A stretch of DNA of 64,000 nucleotides from Paracyclopina nana (taxonomy: Eukaryota > Arthropoda > Copepoda > Cyclopoida > Cyclopettidae), in contig JAGUCH010000005.1 of the NCBI GenBank assembly GCA_019096065.1, forward strand, positions 2,480,001 to 2,544,000. The letters run 5' to 3'. The notes below the pieces were generated by a model. It searched no databases. It worked only from the letters and a program-made list of their open reading frames with translations, and had not been told where the DNA came from. The position numbers and the translations under genes were made by a program. The stretch's first letter is position 1. Each line of letters opens with the position of its first letter. Positions 1-64,000 of this stretch are shown here, piece after piece.

Positions 1-3000
1 GGAGTGTTTAGATTGCCATCAGCTGTTTGTTGTTATTATGCCAGTGCACGTGCACTGAGTTGCGTTCGCTCAATATAAACATCTTTGTGATCTTTTGCTG
101 AGGGAGATTTTTTTTTTTTTTGCAAAGCCTGCTAAGTAAGGTTTCGGATATCCGAAGTCCTTCTTATGAAAGCTTTCACACGATGACTCTGCCTGGGGCG
201 AATGGCCAAGAGGAGAATTGCTTCCGAAAGAAACAAAATTCAAGTTATGACATTTTTCCGCAATAAACAGCAAGCAGCCTCCTTTGTGTATTACGCATTA
301 AAATCCTCTCAAAGACCAAACTTTTGACTATAGCAGCTGAGTGAACGCAATTACTTAGTTGAAAATCAGGGCTCAGTTTCGCTGCCGTTGTCCTTATTAA
401 TTATTCATTCAAGCAGCTCACAAAAGAGAGGGAGAGAGAGGGGAGAGAAAGTCAATTGTTGGAAAAAAGTATTTCATTCATAAATAGTATACAGCCAAAG
501 GTTGCGTTCAGTTGCTTTAGTATTGCTTCACATATTTTGCGATGGAAGCAGATAGCATTTTCAATATGGATACCCATGGATTCTTTGATTTTGAAGAATG
601 CCAAATTTCTGAGGAACTTCGTGGAATTCAACTCGAAATTGCAAACTTTGTCAACGAATTTCTCCTCCACAAAAGCTTTGACACATCTTCACAGTACTCA
701 CACACTCTTCAAACAAGTTCCTTTCAGTTGTAGCAAAAAGTATTCTATATGCTCATAGTTCATGCTATCCTGGCGTTTGCTATATTGAATATGGCAGCCA
801 CTTTTCGTAATAGTACAGCCAGCAGCGGGAAAAGTTAGCAATGTCACTTTTCTATTTGTGCACGGGGGGTTCCCCCTGAAATGGCGTGATTACAAGGCAT
901 GAAGATGTTGTTGAGGTCTTGTCGGTTAGGCATTAAGGGGCGTTTCTCCAATAAAAGCCGTAGATTCCTCCGGCCATAAACAAAAGCTGCCTCCTCTCTG
1001 TTGCTTTCCCAGGGCCAAACGGGGAAAAACCACCTCGAGGAGGCTTTAGGGCAATATCCCTTTATTGTTACGAGAGAAATTCGATGGTGGTTTGTGGTGG
1101 GCAGAATGGCATTCTCATAATCAGCAGCAGCTCTAGGGAAGAAAACTCAGCTAGCTGTTGGACCTAGATAAGCCCATTAAGCTCAATTTTCTTCGTGATT
1201 AGCGCCATAAAGGCTGACACTGGGATTTCCTGCCAGGAAAAATGAATTTTAAGTGGAAGCTGACGATGATGATGGCAAAGGACCAAGAATATAATGTGAC
1301 CCAACTTTTTTCTCCTTCAAAGCCCCTTGAGCCATGTCCTGATTTCGTAATTTTTATTTCCTTGCTCCTTAGATTGTAAAGGCTCCCTTTTTCTTTGTAG
1401 CTCTCAACCGAATGCTACTGCTGTATACAGTATATGGGAGCAATCTGTTCTGATGCTGAATTCTTGCCACAAGGGGCCAGTTTTGGCTGCTGCTGCCACT
1501 GCAAATTAGGTAGCAGGGTGCAACCCAGATTTAATAATTGAAAGCCTCTTTGTGCACACAATGCACTCTGACAGCAGTGGCCCAAAGCCTGATATAAACT
1601 GTTGAAATTCAAAAAGAGCTGCTGCTCTAGCCTTGTAGTAAAAGCTAGCCAGCTAATAAATAATAATGGGCAACAACTGGCTACATTTCCTCTGCTGTAG
1701 TACACTAGTGACCTCATAAATAACTTGAAGTGGCGCACTGAGCTGGATTGGAGTTGACAACTTTCACTACACCAACCTGCACAGAAACTTGGCAGGGTCA
1801 GGATGAGAGAGAGAGACAATGATTTGATTAGTTCCGTGCACAGGCACACAGGGGCAAATATACAGGAAATGGCACCTCAACAATAGACATTCATTTCATT
1901 CTCCTTCAATGCATCCATTGTTGAGCCTTTTGTGTCAAGCCAAAGAAGTCATCTTCATAGGTTTCCCATTTCATTTTTTATGCTGCATTCAATGTTACCT
2001 ATGTACACTTTGTGTGAATATGGAAAAATGGATGTGTGTGGCAAGGAGCCAACTAAAAGTGCAACCGCGTTGGTTTAAAACTGCTACTCTACTGAGGTGT
2101 GTGACTTGGTCAAAAGACCAGAAGCCAGCCAACCAAAAATGAGGCTCGGATTGCTGTCCAAGATGAAAGGCTGAGGAGAAGGACTCCTCTCACCACCTCT
2201 GATTTCAAGAGAAGCAAAAAAATTGATGCACCTCTCCCTAGATTGGGACAGCCGCAGACCAACTGGTTCTTAAATGTGTGTGTGGTATTGGGAAAACTGT
2301 TCGATTGTCATCTCTGGAGGTTGCTACTGCAGTCTTCAGAGGCTGAGCTGGCCAAAGAAACAAATTGTGTCGTTAGGGAACCATCTCAGACTGGAGAAAT
2401 CTGGGTATTACTACTTTCTAGTTCTAGTACTTACTAGTCCTAAAGCAACTATTACTGAGTTTGCGTGCAAGTAACGCAATTAAAGCTTTTGAAATTTGGC
2501 TCTGCAAGAATGAACATCCTCTTTTTTCCTCCATTTTTATAGCCCTGTCGACATTGACCATTCTGCTACTATGTCTGATTTTTTATCAGATTTATGAGGT
2601 CTCCTCTTTTGGAGCCTTTTCGGATGCAAAAGCCCCTAGGATAGGCCGATACATAGTTTTGCTTTAAGACTTTTTTAGGCCAAGGCAAATGAATAGTTTT
2701 TCTGTTTCTAATATTCAAAACTTGCTTATTGAAATTCCCTCACGTTCTGAGCTTGTTTGAGAAAAAGTTCCGAATGCCAACTTTTTTTTCACCTTTTATA
2801 TTGTATGGTGAGCGAGCTTGCCCTTTCATGCCTTGCTCATCTCATTTTCGGCGTTATTAGCTTAAAAAGAAAATGCTGATTGCACCTTGAATAATAAGTG
2901 CATTTCCAAGCCAATATTATTATGTATGGTGTGCTTAAGGTCAGTCCAGAATATTGCTCGCAAGGAAAAAACAACATTACTGTACATATATAGTTCATCA

Positions 3001-5048
3001 CCGAATGTGGAAATATTGTTGCCTCTTGAAGAAGCTGCACAAAAAGTCAAAGCTTGTTTGGAGAAACAAAGCTTTTTCTCAGCTGCCACATCTAGTACGT
3101 ATAGTATACATTCTGCTGTATCACTGAAAGGTACAACTACTACTACTACGGCAAGATAAATGGTGCTTTATTGTTCCAGAGAAAGCCATCAAGCATGTGT
3201 TCCACTCGGATAGACCCTAGATGCCTGCGTGACTGCCAATAAATGCAAGAAGTCATTGATAAATGATTTATGGCTTTTAATCAAATCAAAGCTGAGATTT
3301 GAAAAAATTACTTGCAACTAAAAAAGGAGAAAAGTAGCTGTAGCTGGCAAGAGAGGCTGAGGAAGATGCATTCGCATCAGTGTGATTTTTTAGGGCCTAT
3401 TTTATGGTTATTGTACATGAACAGCATATACTATGCGGCCAGCATGCCCTTTTTGGTTGTCAAAAATGGTCAGCATATAATACATAGAAATATAGAGTGG
3501 CTGGCCGCCAAACTAATACGAGCTGCACACGTGGTGGCATAGTGAAACAAAAATAAAGGCCCACTTATAGAAAGCAAACATTTTTACTTATGTACCGTAT
3601 CTCCCAATGTCTGCTCGACTACTTAATAGAGTGCTACAATTTTTTTTTTGGAAGCTATTGGCTTGTTTTTTTCTGAACTGGAATTTTACTTCATAATGAG
3701 CCAAAAAGAAATGTTGTTGGCCTTTTTCATCCCCATTTTTTATTAGTAGTAAATTCTTAATGGCTCTGCAGGATGTAAGATGAAGGGAAAACATGTGAAA
3801 ATTTCTTGTAGTGTAGGTACGACTGTCCCTGACTAGCAATGGAGAAGTTGTCGTGGAACTGTGGAATTGGCATTCTTGTCATGGCATTATTTCACCAAGT
3901 TTGGTATAGAATTTGAAAATAGTTCTGGTGCCATTGCATGCCTGATGTCCCACGAGGAGCTTTTGCTCATATGAGGAGCTCTGGTAATGAGCCTCAATTT
4001 TGGCCATGACAAAAATCCCTAGCTTGCCATTTAATATTGGCTTTTTATGATCTTTTGCATAGACTAGCAGAAATGGTACATATCTCCGGGTTATAAAGGA
4101 TAAAGGCTGCAGCTACAATGGGGCTTTGAGCGAAACGTGATGATAACTATAAATCAGGATAAGGGGAATTCTCATTATTCCAAGAAAAGTGGCATGTGCT
4201 CTAATAGGAGCTGGTGGTTGAGTGATTCAACATTCCTCGTGAAAAATTGAGAGTGGGCGGGCTGGCTTCTCTAGGCGGGGCTCATTTATTTTTAAGGAGA
4301 CAAATCATTTGATAAAAAAGCTAAAAGGATTGTCTACTGTCAAGAACAGTAATTTCTTCAGACTGGAGACTGCTGCTGCCCCCTTTTCCTGGCTGAAAGA
4401 AAGTGGACATGAGATTATAGCTTTTTGTCCACTGTCGCTGAGAAGGAAGGAAAAAGAGACATGAGTGCTTTTCATCCAGCAAAATCAATTATATAGCATA
4501 CTAGAGTAAGTGATCAAAATGGAGCCTTTGAAAATTGTCAACAAATCCAAATTGAATTTTCCCCCTATTAGTATACCCTTACAACATTTTCCGTAGGTTA
4601 ATTTTCCTTCATAGAAGTGGAAGAGGTATGAAAGTCCCTGGTGATTTGAGGCTGCCATCTCCTCCCTAGCTGAAATACCTTGAGCAGAAAAAGTAGGGTA
4701 TGTCCTCATGCTTAGAAAATGTCTCCTTGTGATTACACAAAAAATACTAGCGTGAAGTAGAAGACAAAAAGGCTACCTGCATTGTACAGGCCATTTGTCA
4801 TTGCTCGCCCTCCATTTCCGCATTGAATCAAGCCAGCAAAGCTTCTGGCCAAGATTTTTGCAGGGTGGACCAGCGCGGGCTCATAACGTCGCTATAATTA
4901 ATGATTTCAACTGTGTTTTTGAAGGCTCCAGTCGCTCTGTGTAGTAGTGGAAAAAGTGCCTCTGTTTGCACAAGAATTTAGCAGCTGAGAAAAGTAGTAT
5001 TTGCTCATGAAACGAGCAGGAGGAGAGTATTGGTGCTTATATATATAG

Positions 5049-5075
5049 TATAAAAAGAGCCTCGTGGTATCCAGT
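5049..5075 (+). promoter_or_regulatory. Possible TATA promoter
   Basis: TATAAAAAG at 5049-5057 is followed about 24 bp later by CCAGTG, which resembles an arthropod initiator. No gene was found directly downstream, so this may be a chance AT-rich match. Confidence 0.2.
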
Positions 5076-7859
5076 GGCAATCTCATGGGTATCCTTGTAA
5101 AGTTCTCCTCCTCAAGATAGATAAAAGGGCCGTCCCGGTCTAGCTCGCCTGAGTATTTACAACAAGGGGGAAACTTGAAAACTATGCCCCTAATAAGATC
5201 AGGTTACAGCTCCAACAGCGATAGCCCGAACCACACGAGACATATGTATGTATAAGCCTCCAATCTTGAGGTTATTATGCATGCAAAGAAGATGAAGAAG
5301 CTGGCTGCCCAAAACCGTTCAAATGTTCTCAAAGTTGATGAGAAGCATATATGGATGCGTAGTAGGCCCAGAATCCAATAGGGAATAGAATGAGAAAAAA
5401 GCTCCCACGTGACCTCGCAGAAGAAAAAGAAGAAGGTTGCACCAAGCAAACGCGTGTGCATAGTAATGAAAAGCTCCCATCACCGCGTCGTGAATAATGA
5501 TAAATCACAGGTTTCTTCACCACTTTTTCCTCTGAGGTGCACACGCGCGCACCGAAAGATAGATGAAGCATTGAAAGTTGATCTACGCGAAGTTTTGCCA
5601 CCATAAATCAGACGCTTCTTGGTGGATATGGTGGTCGTGCAAAGTAATGAGAAATTCGAGAGAAGAGTGAGGATAGAATGGCTACTGTATTTGTGTGTGA
5701 TGCAGCGGGTTTGGAGCCTCGAAACTGCTTTCTCTTTAGAATTTCTTCTTGTTTGCTGATGCTCAAAACTTTCATTACAATGGAGACTTCATCAGTTTCC
5801 ATTAGAGCATCATCATTGGTTGTGTAGTACAGTAGCTGCAGCAGCAGCTCTGGTGGCAAAACTTTGGAAGAAGAAGATGATGATGATGGCTACTTCTACA
5901 TTACATTTCCCACTTAACTGCAGTTGTGGCTCGGTATAAATCATGCGGCTATGACAAATTCATCTCGAAAATGCTGCATTACCCAAATGAAGCTCATGAA
6001 GATCTCTCACATGACATACTAATGCAACAGGACTTTTAGCTCTATTATGAGCCACGCCCAAATATGTGTATTCGAACAGTGGAAGAAGCTTCCCTGCTGT
6101 CTCACTGGAGCAATATTTAGGCTTATTTTTGGGTACAATGATTGATCACCCCTAACCTCATCGAATATGGCTGAATCCTTGAGGAGAAGATATATAGCTG
6201 CTTGACCATGCTCGTCTGTTTGGCTTGGCTGTTGCAGCAATAGGTGAAATGAGAAATGAGCGATCAATGGCAGCATTGGCTTTTTGGTAGTGTAGTAGTT
6301 GTGCAGGGAAAAACATGGCATGAATACTACAGGGAAAGCATCCACTAAGCTGCACGTGCCTACATTTTCTCACACCCATACACACAACGTACCAGTATAT
6401 ATGTACGTACTGACTGGTAGCTGCAAGGTCCTGAAAAACAGGCCACGACCAGCTTTCCAATTGACATTGAGACATACTCATCTGTCAATGTGGATTTGCA
6501 TCAATTCCGCGAGCTTTATGAATGCATGCATGTGTAGGATATGGCTATAAATGTACTGGTGCAGCTTGGGAAAAAATAGTAAAAACAGGGGCTATCATCA
6601 GTGGCCAATTAGCCTTGCTGATGTCGAAGTAACCTTGGTTCTATAACTCAATCATCAGACCTGCAACTGATTATTGGGTCAATTAACGCTGCATTGCTAT
6701 GGTAAATGCATGGCAGCATATTCATTGCTGGGCCACTTTTTATATGCTGCCTCTCAGCAGTAGTTTTACTTACCATAACTGGCTGATTGATGAAGGTTGG
6801 CCGGATCTAAACTCAATTTTTCTCCATTAGCAGCTGTTGGGCTGAAAAGCAATAACTTTAGATTTGGCAACAACCAGTGCAACACTCGTCGTGCGCTTAA
6901 TTGGAAAATCACGTGTTTTAGGCTGAACAACCTGGAGTAAGCAGTAAATGTATTCTTGGCTTTTGTTCTATCTATTCTGAGTGTGACAGCACCGCACTTG
7001 ATTTCGGAAGTGTTACCACACCGCGCATCAGTTGCATGGTTGGATAATCAAACCCTCAACTAGATTACATCTTTATGGAGATGTGAGCATCAAACAACAA
7101 GGATATGGGATGAAAGTGCATTTTTTCCACCACAGGACTATTCGTCAAGCGCTGACTGTTATCATATTGACAGGTGGTATTGTAAGCAAATACTGAAAAA
7201 AATAGCTGCTGAGAAGGGTTTTACTTATATAGACAGCAGTATCATAACAAAGACACTCCATCTACCGAGTTTTTTGAAGAAACACTTGTGAGCCGAGTTC
7301 AAAATCACATTTTGTATGCATTAGTCGAGCCACTTTATTTGGGGCAAATAGTTATAGTAAATGGTTACTTTGTTTTACAAATGCATAGCTTCAGGACTCT
7401 AACGTCTTGATGTTTTAAGTTTTTTTGGGTATAATAGATTTAAAACCATTTTATTTTACCATCATAAAGTAATCCTTTACAAAAATTGATAACTCTTATG
7501 TGCTTGGGTCTTTATTTCGAACTACTTAACGAGTCGCAAAAACGCGCTAACTCAGTTTTTTTTCTCGAGCAGTGTCAGCTGAAAATCACAAATGTTGCCA
7601 ATAAAGGCCGCTGGGATCGCCCTACATCAATGTTATTGTTATGATACTTATGTGAATAATGTTGTACTGTGATAATGGAGCCGGCCCAATTAGGGGTAAA
7701 TAATGCAGCTTGATTGGTAACGGAAGGACACGAAATAATGAGAGCTGATTGCCGCTACTTGATTATAATGCGATCCTGCCCAGCAACATTATCGCATTAT
7801 TATAAAGATAATCATTAGACGCGGCCTCATATTCATCATGTCACATGCATAGCAGAGCA

Positions 7860-7890
7860 TATATACAGCTGATGCGCGTTGTCTTCGCAC
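7860..7890 (+). promoter_or_regulatory. Possible TATA promoter
   Basis: TATATA at 7860 is followed about 28 bp later by a CA step inside GC-richer sequence, then by a pyrimidine-rich stretch and an ATG at 7925. That ATG opens a 68-codon frame I do not recognise. This could be a 5' untranslated exon of the downstream receptor gene, but nothing proves it. Confidence 0.2.
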
Positions 7891-9979
7891 TGTACACGAG
7901 AGCCTCTCCCTTCTGCTCTCCAAGATGAATGAAAAGTTTGCAAGACGTGAAGTGGGGCAGGCCATATGTTGTAAACAGACTTTCCAGGGGATTTACGCGA
8001 CAACTATGCACGCTATACTCGTATACTGGGCTGTGTACTATACCTACGAGCTTTTCCTCACTCAGAAGAAGACGAAGTGGCCCAAGTTTTCCTTGTCACC
8101 TGCCCATAACTTCAATTGGCCAAAATCATAAGACGTGTTTGTTTATTCATAACCCTCCTGGGGGGAGTGTGTTTATGTTGCGCCCAGAACTACTACTATT
8201 AATTACATGACTTCATTCAAAGTTTCAAGCTGCTGCTATTTGAAGCTCTCAAGGACTTTTGAGCCTCATCTCAAAGGCAACTTTCTTCAACCTAAAAGAA
8301 GTGACATTAATTTTGGAAAGAGTCTCGTGTCTATTTAGTCACAAGTCAATTTTAATTTGGATCATCCTGATGTCAGACTCTTGGCAATAGCTACACACTT
8401 CCTTCTCCAACTGATAGCAGCTTTTTCTTTGCTCAACTTTCAAACAATAAGACTGCTATAACTGTATTACGCCATAGTAGCTGTGTACGGACATTTCGGT
8501 CAAGTGATATTGGCCAACATTGGATCAAAAGTTTTTCATTAACTATCGGTGCACCTCAATAAAGGTGATGGTGGGCAAACGTTCGAAAGCACATTGCGTC
8601 TTTAGAAATGAAAAGAAAATAGTATTTCTATCGTTTGTGACATAAGAGAATTGAGATATCTCAATTTTGACAAGGTGTTCTAATTAGGGAGTTATCGCAG
8701 CAACAAAGGAGGTCTTAATTATGATGATGCCATTTGACTTGGCCGTATGTGATCAAGATGAGAAAACAACATGATCAGCATACTGTATTATTCCGAATTA
8801 ATGGCGGTGGTCAATATCAGGTCCTTTTTATGGATTGCCTTCCTCGCAGGCACGACGCGCGGTCATTATTGCATAGAGCCCAAAAGTCGTGGACGTCATG
8901 CATTGATAGTAGTAGGAGACTTGTTTGATTTTCCACAGCCGTAAACGTCAAAGGGAACAAAGGCCTCCAAAGATGAGTGCCTTGGCAGGACGAGGTCTAC
9001 GAGGACAGCCTCAGCCTCGGAGGAAGAGAAAGCACCCACCAGCTCAACACACTGGGATGAAATATGCTAAAGCCTTCAAGGTTTCTTCGCCAATAAATTA
9101 CCCATTCGCCCTGGATATACATCCAGATACATCAGCCTGGTGGCGAAAAATCCAATAAATGCAGGTTTTTCGCAGCAAGACAGCCAGTCAGCAATTAAAC
9201 AGAATTTGATTGCAAATCAGCGTAAAAAGCAGTACACTGAGAAGACTGTGTAAGCAGCTAGACAGTATTGTCGTTGTGTTGCTGCAGAATTATTATTATT
9301 CCCCTTACTTTCTTCGCGAGCTAGGAGCAGCCAGGGCACATCAAGAAACACGTGGAGAAACGAGGAGAAGGACAATTAATGTCTGTCACTCTGATTGTTT
9401 GATGACAAATCTACTGGAAGACCAAGCAGCCCATAGCTATGGCATAAAAGAGGAATGCTTTTCTTCGGACTATACAAAAATGCTGGAAGATGGAGCATTA
9501 TTGATTTTCATTGGGGGGAGAGAGGGAGAGAGCTAAGAGAGCTGCTTCAGTGCCTTCGTCCCTCAGGACCAAGATGGTTTTGCTCAAGCCCACAAATATT
9601 ACTGGCTCCAATGTTATTGAGGGGCTTGTTTCCCACTTACATCCACTGCTAAGTAAAGCATAGTAGCATTCATGCAGTGGCTGCATATTAGAGCTCACAA
9701 AAACGTGAATATGCTACTGTTGCACACACATTCGAGGAAATTGCCTACTACTCATGCTATAGTATATGTGGTCATTTCAATTTCGCGAGAGGAGATATCA
9801 TGTCTTGACGTCGTGGGCAGAAGTTATTCTTTGTGTATACGCCATTCCCAGCCTCACAATGGGCTCTAAACTTGGGGCAATTGGAGCTAGCAGGTCATTC
9901 AATACGGATCCCCATAAAAGCCCAAATGGGGCTTCTCCTTGCACTAGGATATAGAGAATATATAGCAGCAGCAGCCATT

Positions 9980-10303
9980 CTATTCTAATATCTCAATTTT
10001 GTTCTTGAAAGGGTTGGATGCATTTTCTGGCACCACTGCCTTACTATACCATCGATATCCGGATCCTCCATCATCATACAGCTCATTTGCATGCGTTGAG
10101 ATGGCTTTCACGCAGTCCTGCTGATATTCAATGGACTTTTTGACTGCCGCAATATTACTATAGAGTCTTGCTCGGTGAAAATGTCCCATCTTGCCCATAT
10201 CTTTGAGAATTTTTCTTTGCACCAAAGTTGTTACCTTACTTTTACGAAAACCTGAAATATCTTTGCATAGGTTTTCTAGCTCTTGTGAAACTTGAGAAAT
10301 CAT
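9980..10303 (-). CDS. Unrecognised 107-residue ORF
   Basis: The frame starts with a true ATG at 10303 and ends near 9980. I do not recognise the protein. Its composition looks coding: it is rich in charged residues, has a helical N-terminal half with a CKDISGF segment, and has a C-terminal DDGGSGYRWYS segment. There is no signal peptide or membrane span. The ORF at 10300-10494 immediately upstream on the same strand carries a similar CKDI segment, so the two may be exons of one gene or a decayed repeat-derived gene. I could not find a clean splice junction joining them. Confidence 0.3.
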   Translation of the reverse strand: MISQVSQELENLCKDISGFRKSKVTTLVQRKILKDMGKMGHFHRARLYSNIAAVKKSIEYQQDCVKAISTHANELYDDGGSGYRWYSKAVVPENASNPFKNKIEILE

Positions 10304-10494
10304 AGATAAATGATGAAAAGTAATATTATTGAAAATTGTGGAAACGTGTAGTAAGGTCTTCCAAATGGATTTATTTGCAGCATAATTTCACATTGGAAGT
10401 GACCGCACATAGGTATGTTCATCTGCCCTAGAATATTCACCAGGGTGCTGAATATGTCCTTACAACTTTGATTCTCACACACGCTTGCAGTCAC
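10300..10494 (-). CDS. Unrecognised short ORF upstream of the 107-residue ORF
   Basis: This frame of about 64 codons contains several cysteines (CENQSCKD, PMCGHFQC) and overlaps the start of the next ORF by the TATGA string. Its first codon is not ATG, so it would have to be an internal exon or a remnant. The cysteine spacing and the GRPYY motif do not match a family I can name. Confidence is low. Confidence 0.2.
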   Translation of the reverse strand: MTASVCENQSCKDIFSTLVNILGQMNIPMCGHFQCEIMLQINPFGRPYYTFPQFSIILLFIIYL

Positions 10495-12489
10495 AGATAC
10501 TCTTATTCAATTAACCCACCATATGCGTGCTGATGAGATGCTACAAGCTTCATATGAGAAGTCACACAGAAACATGAAAAAGTCTAGTTATGCATTCTGT
10601 CACACGGAATTATTTACCTCACGTAGCAGCACTGCAGGTTGACATCTTGCTCAAATCATGCTATGCATAGAAGTGACTTTCCTGCGTATATCTTTTTAAA
10701 AAAAATTTTTACTATTGATTTGCTAACTCTTTTTGACTCTGAACTCTTATAGTGGCGACTAAAATTCCCAAAGTATTTTGGATGCGATCATCTGTAATAG
10801 CTGAGGCTTTATTGAAAAATATGAAATGCAGTAATTTTGAGCGCGTGACATAAATCTCAAGGAAATCTGCTTTTTAATTTAAAGCCATTTTTAGCGCGGC
10901 GGTGTGAGCTCAGGAGAAAAATGAAGCTTTCTAAAACGATCTATAAACCACCACAATTGCTGTTATGTGCTACACGCATCTTGAAAGCAAAAAAAGTGGG
11001 GCAAACACTCTATGGACTTGTACTGCTTAGTTCTATACAAAATCCTTTAACGAAGGGCAATAATCGTTTCAATCAAGCCCATTTTTCGGTTTTTTATCTA
11101 ATATTCTTTTTAAGAGATCACAATGCAATGAAAAAAGCCCTACGAGCATTTACTCGAACTGATGCGCAATTTGCGATCAATTAATATGCGCATGAAAAGG
11201 TGAAAAATGGGGTGCTTTCACAGCATTTCCTCATTTTAAAATAATGCACTGGCTTTATGGAAGGCTTCCTCAGGGGAAACTAAAGTCAAATTAGAGTCCA
11301 AATGAGAGTTTAATTAGAAAATATGCCATAGTTAGCGTAATGTGAAAGCCCAGGGTTTCCCAGTAGTGTTGATTTGTCAATCCTTACGCCCATATGTAGC
11401 AACATTTGGGCTGAAAGATTGGTTCCATTTGCATATTGCAGCGGAGAAGCCCTGCTCAAAGATTGATCTTGAATGTACTAGACGGGGGGCAAACGCCCGA
11501 CCAGACACAGAGATTAATGAAAGGCGCAAACAAAAAGCAAGATAAACGTTTATTTATAAGCTCATGCTGGTGGCTTATCGAAGTTGTCGGGATATGGGGC
11601 CAATCGTTGTATTGTTTGCCATGAGAAAAACTCTAGTATTGCTCTCGGCTCCAAAAGTCATTTTTCATCTGGTGGGGCAAGCCAAGCTAGTCGTAGCCCC
11701 ACTCACCATCAGAAAGATTGAGTGCAAGCTTGCGCTTTTTTCACTCAATGGAAGCCGACATTTCAAAAAAAGACCCTTGGCATCTACGCGCCTACTCTAC
11801 CGATTTTTGCACAATTGAACAAAATGCATTTTTTCTCTCCTTGCACTTCTTTTTATAGTTTTGCAGCCTTTTCGCGAATTCATTGGTCATGAAACGTTTT
11901 TTTCACAAATTGGACGTGATTTTATTGCAAGCACGATCCAACTTGTGACGGAACTGCATTTGGGAGTGTAAAAACTTTTTTAATAATTGCAGTAGTATAT
12001 GAGAAGGGCCTCCACTCCCAGAAAGGTTTGCTGATTGATAACTCGTCGTCGTCCGAGCGTAAGTGGGTCGATGTCAAAACCCAGAAGCCAAGCAATTTTC
12101 TCGTATTTTTCTCCTTAAAAACTCCCAATCTCCTAAGTACTCGCGTCTGATAGCAGCAGCAGCAAGAAAAACACATTACAACAAGACGGAAACTGGTTAA
12201 AAACAACGAAAGCTGCTCCCCCTTGGGCATTTGCATATCAACCATTGGAGAAGGAAATGTTGAGGAAGGCCAGTAAGCAAATTGCTATTGTTCTTTATGC
12301 GTGCCGCTGCAGCCTCACTTACAGCTCGTACGTACTGCTCTGCATGTAAAAGGATGAAAATGGCTGATATTAGACCCCCGTTTATGGGTGGTTGCATTTT
12401 GAAAGCTCAGCAAGGAAATGGCCCCGAAAAGTCACGCGTGGCATTGATAACTCGATTTTTGCTCACATGCTTCTCCTTTCTCCTTTCAG
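10495..12489. other. Noncoding, upstream of receptor exons
   Basis: No supported gene. The frames around 10921-11184 and 11342-11818 lack domains and splice signals. The right end provides a pyrimidine tract and AG acceptor at 12488-12489 for the first receptor exon seen in the window. Confidence 0.5.
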
Positions 12490-15400
12490 AACTTGAAAAA
12501 CCAAATTATGACGACCAACCTCTGGGTAGAACAGGTAAGCTGCAATCAGGCCTAAAATAGTCTCCTCAGGATTTACTTCATATGTAAAAAAGTACTATCA
12601 CCCCTGCTGGCTAGGCATGGCTTGGTGGTTGAGATTTCAATTTCAGATACTGCTGTAGTATGTCTTCAGAAAGCAGTAGATTCATGCAAATTGTGAGTAG
12701 CACGAACGAAGAAGATTTTTCTGCTGGAAAGATGCTTGGCAGAATTGAAGCCATGTGGCTGGATTTGTGTAGCAGTATTGCCACTTCTGCTTGATGCACT
12801 TTTTGGGTGCAATTTCAGCAAAAGCAGCAGAGCTTTCTAAAAAAAATGAAGTATGAGATCCAGCCGCCAAAGTCGCACCAGTGGTGCTAAAATGCTTTCC
12901 AATATTGCTGTTGCGCTCTATATATAGCAGCAGCTTTTTTGCAATTGCTACTTCTGGCCTCGTTTTCCACTGTACATTTTGGCTCCCATCTGGGCAAGGA
13001 GACAATCAGTCTTTTCCTGATATCAGTTTTTCCAATGTGCTGCTACAAAGGAAATTGCATTACCTTAGGTTATGGTTTTCTGTCCTCGAGCGTTGCTAGC
13101 AGATCACAAAAATGCAGCAAATCCTGTGAAATTGGGATTGAAGCTTTTTCAAAGGGAATATCTAGCATTTTCATGCATCAATTGGGCCATTTGATCATCA
13201 GGTCAATTTGACAAGATTTTTTGCCCTGCAATGTGTCCTGACTCTTTTTTCCTCTCCTTGGCAAATTCGCATAGTACATCCAACGTTTTATAACAATGGC
13301 AGTTTCAAATTTATTGTATGACTCTCGCCTTTCTGTAATGGCTTCTCCTTGAAGGAGCCCGAAAAGAAATTGTCTTGGAATATCCATGATGTTGTCCCAC
13401 CTGATCAACTTTTCATGGGGCCTCTTACTGCAGAAGCGCAATTTATATAAGTACTTGATAGCATCACTACTGGCTACTGCACATCTTGTAACTATTGATT
13501 AATGGGCTTTCCAATTGGGGAAGCGTGAAACTGTAACAATATCTGAGATCCACTCGCATGAATTGCTCCTCTCGAGAATATCAAAGGGCAATTTTATGCT
13601 TGAAAAACAGAGCTCGGGTAAAATAAACGCTAAGCCGATTATGGCCCACTTTGATCTTGCTGAATTAATTGGCAAGAAAACACCTGTTTTGCCCCAAACT
13701 TTGCTGCTCGCGCCGCAGCAAGTGGCATAAGAAAACACGCTCAGCTCAGCTGGTTCGCTAACAATAACAAATGTGCTCTTTTCTTGCAGTTTTGGTATGA
13801 CTATAAGCTCGTCTGGGATCCAGATGAATATGGAGGAGTAAGACAATTGCACGTGCCGTCCGACCACATTTGGAGACCCGACATTGTGTTGTACAATAAG
13901 TAAGTCATGCTCATATAGCTAAGTAGGAGAACGAGTCTAGGGGGCCCGACATGATGAATCTGTTGATCCGTTGAGCCATATTGTACCTTTTACATTATTT
14001 TCAATGAACCATCATATACATTAAAGCGCTGATGGCAACTTCGAGGTGACATTAGCCACAAAAGCAACGCTGTGGTGGAATGGCTTGGTGGAGTGGAAGC
14101 CACCAGCCATTTACAAGTCCTCCTGTGAAATTGACGTCGAATATTTTCCTTTCGACGAGCAGACTTGCGTCATGAAATTCGGGTCGTGGACATATGATGG
14201 TTTTCAGGTCAGGACAATGGATGTGCAGTCGCACCCACTTTTCACTGGTTTTAGTCAGCTCGGCTGTTTTGGCTGCAGCTGTCAAAAGAGCTCCTGCACG
14301 CTGCTGCTTATATATAGTATACACTAGTCGTAGTAATTTGAAAAGTGGCACACTGGGATTACCAAAAACCCTCCTCTTCTTGGTTGCAAAGATGAGGCTT
14401 TGATGTCAAGTGTTTGCAAAGCTCCTTTCCGAATTGGAATTGACAAAAAGCTGGCTAAAACCATGATGTTCTTTTTCTCATATTGCACCACTTCTGTTTC
14501 TCTTGAGTGTTTTCATCAACATTTATTACACAAAATCTCTGGTTATTCGGCCATATCAGAAAAACGCTTGCATGCCCTTTTTTTACACGCTTCGTCTCAC
14601 TTACTGTACGTTTAACACAGCTGAATTCTACCAAAAAATAAGCATCACTTAAAATCAGAATTTAAAAATGATACCATATCACGAGGAGATGCTAGGCCTG
14701 GGGATGCAACGAAATATCAGGTGATTTATCAATCACGGGCCAATCTAAGTTCGAGTGTAAAAACGATCCATCATTCACCCAACTTGCCCTGCTATGAGAT
14801 GATGTAATGCTGCTGTTGGAGGAAAGCCTTGCTGTAGTATTTTCTATTATTATCACACACAGTGCGGACAGCCACTATGAGGTGACTCTGATGACAAAGG
14901 CCACCGTTTACTACAACGGGGCCATCGTCTGGCAGCCGCCAGCCATTTACAAGTCATCTTGCGCAATTGACGTCGAATACTTCCCTTATGATGAGCAAAC
15001 CTGCTTCCTTAAAATGGGATCATGGACATACGATGGCTTCCAGGTTAAACGCTCAAAAAGAGCCCTTTCATGCCCAGAACAGCATCTCTCATTAACCATG
15101 CTAAAACCGAGCTCATCTAAACTAATTTCGAATCGCAACTACTTCTTATTCCGTTTTTAATTCTTGGTTACTGTAGCCAACCTTTCTTTCGCCCCCAGTA
15201 TTATCTGCTATCTAATTGCCTCAAGTCCACCTTTTTGGATGGAGGGCAAAAATACTATAGGCACTAGCTAGGTTCCCCAATATTGATGACCCTTTTTTCT
15301 ACCTGCCCCAAAGAGTTTCTTCTGCTCGTCATTCTTACTTTTGTAAAATAATGGAGTCCTCGTTTTACTCGCAGCTCGCAGCTTTAACCAGCAGTGCGAA

Positions 15401-18400
15401 TTTTTTTTTTTTTTTTTTTGACACAAAAAGAGCTCTTCTATTTGCTTGCTTCAAGGACTTTTGTGCTGCTGCTGTTGGTTAAAAAACTTCGACTTTCAAA
15501 TGAAGCAAAAAGCCCAGAAACTCTTCCTACATCCTCTTTCCTTCCTGAGTAAACATGCATACATACAATGTAATACAGCTGAGTAGTTGTGAAAATCTGG
15601 ATTTTGGACGCTGCGTATTTGCCAAATTGTACTCGTGTCGTATTCTGCTACACATCCCCTAATTACAATAATAAAGCATAGAGCCAGCTGCCTAGACGTA
15701 CTGTAATACTACTCAAGAGTACCACTTCATTTTTTGCATGATACTTCTGCATGACACTCATATTCTGCCAAGAGGTGATGGCTTTTTTGCCGTGATTCCA
15801 GCATTTGCTTTTTCCAGGTTGATTTGCGACACATGTGTGAAATTGAGGGCTCGAACGTCGTCGCCTTGGGGATCGATCTTTCAGAGTTCTACATGTCCGT
15901 TGAATGGGACATTCTCGAGGTGCCTGCTGTTAGGTAACTGAAAAATGCAAACGAAAAAAAAACGCATCCACAACATTCCAAGGAACTGTATTTTTTCAGA
16001 AATGAAAAGTTTTATACTTGTTGTGATGAACCGTACTTAGACATAACTTTCAACATCACCATGAGGCGGAAAACCCTATTTTATACCGTGAATCTGATCA
16101 TTCCCTGTATGGGCATATCCTTCCTCACAGTGCTCACTTTTTACTTGCCATCTGACAGTGGCGAAAAGGTTCGTGCGGACGCGTCAGTTGCCTTCTGCCA
16201 TTGTCATTGAAATTCCCTTCTTTTTTCGTGTAGGTCACACTCTCCATCTCCATTTTGACCAGCTTGTATGTGTTCTTCCTCCTGGTGGTAGAAATCATTC
16301 CACCAACATCTCTGGTGGTGCCGCTTTTAGGAAAATATCTTATATTTGCCATGATTCTCGTCTCAATTAGGTAAGCCCGTTTTTTCTTCCACCAAGCTTG
16401 TTGTATTTATTTTTAGAAAGCCAAAAGCAGCTTTTTTTGGACGCACAGCATGTGTCCAATATATTTGACCTCAATAATAATATTCTCTGCGCGAGAGTGA
16501 TGCAAAAAAGTCCTTTCCCAGCTACAGTTGTATTGTAATAAATACGCATAATGTTTGCTTATCTTTCAGTATATGCGTAACCGTTGTGGTGCTAAACGTG
16601 CACTTCCGTTCGCCTCAGACCCACAAGATGGCGCCGTGGGTGAAGCGGGTATTCATTCACATCCTGCCCAGGCTTCTGATCATGAAGCGGCCTCAGTTTC
16701 AACCAGATAAGCATACGTGAGTCAGCTTCAATCAAGTTTAGAATATAGAGGGCGCTCTCATGATAAATTATGGCAAGGTGACCCGGCTCGGCAGTTTCAT
16801 AACAACAACAACGAAAGACTAAGCCAACATTTAAAGTGTTACCTCAAAAAAGTCGCTAGATGGCATATGGCTCACAGTGACTTGAAGAAGGTCCTTACCC
16901 AAACTCTTTACAACACCCATAAAATATACATTTTCTGAAAGCTTATGTTATTAGGGTTCATTTGGTAGTAATTTAAAAATCCTGGCCTATGGCTTCCCAT
17001 AACATAGAATTTTCAAAAACGTCTAGTACCTACAGTTTATCAATTTTTGAGATTAATAATAGCAATGACCCCCTCTGAAAAAAGAAGATCACAATTTTTT
17101 TATTTCATAAGCAAGTCTGTAAAATGTACTCAAATTGAGATATTTACTGCCAAATGTATTATGCAAGATTAATCAAGTTGGCAGTAATCAACTTTTAGCG
17201 CAGCTATATCTCCGTTTCTGTTTATCCTAGCGATTTTACTATAAAGTAACTTAAGTTTTATTTTTGAATTTTAGTTGGGGTCATTGAACCTAGCTATCCC
17301 CGAAAAATGAGCCGTTTTTGCGCTAAACGTTTTTAAAATTAAAAAAAAATGTTACTGGAAGCGATAGGCCAGGATTTTAATTTTATCACCAAATGAACCC
17401 TTGGGACATACGCTTTCAGAAAATATATAATTCTTGGGTGTTGTAAGAAGTTTGGGTTAGGTCCCTTGCCAAGTCATTGTGGGCTAAGATCAGTCATTTC
17501 TATACTTAATGAGTTACATTGATTGCAGGTCATTGAGAAAGGTGATGCTCAGGACGTGCTTGGACACGGAAAACTCCATCAAGGAGTTTCCCACCTCCAC
17601 AACCACCCCAGCTGGGGCCACTACTTCCAACTCCTACTCGGCTGAGAAAGTGTACGACAACGGGGACATTTTCGGCAAGGCTGTCTACCGCCAGGCTGCT
17701 GCAGCTTTCACTCAACAATTTCCTCCAGAGGAGATTCCAGGACTGCCAAGGCACCGACCAGGAGAATACTCGCCCACCTATGACTCCAGGGGGCAAGTGT
17801 CTTTAAATATCAAGTCAAGCAGGCTCATATTGAAGTTATTCTTTCAGGCTGGCTACACCCATCATGGCGGCTGACGGCTTGATATACCAAGGTGGTTGCC
17901 GTGTTCATGGAACGTCCATCGTCCTCCCTGAAGATGACGACGATGTGGAGGACATCTTTGCCAACCACCGCCACGACTCATCGCGAAATAACCACCGCAG
18001 TGGAAGGAGCCCCGCCCCCCGATTGGACAGCCCGTCCCCACCCCTCCTTTTAGCCTCGCCGGTGCCGCCCCTGGGCCCGGCCCCGCCCTATGATCACTCC
18101 AATTGCTCGGATCGGATGCATAAATCTTGCGCTTGTGTGAGCTTTATTGCCGAGCACACAAAGGCCAGAGAAGAGGCCACCAAGGTGAAAACGATACTAA
18201 TTTAATCGCGGATGCATTTTTGCTGATGCTACTACCATGCCGAATTGGGCCTAATTTGCTTTTTGCGAGCTAACAGATGATGTTGGCAGCGAGTCAAGAC
18301 ACACATAGTGGTGCAGTTTTGTAATTGGTGACCTTTGTTTCTTGAAAGCCTTTTGCAATTTTCGCACTGTATAGCGGCTGCTGCTGCTGCTGCAGTGGCA

Positions 18401-19081
18401 GCGCGAGGGCTTTCTACTGTAGCAAGCGAGTGAATGATGGGGCTTTTCCTTGTAGAGTGGTAAAAATAATTTTAACTCGGAAGAAGACACCATTATGCCT
18501 GATTTATGTAGCGAAACTAGCGAAAAAATTTAAATCCCCATTTACGCAAACGGCCTCCAAATGGGCGTTGGGTTCAATCTCAATTTACCACTTGTACCAT
18601 AACTGTACATGTATAGTATATGCAAGCTTCCTTGGCGGTTATGTTCTCGACTTCCACGTACTTTGCGATAGTGGTTATATGGTGGCAGCAAAAAAAGTGC
18701 TGACACCTTCAGATTTTCTCAATATTAGCTTTACGAGCCTCAGCCTCTTTGGCCTCAGATGGGGCCAATGTTTGCTCTCCTCGGGTTTTTGCAGAAAACA
18801 GCGGCCCTCCTTTAATCATCATCATTTTCAACGCCAAAATTCCTCTTTGCTGATTTCAGGTGAAAGAAGATTGGAAATATGTTGCGATGGTGCTGGATCG
18901 CCTATTTTTGTGGATTTTCACTCTGGCGGTGTGTGTGGGCACCGCAGGCATCATTTTGCAAGCCCCCAGCCTGTACGACGAACGCAAGCCGATTGATCGT
19001 GAAATTTCTGATATCGGCCTCGGACCTCAGCTGAGGACAAGAAATCGAGATTCCAAGTCTCGCACCATCAACAGCTGCTAG
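12490..19081 (+). CDS. Nicotinic acetylcholine receptor alpha subunit (5' exons missing)
   Basis: Ligand-gated cation channel subunit of the Cys-loop family, for cholinergic synapses. Exons: 12490-12534, 13790-13899, 14027-14207 (or 14863-15043), 15818-15933, 16000-16168, 16234-16370, 16570-16716, 17529-17792, 17848-18184, 18860-19081. The joined frame is open for 575 residues. Visible landmarks are [12 protein letters not shown], the 13-residue Cys loop, vicinal cysteines in FYTCCDEPY (these define an alpha subunit), M1 to M3, a long proline-rich loop, and M4 beginning in [14 protein letters not shown]. The exon pattern, with a 45-nt exon followed by a 110-nt exon, matches insect alpha1-alpha4 genes. 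The duplicated Cys-loop exon points to alpha4. The signal peptide and first ligand-binding exons were not found and probably lie outside the window. AATAAA signals follow the stop near 19238. Confidence 0.93.
14027..14207 (+). other. Receptor exon 4 (first alternative)
   Basis: This 181-nt exon starts in phase 2 and ends at a codon boundary. It encodes [17 protein letters not shown] to TYDGFQ, including the whole Cys loop ([15 protein letters not shown]). The acceptor is at 14026 and the donor GTCAGG at 14208. Because it has the same length and phases as 14863-15043, either exon fits between the same neighbours. Confidence 0.9.
14863..15043 (+). other. Receptor exon 4' (second alternative)
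   Basis: This 181-nt exon has the same phases as 14027-14207 and encodes [17 protein letters not shown] to TYDGFQ with Cys loop [15 protein letters not shown]. It is bordered by acceptor CACAG and donor GTTAAA. Including both copies in one transcript would duplicate the Cys loop and shift the frame (181 is not a multiple of 3), so use must be mutually exclusive. Confidence 0.88.
16869..17486. mobile_element. Inverted-repeat element (MITE-like) in a receptor intron
   Basis: The two ends, roughly 16869-16990 and 17365-17486, are imperfect reverse complements over about 120 bp. Shared blocks include ACCCAAAC, ACAACACCCA, TTTTCTGAAAGC, GGGTTCATTTGGT and AAATCCTGGCCTAT. There is no coding frame inside. 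The outer edges show TA next to the repeats, compatible with but not proving a TA target duplication. It sits in the intron between exons 16570-16716 and 17529-17792. Confidence 0.7.
17793..17847 (+). other. Probable GC-AG intron
   Basis: The exon frame requires a phase-2 junction here, and no usable GT donor gives it. GCAAGT at 17793-17798 is the standard strong GC donor and pairs with the CTTTCAG acceptor at 17841-17847. The 55-nt length matches other short introns in the window. Confidence 0.65.
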
Positions 19082-20741
19082 CTTACTTTACTTAACCAAA
19101 TTAGATAGTGCTACTACAACTACAAAATTCACGATTTTAAACCATACACTATACTCTCAAAGCTCAAAAAGTCGTCGCTGATAGGCGTCGAGCGCGTGCG
19201 CAATTTTGCATGAGTATCTTTTCTACTGTGCTATTTAATAAATAATAATAATAATCAAAATAAATTCCGCCGCTGAAGACCAAGATACATCACACACAGC
19301 TAGTCGTCAATACTACCACTTCTAATACTACAATCAAGCAAGAAAAAGACAGCGAGAAAGAAAGATCATTCGACAGAGCAATATGATCAAAGTGAGCGCG
19401 CGTTCTTGTGTTTTTGTTTGTTTCCCCTTTTGTTCTTCACCCCGGCCCCCCTCACAGCAACGACAACAAAAATACCACATATAACAATATGATGATGAGA
19501 AGCAAATGTTCATTATTGACAGAATTTGTACCTGCATGCTTCTGAAGCTCTGGAAATGCCAAAATCGAAAAGCAGTAAACTTGATATGATAAAGTCACTT
19601 CTCAGACTTCATTTCATTAAACATGCAGCTCGGGTCGCGCAAGGAACTCGCGCGAATAATGTGCACGCCAGATGTTCGCATATACTAAAGTACTGAACAT
19701 GCAGTGCATGAAATCGTATTTTGAGCCACTTCTTCTCGCAAGCTCGTCGCACGCGTGGCAACATTGAGTTTTTGCCCTATGGATTTTCTGCCAAATTGAA
19801 GTGTCCATCAAAGGCATTATGGGGGGAGCTGTCAGTTGTGAATGTCCCCGCCATCATCTTTTCACTTAAGATGGTCACTTTTTGCTACCACCGCTCCATG
19901 TCACTCAAACAAAAAGCCTCAGCATTCAAATTCGAAAGCTCGTACACTTCATCATCTCGTGAGATGCTCCTTTGTGTCAACAGCAAAAAAGGGGTCGCGC
20001 GACACACAGACTTCAATCTCGAGCCTCCTGAACCATGATTGCAAATACCGAAATATCACCTTCAAGGTGAGGGGGAATTTTAAATGGAACAGCACTTTTA
20101 GAAAGGTTGAGTTATTTCACACGCTGCAGTTTGCGTTCTCGTACTGCGTTCATCACTACGTACGCGAGAGTGTGTGTGAACTTTTTGAATAATCAAATAA
20201 GCATGCTTAAAAAATGCCTCTTTGCAGCCCTGAAGACAACTTTCCTTTTGACAAGAAGTTATTTCTGTGCTCTGGAGATAAGAATTTTTCAACTTTTTTA
20301 TCCTCATTCACAAGGGATTACGAAGGCCATAAAGTTTTCATTATCAGGCGCTCCTTTCCGGCTTGTATACAAAGGTACTTCGAGGTGGACTGACTATTTT
20401 TGGATATTATTGAAAGCTTAGAGAAACAGCTCAATTATCAGGGCATTTAGGCGGCGCGCATAGTACAAATTATCGTTGACAGGGAAAAGAAGAAGTGCCC
20501 AATTATGCAAATTGTTCTATTGAAAATCGTAATGACTGCACTTTCTGCATATGAGGGCAAAAAATGTAAGCTTTTCAGAAAAAGGGATCTGAACCAAAAA
20601 ATGTCTTTTGCTCAACTTCTTGGAAATTGCCATTTCTTTCAATGCTATGTAATCAGGATATTTTTTCATCTCGCGGAAGTTTGGGACGATATTCTGAATA
20701 AATAGGTCCACTGTGCCATTTCTATGTCACATAATTTCGGT
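19082..20741. other. Receptor 3' region and noncoding DNA
   Basis: The first 200 bp contain repeated AATAAA-type signals at about 19238-19262 and are probably receptor 3' UTR. After that I see no supported gene; the frames are short and overlap on both strands. Confidence 0.5.
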
Positions 20742-22095
20742 CCCCACTAAGTGTTTCGCCTTACCTTCAGTTGGATCTAAGTTGGATGTAAGTTGGATTT
20801 GGTAAGCCTTAATGCCAAGTTTTTTATATAGTGATATGTGACATATAAGTTGGTCATGTAAGTTGAAGATCATTTTTAAAATTTCTCTGAAATAACTATT
20901 TATTGCATCTTATAAATTCAATTATAAGTTGAAAAATTTCGGTAATGTAAGTTGTCAGAAAAACATTAGTTTTGCTCAATGTCAAATTATAAAGTTGATT
21001 ATAATTTGTTTATACAACATTGTAAGCTGAAAATCAGTCGCTTGAAAAAAATAGTCATTTTCATATTGCTATATACCATAGAATTTTTTATTTAATGCAA
21101 TTCATAGGTTGAATGAGAAATAAGCATTTGATATTTTGTTGAAATAAGGTAATATTGCCATTATCAAACTTGAACACTTGATACAATCCCTCTCTGCTTG
21201 GAGCAGCTCTAGCTTCTCATAGTCAAGAACTGTCTTGTCATCTCTTTCAGTAGTTGTTTCCTCTTCTGCTCTCTTAGAAGAAGGCTTGTCCCTTTGAAGT
21301 AATTATCAGCTGATTATTAATTTTTTTCATTTGAAATGTACCTTTGCTAAGACATATTCAAATGGAAACTTCATAGGAGACGATACGAATGGCGCCTTGG
21401 ATTGGATAGGGTTGGTCACCAAACACTGAACTTTCATGCTGATCGCTAGGTCGCTCCTCTTACTTGAAAACCCAACCATTGGATTGAAGTTGACTATTTC
21501 CAAAATCGGGTTTTTTAAGCATACCAAAGCATCATCCAAAGCCAAGTGGGTGACAGGCAGGCTTTTTATCAAATAAATTACAATCACCTGAGTGTATTCT
21601 GCTCCAGGAATCTCAGGAGACAAGCTTTTTGCATCTTGAACGTTGGATTGCAGTGATTTTTAATGATTTTATCTTTGTAGGCAGTTTTTTTAACTTTGGT
21701 TTTATCCACCTTTGGTTTGGCAAATTTATTTATTATTTTGGCAGCTGAATATTTCGGCAGCTGAATTCATTGGGGTCAATTGTTAAATTATTGGTCACCT
21801 TAAAACCATCCCTTATAAGCAACTGAAAAATTCAATTGCAATTGGTTTTGTAAGTTGTCCATTGGTCAAATTATTGTAATTTGTGATGATTTCATTTATC
21901 ACCAAATTATTTCCATAAATTATAATAATTTGAAAATAATTTGTGTCAGTTACGGCCAACTTATTCGATTGGCAAATAAGTTGAAAATCATACTTTTATA
22001 AGTCATGATAGACAAATTATCGGCCATAAATTACAGTAATTTTTAGGTAAGCCAAAAATCAGTTTGGCGGCAAGAGCGAAAACACTTAGTGGGGG
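20742..22095. mobile_element. AT-rich element with CCCCACTAAGTGTTT inverted ends
   Basis: The left end CCCCACTAAGTGTTTCGCC (20742-20760) is mirrored at the right end, GCGAAAACACTTAGTGGGG (22076-22094). The interior is unlike its surroundings: AT-rich, with many scattered copies of TAAGTTG in the left part and of AATTTGT/AAATTAT-like words in the right part. A decayed coding segment lies on the minus strand. I cannot see a clear target duplication and cannot assign the element to a superfamily. It ends 93 bp before the start codon of a DEG/ENaC gene. Confidence 0.6.
21102..21623 (-). pseudogene. Possible coding remnant inside the AT-rich element
   Basis: An open frame of about 94 codons (21623 to 21342) ends at a plausible donor AAG/GTACAT. 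It joins in phase to a 61-codon terminal frame (21284-21102) rich in Glu, Lys and Arg that ends in TGA. No ATG opens the upstream frame and a stop lies just before it, so it is probably an internal exon or a broken copy. I do not recognise the protein. It could be an accessory or transposase fragment, or a captured host exon. Confidence 0.3.
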
Positions 22096-22187
22096 TCTGC
22101 TACTCGAGTGTACTCGTACATGTACATAGCTTCATTGTTCCTTGAGGAGGACACTTTTCCTCCAAGAAACTAGGGAATAGACGCAAA

Positions 22188-23650
22188 ATGGCCACAAAGT
22201 TACAAATCCTACAGAAGCTCATATTTGTCATGATCTTCTCCGTCAGCCTCTGCATCTTCATCAACCAAGTTATTGTGTGCGTTTCGAGATATTTACGGTA
22301 CGAGACGTCAATCACTCTTAATGTGCAAAGCACGGGCAGCACAGGTTTTCCCGCGTTTACCATTTGCCCAGATTATGCAGTGGCTTACAAGAGGGACTTT
22401 TTGGCTCAGTTTGGACTTACTCCGGATTCCATGAGAAATTTGGTGTTCCCCACCAAGACGGATATGTCCACTAGGGACTTCTTCTACAATGCCTCGCACT
22501 CTTTGGCTGAGCTAATTCAGGGAATCCAAATCAGGCTGATCAACAAGATGCCAGCCACTAATTTCTCGTCAATCTCCTATTTTAAGGACTTGGACAAGAA
22601 GAGCCCGTCTTTTTCTGACAAATTTCTGCCTTGGGACGACAGCCAATGGCGAAGACAGACGTACTTGATTTTTGGCCAATGTTTCACCTATGCTGTACCA
22701 GACTGGATACGCAGGCTGAAGGTGCTTTTTTCACCCTGTATTTGTGTCTCTCTGTTTGGCTTTTACCTTTTTCCATGCTAGATAAAGGACGTCTCGTTTT
22801 TCCTAAGAAAGGACACCTACATCTATGTACACCATGGGGGGCAATTTTTCAACTCTGACACAGATTCCAAAGTTCCTGGGAAAGTTGGAAAGGCCCTATT
22901 TTTGGATACAATCCACGATGTGAGAGATGTTAGGGACCAAAAATACTTCTTTTTAGGCACTATTTCCTGTTTTCCAGATCACCAATTCCAGGCCTAAATC
23001 TATTGTTGAAAAGAATTCAAAGCTGAAAGAGTCTTGTAGTGTGGAATTAAATGACAAATATGATGATTGTGTAATTGATGTAAGATACTACTGTAGATAT
23101 TGAAACAGTCCATATGTATTCATGAAAGTATTGATTTCATTGAAAGGCTGTTGATACGGAGTTTCTCAAGACTTTCGGGTGCGTCATGCCAATCTTCACA
23201 AAAAAGCCTAATGCTACTCAATGTGATTTACGTAATTTGGATGATTACGCAAGAGGAACTTATTACACTGCTTTCTACGGTATTCAAAATTCTTCTCGGA
23301 GCTTTCAATTGGTGCATGAATGCTGAAATATTGTAGAATTCCTGAATGATGGGGCAATGAATGATTACTGCACATTACCATGTGCAAGCATGGGGATTTA
23401 TTATGGATATCCCATTATAGCTGATAACCAAAATACCAATGAGGCCTACGTCAGGTTGTACTTCAAGAGCCAAATCAGCGTTCGAACAAGCCTGCCAGCA
23501 TACTCTGAAACCAGCCTCATGGGCGAAATTGGAGGATATTTGGGACTTTTACTCGGATTTTCCTTGCTAGATGTGACATCTATTATCAAGCATGTTTGCT
23601 TTTCAACTTACTTGATGGCTAATCAAAAAATTGGGTGGCTTACTAAATAA
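22188..23650 (+). CDS. DEG/ENaC (pickpocket-like) sodium channel subunit 1
   Basis: Amiloride-sensitive-type cation channel subunit of the plasma membrane, probably sensory or epithelial. Exons: 22188-22721, 22782-22919, 22978-23079, 23147-23279, 23337-23650, giving 406 residues. There are two membrane spans: TM1 at residues about 8-32 and TM2 near the C-terminus, with the family motif GEIGGYLGLLLGFSLLD. Between them is an extracellular loop with FPAFTICPDY after TM1 and paired cysteines (GQCFTYAVP, CTLPCASMGIYYGYP). The N-terminus before TM1 is only about seven residues and lacks the cytosolic His-Gly gating motif of most family members. An upstream exon may be missing, or disrupted by the repeat that ends 93 bp upstream. 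It is paralogous to the gene at 27027-28903. Confidence 0.88.
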
Positions 23651-24151
23651 ACTTTGAATAAAAGTGCAACTTATGCTCGCTTCTATGTACCATTCATGAA
23701 ATAACACACACTTGTCAGCATGGAATGGCTGTAGAGGGGCCCAGAGGCCTATTTAAAGGTTTCATCATATGATTTAGGTGAAATGTGATCGCCATTACTG
23801 TATGAAAAGGCTACTGGAAAATAAAATATGCTATACGACTATTATCAACACCTATTAAAATATGATTATGTTCATTTTAAATGATCACTGATTGCAAAAA
23901 TACACGTTAATTTTTCATGGTAGTTACATTTGACCAAATTTCTATTGCGTCTTTCTGCTGAGTTGAAAGGAAAAAATTGCTTGCTGCTCTTATATTGAGG
24001 ATCAAAGTCATATTTGCACTGATAAGTCATCTTGATTAATCTTGAATAATTCACTGTTGGGAAGACAAGAGGTAATTTTTTTTTATTCACCATGTGTGCT
24101 TGATTAAAACTTTTTGTTTTGAATTTGAAAGCTCCAGAGAATTTCCGTCAA
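23651..24151. other. Intergenic, no gene seen
   Basis: Short AT-rich spacer between the first DEG/ENaC gene and the TAX1BP1-like gene. A pyrimidine tract and AG just before 24132 could be an acceptor for a 5' untranslated exon of the latter. Confidence 0.4.
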
Positions 24152-26797
24152 ATGGAAGGGGGTAAGCAAAATTCGCTTCCTTCGCAAGAGGAAGAGAATT
24201 CCAACACTTCTGATGAAATTTCCTTTGTCTTGGCCGAAGAAGTCGACAGCATGGCTGCCTCTAATGTCATGACTCGGTCCAAATATGCTCAGGTTTGATA
24301 TTTTTCATTTTCGCCATCATGATGAGTCATTTTGCAATTGATGTTTTTAGGTTGTTTTTCCTGAAGTCGCCGACCGATACCCCAATGATTGTGACATTCT
24401 GTGCAAATTCACCTACAATTTGGGAGTTCCTACTGCAACAGCGTCAACATCAGATCGAATTGGCCTTTATAGAGTCCCCAATTTTGCCTCACATGAGTAC
24501 ATCTCCTTTCATTGGGTTGCTGATGCTACAAAACATGGCAAAGATGGATTTAGCGTGGTATTCAAGTCATCTGTGTTGCCCAAGGATGAAGATTTCTACC
24601 AGTTCCAATATTTACGAACTGACAACGGAGTAGAAGCGGCCATTGGTGCTTCGGTTCCGTTCCAACTTCAGGGTCCCATATCCGAGGATCTTTGCACAGT
24701 GGAAGACGATGAGGAGTTCATGGTTGTGCGCTCCAAAACTTCGTTTGTCTCTGAGCAATTGGTTGGACAACTGGATTGCCTGACCGTTGACAATTCTAGC
24801 TTGAAAGAAAAGCTCAAGGATTATGAGTTGAAGCACAAGAAACTAGTGGAGATGTCCGAAAAAATGCAGTCGGATCTGCACCAAAAGTCAGAAAAGTGTC
24901 AGTCCCTGGAGGCGCAAATTGAGACAATGAAAAAAGACCAGGACAAACTGGAGATGCTGAAGGTCGACCTAGCTACAGTATTGCAAGAAAAACTCGCAAT
25001 GGAGGAAAAGGTTCACAGGCAGCAAAAAGCCATTCAAACCATCCAAATGGTAGCCCAGCTTATCATTAATCATTCCTCTTTTGACTTTTTTCATCTTATA
25101 TTTGTAGGATCGAGATATGACAGCAGGAGAAAAAGACCAAGCAATCAGAGAGAAAAATCTGTTGATGGAAGAGCGCAATCAAGTCATGAAAAAAAGCGAA
25201 GAGCTGCACTCTTTGCTGAATGCTGCTTTAAGCGCAAAAGAAATTGCAGTGTCTGAAGTCAAAAGCCACATTGTGAAATCTGATGAAATGCTTAAGACCA
25301 TCACCAGCTTGGAGGCCAAAATTGCTCGATTGGAAGCATTGAGCAAGGACTTGCTTGAGGTCAACAAAGAGCTCATTTCTGCCAAGGAAGACGCCTATGC
25401 CCAAGTTGAAAGGTTAACCGCTCGGTTTAAACAGAATCCAAACAGAAACATCGAAGAAGTGGAGCTGCTGAACAAAAATCTTGTTGAAATCAATCACGAA
25501 TTGATTGCTAGCAAAAATGCCATTATTGAGCAGCTGAGAAAGAAGGAAAGCGAGTGTGATGCTCTTAGAGAGGAAATGGCTATCAAGTCCAAGAGAAAGT
25601 GTCAGGAAATTGATGATTTGAAGAAGCATTTGAATGATGCCGAACGTAATCTGGTAATTATTTTCAAATATCAGTTGTGGCTATTTAATTAATTACAATC
25701 TTTTATTTCAGAAAAAAATTCACTCTGATTTCAAGGAAACCTCTTGCATGACCGATAACGATTCTACTGCTGACAACACTATTGAAGCCAAGCTAGAAGA
25801 AATTGCCAAGGCAGTGCAAGAAACGCGAAATGATATGAAAGAGTTCATTTGCAAATCCGAGAGGAGTTCAGTTGTCACTGCTTGCACCGACTCCTCAAGG
25901 TCGTCATTGACCACAACTGACTCATTTCGTCTTATGGACCCAAGCATGATTAACTCGGAGCTAGAATTGGCCAGGAGGTTCCAAGATTTCAGCGATAATA
26001 AACCTGAATCCGGATCTTCATGGGCTCCCATCGAACAAAACTTTGGCGACTTGAGCGCTGTGCCCACATCGCTTTCCTCGCCAATTAAAAGCAAGTTTAA
26101 TGATGTTATTGAAGGCTTCAAAGAACTCGAAGATGGACCTCAAAACCATGGTGGAGCAAGGCCAAGACCTCGGCCTCGGCCTAAAGCCTCAAATCCTGCA
26201 GAAAACTCTTCCTTGGCCTCCTTATGTCAGTTCTTGCCTCAAATTTCAGCCTCCATGTTCGGTCCACTTAACCTTGGCGGTTTTTCCGAAACTCCTGAGC
26301 CAATTAACGAGCAACCAAAAATGGCGGACCCCCTTGTTCCTGAGGTTGTTGGATCAAAGGATTCCAGCGCAGATGAGGCAGAGTTTTCCGAACTGGTGAG
26401 CTGGGCAAAGGGCTCTGTTGGCACGCCCATGAAGAAGGAGACCGCATCAGAGCCTTCAATTGTCATCACTGACGATGGCAGAATTCTGACAGAGGACGAG
26501 ATCCAGCAACTTAAATGTCCCATTTGCGATGACAAGTTCGAGCAGGATCAAGTGAAAGCCTTGGAACTTCATGTGGATGCACATTTGGCGTCCAAGCTAT
26601 ATTGCCCAGTTTGCCAGTTACCTTACGAAGTGACTGATCGTGCTGAGTATAAAGCGCACGTCCAGGTAAGAAGCCTTTTAATCAAATTAAGCTATTACTC
26701 TAAAAGTTTCCTTGATTTGCAGGGCCATTTTGCTAATGAAGACGACGATGACGACGAGCCCATTAGGCGCACTTGGTCGTTCATGGATTTTGATTAG
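24152..26797 (+). CDS. TAX1BP1/NDP52-like selective autophagy receptor
   Basis: Adaptor expected to link ubiquitinated cargo to Atg8 proteins on forming autophagosomes. Exons: 24152-24292, 24351-25049, 25108-25653, 25712-26665, 26723-26797, giving 804 residues. Residues about 48-170 form a SKICH domain (VVFPEVADRYPNDCDILCKF, then SDRIGLYRV). Next comes an acidic stretch with EDDEEFMVV, a candidate Atg8-binding (LIR) motif, then a long coiled coil (about residues 205-510) and a Ser/Pro-rich linker with an RPRPRPRPK run. Two C-terminal C2H2/UBZ-type zinc fingers (CPICDDKF...H...H and CPVCQLPY...H...H) follow. This order is that of vertebrate TAX1BP1 and CALCOCO2. It lies between two DEG/ENaC paralogues on the same strand, with no obvious functional link. 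Confidence 0.85.
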
Positions 26798-27026
26798 CTT
26801 TTTGCGTCAATGTATGTTCATATCACAACTAAGTGGTGTTACCTTTAAAAAAATTTGAGCTCTGTACTAACTTCATTGTAGAGCTATAGAATATATATAA
26901 ATTGTATTACGCTATTATATGGTAAGCTTTATCATTAAGCTTGTGTCTACGTGATGACATGTCGTATAATTTTACTGCCTGACAAGCCATTATAGGTTAT
27001 TGAGGACCAGTTAGTAGTGAATCATA

Positions 27027-28903
27027 ATGCAACCTGAAACACTTCATAAAGCGATATTTTCCCTTATTCTTGTTTGTAGCTTAGCCATCTTTGTCAGGCA
27101 AGTATACTACTGTATTTATAGATATTACGACGAGGAAACGAGCATCAATTTGGAGACATTAAGGTAATTTCAGGCTAACTGAGTGAGGAAGACGAGATCT
27201 TCATGCCTTTTTTTTCAGTGCCAGCCAAGCCAGATTTCCGGACCTCACTATTTGTCCGGATTATTTTGTATCCTACAAAAGTGCTATACTATCGAAATAT
27301 GGCCTTTCAGCGAATGACGTTCGTGAGCTTCATTTCCCCAAAAATGTCTCGTCTCTTGCGTTTTTTGATGAAGTGACGCATTCTTTAGAAGATATTGTGG
27401 CCAACATTTTCATACAAACTACGAGTAAACTCAGAGGGACTAATTTCACAGGGTTCAGCCTTTTTAATGAGAAGTACGAAAAGAAGGCTATTTCGCAGAT
27501 TCCAGAGTCTTTCAACGTTATGTACTTGCCAATGAACTCAAAAGATTGGAAGACTCAAAATTTCATTTTGTTTGGTAAATGCTACACTTACAGCTTGCCC
27601 GTTTGGATCAAGGCACTAAAAGTGAGGCTTATTATGCAAATACCCACAAAAAATTATTTTTGACCGATGAACTTTTTTAGGTACTTGATATAACGTTCAG
27701 GTTTCAAATCGATGCTCTCGTATATCTCCATCATGTTGGTCAATTTAGAAGCCCAGATTCGGATACAAAGGCTTCAATAGGCATTGGAAGAAATCTCTTT
27801 CTAGATACAAAACATGACGTATTATATTTTCTTATAAGGATACGAGCAGTACGCTAAATGATGAACATTGCTTTTACAGATCACGTTGCTCTGGCAAAAG
27901 AAAATTACGCCAACTGATGCTCATTACCAAAACTTTAACATTACATGCAGCGAAGAGTTGAATGAAAAGTTTGACGATTGCCTCGTCAATGTAAGTGTTT
28001 CAATTTCTACTGATTTTTATGCTACTGCAGTCTTGCATAGAAAAGATTAGGGGCGAACCTTGAATTCTTGCTATTAGAATTTGCTGCCAAAAGCTTGTTT
28101 TTGAACGTCATCAAGATAATCCATTTTGGTAAAATAATGTAACCTCTCAAAAATTTGCCAAAAAGTAGAGTGAATGAAACTATGTAGAATTAAGTATATT
28201 CGTTCTGGAAATGCATTCTCAAATCATCCTGGCAAAAAAGTCTTGAAACTTGTAGTATATAACAGATGTTTTAGAGATTATAACAGATATATTAAAATCT
28301 GCTTCTTTTGGAATAACATTACTATTTTTTTCATAGCAAATGCGCATGTGATAAAATATTCTTATAGGCTGTGGACTCAGAATTCATGAACAGCATTGGT
28401 TGCACTGCTCCATTTCTGACCAACATGCCTAGCCTGTCTTGCGAATTGGGAGCATTTGACGACGAAGATAGGGCCAGGTTCCGCAACGCATACAACGGTG
28501 AACCCGAGCATAATATATTATAAATATCAAAGTATTATCAGAGGTGCTTTTCCTTCTAGATTTTCTGTACGAAAGAGCCTTGGTTCAATATTGTCCGCAA
28601 GCCTGCGCAAGTATGAGTATCACGTTAGGATATCCCATAACATCAACTTCAAAAGTCAATGAAGCATTCATGAAGCTCTACTTCAAGAGTCAAGTGACCG
28701 TGCGAAAAAGCGTAATTACCTACTCTGGCACCAGTATGGTGGCAGAAATTGGAGGCTACATTGGCTTATTGCTGGGATTCTCACTCCTTGACTTGACCAA
28801 AATTATCAAACATTTATTCCTAACAACTTGTGATCATGCTTTTACAAATTGCAAGCGGCACTGTGACAACAAAAAAGATAAAACAATTTCACTTCTTTCC
28901 TAA
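27027..28903 (+). CDS. DEG/ENaC (pickpocket-like) sodium channel subunit 2
   Basis: Second member of the channel pair. Exons: 27027-27163, 27219-27621, 27681-27818, 27880-27990, 28368-28497, 28560-28903, giving 420 residues. The family features match the first copy: FPDLTICPDY after TM1, FGKCYTYSLP, FLDTKHD, ACASMSITLGYPI, and the TM2 motif AEIGGYIGLLLGFSLLDLTK. Intron positions correspond to those of 22188-23650, plus one extra intron early in the gene (27164-27218). This supports tandem duplication, with the TAX1BP1-like gene now in between. Like its paralogue it has a very short N-terminus (about 9 residues before TM1) and no His-Gly motif. The C-terminus is short and Lys/Asp-rich. Confidence 0.88.
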
Positions 28904-28937
28904 CTGGAAATGCAAGGAATTATAAATATGAGGATTT

Positions 28938-31319
28938 TCAGGCCTGGCCATTATTGCTTTGTCTGGCTGCGGATTCTTCGGGGGTGATGGCAGGTCCGAG
29001 CACTCTCTTGATGGTGTTCATCAAAGGATGATATCCTTGACCACACCTGTTTTTGAAGTCATCCAAGTCGAGGGCCCAAACCATGCCCCCGCCAAGGCCC
29101 ATTTTACGAATGTACTCCGACTTGAATTGGATCATGCTGACATCGTCAAAGCTGACCCATTGGCGATCATTGTATGCATATGGGCCCATACGATTCTCGG
29201 AATCCTTGATCACATTCCAGCCGCCGTTTTTGATCGCGTCGCAGATTTCGTAATAGGCAAGGAAGCCTGCTTGCCTTGTGAATTCTCCTTGTCTGCCCTT
29301 ATCGGCTGGAGCATTTAGCCCATTCTTGTCCTGGCTTTTGAGGGTAAAAGCTTGGCCGTATAAGGGCATGCCCATGACCAATTTGCTCGCAGGAGCTCCC
29401 AACTCCATCCAATATTTCATAGTGAAATCCTGCAACACAATAATACATTGTGCTTCACTTTCACAGTACCAAATAAAAATGTGAATAATGTACGCTCGCG
29501 TACGTATGTTGTAGTAAACTGGTTTTACTGATATCAATCGAAGAAAGTGAAGTGGAAGAAGGAAATTTGACCCTGACCATTTTTTCATTGCTTACCGTGT
29601 TGAAGTAGTCAAATTCGTCATCTGGGTGAGCAAACATTGGGCTGACATGGCCAGTCTTCTTGTCCCAATGACCATGGTAATCGTAGGACATGACAGCGAT
29701 CCAGTCCAAATCTCTGGCCAAACTGGGCACGTCATAGGCCAAGTCCATGACAGTTTTGCTCGGGGACACAGCAGCGGAGAGCAAGTAGCCTTTCGGGTTG
29801 AAGGCTGCCCTCAACTCTTGCACCAAAAGGGCAAAGCTGGCCTTGTCACTTTCGGGTCCTTGGCTGCAATCCACTTGCCAGCACTTGGGATACTCCCAGT
29901 CCAAGTCCAGCCCATCAAAGTTGTACTTCTCAATGAACTTCATCACCTCTTCAATGAATTTCGCCCTGGATGCGGCATTGTTCACAAGTTGGCTGTATTT
30001 GCCCCCCAGAGAGTCGTTCCAGCCTCCAATGGCAATGGTGACTTTGATGCCCATTTTCTTGAGGGAAGTGACTTTGGTGTAGAACTCGTTATCAATATCA
30101 GCCCAGCTGTCATGGGGTTTCATGACCAATCGAGATCCATCGAGGACAGCAAATCCGTACACAACGTGCGTGCACAGAGTGGGGTCAATATCCTCAGGCC
30201 TATATTTGCCCATTCCTGGCCTGTACCAGGCCCAGTTGGTGAAATCTGAAATAACATCCATGCATAATTGTAGAAGGACAATATGATAATTTTTGAGGAA
30301 GTTTCAGCTTACAGCAAACAACTTTAAAGTCTCCAGTGAGAGGCTCAGCCACATCACTGGTTTGTGTGAAGGTAGTTTCAGTTGTGGTGGATACTGGCGG
30401 CTTCCATTCCCATTGGCCAGGATTGTATTGGCCATCATTTGAATTGGACGATTGAGTCGTTGTCGAAGTAGAGTCAGAGTCAGGCACTGATATCACAGGG
30501 CTGAAAAGTAATTTCAAACTTTAAACAAGAACGATATGAAAAATTGTCAATCAGGCTTTCACCTTAAAGTCTCCCCTATGGCTGTTCCTTCACCTGGTTG
30601 GCATTGAGCTGCTTCAATTGTGTTGCAAGACTTGATTTTGTCGTCGTAATGAAGGCCAGAAGCACAGGGGAAAGCGAGGAACTTGCCATGGTTGCAAACC
30701 AGGAACGATGAGCAATCACTGGGATTGGACACCAAAGCTCCTTCTGCGTTACAGCTCGATCCTTCAGTGTAATATCTGACCTCATTGCCATAGTTGATGT
30801 CGTTGATGCCAACATTGGGATTTCCTGCAAAATCATCAGTAATTCCTCCAATTTTCCCCACGTACCGCATTTAAATAATTGCTTACCTCCAGATTTTCTC
30901 ACAATGTCTAGAAGCTCTGCTCGGGCATTGTAAACAGAAATGCCATTGGGAGTGCCTTGAACTTGTTCCTTGGTCATGCGACCCTCTCTCTCAGACCTTT
31001 TGCTGACAATGTTATCGTCGGATTTGTAAAAGTTTAAAGGACTTTCAGAGTTCCTAATGCTGGTATGGATGTTGGGGTCGAAACCAGGGGGGAACTGTTG
31101 GAGCTGGAAAGGCTGTCTGAAGCCCAATTGGGGTTGGAGTCCAGGGAGTGGAAAAGGCTGACGGAAAGGCTGCTGAAGGATGGGCTGTGGGAAAGGCTGT
31201 TGCTGGAAGGGGAGAACCGGCTGCGGGAAATTCTGGTATGGTAAAAAGTAGTTGGACTGTAAGCCAATGAAGCAGTTCACTAGCACAACTCCAAAAAGTG
31301 ACAGAGTCCGCCAAGTCAT
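28938..31319 (-). CDS. Secreted chitinase, CBM14 then GH18
   Basis: Endochitinase cleaving beta-1,4-linked N-acetylglucosamine polymers, secreted. Exons on the minus strand: 31319-30887, 30824-30563, 30500-30313, 30245-29596, 29429-28938, giving 674 residues. After a signal peptide comes a Gln/Pro/Phe-rich tract (QPF repeats, residues about 25-80). A six-cysteine peritrophin-type chitin-binding domain (CBM14, about 165-225) follows, then a Ser/Thr linker. The GH18 domain starts at YFTNWAWYRP and has the catalytic motif FDGLDLDWEYP. Later blocks are MSYDYHGHWD and MGMPLYGQAF. Putting CBM14 before GH18 is unusual, since most arthropod single-domain chitinases carry it at the C-terminus. It most resembles one repeat unit of large Cht10-type chitinases. 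Confidence 0.92.
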
Positions 31320-31369
31320 GTTTAAAAGATTCTGCTTAATTGAATTTCACCCACCAATGCTTGGGACTG

Positions 31370-31398
31370 GACTGAGGATTCGAGTGTCCCACTTTATA
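31370..31398 (-). promoter_or_regulatory. TATA plus initiator promoter of the chitinase gene
   Basis: On the minus strand TATAAAG (31398-31392) lies 25 bp before a TCAGTC initiator (31375-31370). The chitinase ATG follows 54 bp downstream of the predicted start. Sequence, spacing and orientation agree with a regulated arthropod TATA promoter. Confidence 0.6.
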
Positions 31399-32886
31399 AG
31401 GTATATGCTGGCAAAACACTCGTATTGTATGGGTTAGGGTTGGTCAAAAATCGTAACCTTCGAGGGTTCAAGGTTGATCTTATGTAAAAGCTTTTCCTTG
31501 CAAAAGAAGTAGGAATCAATTTGGAAATCTATTAATGTGATGCAGGGATTATACCTAAAGCAGATTTTGAGAGAAATTCTTGGTGGAAGCTCTAATGACA
31601 TTTGCTCGTGGTGAAACCAGTTCTTTTTTATGAACGAGGCGGATATATGGAGCGCTTACGAAATTATCGTTATTTTGCGCGCATGCTACGGAGTCCTCCC
31701 GAAACACCATGCGCTAATTGGCATCTCTTATTGGCAGTTGTCATTTTCCACGTTCATTAAGTTGGATTGAGTAGAGCATAATACACTGGTAATTGCTGTT
31801 GCAGCGGAAAAACTGGGGATTTATGAAATGATGCTTGAATTATTTTGGAGTCCCGGTAACCGCTTTCGTGCTAATACAGGAAGATTAATTGAACATTGTT
31901 AGCACAAAAGAAATGCAGGTCATCTTGCGAAACGGACCAAGCCCATAACAATAACTTACTTTCACTTGAATAGGCCTACTTTTACCAAGGAAATTGACCC
32001 TTCACTTTCAAAGAGAATACCATGAAAAGTTGCTACCTGAGGAAAATGGAAGCTCTATTATTTCAATTTCCCTAGCCAGATAAAAAACTTTGTCAAAGAT
32101 AAAAGCTTTTTTTTCAGCCTTTACATTTTTGAAAATTCATGGTCATTTTTTGCTTTGTTATTTTAAGTAACAGGTAAATTGTACCCTTAATTACCAGGTT
32201 AAGGAGATCTAGCATTTTTCTTCGAAAACTGGATAAGCCAAAAATACAGCTTGGATGGTTGGCAAAAGCTTACAGATATCGACCGAAAATTCATCCCTTA
32301 TGATATTTCAAATTTTTCAATTATATCTAGTATAAGCTGAATATGGTTGCACTCACTTTAGACATGGCTAATTCTTTCGAAACTTCATATAAGGCAGAAA
32401 AAAATAATTTACTCATTCGAAGTTTCAAGCTTTTTATCAATGCTAAACAGATTTCTCAAAATTGAATCACGCAGTCATCATTTCAGTTTTAGATGTAGTG
32501 AAAAATGATACCATGATAATTTTTACTCAAGGGTAGCCAATGAAGTCACATGAGCCGGGTCTCTTTACTCACCATTAGCAGAGACTTATATAGAAATAAG
32601 TCTCTGACCATTAGCACGTATCAGTGCTATAGTAAACCGAGCGATTATTTTCAAGCATTTGCTTTGAAGATGAATTCTATTTTTAACATACAATCATAAA
32701 TATCACCTTTGCAATTGTCAATTGCATATTAAGAAGGTTCATCTAAGTCATTGAAGGAAACTTTAAAAAGCATTGTTGCCACAAACATTTCTTCATATTA
32801 GCTCTGGAAAAGAAAAAGTTGCGAGATTCGTTCAGCTCGTACTACTTTTCTGACTGTCACATTAGTGCTAGCTGCCATTTTTCAAG
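31399..32886. other. Intergenic, no gene seen
   Basis: About 1.5 kb upstream of the chitinase gene without a supported ORF. It is mostly AT-rich, with a short inverted repeat AGAGACTTATATAGAAATAAGTCTCT at 32580-32605. Confidence 0.5.
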
Positions 32887-33393
32887 CTATCGAGTAGAGG
32901 TGTATCGGGCCAAGAAAAGTCGGGCTCGGGTCGGGCTCGGGCTTTCAAAAAATGACTCGGGTCGGGTCGGGCCGGGCCTGAACTTTTTTTTCAGGCTTCG
33001 GGCTTTTTCGGGCCAGTCAAAAAATGTTACGGGCTTTTCGGGCCGAGACAAAATCTACAGATTTTCAGGAAAAATCTGAATAAAAATAACTTTTTTGTTA
33101 AGAAATTCATCTCAAGTACTAAAGGTTACGCAAATGAAGGGATGCTTAACAATCAAACTCAACATTAAAGGTCATAATCTGAAGCAATTGTTTTTCTGAT
33201 TTTGAACAAGTTTTTGAATTTAAAAAATGTCATTCGGGCCACTTCGGGCTTTTTGAAATGACTTCGGGCTTTTTCGGGCTTTCTGAAAATCGGCCCGAGT
33301 CGGGCTCGGGCTGGGGTCTTATTTAGCTCGGGCCAGAAATTGGTATCGGGCTTTCGGGCTTGGGCCTGAGCCCGATACACCTCTACTATCGAG
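32887..33393. mobile_element. hAT-type MITE with 8-bp target duplication
   Basis: The element body is 32895-33385 (491 bp). Its ends are TAGAGGTGTATCGGGC and the exact reverse complement GCCCGATACACCTCTA. Both sides are flanked by the same 8 bp, CTATCGAG (32887-32894 and 33386-33393). An 8-bp duplication with TAGAGGTG-type ends is characteristic of the hAT superfamily. Subterminal regions are tandem GGGCTCGGGTC-like repeats on both sides in opposite orientation. There is no transposase, so it is non-autonomous. The perfect duplication implies a recent insertion. Confidence 0.93.
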
Positions 33394-33934
33394 TTTCTGG
33401 GCCAAAATAGCAAAGACGACTTGAGGGTGAGTATTTGCTCAACTGAAAAACTTTTTTTTATCTCTCAATAACAAATAAACTGTTAATGCATTTGTTTGCG
33501 TTAAAACGAGGCGCTGTCATCGTATTTATTTTGCCTTTTGCTCTCGTCTTTTATTTGTTTAATTACTCTATTGAAGCAATTAATGTGCATGAATTATGCT
33601 GCTAACAAATATGGCGTTTCATAAATGGTGGAAAAATTTGTTGCTTGATTGTAAAAGTACTTTAAGGCATCATGTGATTCCAGTAATCAAAACCTGTTTT
33701 CATGAAGCTGGTACATTGTGCAGGCTTGGACTGCCTCATTGCATTTCTACCCTCATCAATAGAGGTCTCTTTTTTTTAATAAACGTTTGTAGCTTTTTTC
33801 GTCAAATCTCTTTGTTTTAAGTGATTTCTCAGTGCACCCTGCGATTTGACGGAAAAGCCACAATTAGCCTGCAAGTGTACTTCATTTAATACTCTTGGCA
33901 GCAATTCAAGTATTTCCATGCTTGGTATTTCAGA
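33394..33934. other. 5' flank of glutamate dehydrogenase
   Basis: No gene seen. A splice acceptor (TATTTCAG, ending at 33933) lies one base before the GDH start codon, so part of this stretch, possibly including the MITE, may be a 5' UTR intron. Confidence 0.5.
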
Positions 33935-36030
33935 ATGGCGTCTGGGATGTTGAAACTTGCAATGAGGCCGACCTCTCTGTTGGCCTCCAACATGGAAGGC
34001 GTGTCAAGGATGGTTGGAGGCGTGGCTTCTCTCCATAGCAGCCCCTCCAGGCTGACTGATGACCAGAGGTGGAAGATCCCTGAGAGACTCGAGGGTATCC
34101 CATCCGCTGTCAACCCGGCCTTTTTCAACATGGTCGAGTACTATTTCCATAAGGCTTGCCTGATTGCCGAGCCTCAATTGATGGAGAGCCTCAAGAGGAT
34201 GAAGATCAGCGAGGAGGAGAAGAGGAAGAAGGTCCATGGCATCCTCAAGATCATTGAGCCCTGCGCTCACGTCCTCGAGGTCACTTTCCCCCTCCAACGC
34301 GATGATGGTAGCTACGAGATGATCACCGGCTACAGGGCTCAACATTCCCATCATAGGTCTCCTTGCAAGGGTGGCATCAGGTACGCAAAAAGCGAGTATA
34401 TACTTGTCTTGCAAACCAGTCTGGCTTACCTAGCGTGACAATGCAATATTATTGTACTATTACGCGAGCATATCTTAAATTTGGCTCATGCAGCGAAAAA
34501 AGCATTTCTAAGCATTTTTATCTTGGCTGGAATGAGTAGTTTTTCTTCAGCCAAGAATGGTATAGAGGGCAAGAAGTTGACAAACTCGAAAAACTGGTTG
34601 CTAAAGCGCTGGAGTAGGACAATTATCATCTTTTTTACATGCGTCGGCCTTCGACTGTAGAATTCGTAGAAACCTTCAAAAAATGTCCTCATGGCCATCT
34701 TGATAAATGTGACCTCATCTACGTGTCCCTTAATTAAAAAACAGGTACTCTTTGGACGTTTGTGCTGATGAGGTCAAAGCCCTGTCGGCCTTGATGACCT
34801 ACAAATGTGCTTGCGTTGACGTTCCCTTTGGCGGAGGCAAGGCCGGTGTTTGCATCGACCCCAAGATCTACTCCGAGGCCGAGCTAGAGCGTGTCACCAG
34901 GCGTTTCGCCATTGAGCTGGCCAAGAAGAGCTTTTTGGGACCTGGCATTGATGTGCCCGCACCTGACATGGGAACTGGGGAGCGTGAGATGTCCTGGATC
35001 GCTGACACCTATGCCAACACCATGGGCTACACCGACTTGAACGCTTCTGCTTGCATCACTGGCAAGCCTGTTCACCAGGGAGGCATCCACGGTCGTACTT
35101 CAGCCACTGGAAGGGGAGTCTTCCACGGTCTGGATAACTTCATCAATCAGGCCTCTTACATGAGCATGGTTGGCAACACTCCCGGATGGGGTGGCAAGAC
35201 TGTTATCATTCAAGGTAACTTTGATTTTCAGAGAAAAAGGTAGAATGCCGAATATTTTCGTTTTAGGATTCGGCAACGTCGGACTCCACACGTGCAGGTA
35301 TGTGACCAGGGCCGGCGCTAAGTGCACTGGTATCATCGAGTGGGACGGTGCCATTGTCAACCCCAACGGAATCGACCCCAAGGAGCTGGAAATCTGGAAG
35401 AACGAGACTGGCTCCATTGTTGGCTTCCCCGGAGCTCAGCCCTATGAGGGCGACAAGAACGACCTTTTGTACGAGAAGTGCGATATCCTCGTGCCCGCTG
35501 CCATGGAGAAGGTCATCACTGGTGCCAATGCGGATCGCATCCAAGCACAAGTGATTGCTGAGGCCGCCAATGGACCCATCACTCCTGCTGGAGACGACAT
35601 CCTGAGGGCCAAGAACGTGCTCGTCATCCCTGACATGTACATCAACGCTGGTGGTGTCACTGTCTCCTACTTCGAGTGGCTCAAGAACTTGAACCACGTG
35701 TCATACGGAAGGCTGACCTTCAAGTACGAAAGGGAATCCAACTACCACCTCCTCAAGTCTGTCCAGGACTCGCTTGAACGGCGGTTTGGCCGTGTAGGCG
35801 GGGCCATCCCTGTGACGCCCTCTGCTGAATTTGACGCTCGCATGTCTGGTGCATCTGAGAAGGACATTGTTCACTCCGGACTAGACTACAGCATGGAGAG
35901 GACCGCCAGGGCCATCATGAACACTGCCCATAAGTACGACCTTGGACTTGACCTCCGCACAGCTGCTTACATCAACTCGGTGTCCAAGATTTTTAAGACC
36001 TACCGTGACGCAGGTTTGACCTTTAACTAA
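33935..36030 (+). CDS. GDH: Glutamate dehydrogenase, mitochondrial
   Basis: Catalyses reversible oxidative deamination of glutamate to 2-oxoglutarate with NAD(P), in the mitochondrial matrix. Exons: 33935-34380, 34745-35214, 35267-36030, giving 559 residues, a normal length for animal GDH. The Arg/Ser-rich N-terminus (residues 1-35) suits a mitochondrial targeting peptide. The substrate and catalytic segment CKGGIRYS is split by intron 1. The catalytic lysine lies in PFGGGKAGV and the nucleotide-binding glycine motif in [10 protein letters not shown]. An antenna-like insertion with Arg/Tyr-rich sequence precedes the C-terminus, as in animal allosteric GDH. The codons are GC-rich relative to neighbours, suggesting high expression. 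AATAAA follows near 36063. Confidence 0.97.
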
Positions 36031-36510
36031 GCGTTTTATAATCATCTACTCCAGATCTGTTCAATAAAGTCGCAAATTATATATGTCTTATTTTAAACCA
36101 ATTTTCCTTCTGGATGTTCTTTAAAAATAGAGTCTCGGGTTAATGATGGAGAGGATTTGAGTCATCGTTCTTATCCAATTTGGTTTACGAATAGAAACCT
36201 TTCGTTAGCGTTGTTTTTAACGGCCTTATTTTAAGGAAAAGTGTAGTCAATTTGATGGGTCCTATTCTCGGTAAAGCCCCATTGAAGTAGCTCGTGAATT
36301 TCGGGAAGCAAGAGTCTCATATCTTAAGCCTGTGAGAGGTCATTTTGCCTGTGATTTGATATGGATATTTTCCATATAGACCAAGAAATAGGTAAGTGGT
36401 AGCAACCAGGATTTCCTTCACGTAATTGATGAAAAGCTCCATAATTTAGTACGTACCCTTGACCATGATAAAGAAGAGTATCTCTTGATGTCCGGTAGCA
36501 ACCAGTGTCA
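36031..36510. other. Intergenic spacer
   Basis: GDH polyadenylation region followed by AT-rich DNA with no supported gene. Confidence 0.4.
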
Positions 36511-37687
36511 ATGCTATTTAACTGCGAGCACATTTTTCCTGCGTCTACAGTTGTCAACATGATGAACGTAAGTAAGGATCTCTATAGTAACTTGTCCTCA
36601 TGGTCTGCAGTCATAGTAAGCGAAGTAAAATCTTATGAGGTGGACTACACCATAGAGCTTCGGTCCAACCCTCTTTTTTATCTTCTGTTCTTTGTCCAAT
36701 TCGTATCAGTGCAGCTCTTAGGCAATGCCCTGCTGTACGGTATGATGATTTATGAAAAATATTGCATGGACCCTCACAAGCGAACGATAATTAACCAGCT
36801 CCTGTATCAAGTGTGTGTATGCTTGATACTCAATAATTTGATTTGCTTCAACATCTTCTCAGCGAGGTTCCTTTTTGGGCCAGTTGGTAAATGAACATAT
36901 TTTTCAAATAATGTAATGCAAAAAAACTTCATTCCAAATTTCTTGGTAGGTGAGCCATTGGCATGTGTAGTCGTGGTTTGCTTCAGTTTGTTTGTATCGA
37001 TTGCATATGGACTTTTCATCCAGATGCTTTTACTCAAAGCTCTGTATGCGTTCAAATGGCCGAGCATGGCAGCTTTGGACGATGAACTAGTGTCTACTTT
37101 CATTGCTTGGTGGAACATTGTTTTTATGTCCCTGTCTAACCTAACACGAACCTATTCTGGTGAAATCTACTCAACGAAAACGTATCAAAGATTAATTGGC
37201 GTGGAAGAGCCTTTTCAACGAGCACCCTTATTTGATGATATTTCGTTGACGTAAGTCCTCCTAATAATATCCGTTGTAATAATTGCATGCACGCATTCAC
37301 TTTCTATTTCAATCCATTAGGTGTCAGTACATCCCCTTGGGCATAACTATTGCAATTGCTATCGCTTGCTGGGTTGCCTTGAAGTACAAACACCTGAAAT
37401 CAGGTAGCCCAGTGTCATTGCCTCAAAACTTGGCTGGCTACAACAACCATCAGAATCAAACCTTGATTGAGTCAAATGGAATGATGTTTTTTCAGTTCTT
37501 ATTGGGGCTCATTATAATCATCATGATTGTTCTTATGAAGTACAATCGGCTGGAATATCACGGAATCATCCTCTTTTTCGTCACTGGATCGGTGTTCTCC
37601 TTCCCATCAATAATATTGCCCATTGCATGCTTTGCCACAAAGCCAAATGCCATAAGAAGCGTATTAAATGAGTTTCGATCTAATTAA
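36511..37687 (+). CDS. Orphan seven-transmembrane receptor
   Basis: Exons: 36511-36886, 36950-37250, 37321-37687, giving 347 residues. A second in-frame ATG at 36559 could be the start. Seven hydrophobic segments are visible, with the first after an N-glycosylatable N-terminus. TM1 contains LLGNALLYG, like the GN motif of rhodopsin-type receptors, and MDPHKRTIINQLL forms the first intracellular loop. The end of TM3 reads LLLKALYAFKW instead of DRY. TM7 reads FPSIILPIACFATKPN instead of NPxxY. It is therefore a divergent GPCR-like protein, possibly a chemoreceptor or peptide receptor of a crustacean-rich family. The ligand cannot be inferred. An 82-codon ORF overlaps its last bases but is probably UTR. 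Confidence 0.7.
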
Positions 37688-37977
37688 ATATGATTGCATA
37701 CTAGCAGAAACAATAAAAGAAATTGAGCATTTTTCCATCATTTTCGAAGGCATACTTTTTTCTGTGATAGCCACAGTGGTTAAGATCAAGATTTTAAGTT
37801 GGTTTGAAATCTCCCGCCTTTTTAAGGAAAAACGTTACTCTACTACGAATTTGAAATATACGAGCAATGTGGCGTTTTTCGACAAAGTTAGAGCTTTTAC
37901 GCTTGATCTTAGCTAAAAGCTAGCCGGCCGTAAACAAAATTGTTCAAGTCATCTTTTAATTGCAGAAATAATTGAAC

Positions 37978-38935
37978 ATGGCTTTGGAAATCCTGAGTGG
38001 CGCTCCTAAGCGCAATGTTAAGCTTGAAAATCGACTCATGTTCAGCGAAGAAGGCGAAGCTCATACTGAAGTTGAATACATCTCGGCTTTTCCCAATGCT
38101 TCAGATCCCATGGCCATTCTGGCCCCTCCATTCGTAAGCTTGAATCTTTCTAAGCCCATTTATACTCTCAGCAATGTTACTTTATATAGCCTCCCTCTGA
38201 TATGGCCAACTTTTTGAAGAATCAAGACGGATCAGACTCCAAAATTGAGTTTTTGCACGGCACAACCACGTTGGCCTTTAGGTTCAACGGCGGAGTTGTG
38301 GTTGCTGTGGATTCCAGGGCCACTGGAGGCTCCTACATCTACTCTGGCAACATCAACAAGATCATTCCCATCAATAAGTTTTTGGTGGGAACCATGGCTG
38401 GTGGGGCTGCTGATTGCCAGTATTGGGAGCGAGTCTTGAGCAAGCAATGCAGGCTGTATGAGTTGAGAAACAAGCAGAGGATTTCGGTGGCTGCAGCCTC
38501 CAAATTGCTCTCCAACATTTGCTTTGAATACAAAGGATACGGCCTCTCTATGGGCACTTTCATTGCCGGATGGGACAAGAAAGGACCTGGCCTTTACTAT
38601 GTAGATTCTGATGGAACAAGAACCAACGGAGATGTCTTCTCTTGTGGCTCTGGGTCCATTTTTGCCTATGGCATCTTGGATAAAGGCTACAGGAAGGACT
38701 TGACCAATGAGGAGGCTTATGACCTTGCAAGGAGGTCAATCTACCATGCGACCTTCAGGGATGGAGCCTCCGGAGGAGTGATCAGAGGTAAAGATTTATT
38801 TTTCATCGATGCTTTTGTACACAATAATTGCTCTCGTTTTTAGTGCTGCACATGAAGGATGATGGCTATCACATGATTTCGCAGGAAGACTGCACCTCTC
38901 TTCATTACAAGTATGCTGAGGAGGCAAAAAAGTAA
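37978..38935 (+). CDS. PSMB5: Proteasome subunit beta type-5
   Basis: Chymotrypsin-like catalytic subunit of the 20S proteasome. Exons: 37978-38133, 38190-38787, 38844-38935, giving 281 residues. A propeptide of about 75 residues precedes the cleavage site HG/TTTLAF, whose first Thr becomes the catalytic nucleophile. AVDSRAT (Asp17) and NINKII (Lys33) supply the other active-site residues, and [11 protein letters not shown] and GSGS are family motifs. The length and propeptide fit the constitutive beta5 subunit. AATAAA is seven bases past the stop and overlaps the end of a minus-strand ORF. Confidence 0.96.
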
Positions 38936-38951
38936 ACGGCTAATAAAGTGT

Positions 38952-39113
38952 CTATACTAATTTGACGAGCTCTTCGTTGAGTTTCCTTGAGATCAGCTCT
39001 GCTTGTCGTTTTGCCACGAGTTTGGTCCAAAGCTTGAACAGTGAGATTATGATGCATGGTAGAATGAAAATGATGCCATGAACGAGGCTTAGGTCCATAT
39101 AGTAATGCGCCAT
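38952..39113 (-). CDS. Possible 53-residue single-span membrane protein
   Basis: The ORF from ATG 39113 to TAG 38952 encodes a hydrophobic span (HGIIFILPCIIISLFKLW), then a basic amphipathic tail (KLVAKRQAELISRKLNEELV). The layout recalls small mitochondrial or ER micropeptides, but I cannot name an orthologue. It ends 16 bp from the stop of the proteasome gene, in tail-to-tail orientation. It could also be an exon of a larger minus-strand gene, or a chance frame. Confidence 0.4.
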   Translation of the reverse strand: MAHYYMDLSLVHGIIFILPCIIISLFKLWTKLVAKRQAELISRKLNEELVKLV

Positions 39114-39368
39114 GTCAATACCATCACGGATATTTCCAGATGTTGTCAGCACTTCTGCTGCTTAGCTGTGCTTTGCCTGAGACACTTTCTTTGTGCCTTG
39201 CTGGTACAGCATTTTTCTCAACTTTCGACTAATTTTATCCCTCAACCTCCCTTCGGGTGCATGCACATTTTTCATGTTTTAGCTTTAAAAGGTACTGATT
39301 CACCTTTTACATTCGCCGCATGAATTTTGCTTTTCTTTTTTGTTTTATTGGAACCTAAAAAATGTGAT

Positions 39369-40274
39369 TTACTCTTCTTTATCTTCGTTATTTGCAAACC
39401 TGGAAGGCATTATCTTGGAGAGCATTCTGCCAACATAAGTCTCGGTGTTATCTATGACGGCCTTATGCATCGACATTGCTAAGCCCTTCTTGGCTTGCTC
39501 GGTCCTCTCTTGAGCAGATGATGAAAGCCAAGTCATCACTTTGTGCCCAAAGTCGATCAAAGGCTGGAGCTTCTCCCATGGAATGTAATCCCTGGAGAGA
39601 AAGGCAGAAGCACCAATAGCGGCTGCTGAAAGCAAAAGCCCTATGATGTAGTAAATGCATTTTTTCGTCCTTGAGCCGATATTAGCAATTCGACTCTCTA
39701 GACGGTTGATTTCTTCGTCCATCTTGTCTGCCATGTAAGCGCATTCGACCATCCATCTTCGCTCCCGGGCGTTGATGTAGTCTTCATCTTCCATAAGATT
39801 CATTGAAATTTCCATTCCCCTGAGGCAAGAGTTTTCCGTTGGAGGTAAAAAGGTCGTCAACTTTTCCTGGATTTGCTCGCCGCTCATCGCCAAATCTAGA
39901 GTTTCCCTCCGGGAAACTTGCATGGTGGTGAGCTCAGAGGTCCCCATCTTGGAGATCATACTTTCACCCTTAACTTCGGTATTATTCCCCTCAGCTTGGT
40001 AAAGCTCGGCCCCGTTAAGTTGGCCCTCGGCTTCGTAGAGTTTACCATCGGGTTGGGAAATATTTCCCTCGGGTTCTCCAATCGTGGAAATTTTAAGTAA
40101 ATTCGAGCTGGTATCGTTATCATTTAAAAGCTCCTCGGAAATCGATTGTAGATTGGGGGCAATGGTGATTCTTTCCATTTTGGAATTGCGTTCCGTGACT
40201 TTGAATCGACGGTTGTATTGCTCCTCGTCGACCCAGGATCCGATTTTAGCATTGGTGATATCATAGGCAGCCAT
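39369..40274 (-). CDS. Unrecognised single-span membrane protein
   Basis: Single-exon frame of 301 codons from ATG 40274. An acceptor-like TTTTCAG lies 18 bp upstream, suggesting a 5' untranslated exon. The first ~215 residues are hydrophilic, with a low-complexity acidic region (repeats around EAEGQLNGAE) and a helical stretch ending near SRIANIGSRTKK. One hydrophobic span (CIYYIIGLLLSAAAIGASAFL, split here for clarity at residue ~212-232) follows, with a ~70-residue helical tail. There is no signal peptide, so the N-terminus is probably cytosolic. I do not recognise the family. Confidence 0.7.
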   Translation of the reverse strand: MAAYDITNAKIGSWVDEEQYNRRFKVTERNSKMERITIAPNLQSISEELLNDNDTSSNLLKISTIGEPEGNISQPDGKLYEAEGQLNGAELYQAEGNNTEVKGESMISKMGTSELTTMQVSRRETLDLAMSGEQIQEKLTTFLPPTENSCLRGMEISMNLMEDEDYINARERRWMVECAYMADKMDEEINRLESRIANIGSRTKKCIYYIIGLLLSAAAIGASAFLSRDYIPWEKLQPLIDFGHKVMTWLSSSAQERTEQAKKGLAMSMHKAVIDNTETYVGRMLSKIMPSRFANNEDKEE

Positions 40275-40616
40275 AGTTTCAAAAATATCCACTGAAAATT
40301 TTGAGTTTCACTTGCTTCAATTTGGAAAGTTTAACGCGCTGTGATTCCGCGGAAAAATAATTTTGTGTAAAAATCATCATTAAATATTATAATAATTAAA
40401 CGTACGCATTATGGGACTTATATGGGATATTTCTTGTGTCAATATGGGTGTGTCTCAAGGTAGCATTTTAATTGCATCATCCACCACACCCTTGATTGCT
40501 AGTTTCTAAAATAAAAAATGCTAAGGCTCTCGTGTTATGATGCGCACCAAATATTTGCTCAAGTGTCAATCTTAAAAATAATTGACGTAATTGCTGATAG
40601 CGAAGGCCATATTTAG

Positions 40617-40752
40617 TATAAAAAGATAGAAAATACGATTGGCTCTTCACACTTGAAAACTTAGTGGCCTTCAATAACAATCCAAAAACATCACAAGTAA
40701 GCATAAAAGTAAAAATACTGTTGTTCAATTAAACTATAGAACTACATTTTAG
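40617..40752 (+). promoter_or_regulatory. TATA promoter and 5' UTR intron of saposin-like gene 1
   Basis: TATAAAAAG at 40617 is about 32 bp before a TTCAC start-like site (40646-40650). A short leader then ends at donor AA/GTAAGC (40697), and an acceptor ATTTTAG ends at 40752, two bases before the ATG. The leader intron would be 56 nt. Confidence 0.55.
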
Positions 40753-40754
40753 AA

Positions 40755-41144
40755 ATGAAATTCCAACTCGTTCTTGTTGCTGTCATGGCTGGAATTGCCG
40801 TAGCTTCTGCTATCCCATCTGCAAAGTCCGCCAAGGTTCAAACCCCAGTCCTGTCCTACAGACAAGCCATGAAGGCCAAGTCTATTGGCTGCGACATTTG
40901 CAAATGGATTGTAGCTGAGATCGATAAGCTCCTTCTGGCTGATCAAACCATGGATGAAGTCATCCAGGCAGTTCAGCAACTGTGCTCTAGCATTGATGGT
41001 CTTTTCCCTGGTGCAGGCTCAACTTGCAATGCCCTTGTCGAGCAATACTTGCCTCAAATCATTGAAGGACTGGTTGAAAACCAATTGGACCCTGAGGGCG
41101 TCTGTGGCTTCATTACTCTCTGTCCTGCTACAAAGCACGCATAA
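40755..41144 (+). CDS. Secreted saposin-B-domain protein 1
   Basis: 129 residues with a clear signal peptide (MKFQLVLVAVMAGIAVASA). The mature part carries one saposin B-type domain: CDICKWIVAEID, then CSSIDG, CNAL, and CGFITLC near the end, giving the six cysteines of the fold. Single SapB proteins bind or disrupt lipid membranes, as in amoebapore and caenopore relatives, and in arthropods may act in the gut or in immunity. That role is inferred from the family only. The coding part has no intron. AATAAA follows at about 41186. Its tandem copy lies at 41301-41624. Confidence 0.85.
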   Translation: MKFQLVLVAVMAGIAVASAIPSAKSAKVQTPVLSYRQAMKAKSIGCDICKWIVAEIDKLLLADQTMDEVIQAVQQLCSSIDGLFPGAGSTCNALVEQYLPQIIEGLVENQLDPEGVCGFITLCPATKHA

Positions 41145-41300
41145 CTTCAAAAATTAGCTCAATTAGCATACTAGTTTTTATTAGCGAATAAAAAATATTT
41201 CTTCATAATCAATAATTTTTTCAAGGTCTCTTGTCTTATCTTAATAATATTGCAATGCAGAATAAAAGCTTACAGCATCAGTCACTCTCACTAGCTCAAG

Positions 41301-41624
41301 ATGAAAGCTGCATTCTTCTGCCTCTTGGCCTTGATTGCTATCAATGATGGTGCTTTGACTAAAGCCTCTACGAAAATCGATCAATGCGATGTGTGCACCT
41401 GGATCGTAGCTGAGATTGACAAAATCTTGGCAACCGAAGAAACAGAAGATGCCATTCTGCAAGCCTTATCTGGCCTTTGCAATTCATTAGATGGCCTCTT
41501 GCCTGGCACGGGAGAAATTTGCATCGGACTCATCGAGTCCAATATTGATGCCATTATTGATGGCCTTATTAACAACCAATTAGCTCCTGCTGCCATTTGT
41601 GGAAATCTTGGCCTTTGTAAATAA
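41301..41624 (+). CDS. Secreted saposin-B-domain protein 2
   Basis: 107 residues, with signal peptide MKAAFFCLLALIAIN and a SapB domain with six cysteines (CDVCTWIVAEID, CNSLDG, CIGL, CGNLGLC). It is clearly paralogous to 40755-41144: WIVAEIDK and the (C)xSxDGLxPG block are shared, and spacing is the same, but this copy lacks the ~20-residue spacer between signal and domain. It lies 157 bp downstream of the first copy. An AATAAAAGC box and a TCAGTC initiator-like site (41278-41283) precede it, so it likely has its own promoter. Confidence 0.84.
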   Translation: MKAAFFCLLALIAINDGALTKASTKIDQCDVCTWIVAEIDKILATEETEDAILQALSGLCNSLDGLLPGTGEICIGLIESNIDAIIDGLINNQLAPAAICGNLGLCK

Positions 41625-41693
41625 TCTTTAGATTGACCTTTTGTGCTCAAATATACGTATAAGCAAGCTTATCTCTCATTTTATTGCGACAGC

Positions 41694-43614
41694 ATGTTTG
41701 CAGCTGAAATTCGAGCAATTTTCACCTTAATTTCCATTGGACTTAGATACATAATAGTGAAGCTTTTTTGGCCTTTATTCAAGCCTTCACCGAGGAAAAA
41801 GACCGTTCTATACTTCAATGGGGAAATTATTGGACATAACGGTCCAGCAGAAGCAGTAGTTACAGAAGGTCAGACCATATCGTATATTGGGCCCCTTCAA
41901 AAGGCCAAAGAATACGTGGCCAATCAAAATGGCGTGGAGTTTGTTGACCTTCAAGGTCAAACTATGGGCCCAGGATTTATTGACCCCCACCTGCACCCTT
42001 CGATGGCGGCCTTTTTACTCACAATGGAATTTATCACGCCTTTCGATTGGAGCTTCCCCTGGCTAAAGGCCAAGGGAGTAAGGACAGAGGCTGAATACCG
42101 GCAAAAACTGACAGAGTTGTGTCAAAGGCCAATTGAAAAAAATGACGAATGGCTCTTTACTTGGGGCTATCACTCGTTATTTCACGGAAAAATCGACAAA
42201 GCCATATTGGACAGCCTTTGCCCAAATCGGCCTTTGGTGGTATGGCATCGTTCCTTTCATGCTGTTCATTTAAATTCAAAGGCCTTGCTTGGCTGCAAAC
42301 TTGATAAATCAGTTTGCGACTCGGATCCCCAAGTCAGTTGGGAGCAAGGCCATTTTTATGAGAAAGGCCTTGAAAGGCTGTTGGCTGGCAGTCATGTGAT
42401 TTTATTGAAAATACTGCCCAAGTTGGAAAATGGGTATGAAAAAGTTACCAAAGTGATTGAAGCTGGAGGAATTACTACAGTAGCCGACTTGGAGGTAATA
42501 ATGTGTAAATTGTTAAGATTTGCATTTTCTTCCATAAAAAACAATTCATCCATTGAAGTACCCCATGTTCAATGAAACTTTGGAGCATGTGATGGCCACC
42601 CTAAAATTGTCGAAAGGATCTCAGCCTTTCTTGACCTTGGCAGTGCCAAGTTCCAGAGTGCTTGGACAAAAGTTCAAAGGCCAACATAGTAAGGCCATCG
42701 ACTACATTAGGAAGCAGTCCTCCGTATGGTCTTTGAAAGAAGGCAATTTTCGCCTGTTTGCCGACCACGTGAAGGTCATCGTGGATGGGGCCTTTTTTTC
42801 ATTAAATATGCAGGTGATGAGAAATGTTATTTGGCCTTGCCAACCATATTTTTCCATTTTGAAAAGTTGCAGATGAATGAGCCTTTTTTGGATGGTTCAG
42901 AAGGCCAATGGATGATAATTCCCGAAGAAATTGAAAAGGTCATGGAAGCCTACTGGAAGGCCAATTTTCAAATTCATTTGCATACAAATGGTGACAAGGC
43001 CATGGACTTGGTTCTCGGCAACATCAGAAGGCTGCAAGAGAAATTTCCGAGGAAAGACCACAAAACTACAATTGAGCACGCGGGGTATTTCACAATGGAT
43101 CAAGCTGATCAATTGGCATCATTGGGATGTTTTGTCAGTGCTCAACCTTACTATTATTACGCGTTGAAAGATGTCTACTCCGAGCATGGATTAGGGCCGG
43201 AGAGAGCCAAGCAAATATCGGCCTTAAAGATGCTCACAGACAGGCAAATTCCCCTAGCTTTGCACTCCGACTTCACAATGGCTCCTGCACAGCCCTTATT
43301 CCAAATGTGGGTTGCAATCAACAGGACGACTGTCAATGGCTCTAAGTCTGAGGATTTGGGGATCAGCATCAAGGACGCATTTGAAGCTGTAACAATAAAT
43401 GTAATACGCGCACGATTTAGAAAAGAAACTTTCGAGATCGCGTTTTTTGTTTACCTAGGCCGCTAAAATATTGGGTTTGGATGAACAGATGGGATCGATA
43501 GAAATTGGAAAAATGGCCAACTTTGTCATTCTGGACAAGAATCCCTTCAAAATGGACACCTGTCAGCTCAAAGATATTCGCGTGATGAAGACCATTTTTA
43601 GAGGCCAATATTGA
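41694..43614 (+). CDS. Membrane-anchored amidohydrolase (YtcJ-like)
   Basis: Exons: 41694-42494, 42559-42813, 42873-43400, 43459-43614, giving 579 residues. An N-terminal hydrophobic segment (residues about 5-30) looks like a signal anchor. The rest is an amidohydrolase family 3 TIM barrel. Metal-binding blocks are FIDPHLHPS (HxH motif), IHLHTNGDKA, TIEHAG and LHSDFTMAP, and the composite beta-sandwich closes with GSIEIGKMANFVILDKNP. Such enzymes hydrolyse amide or related C-N bonds; the substrate cannot be told from sequence. It starts only 70 bp after the second saposin-like gene. Confidence 0.88.
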
Positions 43615-43970
43615 TAAAATATTGTTCAGCGATTTCTTTAACATCTATATTTGGCCTATATTAACATAACTTTTTTCTCTTCATTTTTTGAGTGTGCGAA
43701 ATGATAATGTTCATAAATCAGCTTTTTTTCATAGTTGTTCATGTGTATGATTGAAATAAAAAGACGACGTCATGGGCAGATCCAATTCGCAGCTTTGCAG
43801 TACAGCATACTTACAAAGTATCACATAGACATGTCGTTCATAATAGTAAGTATAGTATACAGAGTAGGGGCACAAAATGGGCCTCAGATGGGAGAGAAAA
43901 CGTTCACAACATAAGTTTGTTTTTGACAGGAGGATAAAAAGGGTATATAGATGTTATTTACAAGAAGTAA

Positions 43971-44147
43971 TCAGGGCAAAACAGTAGTTTTAGAAGTAGG
44001 AGTGGCCTCGTTTTTTCGTCTCCTCTTTTCATGCTGAAGGAATTGATCTTTTTCACATTTTTTCTTCAAGTAGCATTTAGGCGAAAATGCAGAGCCTGAA
44101 ATCAGCAAGAAAATCATTACTGGAAGAATTACAAAAGCCTTGCACAT
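43971..44147 (-). CDS. Possible small secreted peptide precursor
   Basis: 58 codons from ATG 44147. A good signal peptide (MCKAFVILPVMIFLLISG) is followed by a basic mature part with two cysteines (PKCYLKKKC) and a polybasic run (HEKRRRKNE) that could be a proprotein cleavage site. I do not recognise it. It may be a peptide hormone-like or defence peptide precursor, or a first exon whose partner I missed, or chance. No clear promoter was seen. Confidence 0.35.
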   Translation of the reverse strand: MCKAFVILPVMIFLLISGSAFSPKCYLKKKCEKDQFLQHEKRRRKNEATPTSKTTVLP

Positions 44148-44282
44148 TTTTAGCAAAGTTTGCTAGTTTTTAGCTATATTGAACTTGCGTTTTTGCTGGC
44201 TCAAATAACAGATCTACTTTTTCTAAAGATTTTGTCACGTGCTATCAACCACCCTGAAAGCTGCAAAATAGTTATTTATTTC

Positions 44283-44457
44283 GAGCTGGGGCACATAAAG
44301 TAGGGTCATTAAATAGCTGAGCGAGGATTTTAAAATGGGAAAACTCGAGTACAGCTTTACTAGCCCGAGCCTGCGAGGGCTGTAATTGTACGAGTGTTTT
44401 TCCATTTTAAAATCCGAGGTCAGCTATTTAATGACCCTACTTTATGTGCCCCAGCTC
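44283..44457. repeat. 175-bp near-perfect palindrome
   Basis: The left arm beginning GAGCTGGGGCACATAAAGTA and the right arm ending in its reverse complement match almost without gaps over about 85 bp each, with almost no loop (the centre lies near GAGCCTGCGAGG). Similarity weakly extends outward into TTATTT/AAATA. It has no coding potential. It is likely a foldback element or MITE, and its transcript would form a long hairpin. Confidence 0.85.
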
Positions 44458-44636
44458 AAAATATACAATTTTATATACTGTAATACGATTTTCGAGTGTT
44501 TTAATGAAGTTACCGGGCTGCCCTGTGCCCTAGAAAATGCTGCTCGGTTTTTATGCTATATATCACTGGCTCTCATTAGCTAGCATCCAGTGGTTTGAGA
44601 GCAATAAAACAGACTTTAAAAATACATTTCCTGTGA

Positions 44637-44710
44637 GGTGCACCTATGGCATAGTGGATAGAGTGCTTGGCTCTTGATCCCGCAGTCTAGGGTTCAAACC
44701 TCAGTCATGA
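44637..44710 (+). repeat. tRNA-like unit (SINE head or tRNA pseudogene)
   Basis: TGGCATAGTGG matches the RNA polymerase III A box and GGTTCAAACC the B box at normal tRNA spacing, with a paired D arm (GCAT/GTGC). The acceptor and T stems pair poorly, so it is unlikely to be a working tRNA. Confidence 0.45.
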
Positions 44711-44781
44711 CTATTTTTTTGGTTTCTTTATCTGGCTTAAATTATGTTTAAGTCCTATACATAGCATGCAATTTTCATGGT

Positions 44782-44853
44782 GTTTCCATAGCTCAGTGGT
44801 TAGAGTATTGGAATGCTGATCCAACTGGCTGAGGTTCAAATCTTGGATGATTC
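44782..44853 (+). repeat. tRNA-like unit, anticodon arm intact
   Basis: A box TAGCTCAGTGG and B box GGTTCAAATC are present. The D arm pairs (GCTC/GAGT) and the anticodon stem is perfect (TTGGA/TCCAA) with loop ATGCTGA, i.e. anticodon GCT. The acceptor stem pairs at only about three of seven positions, and the long variable arm expected of tRNA-Ser is absent. A tRNA-derived repeat is more likely than a functional gene. Confidence 0.45.
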
Positions 44854-45603
44854 TCTCTTTTTCTAACTTCTTTGGAATGTTGATTAGTTCCATGGAATAT
44901 GAGGGGCATTCAACTACTTAAAATCCCTCGAATTTGATTCCAGGGCCGTTAAGAATTTAATATCCCCCAAATTGCCTAGAAAGAACTGTGATATAAAAGA
45001 GCTGAGTCGGATCGGTAAACTGAATTATAACACGAGGAAATCGTATTACAGTATATAAAACTTTATTTGCACCTTTATCAGATGAGCTATTAGCGGTTTT
45101 TTTTGCCGATCTCAATGCGACCGCATAAAGTTTATAGTTCTGAGAATTTTTCATCTACCTCTTCATATTTCACGACGAGTGGGTGGAGTACAATAAATGC
45201 CACAACTTTTGCGACAGCCCTCAATTTTTTTCTTTAATTATACCAGCCTAAAAATTCCAGGATTGGAAAAAAAGAGAAATCTAACGGTAAATTATCATAT
45301 GATGAGAAAAACAAGTTCCCTTGGATCAACAAGTGGCCACCACAACACAGCTCTGGAGGAGAAACGCATTAAAGAAAATTATGACTAACTGAGCAGTCAA
45401 AGTGTGTGTGCGTCTAGCAGTGACGTCACAGGAGTACCTAAAGGTGAACTAGCTCGCGCAGGGCCAGGAAGTTCTGACAAGCTGATGTTGAAGCTGAAGC
45501 TGCTGAACTCCTACTGCAGCAGCAAAACTTGTGGTTAGTCAAACAAAGTCGACAGTCGCTGCAGTTATGAAGATTTCAAGGAGCATCGCATTTCTGCAAT
45601 AGC
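44854..45603. other. Noncoding, upstream of FN3 receptor gene
   Basis: No supported ORF. The last ~200 bp include a CRE-like TGACGTCA at 45421-45428 and CTG-rich sequence, and probably form the promoter and leader of the receptor gene. Confidence 0.45.
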
Positions 45604-47361
45604 ATGGAGCTGAGGCTGCTTTTCTACATCAATGTAGTATTACTTTTTCGCTACGTGAGGTCACAATGTGCCATTAAGGAGGTTAGAGCCCAAAATGTGA
45701 CCTCGACCAGCGTGACACTCACTTGGGACACAGCGGGGCCGTGCTTCATAAAAGAGTACAGCATTGAGGCCGAGCATGTGAGATTCAAGGCTTGTCCTGT
45801 CCTGGACATAGGCAAAGGCCCAATCAAGGCCACGGCCAACTCGTCAACTGTGTTTGACCTAGAGCCCTTTTCTGACTACAAGTTCAGAGTGAGGGGCATC
45901 AACAATGACGGGGCTGTCATTTTGTCATCGGACTTGGTAGTCGAAACGATGCCAGATCGGCCTCAATTGCGGCCACGCAACGGCGAAACGAGGACATACA
46001 CGCAAGCAGTGCACTTTAATTGGGAAGCTCCACAGCCTCAATTGGATGAGGCTACGTGCCAGAAGCAAAGGGGCCAAATTGACGGCTACTTTGTGCAGCT
46101 CTATGCATTAGACCCTTGGGCCTCTGGCCTCGTCGTCAATGCCAGCCTCGGAGAAAACATCCCCCAGTTTTACGTTCAGCATCTGAAGCCATTCACCTCC
46201 TACAAATTGATGGTGTTCATCAAAAACAAGGGCAACTTGTTCAACCCTGATCTGCCTTTGGTGCTAGAGGCCAAAACGAGGCCATACATTCCGGATCCTC
46301 CGGTGAATTTGAAAGCTACAGCCACCTCGCCAAACGATATCTATTTAAGATGGCAGCCCAGCTATCCTCCAACTGGATTAGTGGAGAAATTCAAAGTTCG
46401 ATACGGACCAAAACCAGCAGAGGATGAGGAGACTGATTGGAAGCACGAGTTGGAAGTTGCCAACTTGCAGAACTCTTCAACAAACTTGTGCTCTAAAATG
46501 AGCCAAAAAGAAAACTTGGTGTGCGTGCGCGTAAGCGGACTGCAAGCCAACACCTCCTACATATTTCAAGTGCAGGCCTACAACGCCAATTACAGCCAAC
46601 CCTCGGCCTTTTCGCTCACGTTTGAGGCCACCACAGACCCTTCCAGTCCAGAAGAGCCTCAAGTCATTCCTACCTCCGAGGAAGCCACGCCTTTCACCAA
46701 TACAAACAACAACAGCTCAAATGAGGCCCCTTCTACCCACGTGGCCATTATCATAGTCAGTCTTATTGTCATTGTCATTCTGGTCATCGTCGTGGCCGCT
46801 CTAGTGTACAAACTGCAAATGCACAAGCTCCAAATGCGATACGACGCTCGGCAGCGCCAACTGCAAAGCGAATTCGGGCGCAGCCTCAGCATTAGCGCGT
46901 TGGGAAGTTACTACCCAACTGGAAACGAGTCCATTGGCATGAATACGTCCATGGTCACCGTGGCCTACCACATTGAGACGATCCAGAAACGAAAACTCCC
47001 CGAGCCTCCACGCGAAGGTGACGTGGACGATGAAAATCACTATGCAAATTCTACTCTGGGCCCAGACCTCATTCCACGAGGTCGCACCTCCACTCCCATG
47101 CTGAAGACAACCTCAGAAGAGTGCACGGACATTGACGGCTACTTGAAGCCAACTTTTAACAATGCGATTGAAGAGCGGAAACAGCCTCCGCTTGAGGCCG
47201 CCAAAGCAGACTTTTGCACAACTGTGATTCCCATTGAGAGCTACGTTAGCTCTGTGACTTTGGACAGCCATGATCATGCTCTTCAACCTGAGCGAACAAC
47301 AAGTCCCTCTATCATTTCAACAGGATCATCCTCATTGCGACCTCTCATAAGAAAATCATGA
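45604..47361 (+). CDS. Intronless FN3-domain transmembrane receptor
   Basis: 585 residues in one exon. A signal peptide (residues ~1-20) is followed by three fibronectin type III-like domains (about 21-115, 117-227, 230-345), with many N-glycosylation sites and extra cysteines. A Ser/Thr-rich stalk and one membrane span (about 379-401, HVAIIIVSLIVIVILVIVV) lead to a 180-residue cytoplasmic tail without a kinase or phosphatase domain. The tail has tyrosine motifs such as ENHYANST (a YxN Grb2-type site) and DIDGYLKPTF. I cannot assign an orthologue; a cytokine-receptor-like or adhesion receptor is possible. In a genome where most genes have introns, the lack of any suggests a retroposed origin. 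Its 3' end is tandemly repeated downstream. Confidence 0.85.
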   Translation: MELRLLFYINVVLLFRYVRSQCAIKEVRAQNVTSTSVTLTWDTAGPCFIKEYSIEAEHVRFKACPVLDIGKGPIKATANSSTVFDLEPFSDYKFRVRGINNDGAVILSSDLVVETMPDRPQLRPRNGETRTYTQAVHFNWEAPQPQLDEATCQKQRGQIDGYFVQLYALDPWASGLVVNASLGENIPQFYVQHLKPFTSYKLMVFIKNKGNLFNPDLPLVLEAKTRPYIPDPPVNLKATATSPNDIYLRWQPSYPPTGLVEKFKVRYGPKPAEDEETDWKHELEVANLQNSSTNLCSKMSQKENLVCVRVSGLQANTSYIFQVQAYNANYSQPSAFSLTFEATTDPSSPEEPQVIPTSEEATPFTNTNNNSSNEAPSTHVAIIIVSLIVIVILVIVVAALVYKLQMHKLQMRYDARQRQLQSEFGRSLSISALGSYYPTGNESIGMNTSMVTVAYHIETIQKRKLPEPPREGDVDDENHYANSTLGPDLIPRGRTSTPMLKTTSEECTDIDGYLKPTFNNAIEERKQPPLEAAKADFCTTVIPIESYVSSVTLDSHDHALQPERTTSPSIISTGSSSLRPLIRKS

Positions 47362-47982
47362 TTAAAGACTCTAGCTCATAATCATCATTCCACGAGGTCA
47401 CACCTCAGAAGAGTGCGCGGACATTGACGGCTACTCGACACCAACTTTTACAACGCTGTATGTAGTAAAGGTGTCCGTTTGAGGCCATCAAAGCTGAGTT
47501 TTTCGCAACTGTGATTCCCATTGAGAGCTACGTTAGCTCTGTGACTTTGGACAGCCATGATCATGCTCTTCAACCTGAGCGAACAACAAGTCCCTCTATC
47601 ATTTCAACAGGATCATCCTCATTGCGACCTCTCATAAGAAAATCATGATAAAAGACTCTAGCTCATAGCTCATAATCATCTTTCCATGAGGTCACACCTC
47701 TACTCCCTATGCATGCTACTGACAACCTCAGAAGAGTGCGCGGACATTGACGGCTACTTGACACCAATTTTTACAATGCTGTATGTAGTAAAGGGGTTCC
47801 GTTAGAGGCCATCAAAGCAGAGTTTTTCGCAACTGTGATTCCCATTGAGAGCTACGTTAGCTCTGTGACTTTGGACAGCCATGATCATGCTCTTCAACCA
47901 GAGCGAACAACAAGTCCCTCTATTATTTCTACTGGGTCGGCATAATAGCGACCTTTTATAAGCAAATCATAATAAAAGACGC
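47069..47982 (+). repeat. Tandem triplication of the receptor gene's 3' end
   Basis: A unit of about 300 bp occurs three times: within the gene (about 47069-47374), then at about 47385-47668, then at about 47681-47982. The second half of each unit (TGTGATTCCCATTGAGAGCT onward, ending near CTCATAAGAAAATCATGAT) is almost identical between units 1 and 2. The third has small changes. Units 2 and 3 lie past the stop codon and carry frame breaks, so they are not translated with the gene but could be 3' UTR. Confidence 0.88.
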
Positions 47983-48003
47983 ACTTACTCATCATTGCCA
48001 CCA

Positions 48004-50589
<2,586 letters not shown>

Positions 50590-51635
50590 TAATTAGATGT
50601 TTCTTTCGGCGGCTAATCAGATTACCAAGAGACTAAGGATGAGAGAATTCTCTCCTTGTTCGATGCAAGTCAATTTTGATTTGAGCACAATGAAGTTTCT
50701 CACTTGATATTTTAAGCCTTATCTCTGTTATCGCCGCATTGAAAATACAATGTATATGGAAATGAGGTAATAGTCTGTCATCGTTCAGGCCAACAAAGTT
50801 AGGCTAAAAAGTTCAAGTTTCGCAAGCTTGAACAATTGACTCGTCATTGACTTGCCAAAGTGGCAAATTGGAAATCTAATAAATCAACGATAATTTAAGA
50901 GGGAATTCGGAAGATGCTCATAAAAACCATATGGTCTGTAATGACGTGACAACGAGTAGCGAGCCTTTCCCCAAAGATGGCGGAGGCCAAGACATGATTT
51001 GGAATTTCTAGTTGACGGGTACTAGATAAGACAGGAAGTCCTCTCAAGGACCCTTTCAAATTCCGCGATGTGTCCTTTTCAAAATTACCTTTGAGTGACT
51101 CCTGATTTTGCGACGATTTCTTTTTTCCTCGAAGGCTGCGAAAGCCTTGGCCTCAACGAGGCTGCTCAATTTCGGAGGACGAACTAGGATAGGAACGAGA
51201 GAGCAAGCAAGTAGATCTGACTCACTTTCCACTTGTTATGTCTGCACTCCTATGCGTCTTGAGTTCTTTTTCGGCTCTTTATTGCGAGAATACGCCACTT
51301 TGCGGAGTTTTTTACTAACAAAAAGCCAACATGTAACGGCTTTCCTGTATTGCTGTCATTCAGAGAAGAATTTGAGTAACCTCGGAAAATTAACTCATTT
51401 TAGCCATTATTTTAGCTTTAATATAATTTTTTCTCGACATTTATAGACTATTAATTAATTCAAAATCAGAAAAAGCTCTATCAAAGTTTTTGAATTCAGC
51501 TTGAGATTATATGCTCGGTTTTGATGATTCGATGTTACACTGTTTCATTTCGCGAATAAAAAAAGAAATAAAAACAAACTTTTTTGACGTGCGAAAAAAA
51601 TGAAATTAGCTTGAAGGTGGGAGCGAGATTTAACA
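50590..51635. other. Divergent promoter region
   Basis: The spacer between the divergent TMEM184 and nuclease genes. TGACGTGA (50942-50949, CRE-like) and AAGATGGCGGAGG (50974-50986, YY1/Pho-like) mark a likely housekeeping promoter for TMEM184. The frame at 51108-51446 has no domain and I do not regard it as a gene. Confidence 0.45.
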
Positions 51636-52955
51636 ATGTTGGTTGTTCAGCTCCTTTTGCCGCGATTTCTCGTCGTAGAGGTCGTGCTGTTTATCCACTT
51701 CATGCACGGGCAAGCCTGCAAATCCCTTGATCCACATATGAAGTTGAAGGACCTGATCACCAGTGATAACAGCCTCCAAGAACAGCCCAAAGTTAACGAC
51801 AACAACGAAGAATCGCACCTGTGTTATGTCCCCGTCGGAAATGGCACTCTTGACTTCGAACCATTAATCCTGGACTCTGAGTCTGGCCGCATTATCATGC
51901 CAATTCGCCATAATGGTGCGACTGTCATCCCAATTAAAGGCCAAGCCATGATCTCATGTCCTTCAGCGAGGTTGCCATCCATCGGTGACGGCTCCCAAAA
52001 TGTGATTGATGTCATTTGTTCAAATGTTCTTCACACCAAAGATGACCTCAGTACAATTATCCAGTACAAAGATCTCTCCTGCTCTCGATCCATTAGAGAG
52101 TCCGTTCAAGATGAAGGCCTGGCCTGTGGCCCTCCGGAACACGAGGGCAAAATTGTCCAGATTGGCTGGAAGGTTAGTGGTGCCTTTCTGCCACAAATCT
52201 CTGTTTGCCACGACAAGAGTCTTGATCATACCTATTTCACGAACCACACCATTTTTGGCCAGCATTTGGAGGCCAAATCCTCGGATTCCTCGAGGCCTAG
52301 CTTCAAAGAGGGTGGTGGAAAATTTTACTCCAAAAGCTCTGCTGACAATGCTTATAAGCAGACGAGTCAATCAGCAATTTTGTCCAAGATGGGCCTAGAA
52401 GGACTAGATTCGTACTTTGCCAAAGGCCACCTGTCACCAGACGCTGACTTTGTCCCCAAAGAGTGGCAAGATGCAACGTATTATTTCATGAATGCCGCCC
52501 CACAGTGGCAACCCTTCAACAACGGGAACTGGAAGCTGGTAGAAGCTGCTGTCCGAAAATTTGCTTTGGCTTCAAAAAGCAACCTCAAGGTTCAGACAGG
52601 AACCTTTGAAGGCCTTCAGTTGAAAGATGGAGAGCCTCCTCTGAGCCTTGGGAGGAATAACGCCATTCCTGTGCCATTATACTTGTGGAAATTAGTCGTA
52701 AACGAAGAAGCTAGCAAGGCCATAGCATTCGTGACAGTCAATCATCCAAAGCTGGATGATGGGGACATGTCTAGAAACAATATTTGCCCTGATGATCCAG
52801 AAGACCTTTGTGAGGCCCACGGTTGGCAGTTGCCAACTAGGAAAAAAGCAAACAAAGGCCTTCTCTATTGTTGCTCCTACCAAAGTCTCAAAAAGGCCAT
52901 TCCATGGATTGAGAAATTAGGGCCCAACATAGGCCTTCTTGACATTCCTTCCTAA
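51636..52955 (+). CDS. Secreted DNA/RNA non-specific endonuclease
   Basis: 439 residues, intronless. A signal peptide (residues ~1-25) is followed by a ~170-residue N-terminal region, then a DNA/RNA non-specific endonuclease (EndoG-like, beta-beta-alpha metal) domain. The catalytic block reads AKGHLSPDADF around residue 264, with the general-base His. The metal-binding Asn is expected in QWQPFNNGNWK. The usual arginine of the RGH motif is lysine here. Similar secreted nucleases in crustacean digestive gland and insect gut degrade dietary or extracellular nucleic acids. Eight or more cysteines fit an extracellular protein. Confidence 0.88.
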   Translation: MLVVQLLLPRFLVVEVVLFIHFMHGQACKSLDPHMKLKDLITSDNSLQEQPKVNDNNEESHLCYVPVGNGTLDFEPLILDSESGRIIMPIRHNGATVIPIKGQAMISCPSARLPSIGDGSQNVIDVICSNVLHTKDDLSTIIQYKDLSCSRSIRESVQDEGLACGPPEHEGKIVQIGWKVSGAFLPQISVCHDKSLDHTYFTNHTIFGQHLEAKSSDSSRPSFKEGGGKFYSKSSADNAYKQTSQSAILSKMGLEGLDSYFAKGHLSPDADFVPKEWQDATYYFMNAAPQWQPFNNGNWKLVEAAVRKFALASKSNLKVQTGTFEGLQLKDGEPPLSLGRNNAIPVPLYLWKLVVNEEASKAIAFVTVNHPKLDDGDMSRNNICPDDPEDLCEAHGWQLPTRKKANKGLLYCCSYQSLKKAIPWIEKLGPNIGLLDIPS

Positions 52956-53142
52956 ATAATGAGAAACTTGACCAAAGTTGACTAGTCAAGCATATGTTCG
53001 ATGAAACTAGATATTAAAGCTGTGACGCGTTTATGAAAAGGCATTATTATAAGCACATACTATGAACAGGATTCATTGAGAACAGATTATTAATACAGTC
53101 TAACCTTCATTATTGCAGGTCAATGCTCAACACCAGAGTACT

Positions 53143-54253
53143 ATGCTCAATCTGGCCCACTATGTTCAGTGCCACCCGAGTTTCAGGTAGTACATGAATT
53201 TTAAATAATCAGCCATTCCAATTCCTAAATACTTTCTTCAAATTATTCAGGTACCTCAGGGTTCGTCACAAGTCGACTGTCATCGTCGTCTTCCTCATTT
53301 TCCTGGCATTTTTCGTGCTCGCAGAGTTGATGCAAAAGCATCAAAGCCCCACAAAGGCAAAAACAGTCTCGACCCTCAAGGACGATGAGCTGGTCATGCT
53401 CAGAGCTCAGAATGGATATTTGAAGCATAAGCTGGCCAAATTGCAGGGCGGTCCCGTCAACACCAATGACAAGTCTGTGCCTACCATTTACGTCATTACA
53501 CCGACGTACAAGAGGCCAGTTCAAAAGGCCGAGCTGACTCGATTATGTCACACCTTTCTGCTGGTAGCAAACATCCACTGGGTGGTGATAGAGGATGCAA
53601 AAGTCACCTCACACTCCGTACGGGACCTACTCAACAATTGTGGGGTTGTCTACACCCTTTTGAACGAGCCCACTCCTCCTGAGCAAAAGCTGACTCCAGA
53701 TGAAAAACAGTGGTCAAAGCCCAGGGGAGTTCACCAACGCAATGCAGGCTTGCACTGGATCCGTGATGCCTTTAGAAACACTCCACCAAACCAAATTGAA
53801 GGTGTCATCTACTTTGCTGACGATGACAACACCTATAGCCTTGAACTGTTTCAAGAAATGCGAGACATTGAGAAAGTCGGGGTGTGGCCTGTGGGCCTCG
53901 TGGGAGGCCTGATGGTTGAACGTCCCAAAGTTGACACCAATGGAATAGTGACCGGTTGGGATGTGACCTGGTCCCCCCAACGACCTTTTGCCATTGATAT
54001 GGCCGGATTTGCAGTCAACGTCAAGCTCTTTTTGAGCAAACCAAAGGCCAAATTCGCATATAAGGTGAAACGAGGTTTTCAAGAGTCCGAGTTCTTGAGG
54101 CATTTGGTCACGATTGAGGAGCTCGAGGCCAAGGCTGACCTATGTACCAAAGTGTTGGTATGGCATACCAGGGCTGAAAAGGTCGACATTGCCCAGGAGA
54201 AACGTAGGCTGCAAAGTGGCCTTGAATTGTCAGATCATAACATGGACGTTTAG
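53143..54253 (+). CDS. GlcAT-I: Galactosylgalactosylxylosylprotein 3-beta-glucuronosyltransferase I
   Basis: Golgi enzyme adding glucuronic acid to Gal-Gal-Xyl, the last step of the proteoglycan linker needed for heparan and chondroitin sulfate. Exons: 53143-53186 and 53251-54253, giving 348 residues. It is a type II membrane protein: short cytosolic N-terminus, span VIVVFLIFLAFFVLAEL, a stem, then the GT43 domain (ITPTYKRPVQKAELTRL). The DDD metal/UDP motif is FADDDNTYS and the catalytic Glu lies in GFQESEFL. The start was chosen because only this ATG gives the right phase across intron 1. The gene converges on the next with 41 bp between stop codons. Confidence 0.95.
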
Positions 54254-54294
54254 TTTATTGTGCATTATTTTGCAAGCGGAAAAAATAGTATCTT

Positions 54295-55849
54295 TTAGAA
54301 ATGTGGTCTTGAGAGTCCAATTTCCGAAGTGACGAGATTTTGCTCAAAATCCTTCTGCTCCAGAGTCCAGACCATCTTCCTATCGGCCTCAGCGGTGAAG
54401 CCAATCACCCTGTATCCGTGATTGCCCAAAATATTGAGCGCGTCGACTGGATTCATGGCAATCTTGAATTGCTCATCAGAAATCTGAAAAAAAATTCAAA
54501 ATCAAAATCAAATTTGCATTTTTCATAATGTACCTTGTGAAAGCGGCCGTAATTGCGTTGAAGGTCGACAACTACTTCATTAGGCAATCTTCCATAAAGG
54601 TAGGTCATGGGTGGAGTTGTGCTTCTGGTCCCACTATAATACGATCCGGTCGAAGTAGCATCGTTTTCCTCAGTGTCAACATTTTTCGCAGCCATGAGGA
54701 TGTATCCGGAATAGAAATCATAAGGGATTCCAGGATGCATATGTTTCTTGGGGTCAAGCAGGTCAAGCAGTCGGCTGAGAATCACATCAGCATCATGACT
54801 TTCATCAGTATGCTGAATGCGTCCCTGGCGCTCATATGGACGTGGTTCATATTGAGGTTGGGAGTACTCAAAGGCTGAATGTGGAGTGGTGTACCTATGA
54901 TTGGAATATCTTGGCTCATCTTGGACAATGTATTGGCTTTTCTTTTTAAGTCCCAAGGGCTTTTTGTCCATGACAAAATCCTGATAGGTGGCTTTGCAAA
55001 CAATTTCCATGATCCCATCCTGGTTGAACATGGAGTCGTAGACTGCATCAAGAGTGGCTTCGATGACTCTGATGTCTGCAGGGACATCGGCGAAAATCTC
55101 TTGCATTCTCGCAGTGCTAGAGATTTCTGGCCAAGGTGTGCCATTCAATGTCAAAGTCAAATTAGGAGACGGGTTGCCACCCTTGGACATGCAACTGACG
55201 AGCAAAGGTTGTCCAACGGACGCTTCGTAGTCATTATTTTGAATAGCATTCCACTTGTCTTTTTTCACTATCATCTGGTGGCCTTGGGAGTCTACGACAG
55301 TGACGTTGACCTTTAAAAGAAGAGTGGGGAAAAACATTGGCCTTGATCTTTGACGAGATTTCAGCCTAAGGATTGAGTACCTCCTCCATTTTCTTGTTAT
55401 GTGCCAATTTTCCATATCCATTATCCCTCAGAACTTCAACTTCGCATCCAATTGTAATTGGAGATCCCCTTAGCTCTGGAAGCACAACTGTAAGCTCGTT
55501 TTCAGTTGCAGACTCTCCCATGGTCTTGACGTGAGCAAACGTGGAATCCTCCTTTTTCCCAGTTGTCACGTGATAATGGAAAACCTAATATGCATCGTGA
55601 TCAATATGATGAAGGTGCAGAGCACATATAATTATTTTTTACCTTAGATCTGAAGCCTGCATAGCCAATGTACCAGCTAATTTCCCTGACAGATTCAGTT
55701 CGAAACTTTACGTAGTTACAGGTCAATTTCGTTGGCTGATTGACCACAATGACATCACTGTCTAAAGTGATGGGGATATGAGAAAACCTGAGGGACTCAG
55801 TGCAGCAAATGGCCAAAGAAAAGGCCGATAATAAAGCCCAAATGTGCAT
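54295..55849 (-). CDS. Secreted Ig-domain (beat-like) protein with GFRP-like C-terminus
   Basis: Exons on the minus strand: 55849-55643, 55584-55381, 55310-54534, 54483-54295, giving 458 residues. A signal peptide (MHIWALLSAFSLAICC) is followed by an Ig V-like domain (CNY ... SWYIGY; about residues 25-140) and a second Ig-like region (VGQPLLVSCMSKGGNPSP; about 155-260), reminiscent of the beaten-path family. A Tyr/Pro/Gln-rich linker follows. The last ~90 residues contain DALNILGNHGYRVIGFTAEA and KMVWTLEQK, resembling the C-terminal half of GTP cyclohydrolase feedback regulatory protein. No transmembrane span or GPI signal is seen, so it is probably secreted. The Ig assignment is good; the family name and the C-terminal similarity are inference. 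Confidence 0.72.
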
Positions 55850-56676
55850 CTTGCTTCAGCAAAATTTGGCTCTCAACTGAGACTTATTGCAGTCTCAAAC
55901 AAAGGCATATACGTATATCATCCAGTTGCTACATGACTTTTAGGGTGTGGCTTTCACCCCATTTTCCACTGGGTGATGGGGAAATTCTCCAAAGCATTTG
56001 CCTTGGAAAGCCTTGAAGTGCGAGATGAGTCAACCTGTGTGCTTACATGTTCAAGTCTCAGATGGAGCTTTGAAGTGCACCTGGGAATTCCAGAAAAAGC
56101 TCTCTTTGCTTCGAGGTGATTCCTCGAAAAACTACTACGTTCTTCTCCAGTATCTGCTAAATCTCTTGCCTCTTTCTTGCTAAGTGACCATTCGCCTCTG
56201 AGAGCTAGCATTTGCAGATTTCCTCAAAAATAAATCTCTTCTCAGTCTGGCAGTTCATAGCTCGGATAACTTTTCTTTAGACCTAAAAATGGAAATAGGG
56301 AATTATCGACTTTCTCCCGAATTTCTCAAATATAGCAATCATTTTCTCCAGTTGCTTGCCTTTTCTCCAAGACATTTGAGGAAATGTTCATTTTTTGCAG
56401 TTTTTACGAATTTTGGCACGAGGCGCCGTCAAAGCCGACAAAAACGCGATATATTTCTATAGATTAATTTTACACGGCGCAATTCTACGCATGGAAGTAA
56501 ATGCTAAGATACTTGTTTCTAGATTTTGCGCCATGAGTTGAAATAATGGTGGTGCTTCATACTTACAGTCAGAATAATTTATCATTTACATAATTGTATG
56601 TAATGACCGCATTTGATTACGAAATTATATTTTTGTCAAGTGCACACAAATGGAGTGAAAAACAAGCAGATCAAAC
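55850..56676. other. Intergenic, no gene seen
   Basis: Spacer between the minus-strand Ig gene and the plus-strand PPxY cluster, so it should hold both promoters. No clear TATA box was found for either. Confidence 0.4.
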
Positions 56677-57311
56677 ATGTACAATTACTATATTACTGGC
56701 CTAGTTATTGCTGGCTTCATACTTTTGTCATATGCGCTCTACTGGTGTCTTAGATGTATTGGTTACGCAAATACGGATCTGGAAGGAAATAGTACAAATA
56801 TTGATGATGTTGATGGAACGCCAGAAATGGAGTAAGTGCTTTTCTGAAATACTCTCCACATATTTTACGTCAAGATTGTTAGAGCATTTAAGAAAGCTTT
56901 TAATTTTGTCGAATAAGGCATATTTCACTTTATTTACCGTTTTCGCTTTTAGCCTCCTTATTACATTAGGGAGACAAATTGTCCAGTCATTTTGCATCAT
57001 AAACTATTCAAAAATGTACGTAGATTTTCTCTTACCTTGAAATCTTGGAATTCACAAAAATCTATAGATAGCTTCTAAAATCACATTTAGTATATGAATA
57101 ACCTTTTAAAAAAGCAAATGTTTTAATATATCCAATATCTAGGCGTCGAAGTATTTCAAGTCACAGCCAAGACAGTATTCCACCAAGTCAACCTCATTGG
57201 ACTAATGCGGCCTACTTTTGTACTGATGAACCGACTTTTGACAGTAGAAGATGCGAAACTCCACCACCATCCTATGAAACGCTATATAGCAGTTCAAATA
57301 CCACTAAATAA
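56677..57311 (+). CDS. PPxY mini membrane protein A
   Basis: Exons 56677-56831 and 57143-57311, 107 residues. After a ~6-residue N-terminus comes one membrane span (ITGLVIAGFILLSYALYW), juxtamembrane cysteines (WCLRC), and an acidic cytoplasmic region. The phase-2 intron follows, then a Ser-rich tail ending TPPPSYETLYS. There is no cleavable signal peptide. Charge distribution suggests N-outside, C-cytosolic. PPxY motifs bind WW domains of Nedd4-type ubiquitin ligases, as in Drosophila Commissureless; that role is inferred. AATAAA lies ~25 bp past the stop, so this member may be a separate transcript. Confidence 0.72.
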
Positions 57312-57463
57312 ATTAAAAAGCAGGCCCAGCTAGTGATGAATAAAAAAGTACAATATGCTCTAGTTCTCACTCGATTGCATTATACTTTTCATTAAGTCTC
57401 AATTAGTCACTAAACTGAAGCAAGTGCATTCGGATCTAGTTTTTTTTCAAAGTGTCATGGAAA

Positions 57464-57951
57464 ATGGTGAAAAGTGACCTTTTGCAAGGCTTAGTTGCCC
57501 TAGGTGTGCTCCTGGTTTTGCTATTTTTCTGGCTCTACACACTTTGCTGCAGGAAGAGGCAATCCTCGGATTCTGACGTGGAATCAGAAACGACCAGGTA
57601 GAAAAAAGCATGGAAAACGCGCGTGTCTAATGCAATAAGCATATGCGACGACATTGATTTTTCCTCAACAAAACACCCAAATTAAGTTCTACTAATTGTT
57701 TTTCACACATTTTCAGCGATGGCGACAGCATTTTCATTGTGTCAGATGCAAATGCTACTGGAGCAATAATCAGGACAGAATTAAATAATAATGGTGAAAG
57801 TCCCGAAGATGAAAGCAACAACTATATAGTGACGCTAGATAATCACGAGTATCTAGTGAGCAATGTTTTGCCCAATGGTAAAACAGTTTTGGTGCCAGTG
57901 AGAAGTGTGACTCCGCCACCATCGTATAAATCCCTTTTTGGCGAAGATTGA
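57464..57951 (+). CDS. PPxY mini membrane protein B
   Basis: Exons 57464-57597 and 57717-57951, 122 residues. Short N-terminus MVKSDLL, membrane span (GLVALGVLLVLLFFWLY), then CC and a basic stop-transfer (CCRKRQ). The phase-2 intron after the acidic SDSDVESE stretch is at the same place as in A, C and D. The tail has YLVSNVLPNGKTVLVPVR and ends PPPSYKSLFGED. The KTVLVPVR block is shared with protein D (RTVIVPVM). No polyadenylation signal is visible before gene C. The outer ATG at 57455 opens a frame that stops after six codons and would act as a minimal uORF. Confidence 0.72.
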
Positions 57952-58045
57952 CCCACTATTTGCAAATTAATTGCATAGTTGTATGACCGCAAATTATCTA
58001 TATAGCAGCATCGTGATTGCAGTCATCCGTCACTCAAATCAAAGA

Positions 58046-58614
58046 ATGTCAGGCTTGAGTGGCAACAACATTTATGCAATCATTTTCAAAATCATCGGAG
58101 TTGCCTTGCTGCTCATTATAGTGCTTTGGTGTATCTACAAAGTGCTAAAATGTGTGATGAAGGACAAAAAAGGAGGGGAAAACGACGACTTACAACCAAC
58201 CTCAGATCTTAGGTAAAAATTCCTACCTTTACTTATGATATCATTTTAACATAGTACTATTATACAAAAAAGTTGTTTTGACTCAATAGGGAAGACCAAT
58301 TTGTGCCTAATGCGCCTGAGTTGGATGGCATAGATCCTGAAGAAGCCCAAGAAAGGCTCTTAGGCGTGGAAGGACAATCCGAATCTGCTGATAGATCTAT
58401 TGAATTAGATCAATCTGCAGAACTGGATTTGGAGAGCCACTGCCAGTTAAGATCTGCTAATCATAGATCTGTTAATTTGGAGCCTTTTGCTGGCGTGAAA
58501 GTCACCTCTCGTCCTCCTTCATATAGGACTTTATTCGGAGAAAACGAAGAGCCATGTTATCACCCAGCCAGCATGCCACAACATGTTATCATACAAGTTA
58601 TCTGTGAAAAGTAG
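58046..58614 (+). CDS. PPxY mini membrane protein C
   Basis: Exons 58046-58212 and 58290-58614, 163 residues; an in-frame ATG at 57983 would add 21. Membrane span IIFKIIGVALLLIIVLWCI is followed by a cysteine- and lysine-rich border (KVLKCVMKDKKG). The phase-2 intron leads into a long acidic tail (DGIDPEEAQERLLG). RPPSYRTLFGENEE is followed by an extra ~20 residues, so the PPSY is not terminal here. Its stop codon is only seven bases before the start of gene D, and no polyadenylation signal lies between them. Confidence 0.7.
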
Positions 58615-58621
58615 AGTGAAA

Positions 58622-59066
58622 ATGCCTCGTTCCATGGACAAAGAATTTTTAGACACAATCAAAATCATCGGCGTTTTTCTGCTCATCATACTTGTGATTT
58701 ATTGGTGCTTCAAGTGTGCAAATACCAGGCCCGAATCAAACAGAAGACCAAGTTTGGATCCCTACCATATAAGGTACTTGCATGGGTACATTCATTAAGG
58801 TTTTTAGCTAATGTTGTGACAGGCCGAGGCCCGGAGTGTTTGTGGTTCCTGGAATGAATGGAACGTCACCATTAGGGCCTATAGCAGAAGTGAACAGAGA
58901 TTTGGACTATTATGGCTCTGATGGCTACGGAAACCTTTTAGTGACCACCCAAGACCTGCAGCAACTCTATGTAGTGAACCAGGCTGACAACCAAAGGACT
59001 GTCATTGTTCCGGTGATGAGAAATCCTAGCCCACCTCCGTCATACAACTCGTTGTACAATTTATAG
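58622..59066 (+). CDS. PPxY mini membrane protein D
   Basis: Exons 58622-58773 and 58823-59066, 131 residues. Short N-terminus, membrane span with IKIIGVFLLIILVIYWCF (very similar to protein C's KIIGVALLLIIVLWC), cysteines CFKC and a basic border, then the phase-2 intron. The tail contains Tyr-rich DLDYYGSDGYGN and ends SPPPSYNSLYNL. AATAAA at about 59111 is the first polyadenylation signal after gene A's, so B, C and D may share a transcript. It converges on the zinc-finger gene, with 62 bp between stops. Confidence 0.72.
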
Positions 59067-59128
59067 AATTAGATGATTTGTTGCATTGTATTTTGGAGGA
59101 ATTTGGCAATAAACTCTACACGGCATAT

Positions 59129-59627
59129 TTAATCAGACAAGAAAGAGAGGTCGCCTTCATCAAAACGGACGCATGATGGGAAGTCATCGAAATGCTGGCT
59201 TAATTCCTCATGCTTTGAAAACTTCTCCTTACAAGTGGAACATCGGTAGGAAAGGATGTCATCAAGGCTCATGTTGGCTACATCTGAATCTTTCATAATA
59301 ATTTCGGATGGCTTTTCTATTGTGGACCCGTAGTTTATAGCTTTGTTGCACAACGAGCTTTCTCGTTCTTCTTGGTTTTCGAGCACATCTTCGTTGAGGC
59401 TTTTGAATCGTTTGGCAGTTCTGCGCAATTGGCCATCTTTAGCAGGCATGAACTCTTTATCCAGGATGGAATTGCAGGTATGCAGCTTTTCGCCTTCCCT
59501 TGACGGAAAAACCACCAGGCACCGTTTGCATCTAATCTCAGCCGAAGAAGTTTGGAGCTTATTTTGAGATGAGGCTCTTCTCTTCCGAAAACTTTCTCCT
59601 CCCAACTGAGTGCAGCTGGCCTTGTTC
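59129..59627 (-). other. Second alternative terminal exon of the zinc-finger gene
   Basis: Begins after acceptor TTCCAG (ending at 59628) and starts with one base completing a phase-2 codon. It therefore joins directly to exon 61472-60507, which ends in phase 2. No ATG in this frame precedes it, so it is not an independent gene. Its domain order repeats that of the exon at 60402-59724, pointing to exon duplication. Confidence 0.65.
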
Positions 59628-61879
59628 CTGGAAGGAAATTTTTCATGAATGAGTTAATTAGGAGAGGTAATAGGCTTTTCAGGAAAGTTTAGAAATGGAA
59701 TATTTCATATATTTCAACGCTGATTACATCATAGCACTCATACAGTACAGATTAGTTTTGAGGTGAGCGTTCAGCTGCCGCTTGCTCATTTGCTTGGAGC
59801 AACCTTGGCATGTTTCAATTGAGTCATCTTCAGTATCTTCTTCGGAAACATTTTTGTCACTCACAGCTGCCTCCTCTTCTTCTTCCTCCTCTGAAACATT
59901 TTTGTCACTCACAGCTGCCTCCTCTTCTTCCTCCTCCTCAGATACATTTTTGTCACTCTCAGGCCCCTCTTCGTCGTCTTCGTCAGACTCCAAGAACTTT
60001 TCAATATCCTCAGGATTTGTTCTTTTTATAATAGGCTCAATTGCACTGATGGCATGATTTGGCTCAGCATGTCTCTTTCTAGTTGACGTGGCTGGCTTTC
60101 CCTGATCTCCATTCATAGCCAGAAGAACACACTCATGCAAAATTAGCATTTCTTTGGATGGAAACACAGTGTTACAATCGAGGCACCGAAACTCCATTGC
60201 TGTGGATCTGAGAGTTTTGCCCAGATCCAATTTGGACTTGTCAATTCCATCTTCGTACAGGCAGTCATTAATGACTCCGTGTACATTGCCGACGTGACGA
60301 GTGAACTTTTGCGAGCTTCGGCCATCAAAAGTCCTACTGCAAAAGGGACATTTCCAACCAGCGCCATTTTTCGACCCTGCATACTTTTCTAAGATGAGTT
60401 GGCTAAAAGTAGAGAAAGAAAGATGCTTTCTTCAAAAGTGATGCTTTTGGAAAAATGAGCTAGGATGGAAAAGTTCCTCTACTGAACAAATAAATGACCC
60501 GCTTACCTGTAATGATCGCAAAGGTGGGCGTTGAAAGGCTCGTTGACGACTTGATTGCATTTGGGACACATCAGTCCTTTGGCGGTCACATTGGACACAC
60601 TTGGCTTGTCCACCTGATGCTGAGGCTCTTCTACACTGCTGTTGTCTCTCCATGATTGGGAACTAGCCATGGAAGTCTCACTAGCAATCGATCCGTTGCT
60701 TTCAATTTTCAAGGAAAACTCTTTGGGGTAAAGCATTCTCGTCACGTCCGTCATGTCTTCAGCCTTTTCTTTCATAAATGCCTTGTATAATCGCCCATGA
60801 TCAATTGCATAATGTTTGGCCAACTCTCGTGAGGTAGACAAAATTTGCTCACAAGTCTTTTTGATACATTTCACTGGGTAGCTGCGAACCTTGACCCACG
60901 TTTCAAAGAACTTTTGATAATGAGCATAAGCGTAGTGCAACTTTAAATTGTTGGGATGGCTGAAGATCAGCTCAAACTTGCACAGTTTGCACTTGAGAGG
61001 CTCAACATTGGGATCGAGTGGGCCCAATTCCAGCTCACATTTGTGCTGCATCTGAGCCTCGAGGGAGGTGAACCCACTTGCACATGGAAGACACCGGTAT
61101 TCAGCATTGATGACAGAAGGTGGGTAGTTTGTCAAGTCTTCAGAGCGAACATTGAGTCCTGAAGCTTTTGGGCCCTTGCAGACATGTTTCTTCAGCCCTA
61201 TTTTGACTTTAAACGATCGGCCGCAGGTTTCACAGTTGAGAGGGGTATTTTTGTCCGAATCAACGTCTTTCAAATTAGTCACTTCTTTAATCTTTTCCTC
61301 TACGCGATCTCGGCAAGATTTGAAATGGGTTTTGAGCTCCGGCAATGTGCGCATCACTTTGGGACAAATGGGACATGAAACATCTTCGTGACTGCTATTG
61401 CTACTCCCCACATCTGGACTGATGACTTTTAGACCAGAGATGAAGGATTTGATGAGAGCTTCTCTGTGGCCTCTGCAAATGGGGGAAAAAGAAATAAACC
61501 ACAAATCCGATTTTCAATTTAAATGGACTTACTCTAAATGTGTGAGGAACTGATTTCGGCCAAAAAATTGGACGATGCAGAAATCGCATGTGAAAAAGGA
61601 CTTTTTCACAGTGACTCTGTCCGTGCCAACATTCAGCTCACTTAGGACTTTCACCATGAGATCGTGTTCAGCTTGGTTCTCGGCTTCCACAGGCTTGTTC
61701 TGGAGCGCCAAGTTGACTTTCTTCACAGTTTTGAGCAAGTTGGGCGATTCTAAGCGAAGTTGAACGTCCACGCTATTTGTCACCGGATTCACCGAAAATT
61801 TGACGCTGCTGTTTTCTTGGCTCATGCGGAAGAGCACAGCACAATCCACAAGCACTTTTTCAATGCGGCTGTTTTGCAT
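59129..61879 (-). CDS. Multi-zinc-finger nuclear protein with alternative last exons
   Basis: Exons 61879-61533 and 61472-60507 join in phase 2 to either 60402-59724 (663 residues) or 59627-59129 (603 residues). Common exons carry a ~115-residue N-terminal region, CDFCIVQFF, CPICPKVMRTLPELKTHF, CETCGRSFKVKIGLKKHVC, CLPCASGF and CKLCKFEL, and a final CPKCNQVV...C. These are C2H2/C2HC fingers, several atypical. The first last exon adds CPFCSRTFDG..H..H, FRCLDCNTVFPS...HEC, acidic repeats and CQGCSKQMSKRQLNAHL. The second repeats the same finger order (RCKRCLVVFPSREG..HTC, CSTCKEKFSKHEELSQHF). It is probably a DNA- or chromatin-binding factor; I do not recognise an orthologue. Polyadenylation of the distal form may use ATTAAA at its stop. 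Confidence 0.8.
59841..59964 (-). repeat. Acidic coding repeat
   Basis: Three tandem copies of a ~48-bp unit within the exon 60402-59724, each encoding SDKNVSE followed by a run of glutamates and, in two copies, AAV. Nearly identical units suggest recent slippage expansion. Confidence 0.85.
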
Positions 61880-64000
61880 TTTGGCACATGAATACTAGAA
61901 AAAAAATCCCGACGTGAATTGACGAAAAATTAAGGCTAAAGCAATTTGACGACAAATAGGAATGACTACAAGCTTCTAACAAGAAAACATTAGCTTCTTA
62001 CGTATTATTTCATTTAAACAGACGAGAAAGTTCACCTCTTCTGGCTGTCCACATCTCTTCATCAGGAGCTATATTTTAATTTTTAAGAATTTTGACACAG
62101 CGTGTTTTTGCATGAAGTTTTAAAGACATTGGTGGTATACGGGGTCAGAGAATATGTTTTTCGGCATAAGCTATCAGAAAACGCCACAATATTCCGCAGC
62201 CTTCGATCGACTGCGAATCTTAGAGAGGTAACGCTTTGCATCAAATTGAGCAGTGCGACTCTTATCTCGAAATTGAGGAAGTTTTAGCTTGAGACATTAC
62301 TTAGTAAGTCTCTTTGTTTCTCTTATGCATTAAGTAAAACATTTCTTTAGCTATTCCTTTTGCACCCACTTATATTCAGTTCATTTCCCGGTCTTTTGAC
62401 TCGCGCAGTTTTGACATATTCTCACGCTAGATGGCGCACCGAATGAAATTATACAAAAGTTTAGCAATCCCGAGAAAAGTCCGTCAAAACGCAACGCGTC
62501 AAAAATACTTCGCAAAGAACGAGTACGGTTGGAGATATCTTGAAGTTTAGAGCTGGAATCATGTGAATAACTAGTGTAAAAGGACGAAAACGAGGATTTG
62601 ACGTGTGAAGTGGGAGGGAGAGGTGCAAAGCTCGGAACTACTTTGACTGGTGTTGTTCTCCCTCTCTCCCCTCATGTCTCGCCGCCATGTTTGATAGTGG
62701 AAACGAGCGAGTTCTCTTTTCTTTCTCGACGCTCAACTGCTGGCTCGTGCATGTATGCATGCAGCCTTTGTGTGCACCAGCACGGCCACGATCAGGACAG
62801 CACACCCGTACACCCTCCCACACGGACTCGAGAAGCCATGGCCCAAAAACGGTTGGCCTTTTCCAAAAACCGTAAAACTTGAAAACGGAACGTTTCGGTC
62901 CTTCCCGAGGCTACGAAATGATGAAATCCTACTATGGGGTCTCTTGTCAATTAGAGGCCGAAGATGAGCCTTTTCCTGGCGCTTAATAGTGCGGGTGTGC
63001 TGTCCCCCCACGTATATAAGGCTGGTGTTGTGCGCTCGCCTCTTTAGTGCCCCTCCGTCACTCGGAGGTTGTGCATTCTCGGACGTCAAAGTTGTCGCAG
63101 TGGTTGCTCCTCGTCTCCAGCCTCGAGCCCGATTCGGGCCCCTAGGGCCGCAAAGTAGGGCTCGAACGTTCTTCATTGTGCTGACCGAGTGCGGAGTGAG
63201 ACCAACCACGACTTCAACTTGCATGCATGCCATCTTGCTCATGTAAGACTCCTTTCGCTTTTCAGCCTTTATTTTAGAGCCTTCTTCTTCGCGGATCGAT
63301 ATTGCTCGCAAAACTGTTTGTAGGGATTTTGCGACCGTCCATGGTAGCCTACGGCCTACCTGAACATAGGGGATGGGCTGGTTTCAATTCCAAGGCCCAA
63401 GTTTGTGGCGTAGGTACGCCACGAGCTCCAACTGCCATTAAGCCAATGACGCAGTTAGCTCGTTGTTCCCGACTTCAATATACCATCGTATGAAGTTGAC
63501 CCTCGTCATCTCAACGCTGCTCAAGGAAATGCAGATATGTGGCGAAGCTTCCTCTCGCATTATTACCGCACGTCCGCCACTTTATCATACCCTTACGGAC
63601 TGGCAAGGCTAAATGCTGGGCTTTTCGCCACCTCGGCCGATGGAGGCCGATACGAATGGGTTTTCAGCAACAACCCCATTTATTTCAGCCTTGGTGCAGC
63701 ATCGTTTCGAAAAAGCGAGTTGTTCGGCCCTCCTCGTGTGCTTCTTTATTTCGCGCTCAACGGCAACGATCATCATCATGCATTGTGGCTGCATGCAGCT
63801 TTTTGGTTCACGTCGGGCCGTGCCAGCCGCCATTTTGTCCCGGCAGCAGCCGAGCAAACTCGCATGAAGAAGCACAGTGGGAATGGCGTGTCCTTTTACC
63901 ACCACCTCTGGCCCCACCGTGCCCTCCAAGTGCGGCCCGCGAGGATTCGGCAGCCGAAATGCGCGCTTGCTCGCGCACACTCGCGGTCCCGCTCGTAAAG
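61880..64000. other. Promoter-like, GC-richer region without a supported gene
   Basis: Upstream of the minus-strand zinc-finger gene. From about 62600 the DNA becomes CpG-richer, with open frames on both strands that overlap and have no domains, as expected from base composition. YY1/Pho-like GCCGCCAT sites occur at 62681-62693 and 63826-63837. It is probably the 5' region or first exon/intron of a gene running beyond the window's right edge. Confidence 0.45.
62428..62437 (+). promoter_or_regulatory. CTCF-like site
   Basis: TAGATGGCGC matches the conserved arthropod/vertebrate CTCF core (YAGRKGGCGC), here in the context CACGCTAGATGGCGCACC. It lies about 550 bp upstream of the zinc-finger gene, between it and the GC-rich block, where an insulator would be plausible. 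A single match is weak evidence. Confidence 0.4.

Follow-up and report, generated by a model that had tools for sequence, protein, structure and literature searches.

Four tandem two-exon genes for short single-span proteins with a PPSYxxL(F/Y) tail motif, candidate membrane PY adaptors, in Paracyclopina nana

Four two-exon genes (G1 to G4) lie head to tail on the plus strand at positions 56677-59066 of the window, the stretch of 64,000 nucleotides of Paracyclopina nana DNA that was analysed. Judged as a sequence feature, the cluster is a real, small and strongly diverged tandem family. A single span and a PY motif occur on the same protein in all four predicted products, which is the anatomy of a membrane PY adaptor. 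On these predicted features the best reading is that the four proteins are of the membrane-anchored PY adaptor kind by anatomy, and that by the features tested they belong to no named family.

Gene models were re-derived from the raw sequence. Four adjacent two-exon genes, each interrupted by a phase-2 intron, had been proposed in a preliminary description of this DNA, and complete models, each with its own ATG and stop codon, were recovered at the positions given in Table 1. All four introns are of the GT-AG type and in phase 2, with lengths of 311, 119, 77 and 49 nt in G1 to G4. Donor sites were ranked with a consensus matrix, and those of G1 to G4 took ranks 1, 8, 2 and 3 among the 143 GTs at 56300-59200; the acceptor sites are weaker, at ranks 20, 7, 19 and 31 among 179 AGs by an ad hoc score. 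A codon-usage score was trained on 3378 codons from twelve other ORFs of the window, which were family-checked only in part. The modelled frame scored highest of the three plus-strand frames in 8/8 exons, by a very narrow margin in G1 exon 2 and G4 exon 1, and highest of all six frames in 6/8; the score penalises stop codons, and these account for part of the result. The exon structure, splicing and expression of G1 to G4 are predictions from sequence.

Table 1. Positions in the window of the four predicted genes, their exons and the poly(A)-signal-like AATAAA sites
Feature	Position	Strand	Remarks
G1	56677..57311	+	predicted protein 107 aa
G1 exon 1	56677..56831	+	membrane span after a short N-terminus, WCLRC; donor GT 56832, phase 2
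G1 exon 2	57143..57311	+	tail carrying TPPPSYETLY
AATAAA x2, G1 end	57307..57344	+	poly(A)-signal-like; at 57307 (overlaps stop codon) and 57339
G2	57464..57951	+	predicted protein 122 aa
G2 exon 1	57464..57597	+	membrane span, CC followed by basic RKR; donor GT 57598, phase 2
G2 exon 2	57717..57951	+	tail with TPPPSYKSLFGED; blocks common to G4 (IFIV..NAT; YIVTLD..YLVSN..TVLVPV)
G3	58046..58614	+	predicted protein 163 aa
G3 exon 1	58046..58212	+	membrane span, inner border rich in lysine; donor GT 58213, phase 2
G3 exon 2	58290..58614	+	tail with SRPPSYRTLFGEN and C-terminal extension, 29 residues beyond PPSY
G4	58622..59066	+	predicted protein 131 aa
G4 exon 1	58622..58773	+	membrane span, WCFKC; donor GT 58774, phase 2
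G4 exon 2	58823..59066	+	lysine-free tail, blocks common to G2, end SPPPSYNSLYNL
AATAAA after G4	59108..59113	+	none on + strand from 57339 up to here

An N-terminal membrane span, a C-x-x-C pair at its inner border and a PPxSY-type motif in the tail had also been claimed for each protein. The span was found once per protein in 4/4 (best 19-aa Kyte-Doolittle mean 1.9-3.0), and the part before it consists of 4-12 residues with 0 cysteines in all four. Exactly one PPxY is present in each protein, always as PPSYxxL(F/Y) and near the C-terminus, with 11, 7, 29 and 6 residues beyond PPSY in G1 to G4. The cysteine claim stood in part: inner cysteines are present in 4/4 proteins, but the C-x-x-C spacing was found in G1 (WCLRC) and G4 (WCFKC) and not in G2 (CC) or G3 (C-x6-C). 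The tails are variable, being net acidic in G1-G3 and balanced in G4, and their lysines number one in G1 (the last residue), three in G2, seven in G3 and none in G4. N-glycosylation sequons are present in the tails of G1, G2 and G4. The basic residues on the two sides of the span (before/after) number 0/1, 1/3, 0/5 and 3/3 in G1 to G4, from which the tail is probably inside in G2 and G3 and weakly so in G1; the charges of G4 favour neither orientation. A structure predicted for the G4 exon-2 tail from a two-sequence alignment was of low confidence (mean pLDDT 55.6), and the strands that it draws over the block shared with G2 are given no weight here.

The four proteins were compared by pairwise BLASTP without low-complexity filter or composition correction, which gave E 3e-12 for G2-G4; in the remaining five pairs E was 2e-4 to 6e-6. 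After shuffling of segments in place, the observed score was reached in 0 to 2 of 1000 shuffles, and with the motif kept intact in 0 to 12 of 1000. Outside the span and motif, the G2-G4 pair alone was significant (0/1000), the observed score of the other five pairs being reached in 183 to 815 of 1000 shuffles. Two extra tail blocks are common to G2 and G4 (F-x-V...N-x-T...G-x-I and T-x-D...V-x-N...N...T-V-x-V-P-V), and the placing of these two predicted proteins in one family is well supported; G1 and G3 are placed in the same family by their span, motif, intron phase and neighbourhood. The claim of a small tandem family is backed by the pairwise BLAST, the segment-wise shuffles, the intron phase (4/4) and the invariant motif. 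The contrary case, that the units are fragments of one larger known gene, was checked and rejected, since every unit begins with an ATG and ends with a stop codon of its own; no Pfam family was over cut-off.

The motif PPSYxxL(F/Y) as such is not enriched genome-wide, since a degenerate pattern for it, which lets in some codons besides those of Ser and Leu, gave 30 matches in 91.95 Mb versus 49 for the reversed control. A looser PPxYxx(L/F)(F/Y) pattern gave 121 matches genome-wide versus 197 for its reversed control. Four of the 30 matches fall in the cluster, within 1.8 kb and on one strand. The probability of this clustering, calculated from the other 26 matches, was 2e-16 per stretch (near the arithmetic limit) and 2e-11 over the genome, both values being post hoc and the paralogues non-independent events. 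The clustering of the four motifs is not chance.

Other carriers of the motif were viewed in 20 stretches around PPxYxx(L/F)(F/Y) matches, taken from the 100 of the 121 that were listed, and 12 of the 26 PPSYxxL(F/Y) matches outside the cluster were viewed in context. The check for a span together with the motif took in 26 loci (25 places), and in three of these (L044, L053 and L065) a span (19-aa mean > 2.2) and PPxYxx(L/F)(F/Y) were found in one ORF. These three were rejected as relatives of the cluster: outside the motif there is no resemblance, two being receptor-like and one having a different PY pair (by eye). L044 (C7:6500446) and L053 (C2:8365992) are receptor-like single-span ORFs with LDLa-like cysteines by eye and the tails PPSYDSLF and PPPAYNSLF, respectively. 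L065 (C4:5781179-5785179, minus strand) is a single-span ORF in which the double motif PPNYVDLY...LPSYTQAV follows a KCCRKRK border; a Pfam match at E <= 0.01 was not found for it, and its paired PPxY and LPSY are nearer to the Commissureless pattern than is the four-gene cluster. The presence of similar motifs in these single-span ORFs suggests that the motif is a common tool in this genome and the cluster one of its users. A PPPSYxx(L/F) pattern gave 30 matches, 27 of them outside the cluster, and the cluster architecture was not found in the five of these 27 that were viewed. These five were set aside individually: L085 has a hydrophobic stretch 300 nt ahead of the motif, but it reads like the reverse strand of acidic coding sequence; L083 and L084 have the motif within a 12-codon frame bounded by stops; L086 is without a span; and in L055, a terminal exon, the nearest span is some 1060 nt upstream.

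The earlier statement that no named family has this architecture was borne out within Pfam, PHROGs, PDB and IMG/VR. For none of the four proteins was a Pfam family over cut-off; Tweety (PF04906) was rejected at 16.2 bits against a cut-off of 31.8, the match being to G2 only and covering the span with the residues that directly follow. Searches with the four proteins returned nothing below E 0.047 in PHROGs and nothing below E 1.6 in PDB, and among the 7 pattern matches from one scan of IMG/VR no relative was confirmed. For want of a relative in PHROGs or in that IMG/VR scan, a viral or phage gene was rejected. BLAST of the protein queries against their own genome (92 Mb, low sensitivity) found no further copies of the cluster, the matches being the queries' own exons and reciprocal G2/G4 exon-2 matches (E 8.5e-4 and 1.4e-3). 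The G3 query gave three weak matches (E 0.11, 1.2 and 6.0), and in the two of these that were inspected a PY motif was not found in the matching ORF. This absence of other copies is weak evidence, because the searches recover G1 and G3 neither mutually nor from G2 and G4. A description of the four-gene family was not found among the top-ranked literature matches. The family was not found in the libraries searched, but its probable way of working is familiar. From this set it also seems that short, diverged genes such as these can slip past profile libraries.

Several named membrane proteins with PY motifs were compared with the four. In Drosophila the comm genes also form a cluster, and Commissureless (Comm) has a longer N-terminal part. 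Commissureless is a short transmembrane protein with cytosolic PY motifs that acts as a substrate adaptor for Nedd4, these motifs being required for its effect on Robo1 ubiquitination (PMC12101832). Its homologues are said to be absent outside insects (PMC12101832, PMC5578492). Comm has two PY motifs, PPCY and LPSY (GLPSYDEAL), whereas G1-G4 have one PPSYxxL(F/Y) each, in 4/4 (PMC12101832, PMC5578492). The Commissureless profile PF15957 gave no match at E <= 1 to any of the four proteins; the search of the genome with this profile was empty, and the controls of the same search were likewise silent. Ndfip and Bsd2 have several spans and several PY motifs. They are described as membrane PY adaptors of Nedd4-family ligases, the kind proposed here for the four, and their profile PF10176 gave no match at E <= 1 to any of the four; a separate Ndfip-type match (PF10176) is present in the same genome at C3:6.12 Mb. 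The subunits of the ENaC channel cross the membrane twice and have a large outside domain. They share with the four an extended PY motif, PPxYxxL, close to the C-terminus (PMC2582799).

The STMC6/Shisa-like proteins (Shisa, CYYR1, WBP1, VOPP1) and TMEM207 have a single span, aromatics at the membrane and a proline-rich PPxY tail, as described in PMC6125347. The cysteine-rich outside domain, with conserved cysteines ahead of the span, by which the STMC6/Shisa-like group is defined (PMC5578492, PMC6125347) is absent here, there being 0 cysteines before the span in 4/4; TMEM207 is likewise without a canonical cysteine-rich domain and is likened to the group by description, not by sequence (PMC6125347). 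CYYR1 recruits WWP1 to late endosomes via PPxY, and of its three PY motifs the deletion of one hardly changes binding, while the deletion of two abolishes it (PMC11399591). The PRRG proteins are transmembrane proteins with a PY tail, and PRRG4 is reported to bind a Nedd4 WW domain (PMC5578492); a Pfam match to their Gla domain was not found at E <= 1 in G1-G4, in which the N-terminus has 4-12 residues. PY-motif membrane proteins of herpesviruses alter the location and amount of Itch (PMC5849660). Membrane PY adaptors with unlike sequences are known from several groups, and this strongly diverged tandem set, with proteins of 107-163 aa in which PPSYxxL does not vary, would offer a very small example for dissecting adaptor specificity by swapping of parts (span, tail block, lysine content).

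Genome-wide, WW domains gave 39 matches at E <= 0.01, of which 31 were over cut-off, on 8 of 10 contigs. The protein behind one WW array alone was named. This is the locus at C4:2.99 Mb (L071, C4:2990000-2999999), in which successive ORFs match C2 (8e-14), four WW (1e-53) and HECT (2e-30), and which by these predicted domains is a C2-4WW-HECT ligase. The extended PY motif PPxYxxL of ENaC binds Nedd4 ligases (PMC2582799), and from this extended motif and the presence of the C2-4WW-HECT ligase in the genome a Nedd4 link of the four tails may with good reason be inferred.

That the four proteins recruit or activate a Nedd4-family ligase at the membrane is given an even chance. The four genes would encode short single-span proteins that have hardly any part outside and whose cytosolic tail closes with the extended PY motif; the tail PPSYxxL(F/Y) would bind the WW domains of Nedd4-family HECT ligases (C2-WW-HECT), the bound ligase would be brought to or activated on the membrane, and other membrane proteins kept close to the span or to the variable tail would be ubiquitinated and pass to endosomes. 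A tail-in orientation, WW binding, an adaptor rather than a substrate role and any difference in cargo among the four are what we infer. In favour of a recruiter, PPSYxxL is invariant in 4/4 while the rest of the tail diverges, and basic residues are more numerous after the span than before it in G1, G2 and G3, which points to a tail-in orientation, weakly for G1. The conserved leucine favours a Nedd4-type WW partner, and the lysine-free tail of G4 and that of G1, with lysine only as the last residue, fit a recruiter better than a substrate; neither is proof. The predicted architecture is also similar to that of Commissureless, the Nedd4 substrate adaptor (PMC12101832), and of CYYR1, the recruiter of WWP1 (PMC11399591). 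Against a recruiter, the tail sequons of G1, G2 and G4 equally suit a lumenal tail, G3 with its seven tail lysines is a possible substrate, and an Ndfip-type gene is already present in the genome. Each protein also has a single PY motif versus two in Comm and three in CYYR1 (PMC12101832, PMC11399591), and PPxY binds non-ligase WW proteins too (PMC6125347).

It is unlikely that the four are instead clients, that is, small membrane proteins removed by Nedd4-type ligases via PY in the manner of ENaC subunits, with their real job in the span (e.g. as a channel or receptor partner). PPxYxxL is a removal signal in ENaC (PMC2582799) and the lysines in the tails of G2 and G3 would suit such a fate, but the G4 tail has none and that of G1 only its last residue, and the 4-12 residues before the span are too short for a receptor. 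Less likely still, the tails would bind other WW proteins (WWOX, Yorkie-like and others) and tether them at membranes, much as WWOX is tethered by TMEM207 and VOPP1; the number of WW matches in the genome and the example of TMEM207, a single-span PPxY protein that binds WWOX (PMC6125347), are set against the conserved leucine three residues after the tyrosine, which belongs to the extended ENaC/Nedd4-ligase motif (PMC2582799).

The stop-to-next-ATG gaps are 152 nt (G1-G2), 94 nt (G2-G3) and 7 nt (G3-G4). On the plus strand AATAAA is found only at the G1 end and after G4 (Table 1); ATTAAA is present at 57312, after the stop of G1, and at 57780, within the G2 coding exon. All forward joins of an exon 1 to an exon 2 (10/10) keep the reading frame and meet one stop only, the terminal one. 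The open joins, the 7-nt gap and the placement of AATAAA make a shared transcript possible, though unproven. It is quite improbable, however compatible with the functional readings, that G2, G3 and G4 are one transcription unit giving a polycistronic mRNA or exchangeable span and tail exons: the open joins, the short gaps and the lack of a plus-strand AATAAA between 57339 and 59108 would fit, whereas equal phase follows from duplication alone and genes may use non-canonical poly(A) signals. The faintest of the readings is a modular kit, in which one unit of at least G2-G4 would have its phase-2 span and PY-tail exons combined alternatively in the forward direction or read polycistronically, in a family without known relatives; if true, a small locus would supply ligase adaptors as a set, their membrane and tail parts being interchangeable. 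Also very improbable is that the motif is mainly a YxxL clathrin-adaptor sorting signal (YETL, YKSL, YRTL, YNSL) with the prolines secondary, since YxxL lies inside the motif in 4/4 but PPS is equally invariant, and a plain YxxL signal has no need of PPS.

The upstream neighbours of the cluster in the window are a DNA/RNA non-specific endonuclease ORF (51615-52955, plus strand, PF01223) and a glycosyltransferase family 43 ORF (53198-54253, plus strand, PF03360), which could serve as synteny anchors. Further upstream, a piece of a DEG/ENaC channel gene was found at 22146-22781 (plus strand, PF00858, E 4e-9), and 27187-27663 (plus strand) resembles such a piece by eye, a Pfam match at E <= 0.01 not being found; the presence of a DEG/ENaC piece in the same window as proteins with an ENaC-type PY motif is probably a coincidence. 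At 59845-59987 a zinc-finger ORF of the minus strand has a 48-bp tandem repeat of 3 copies within an acidic stretch. Arrays of TTAGG are dense (5073 and 4205 matches versus 0 for the reversed control), which fits an arthropod.
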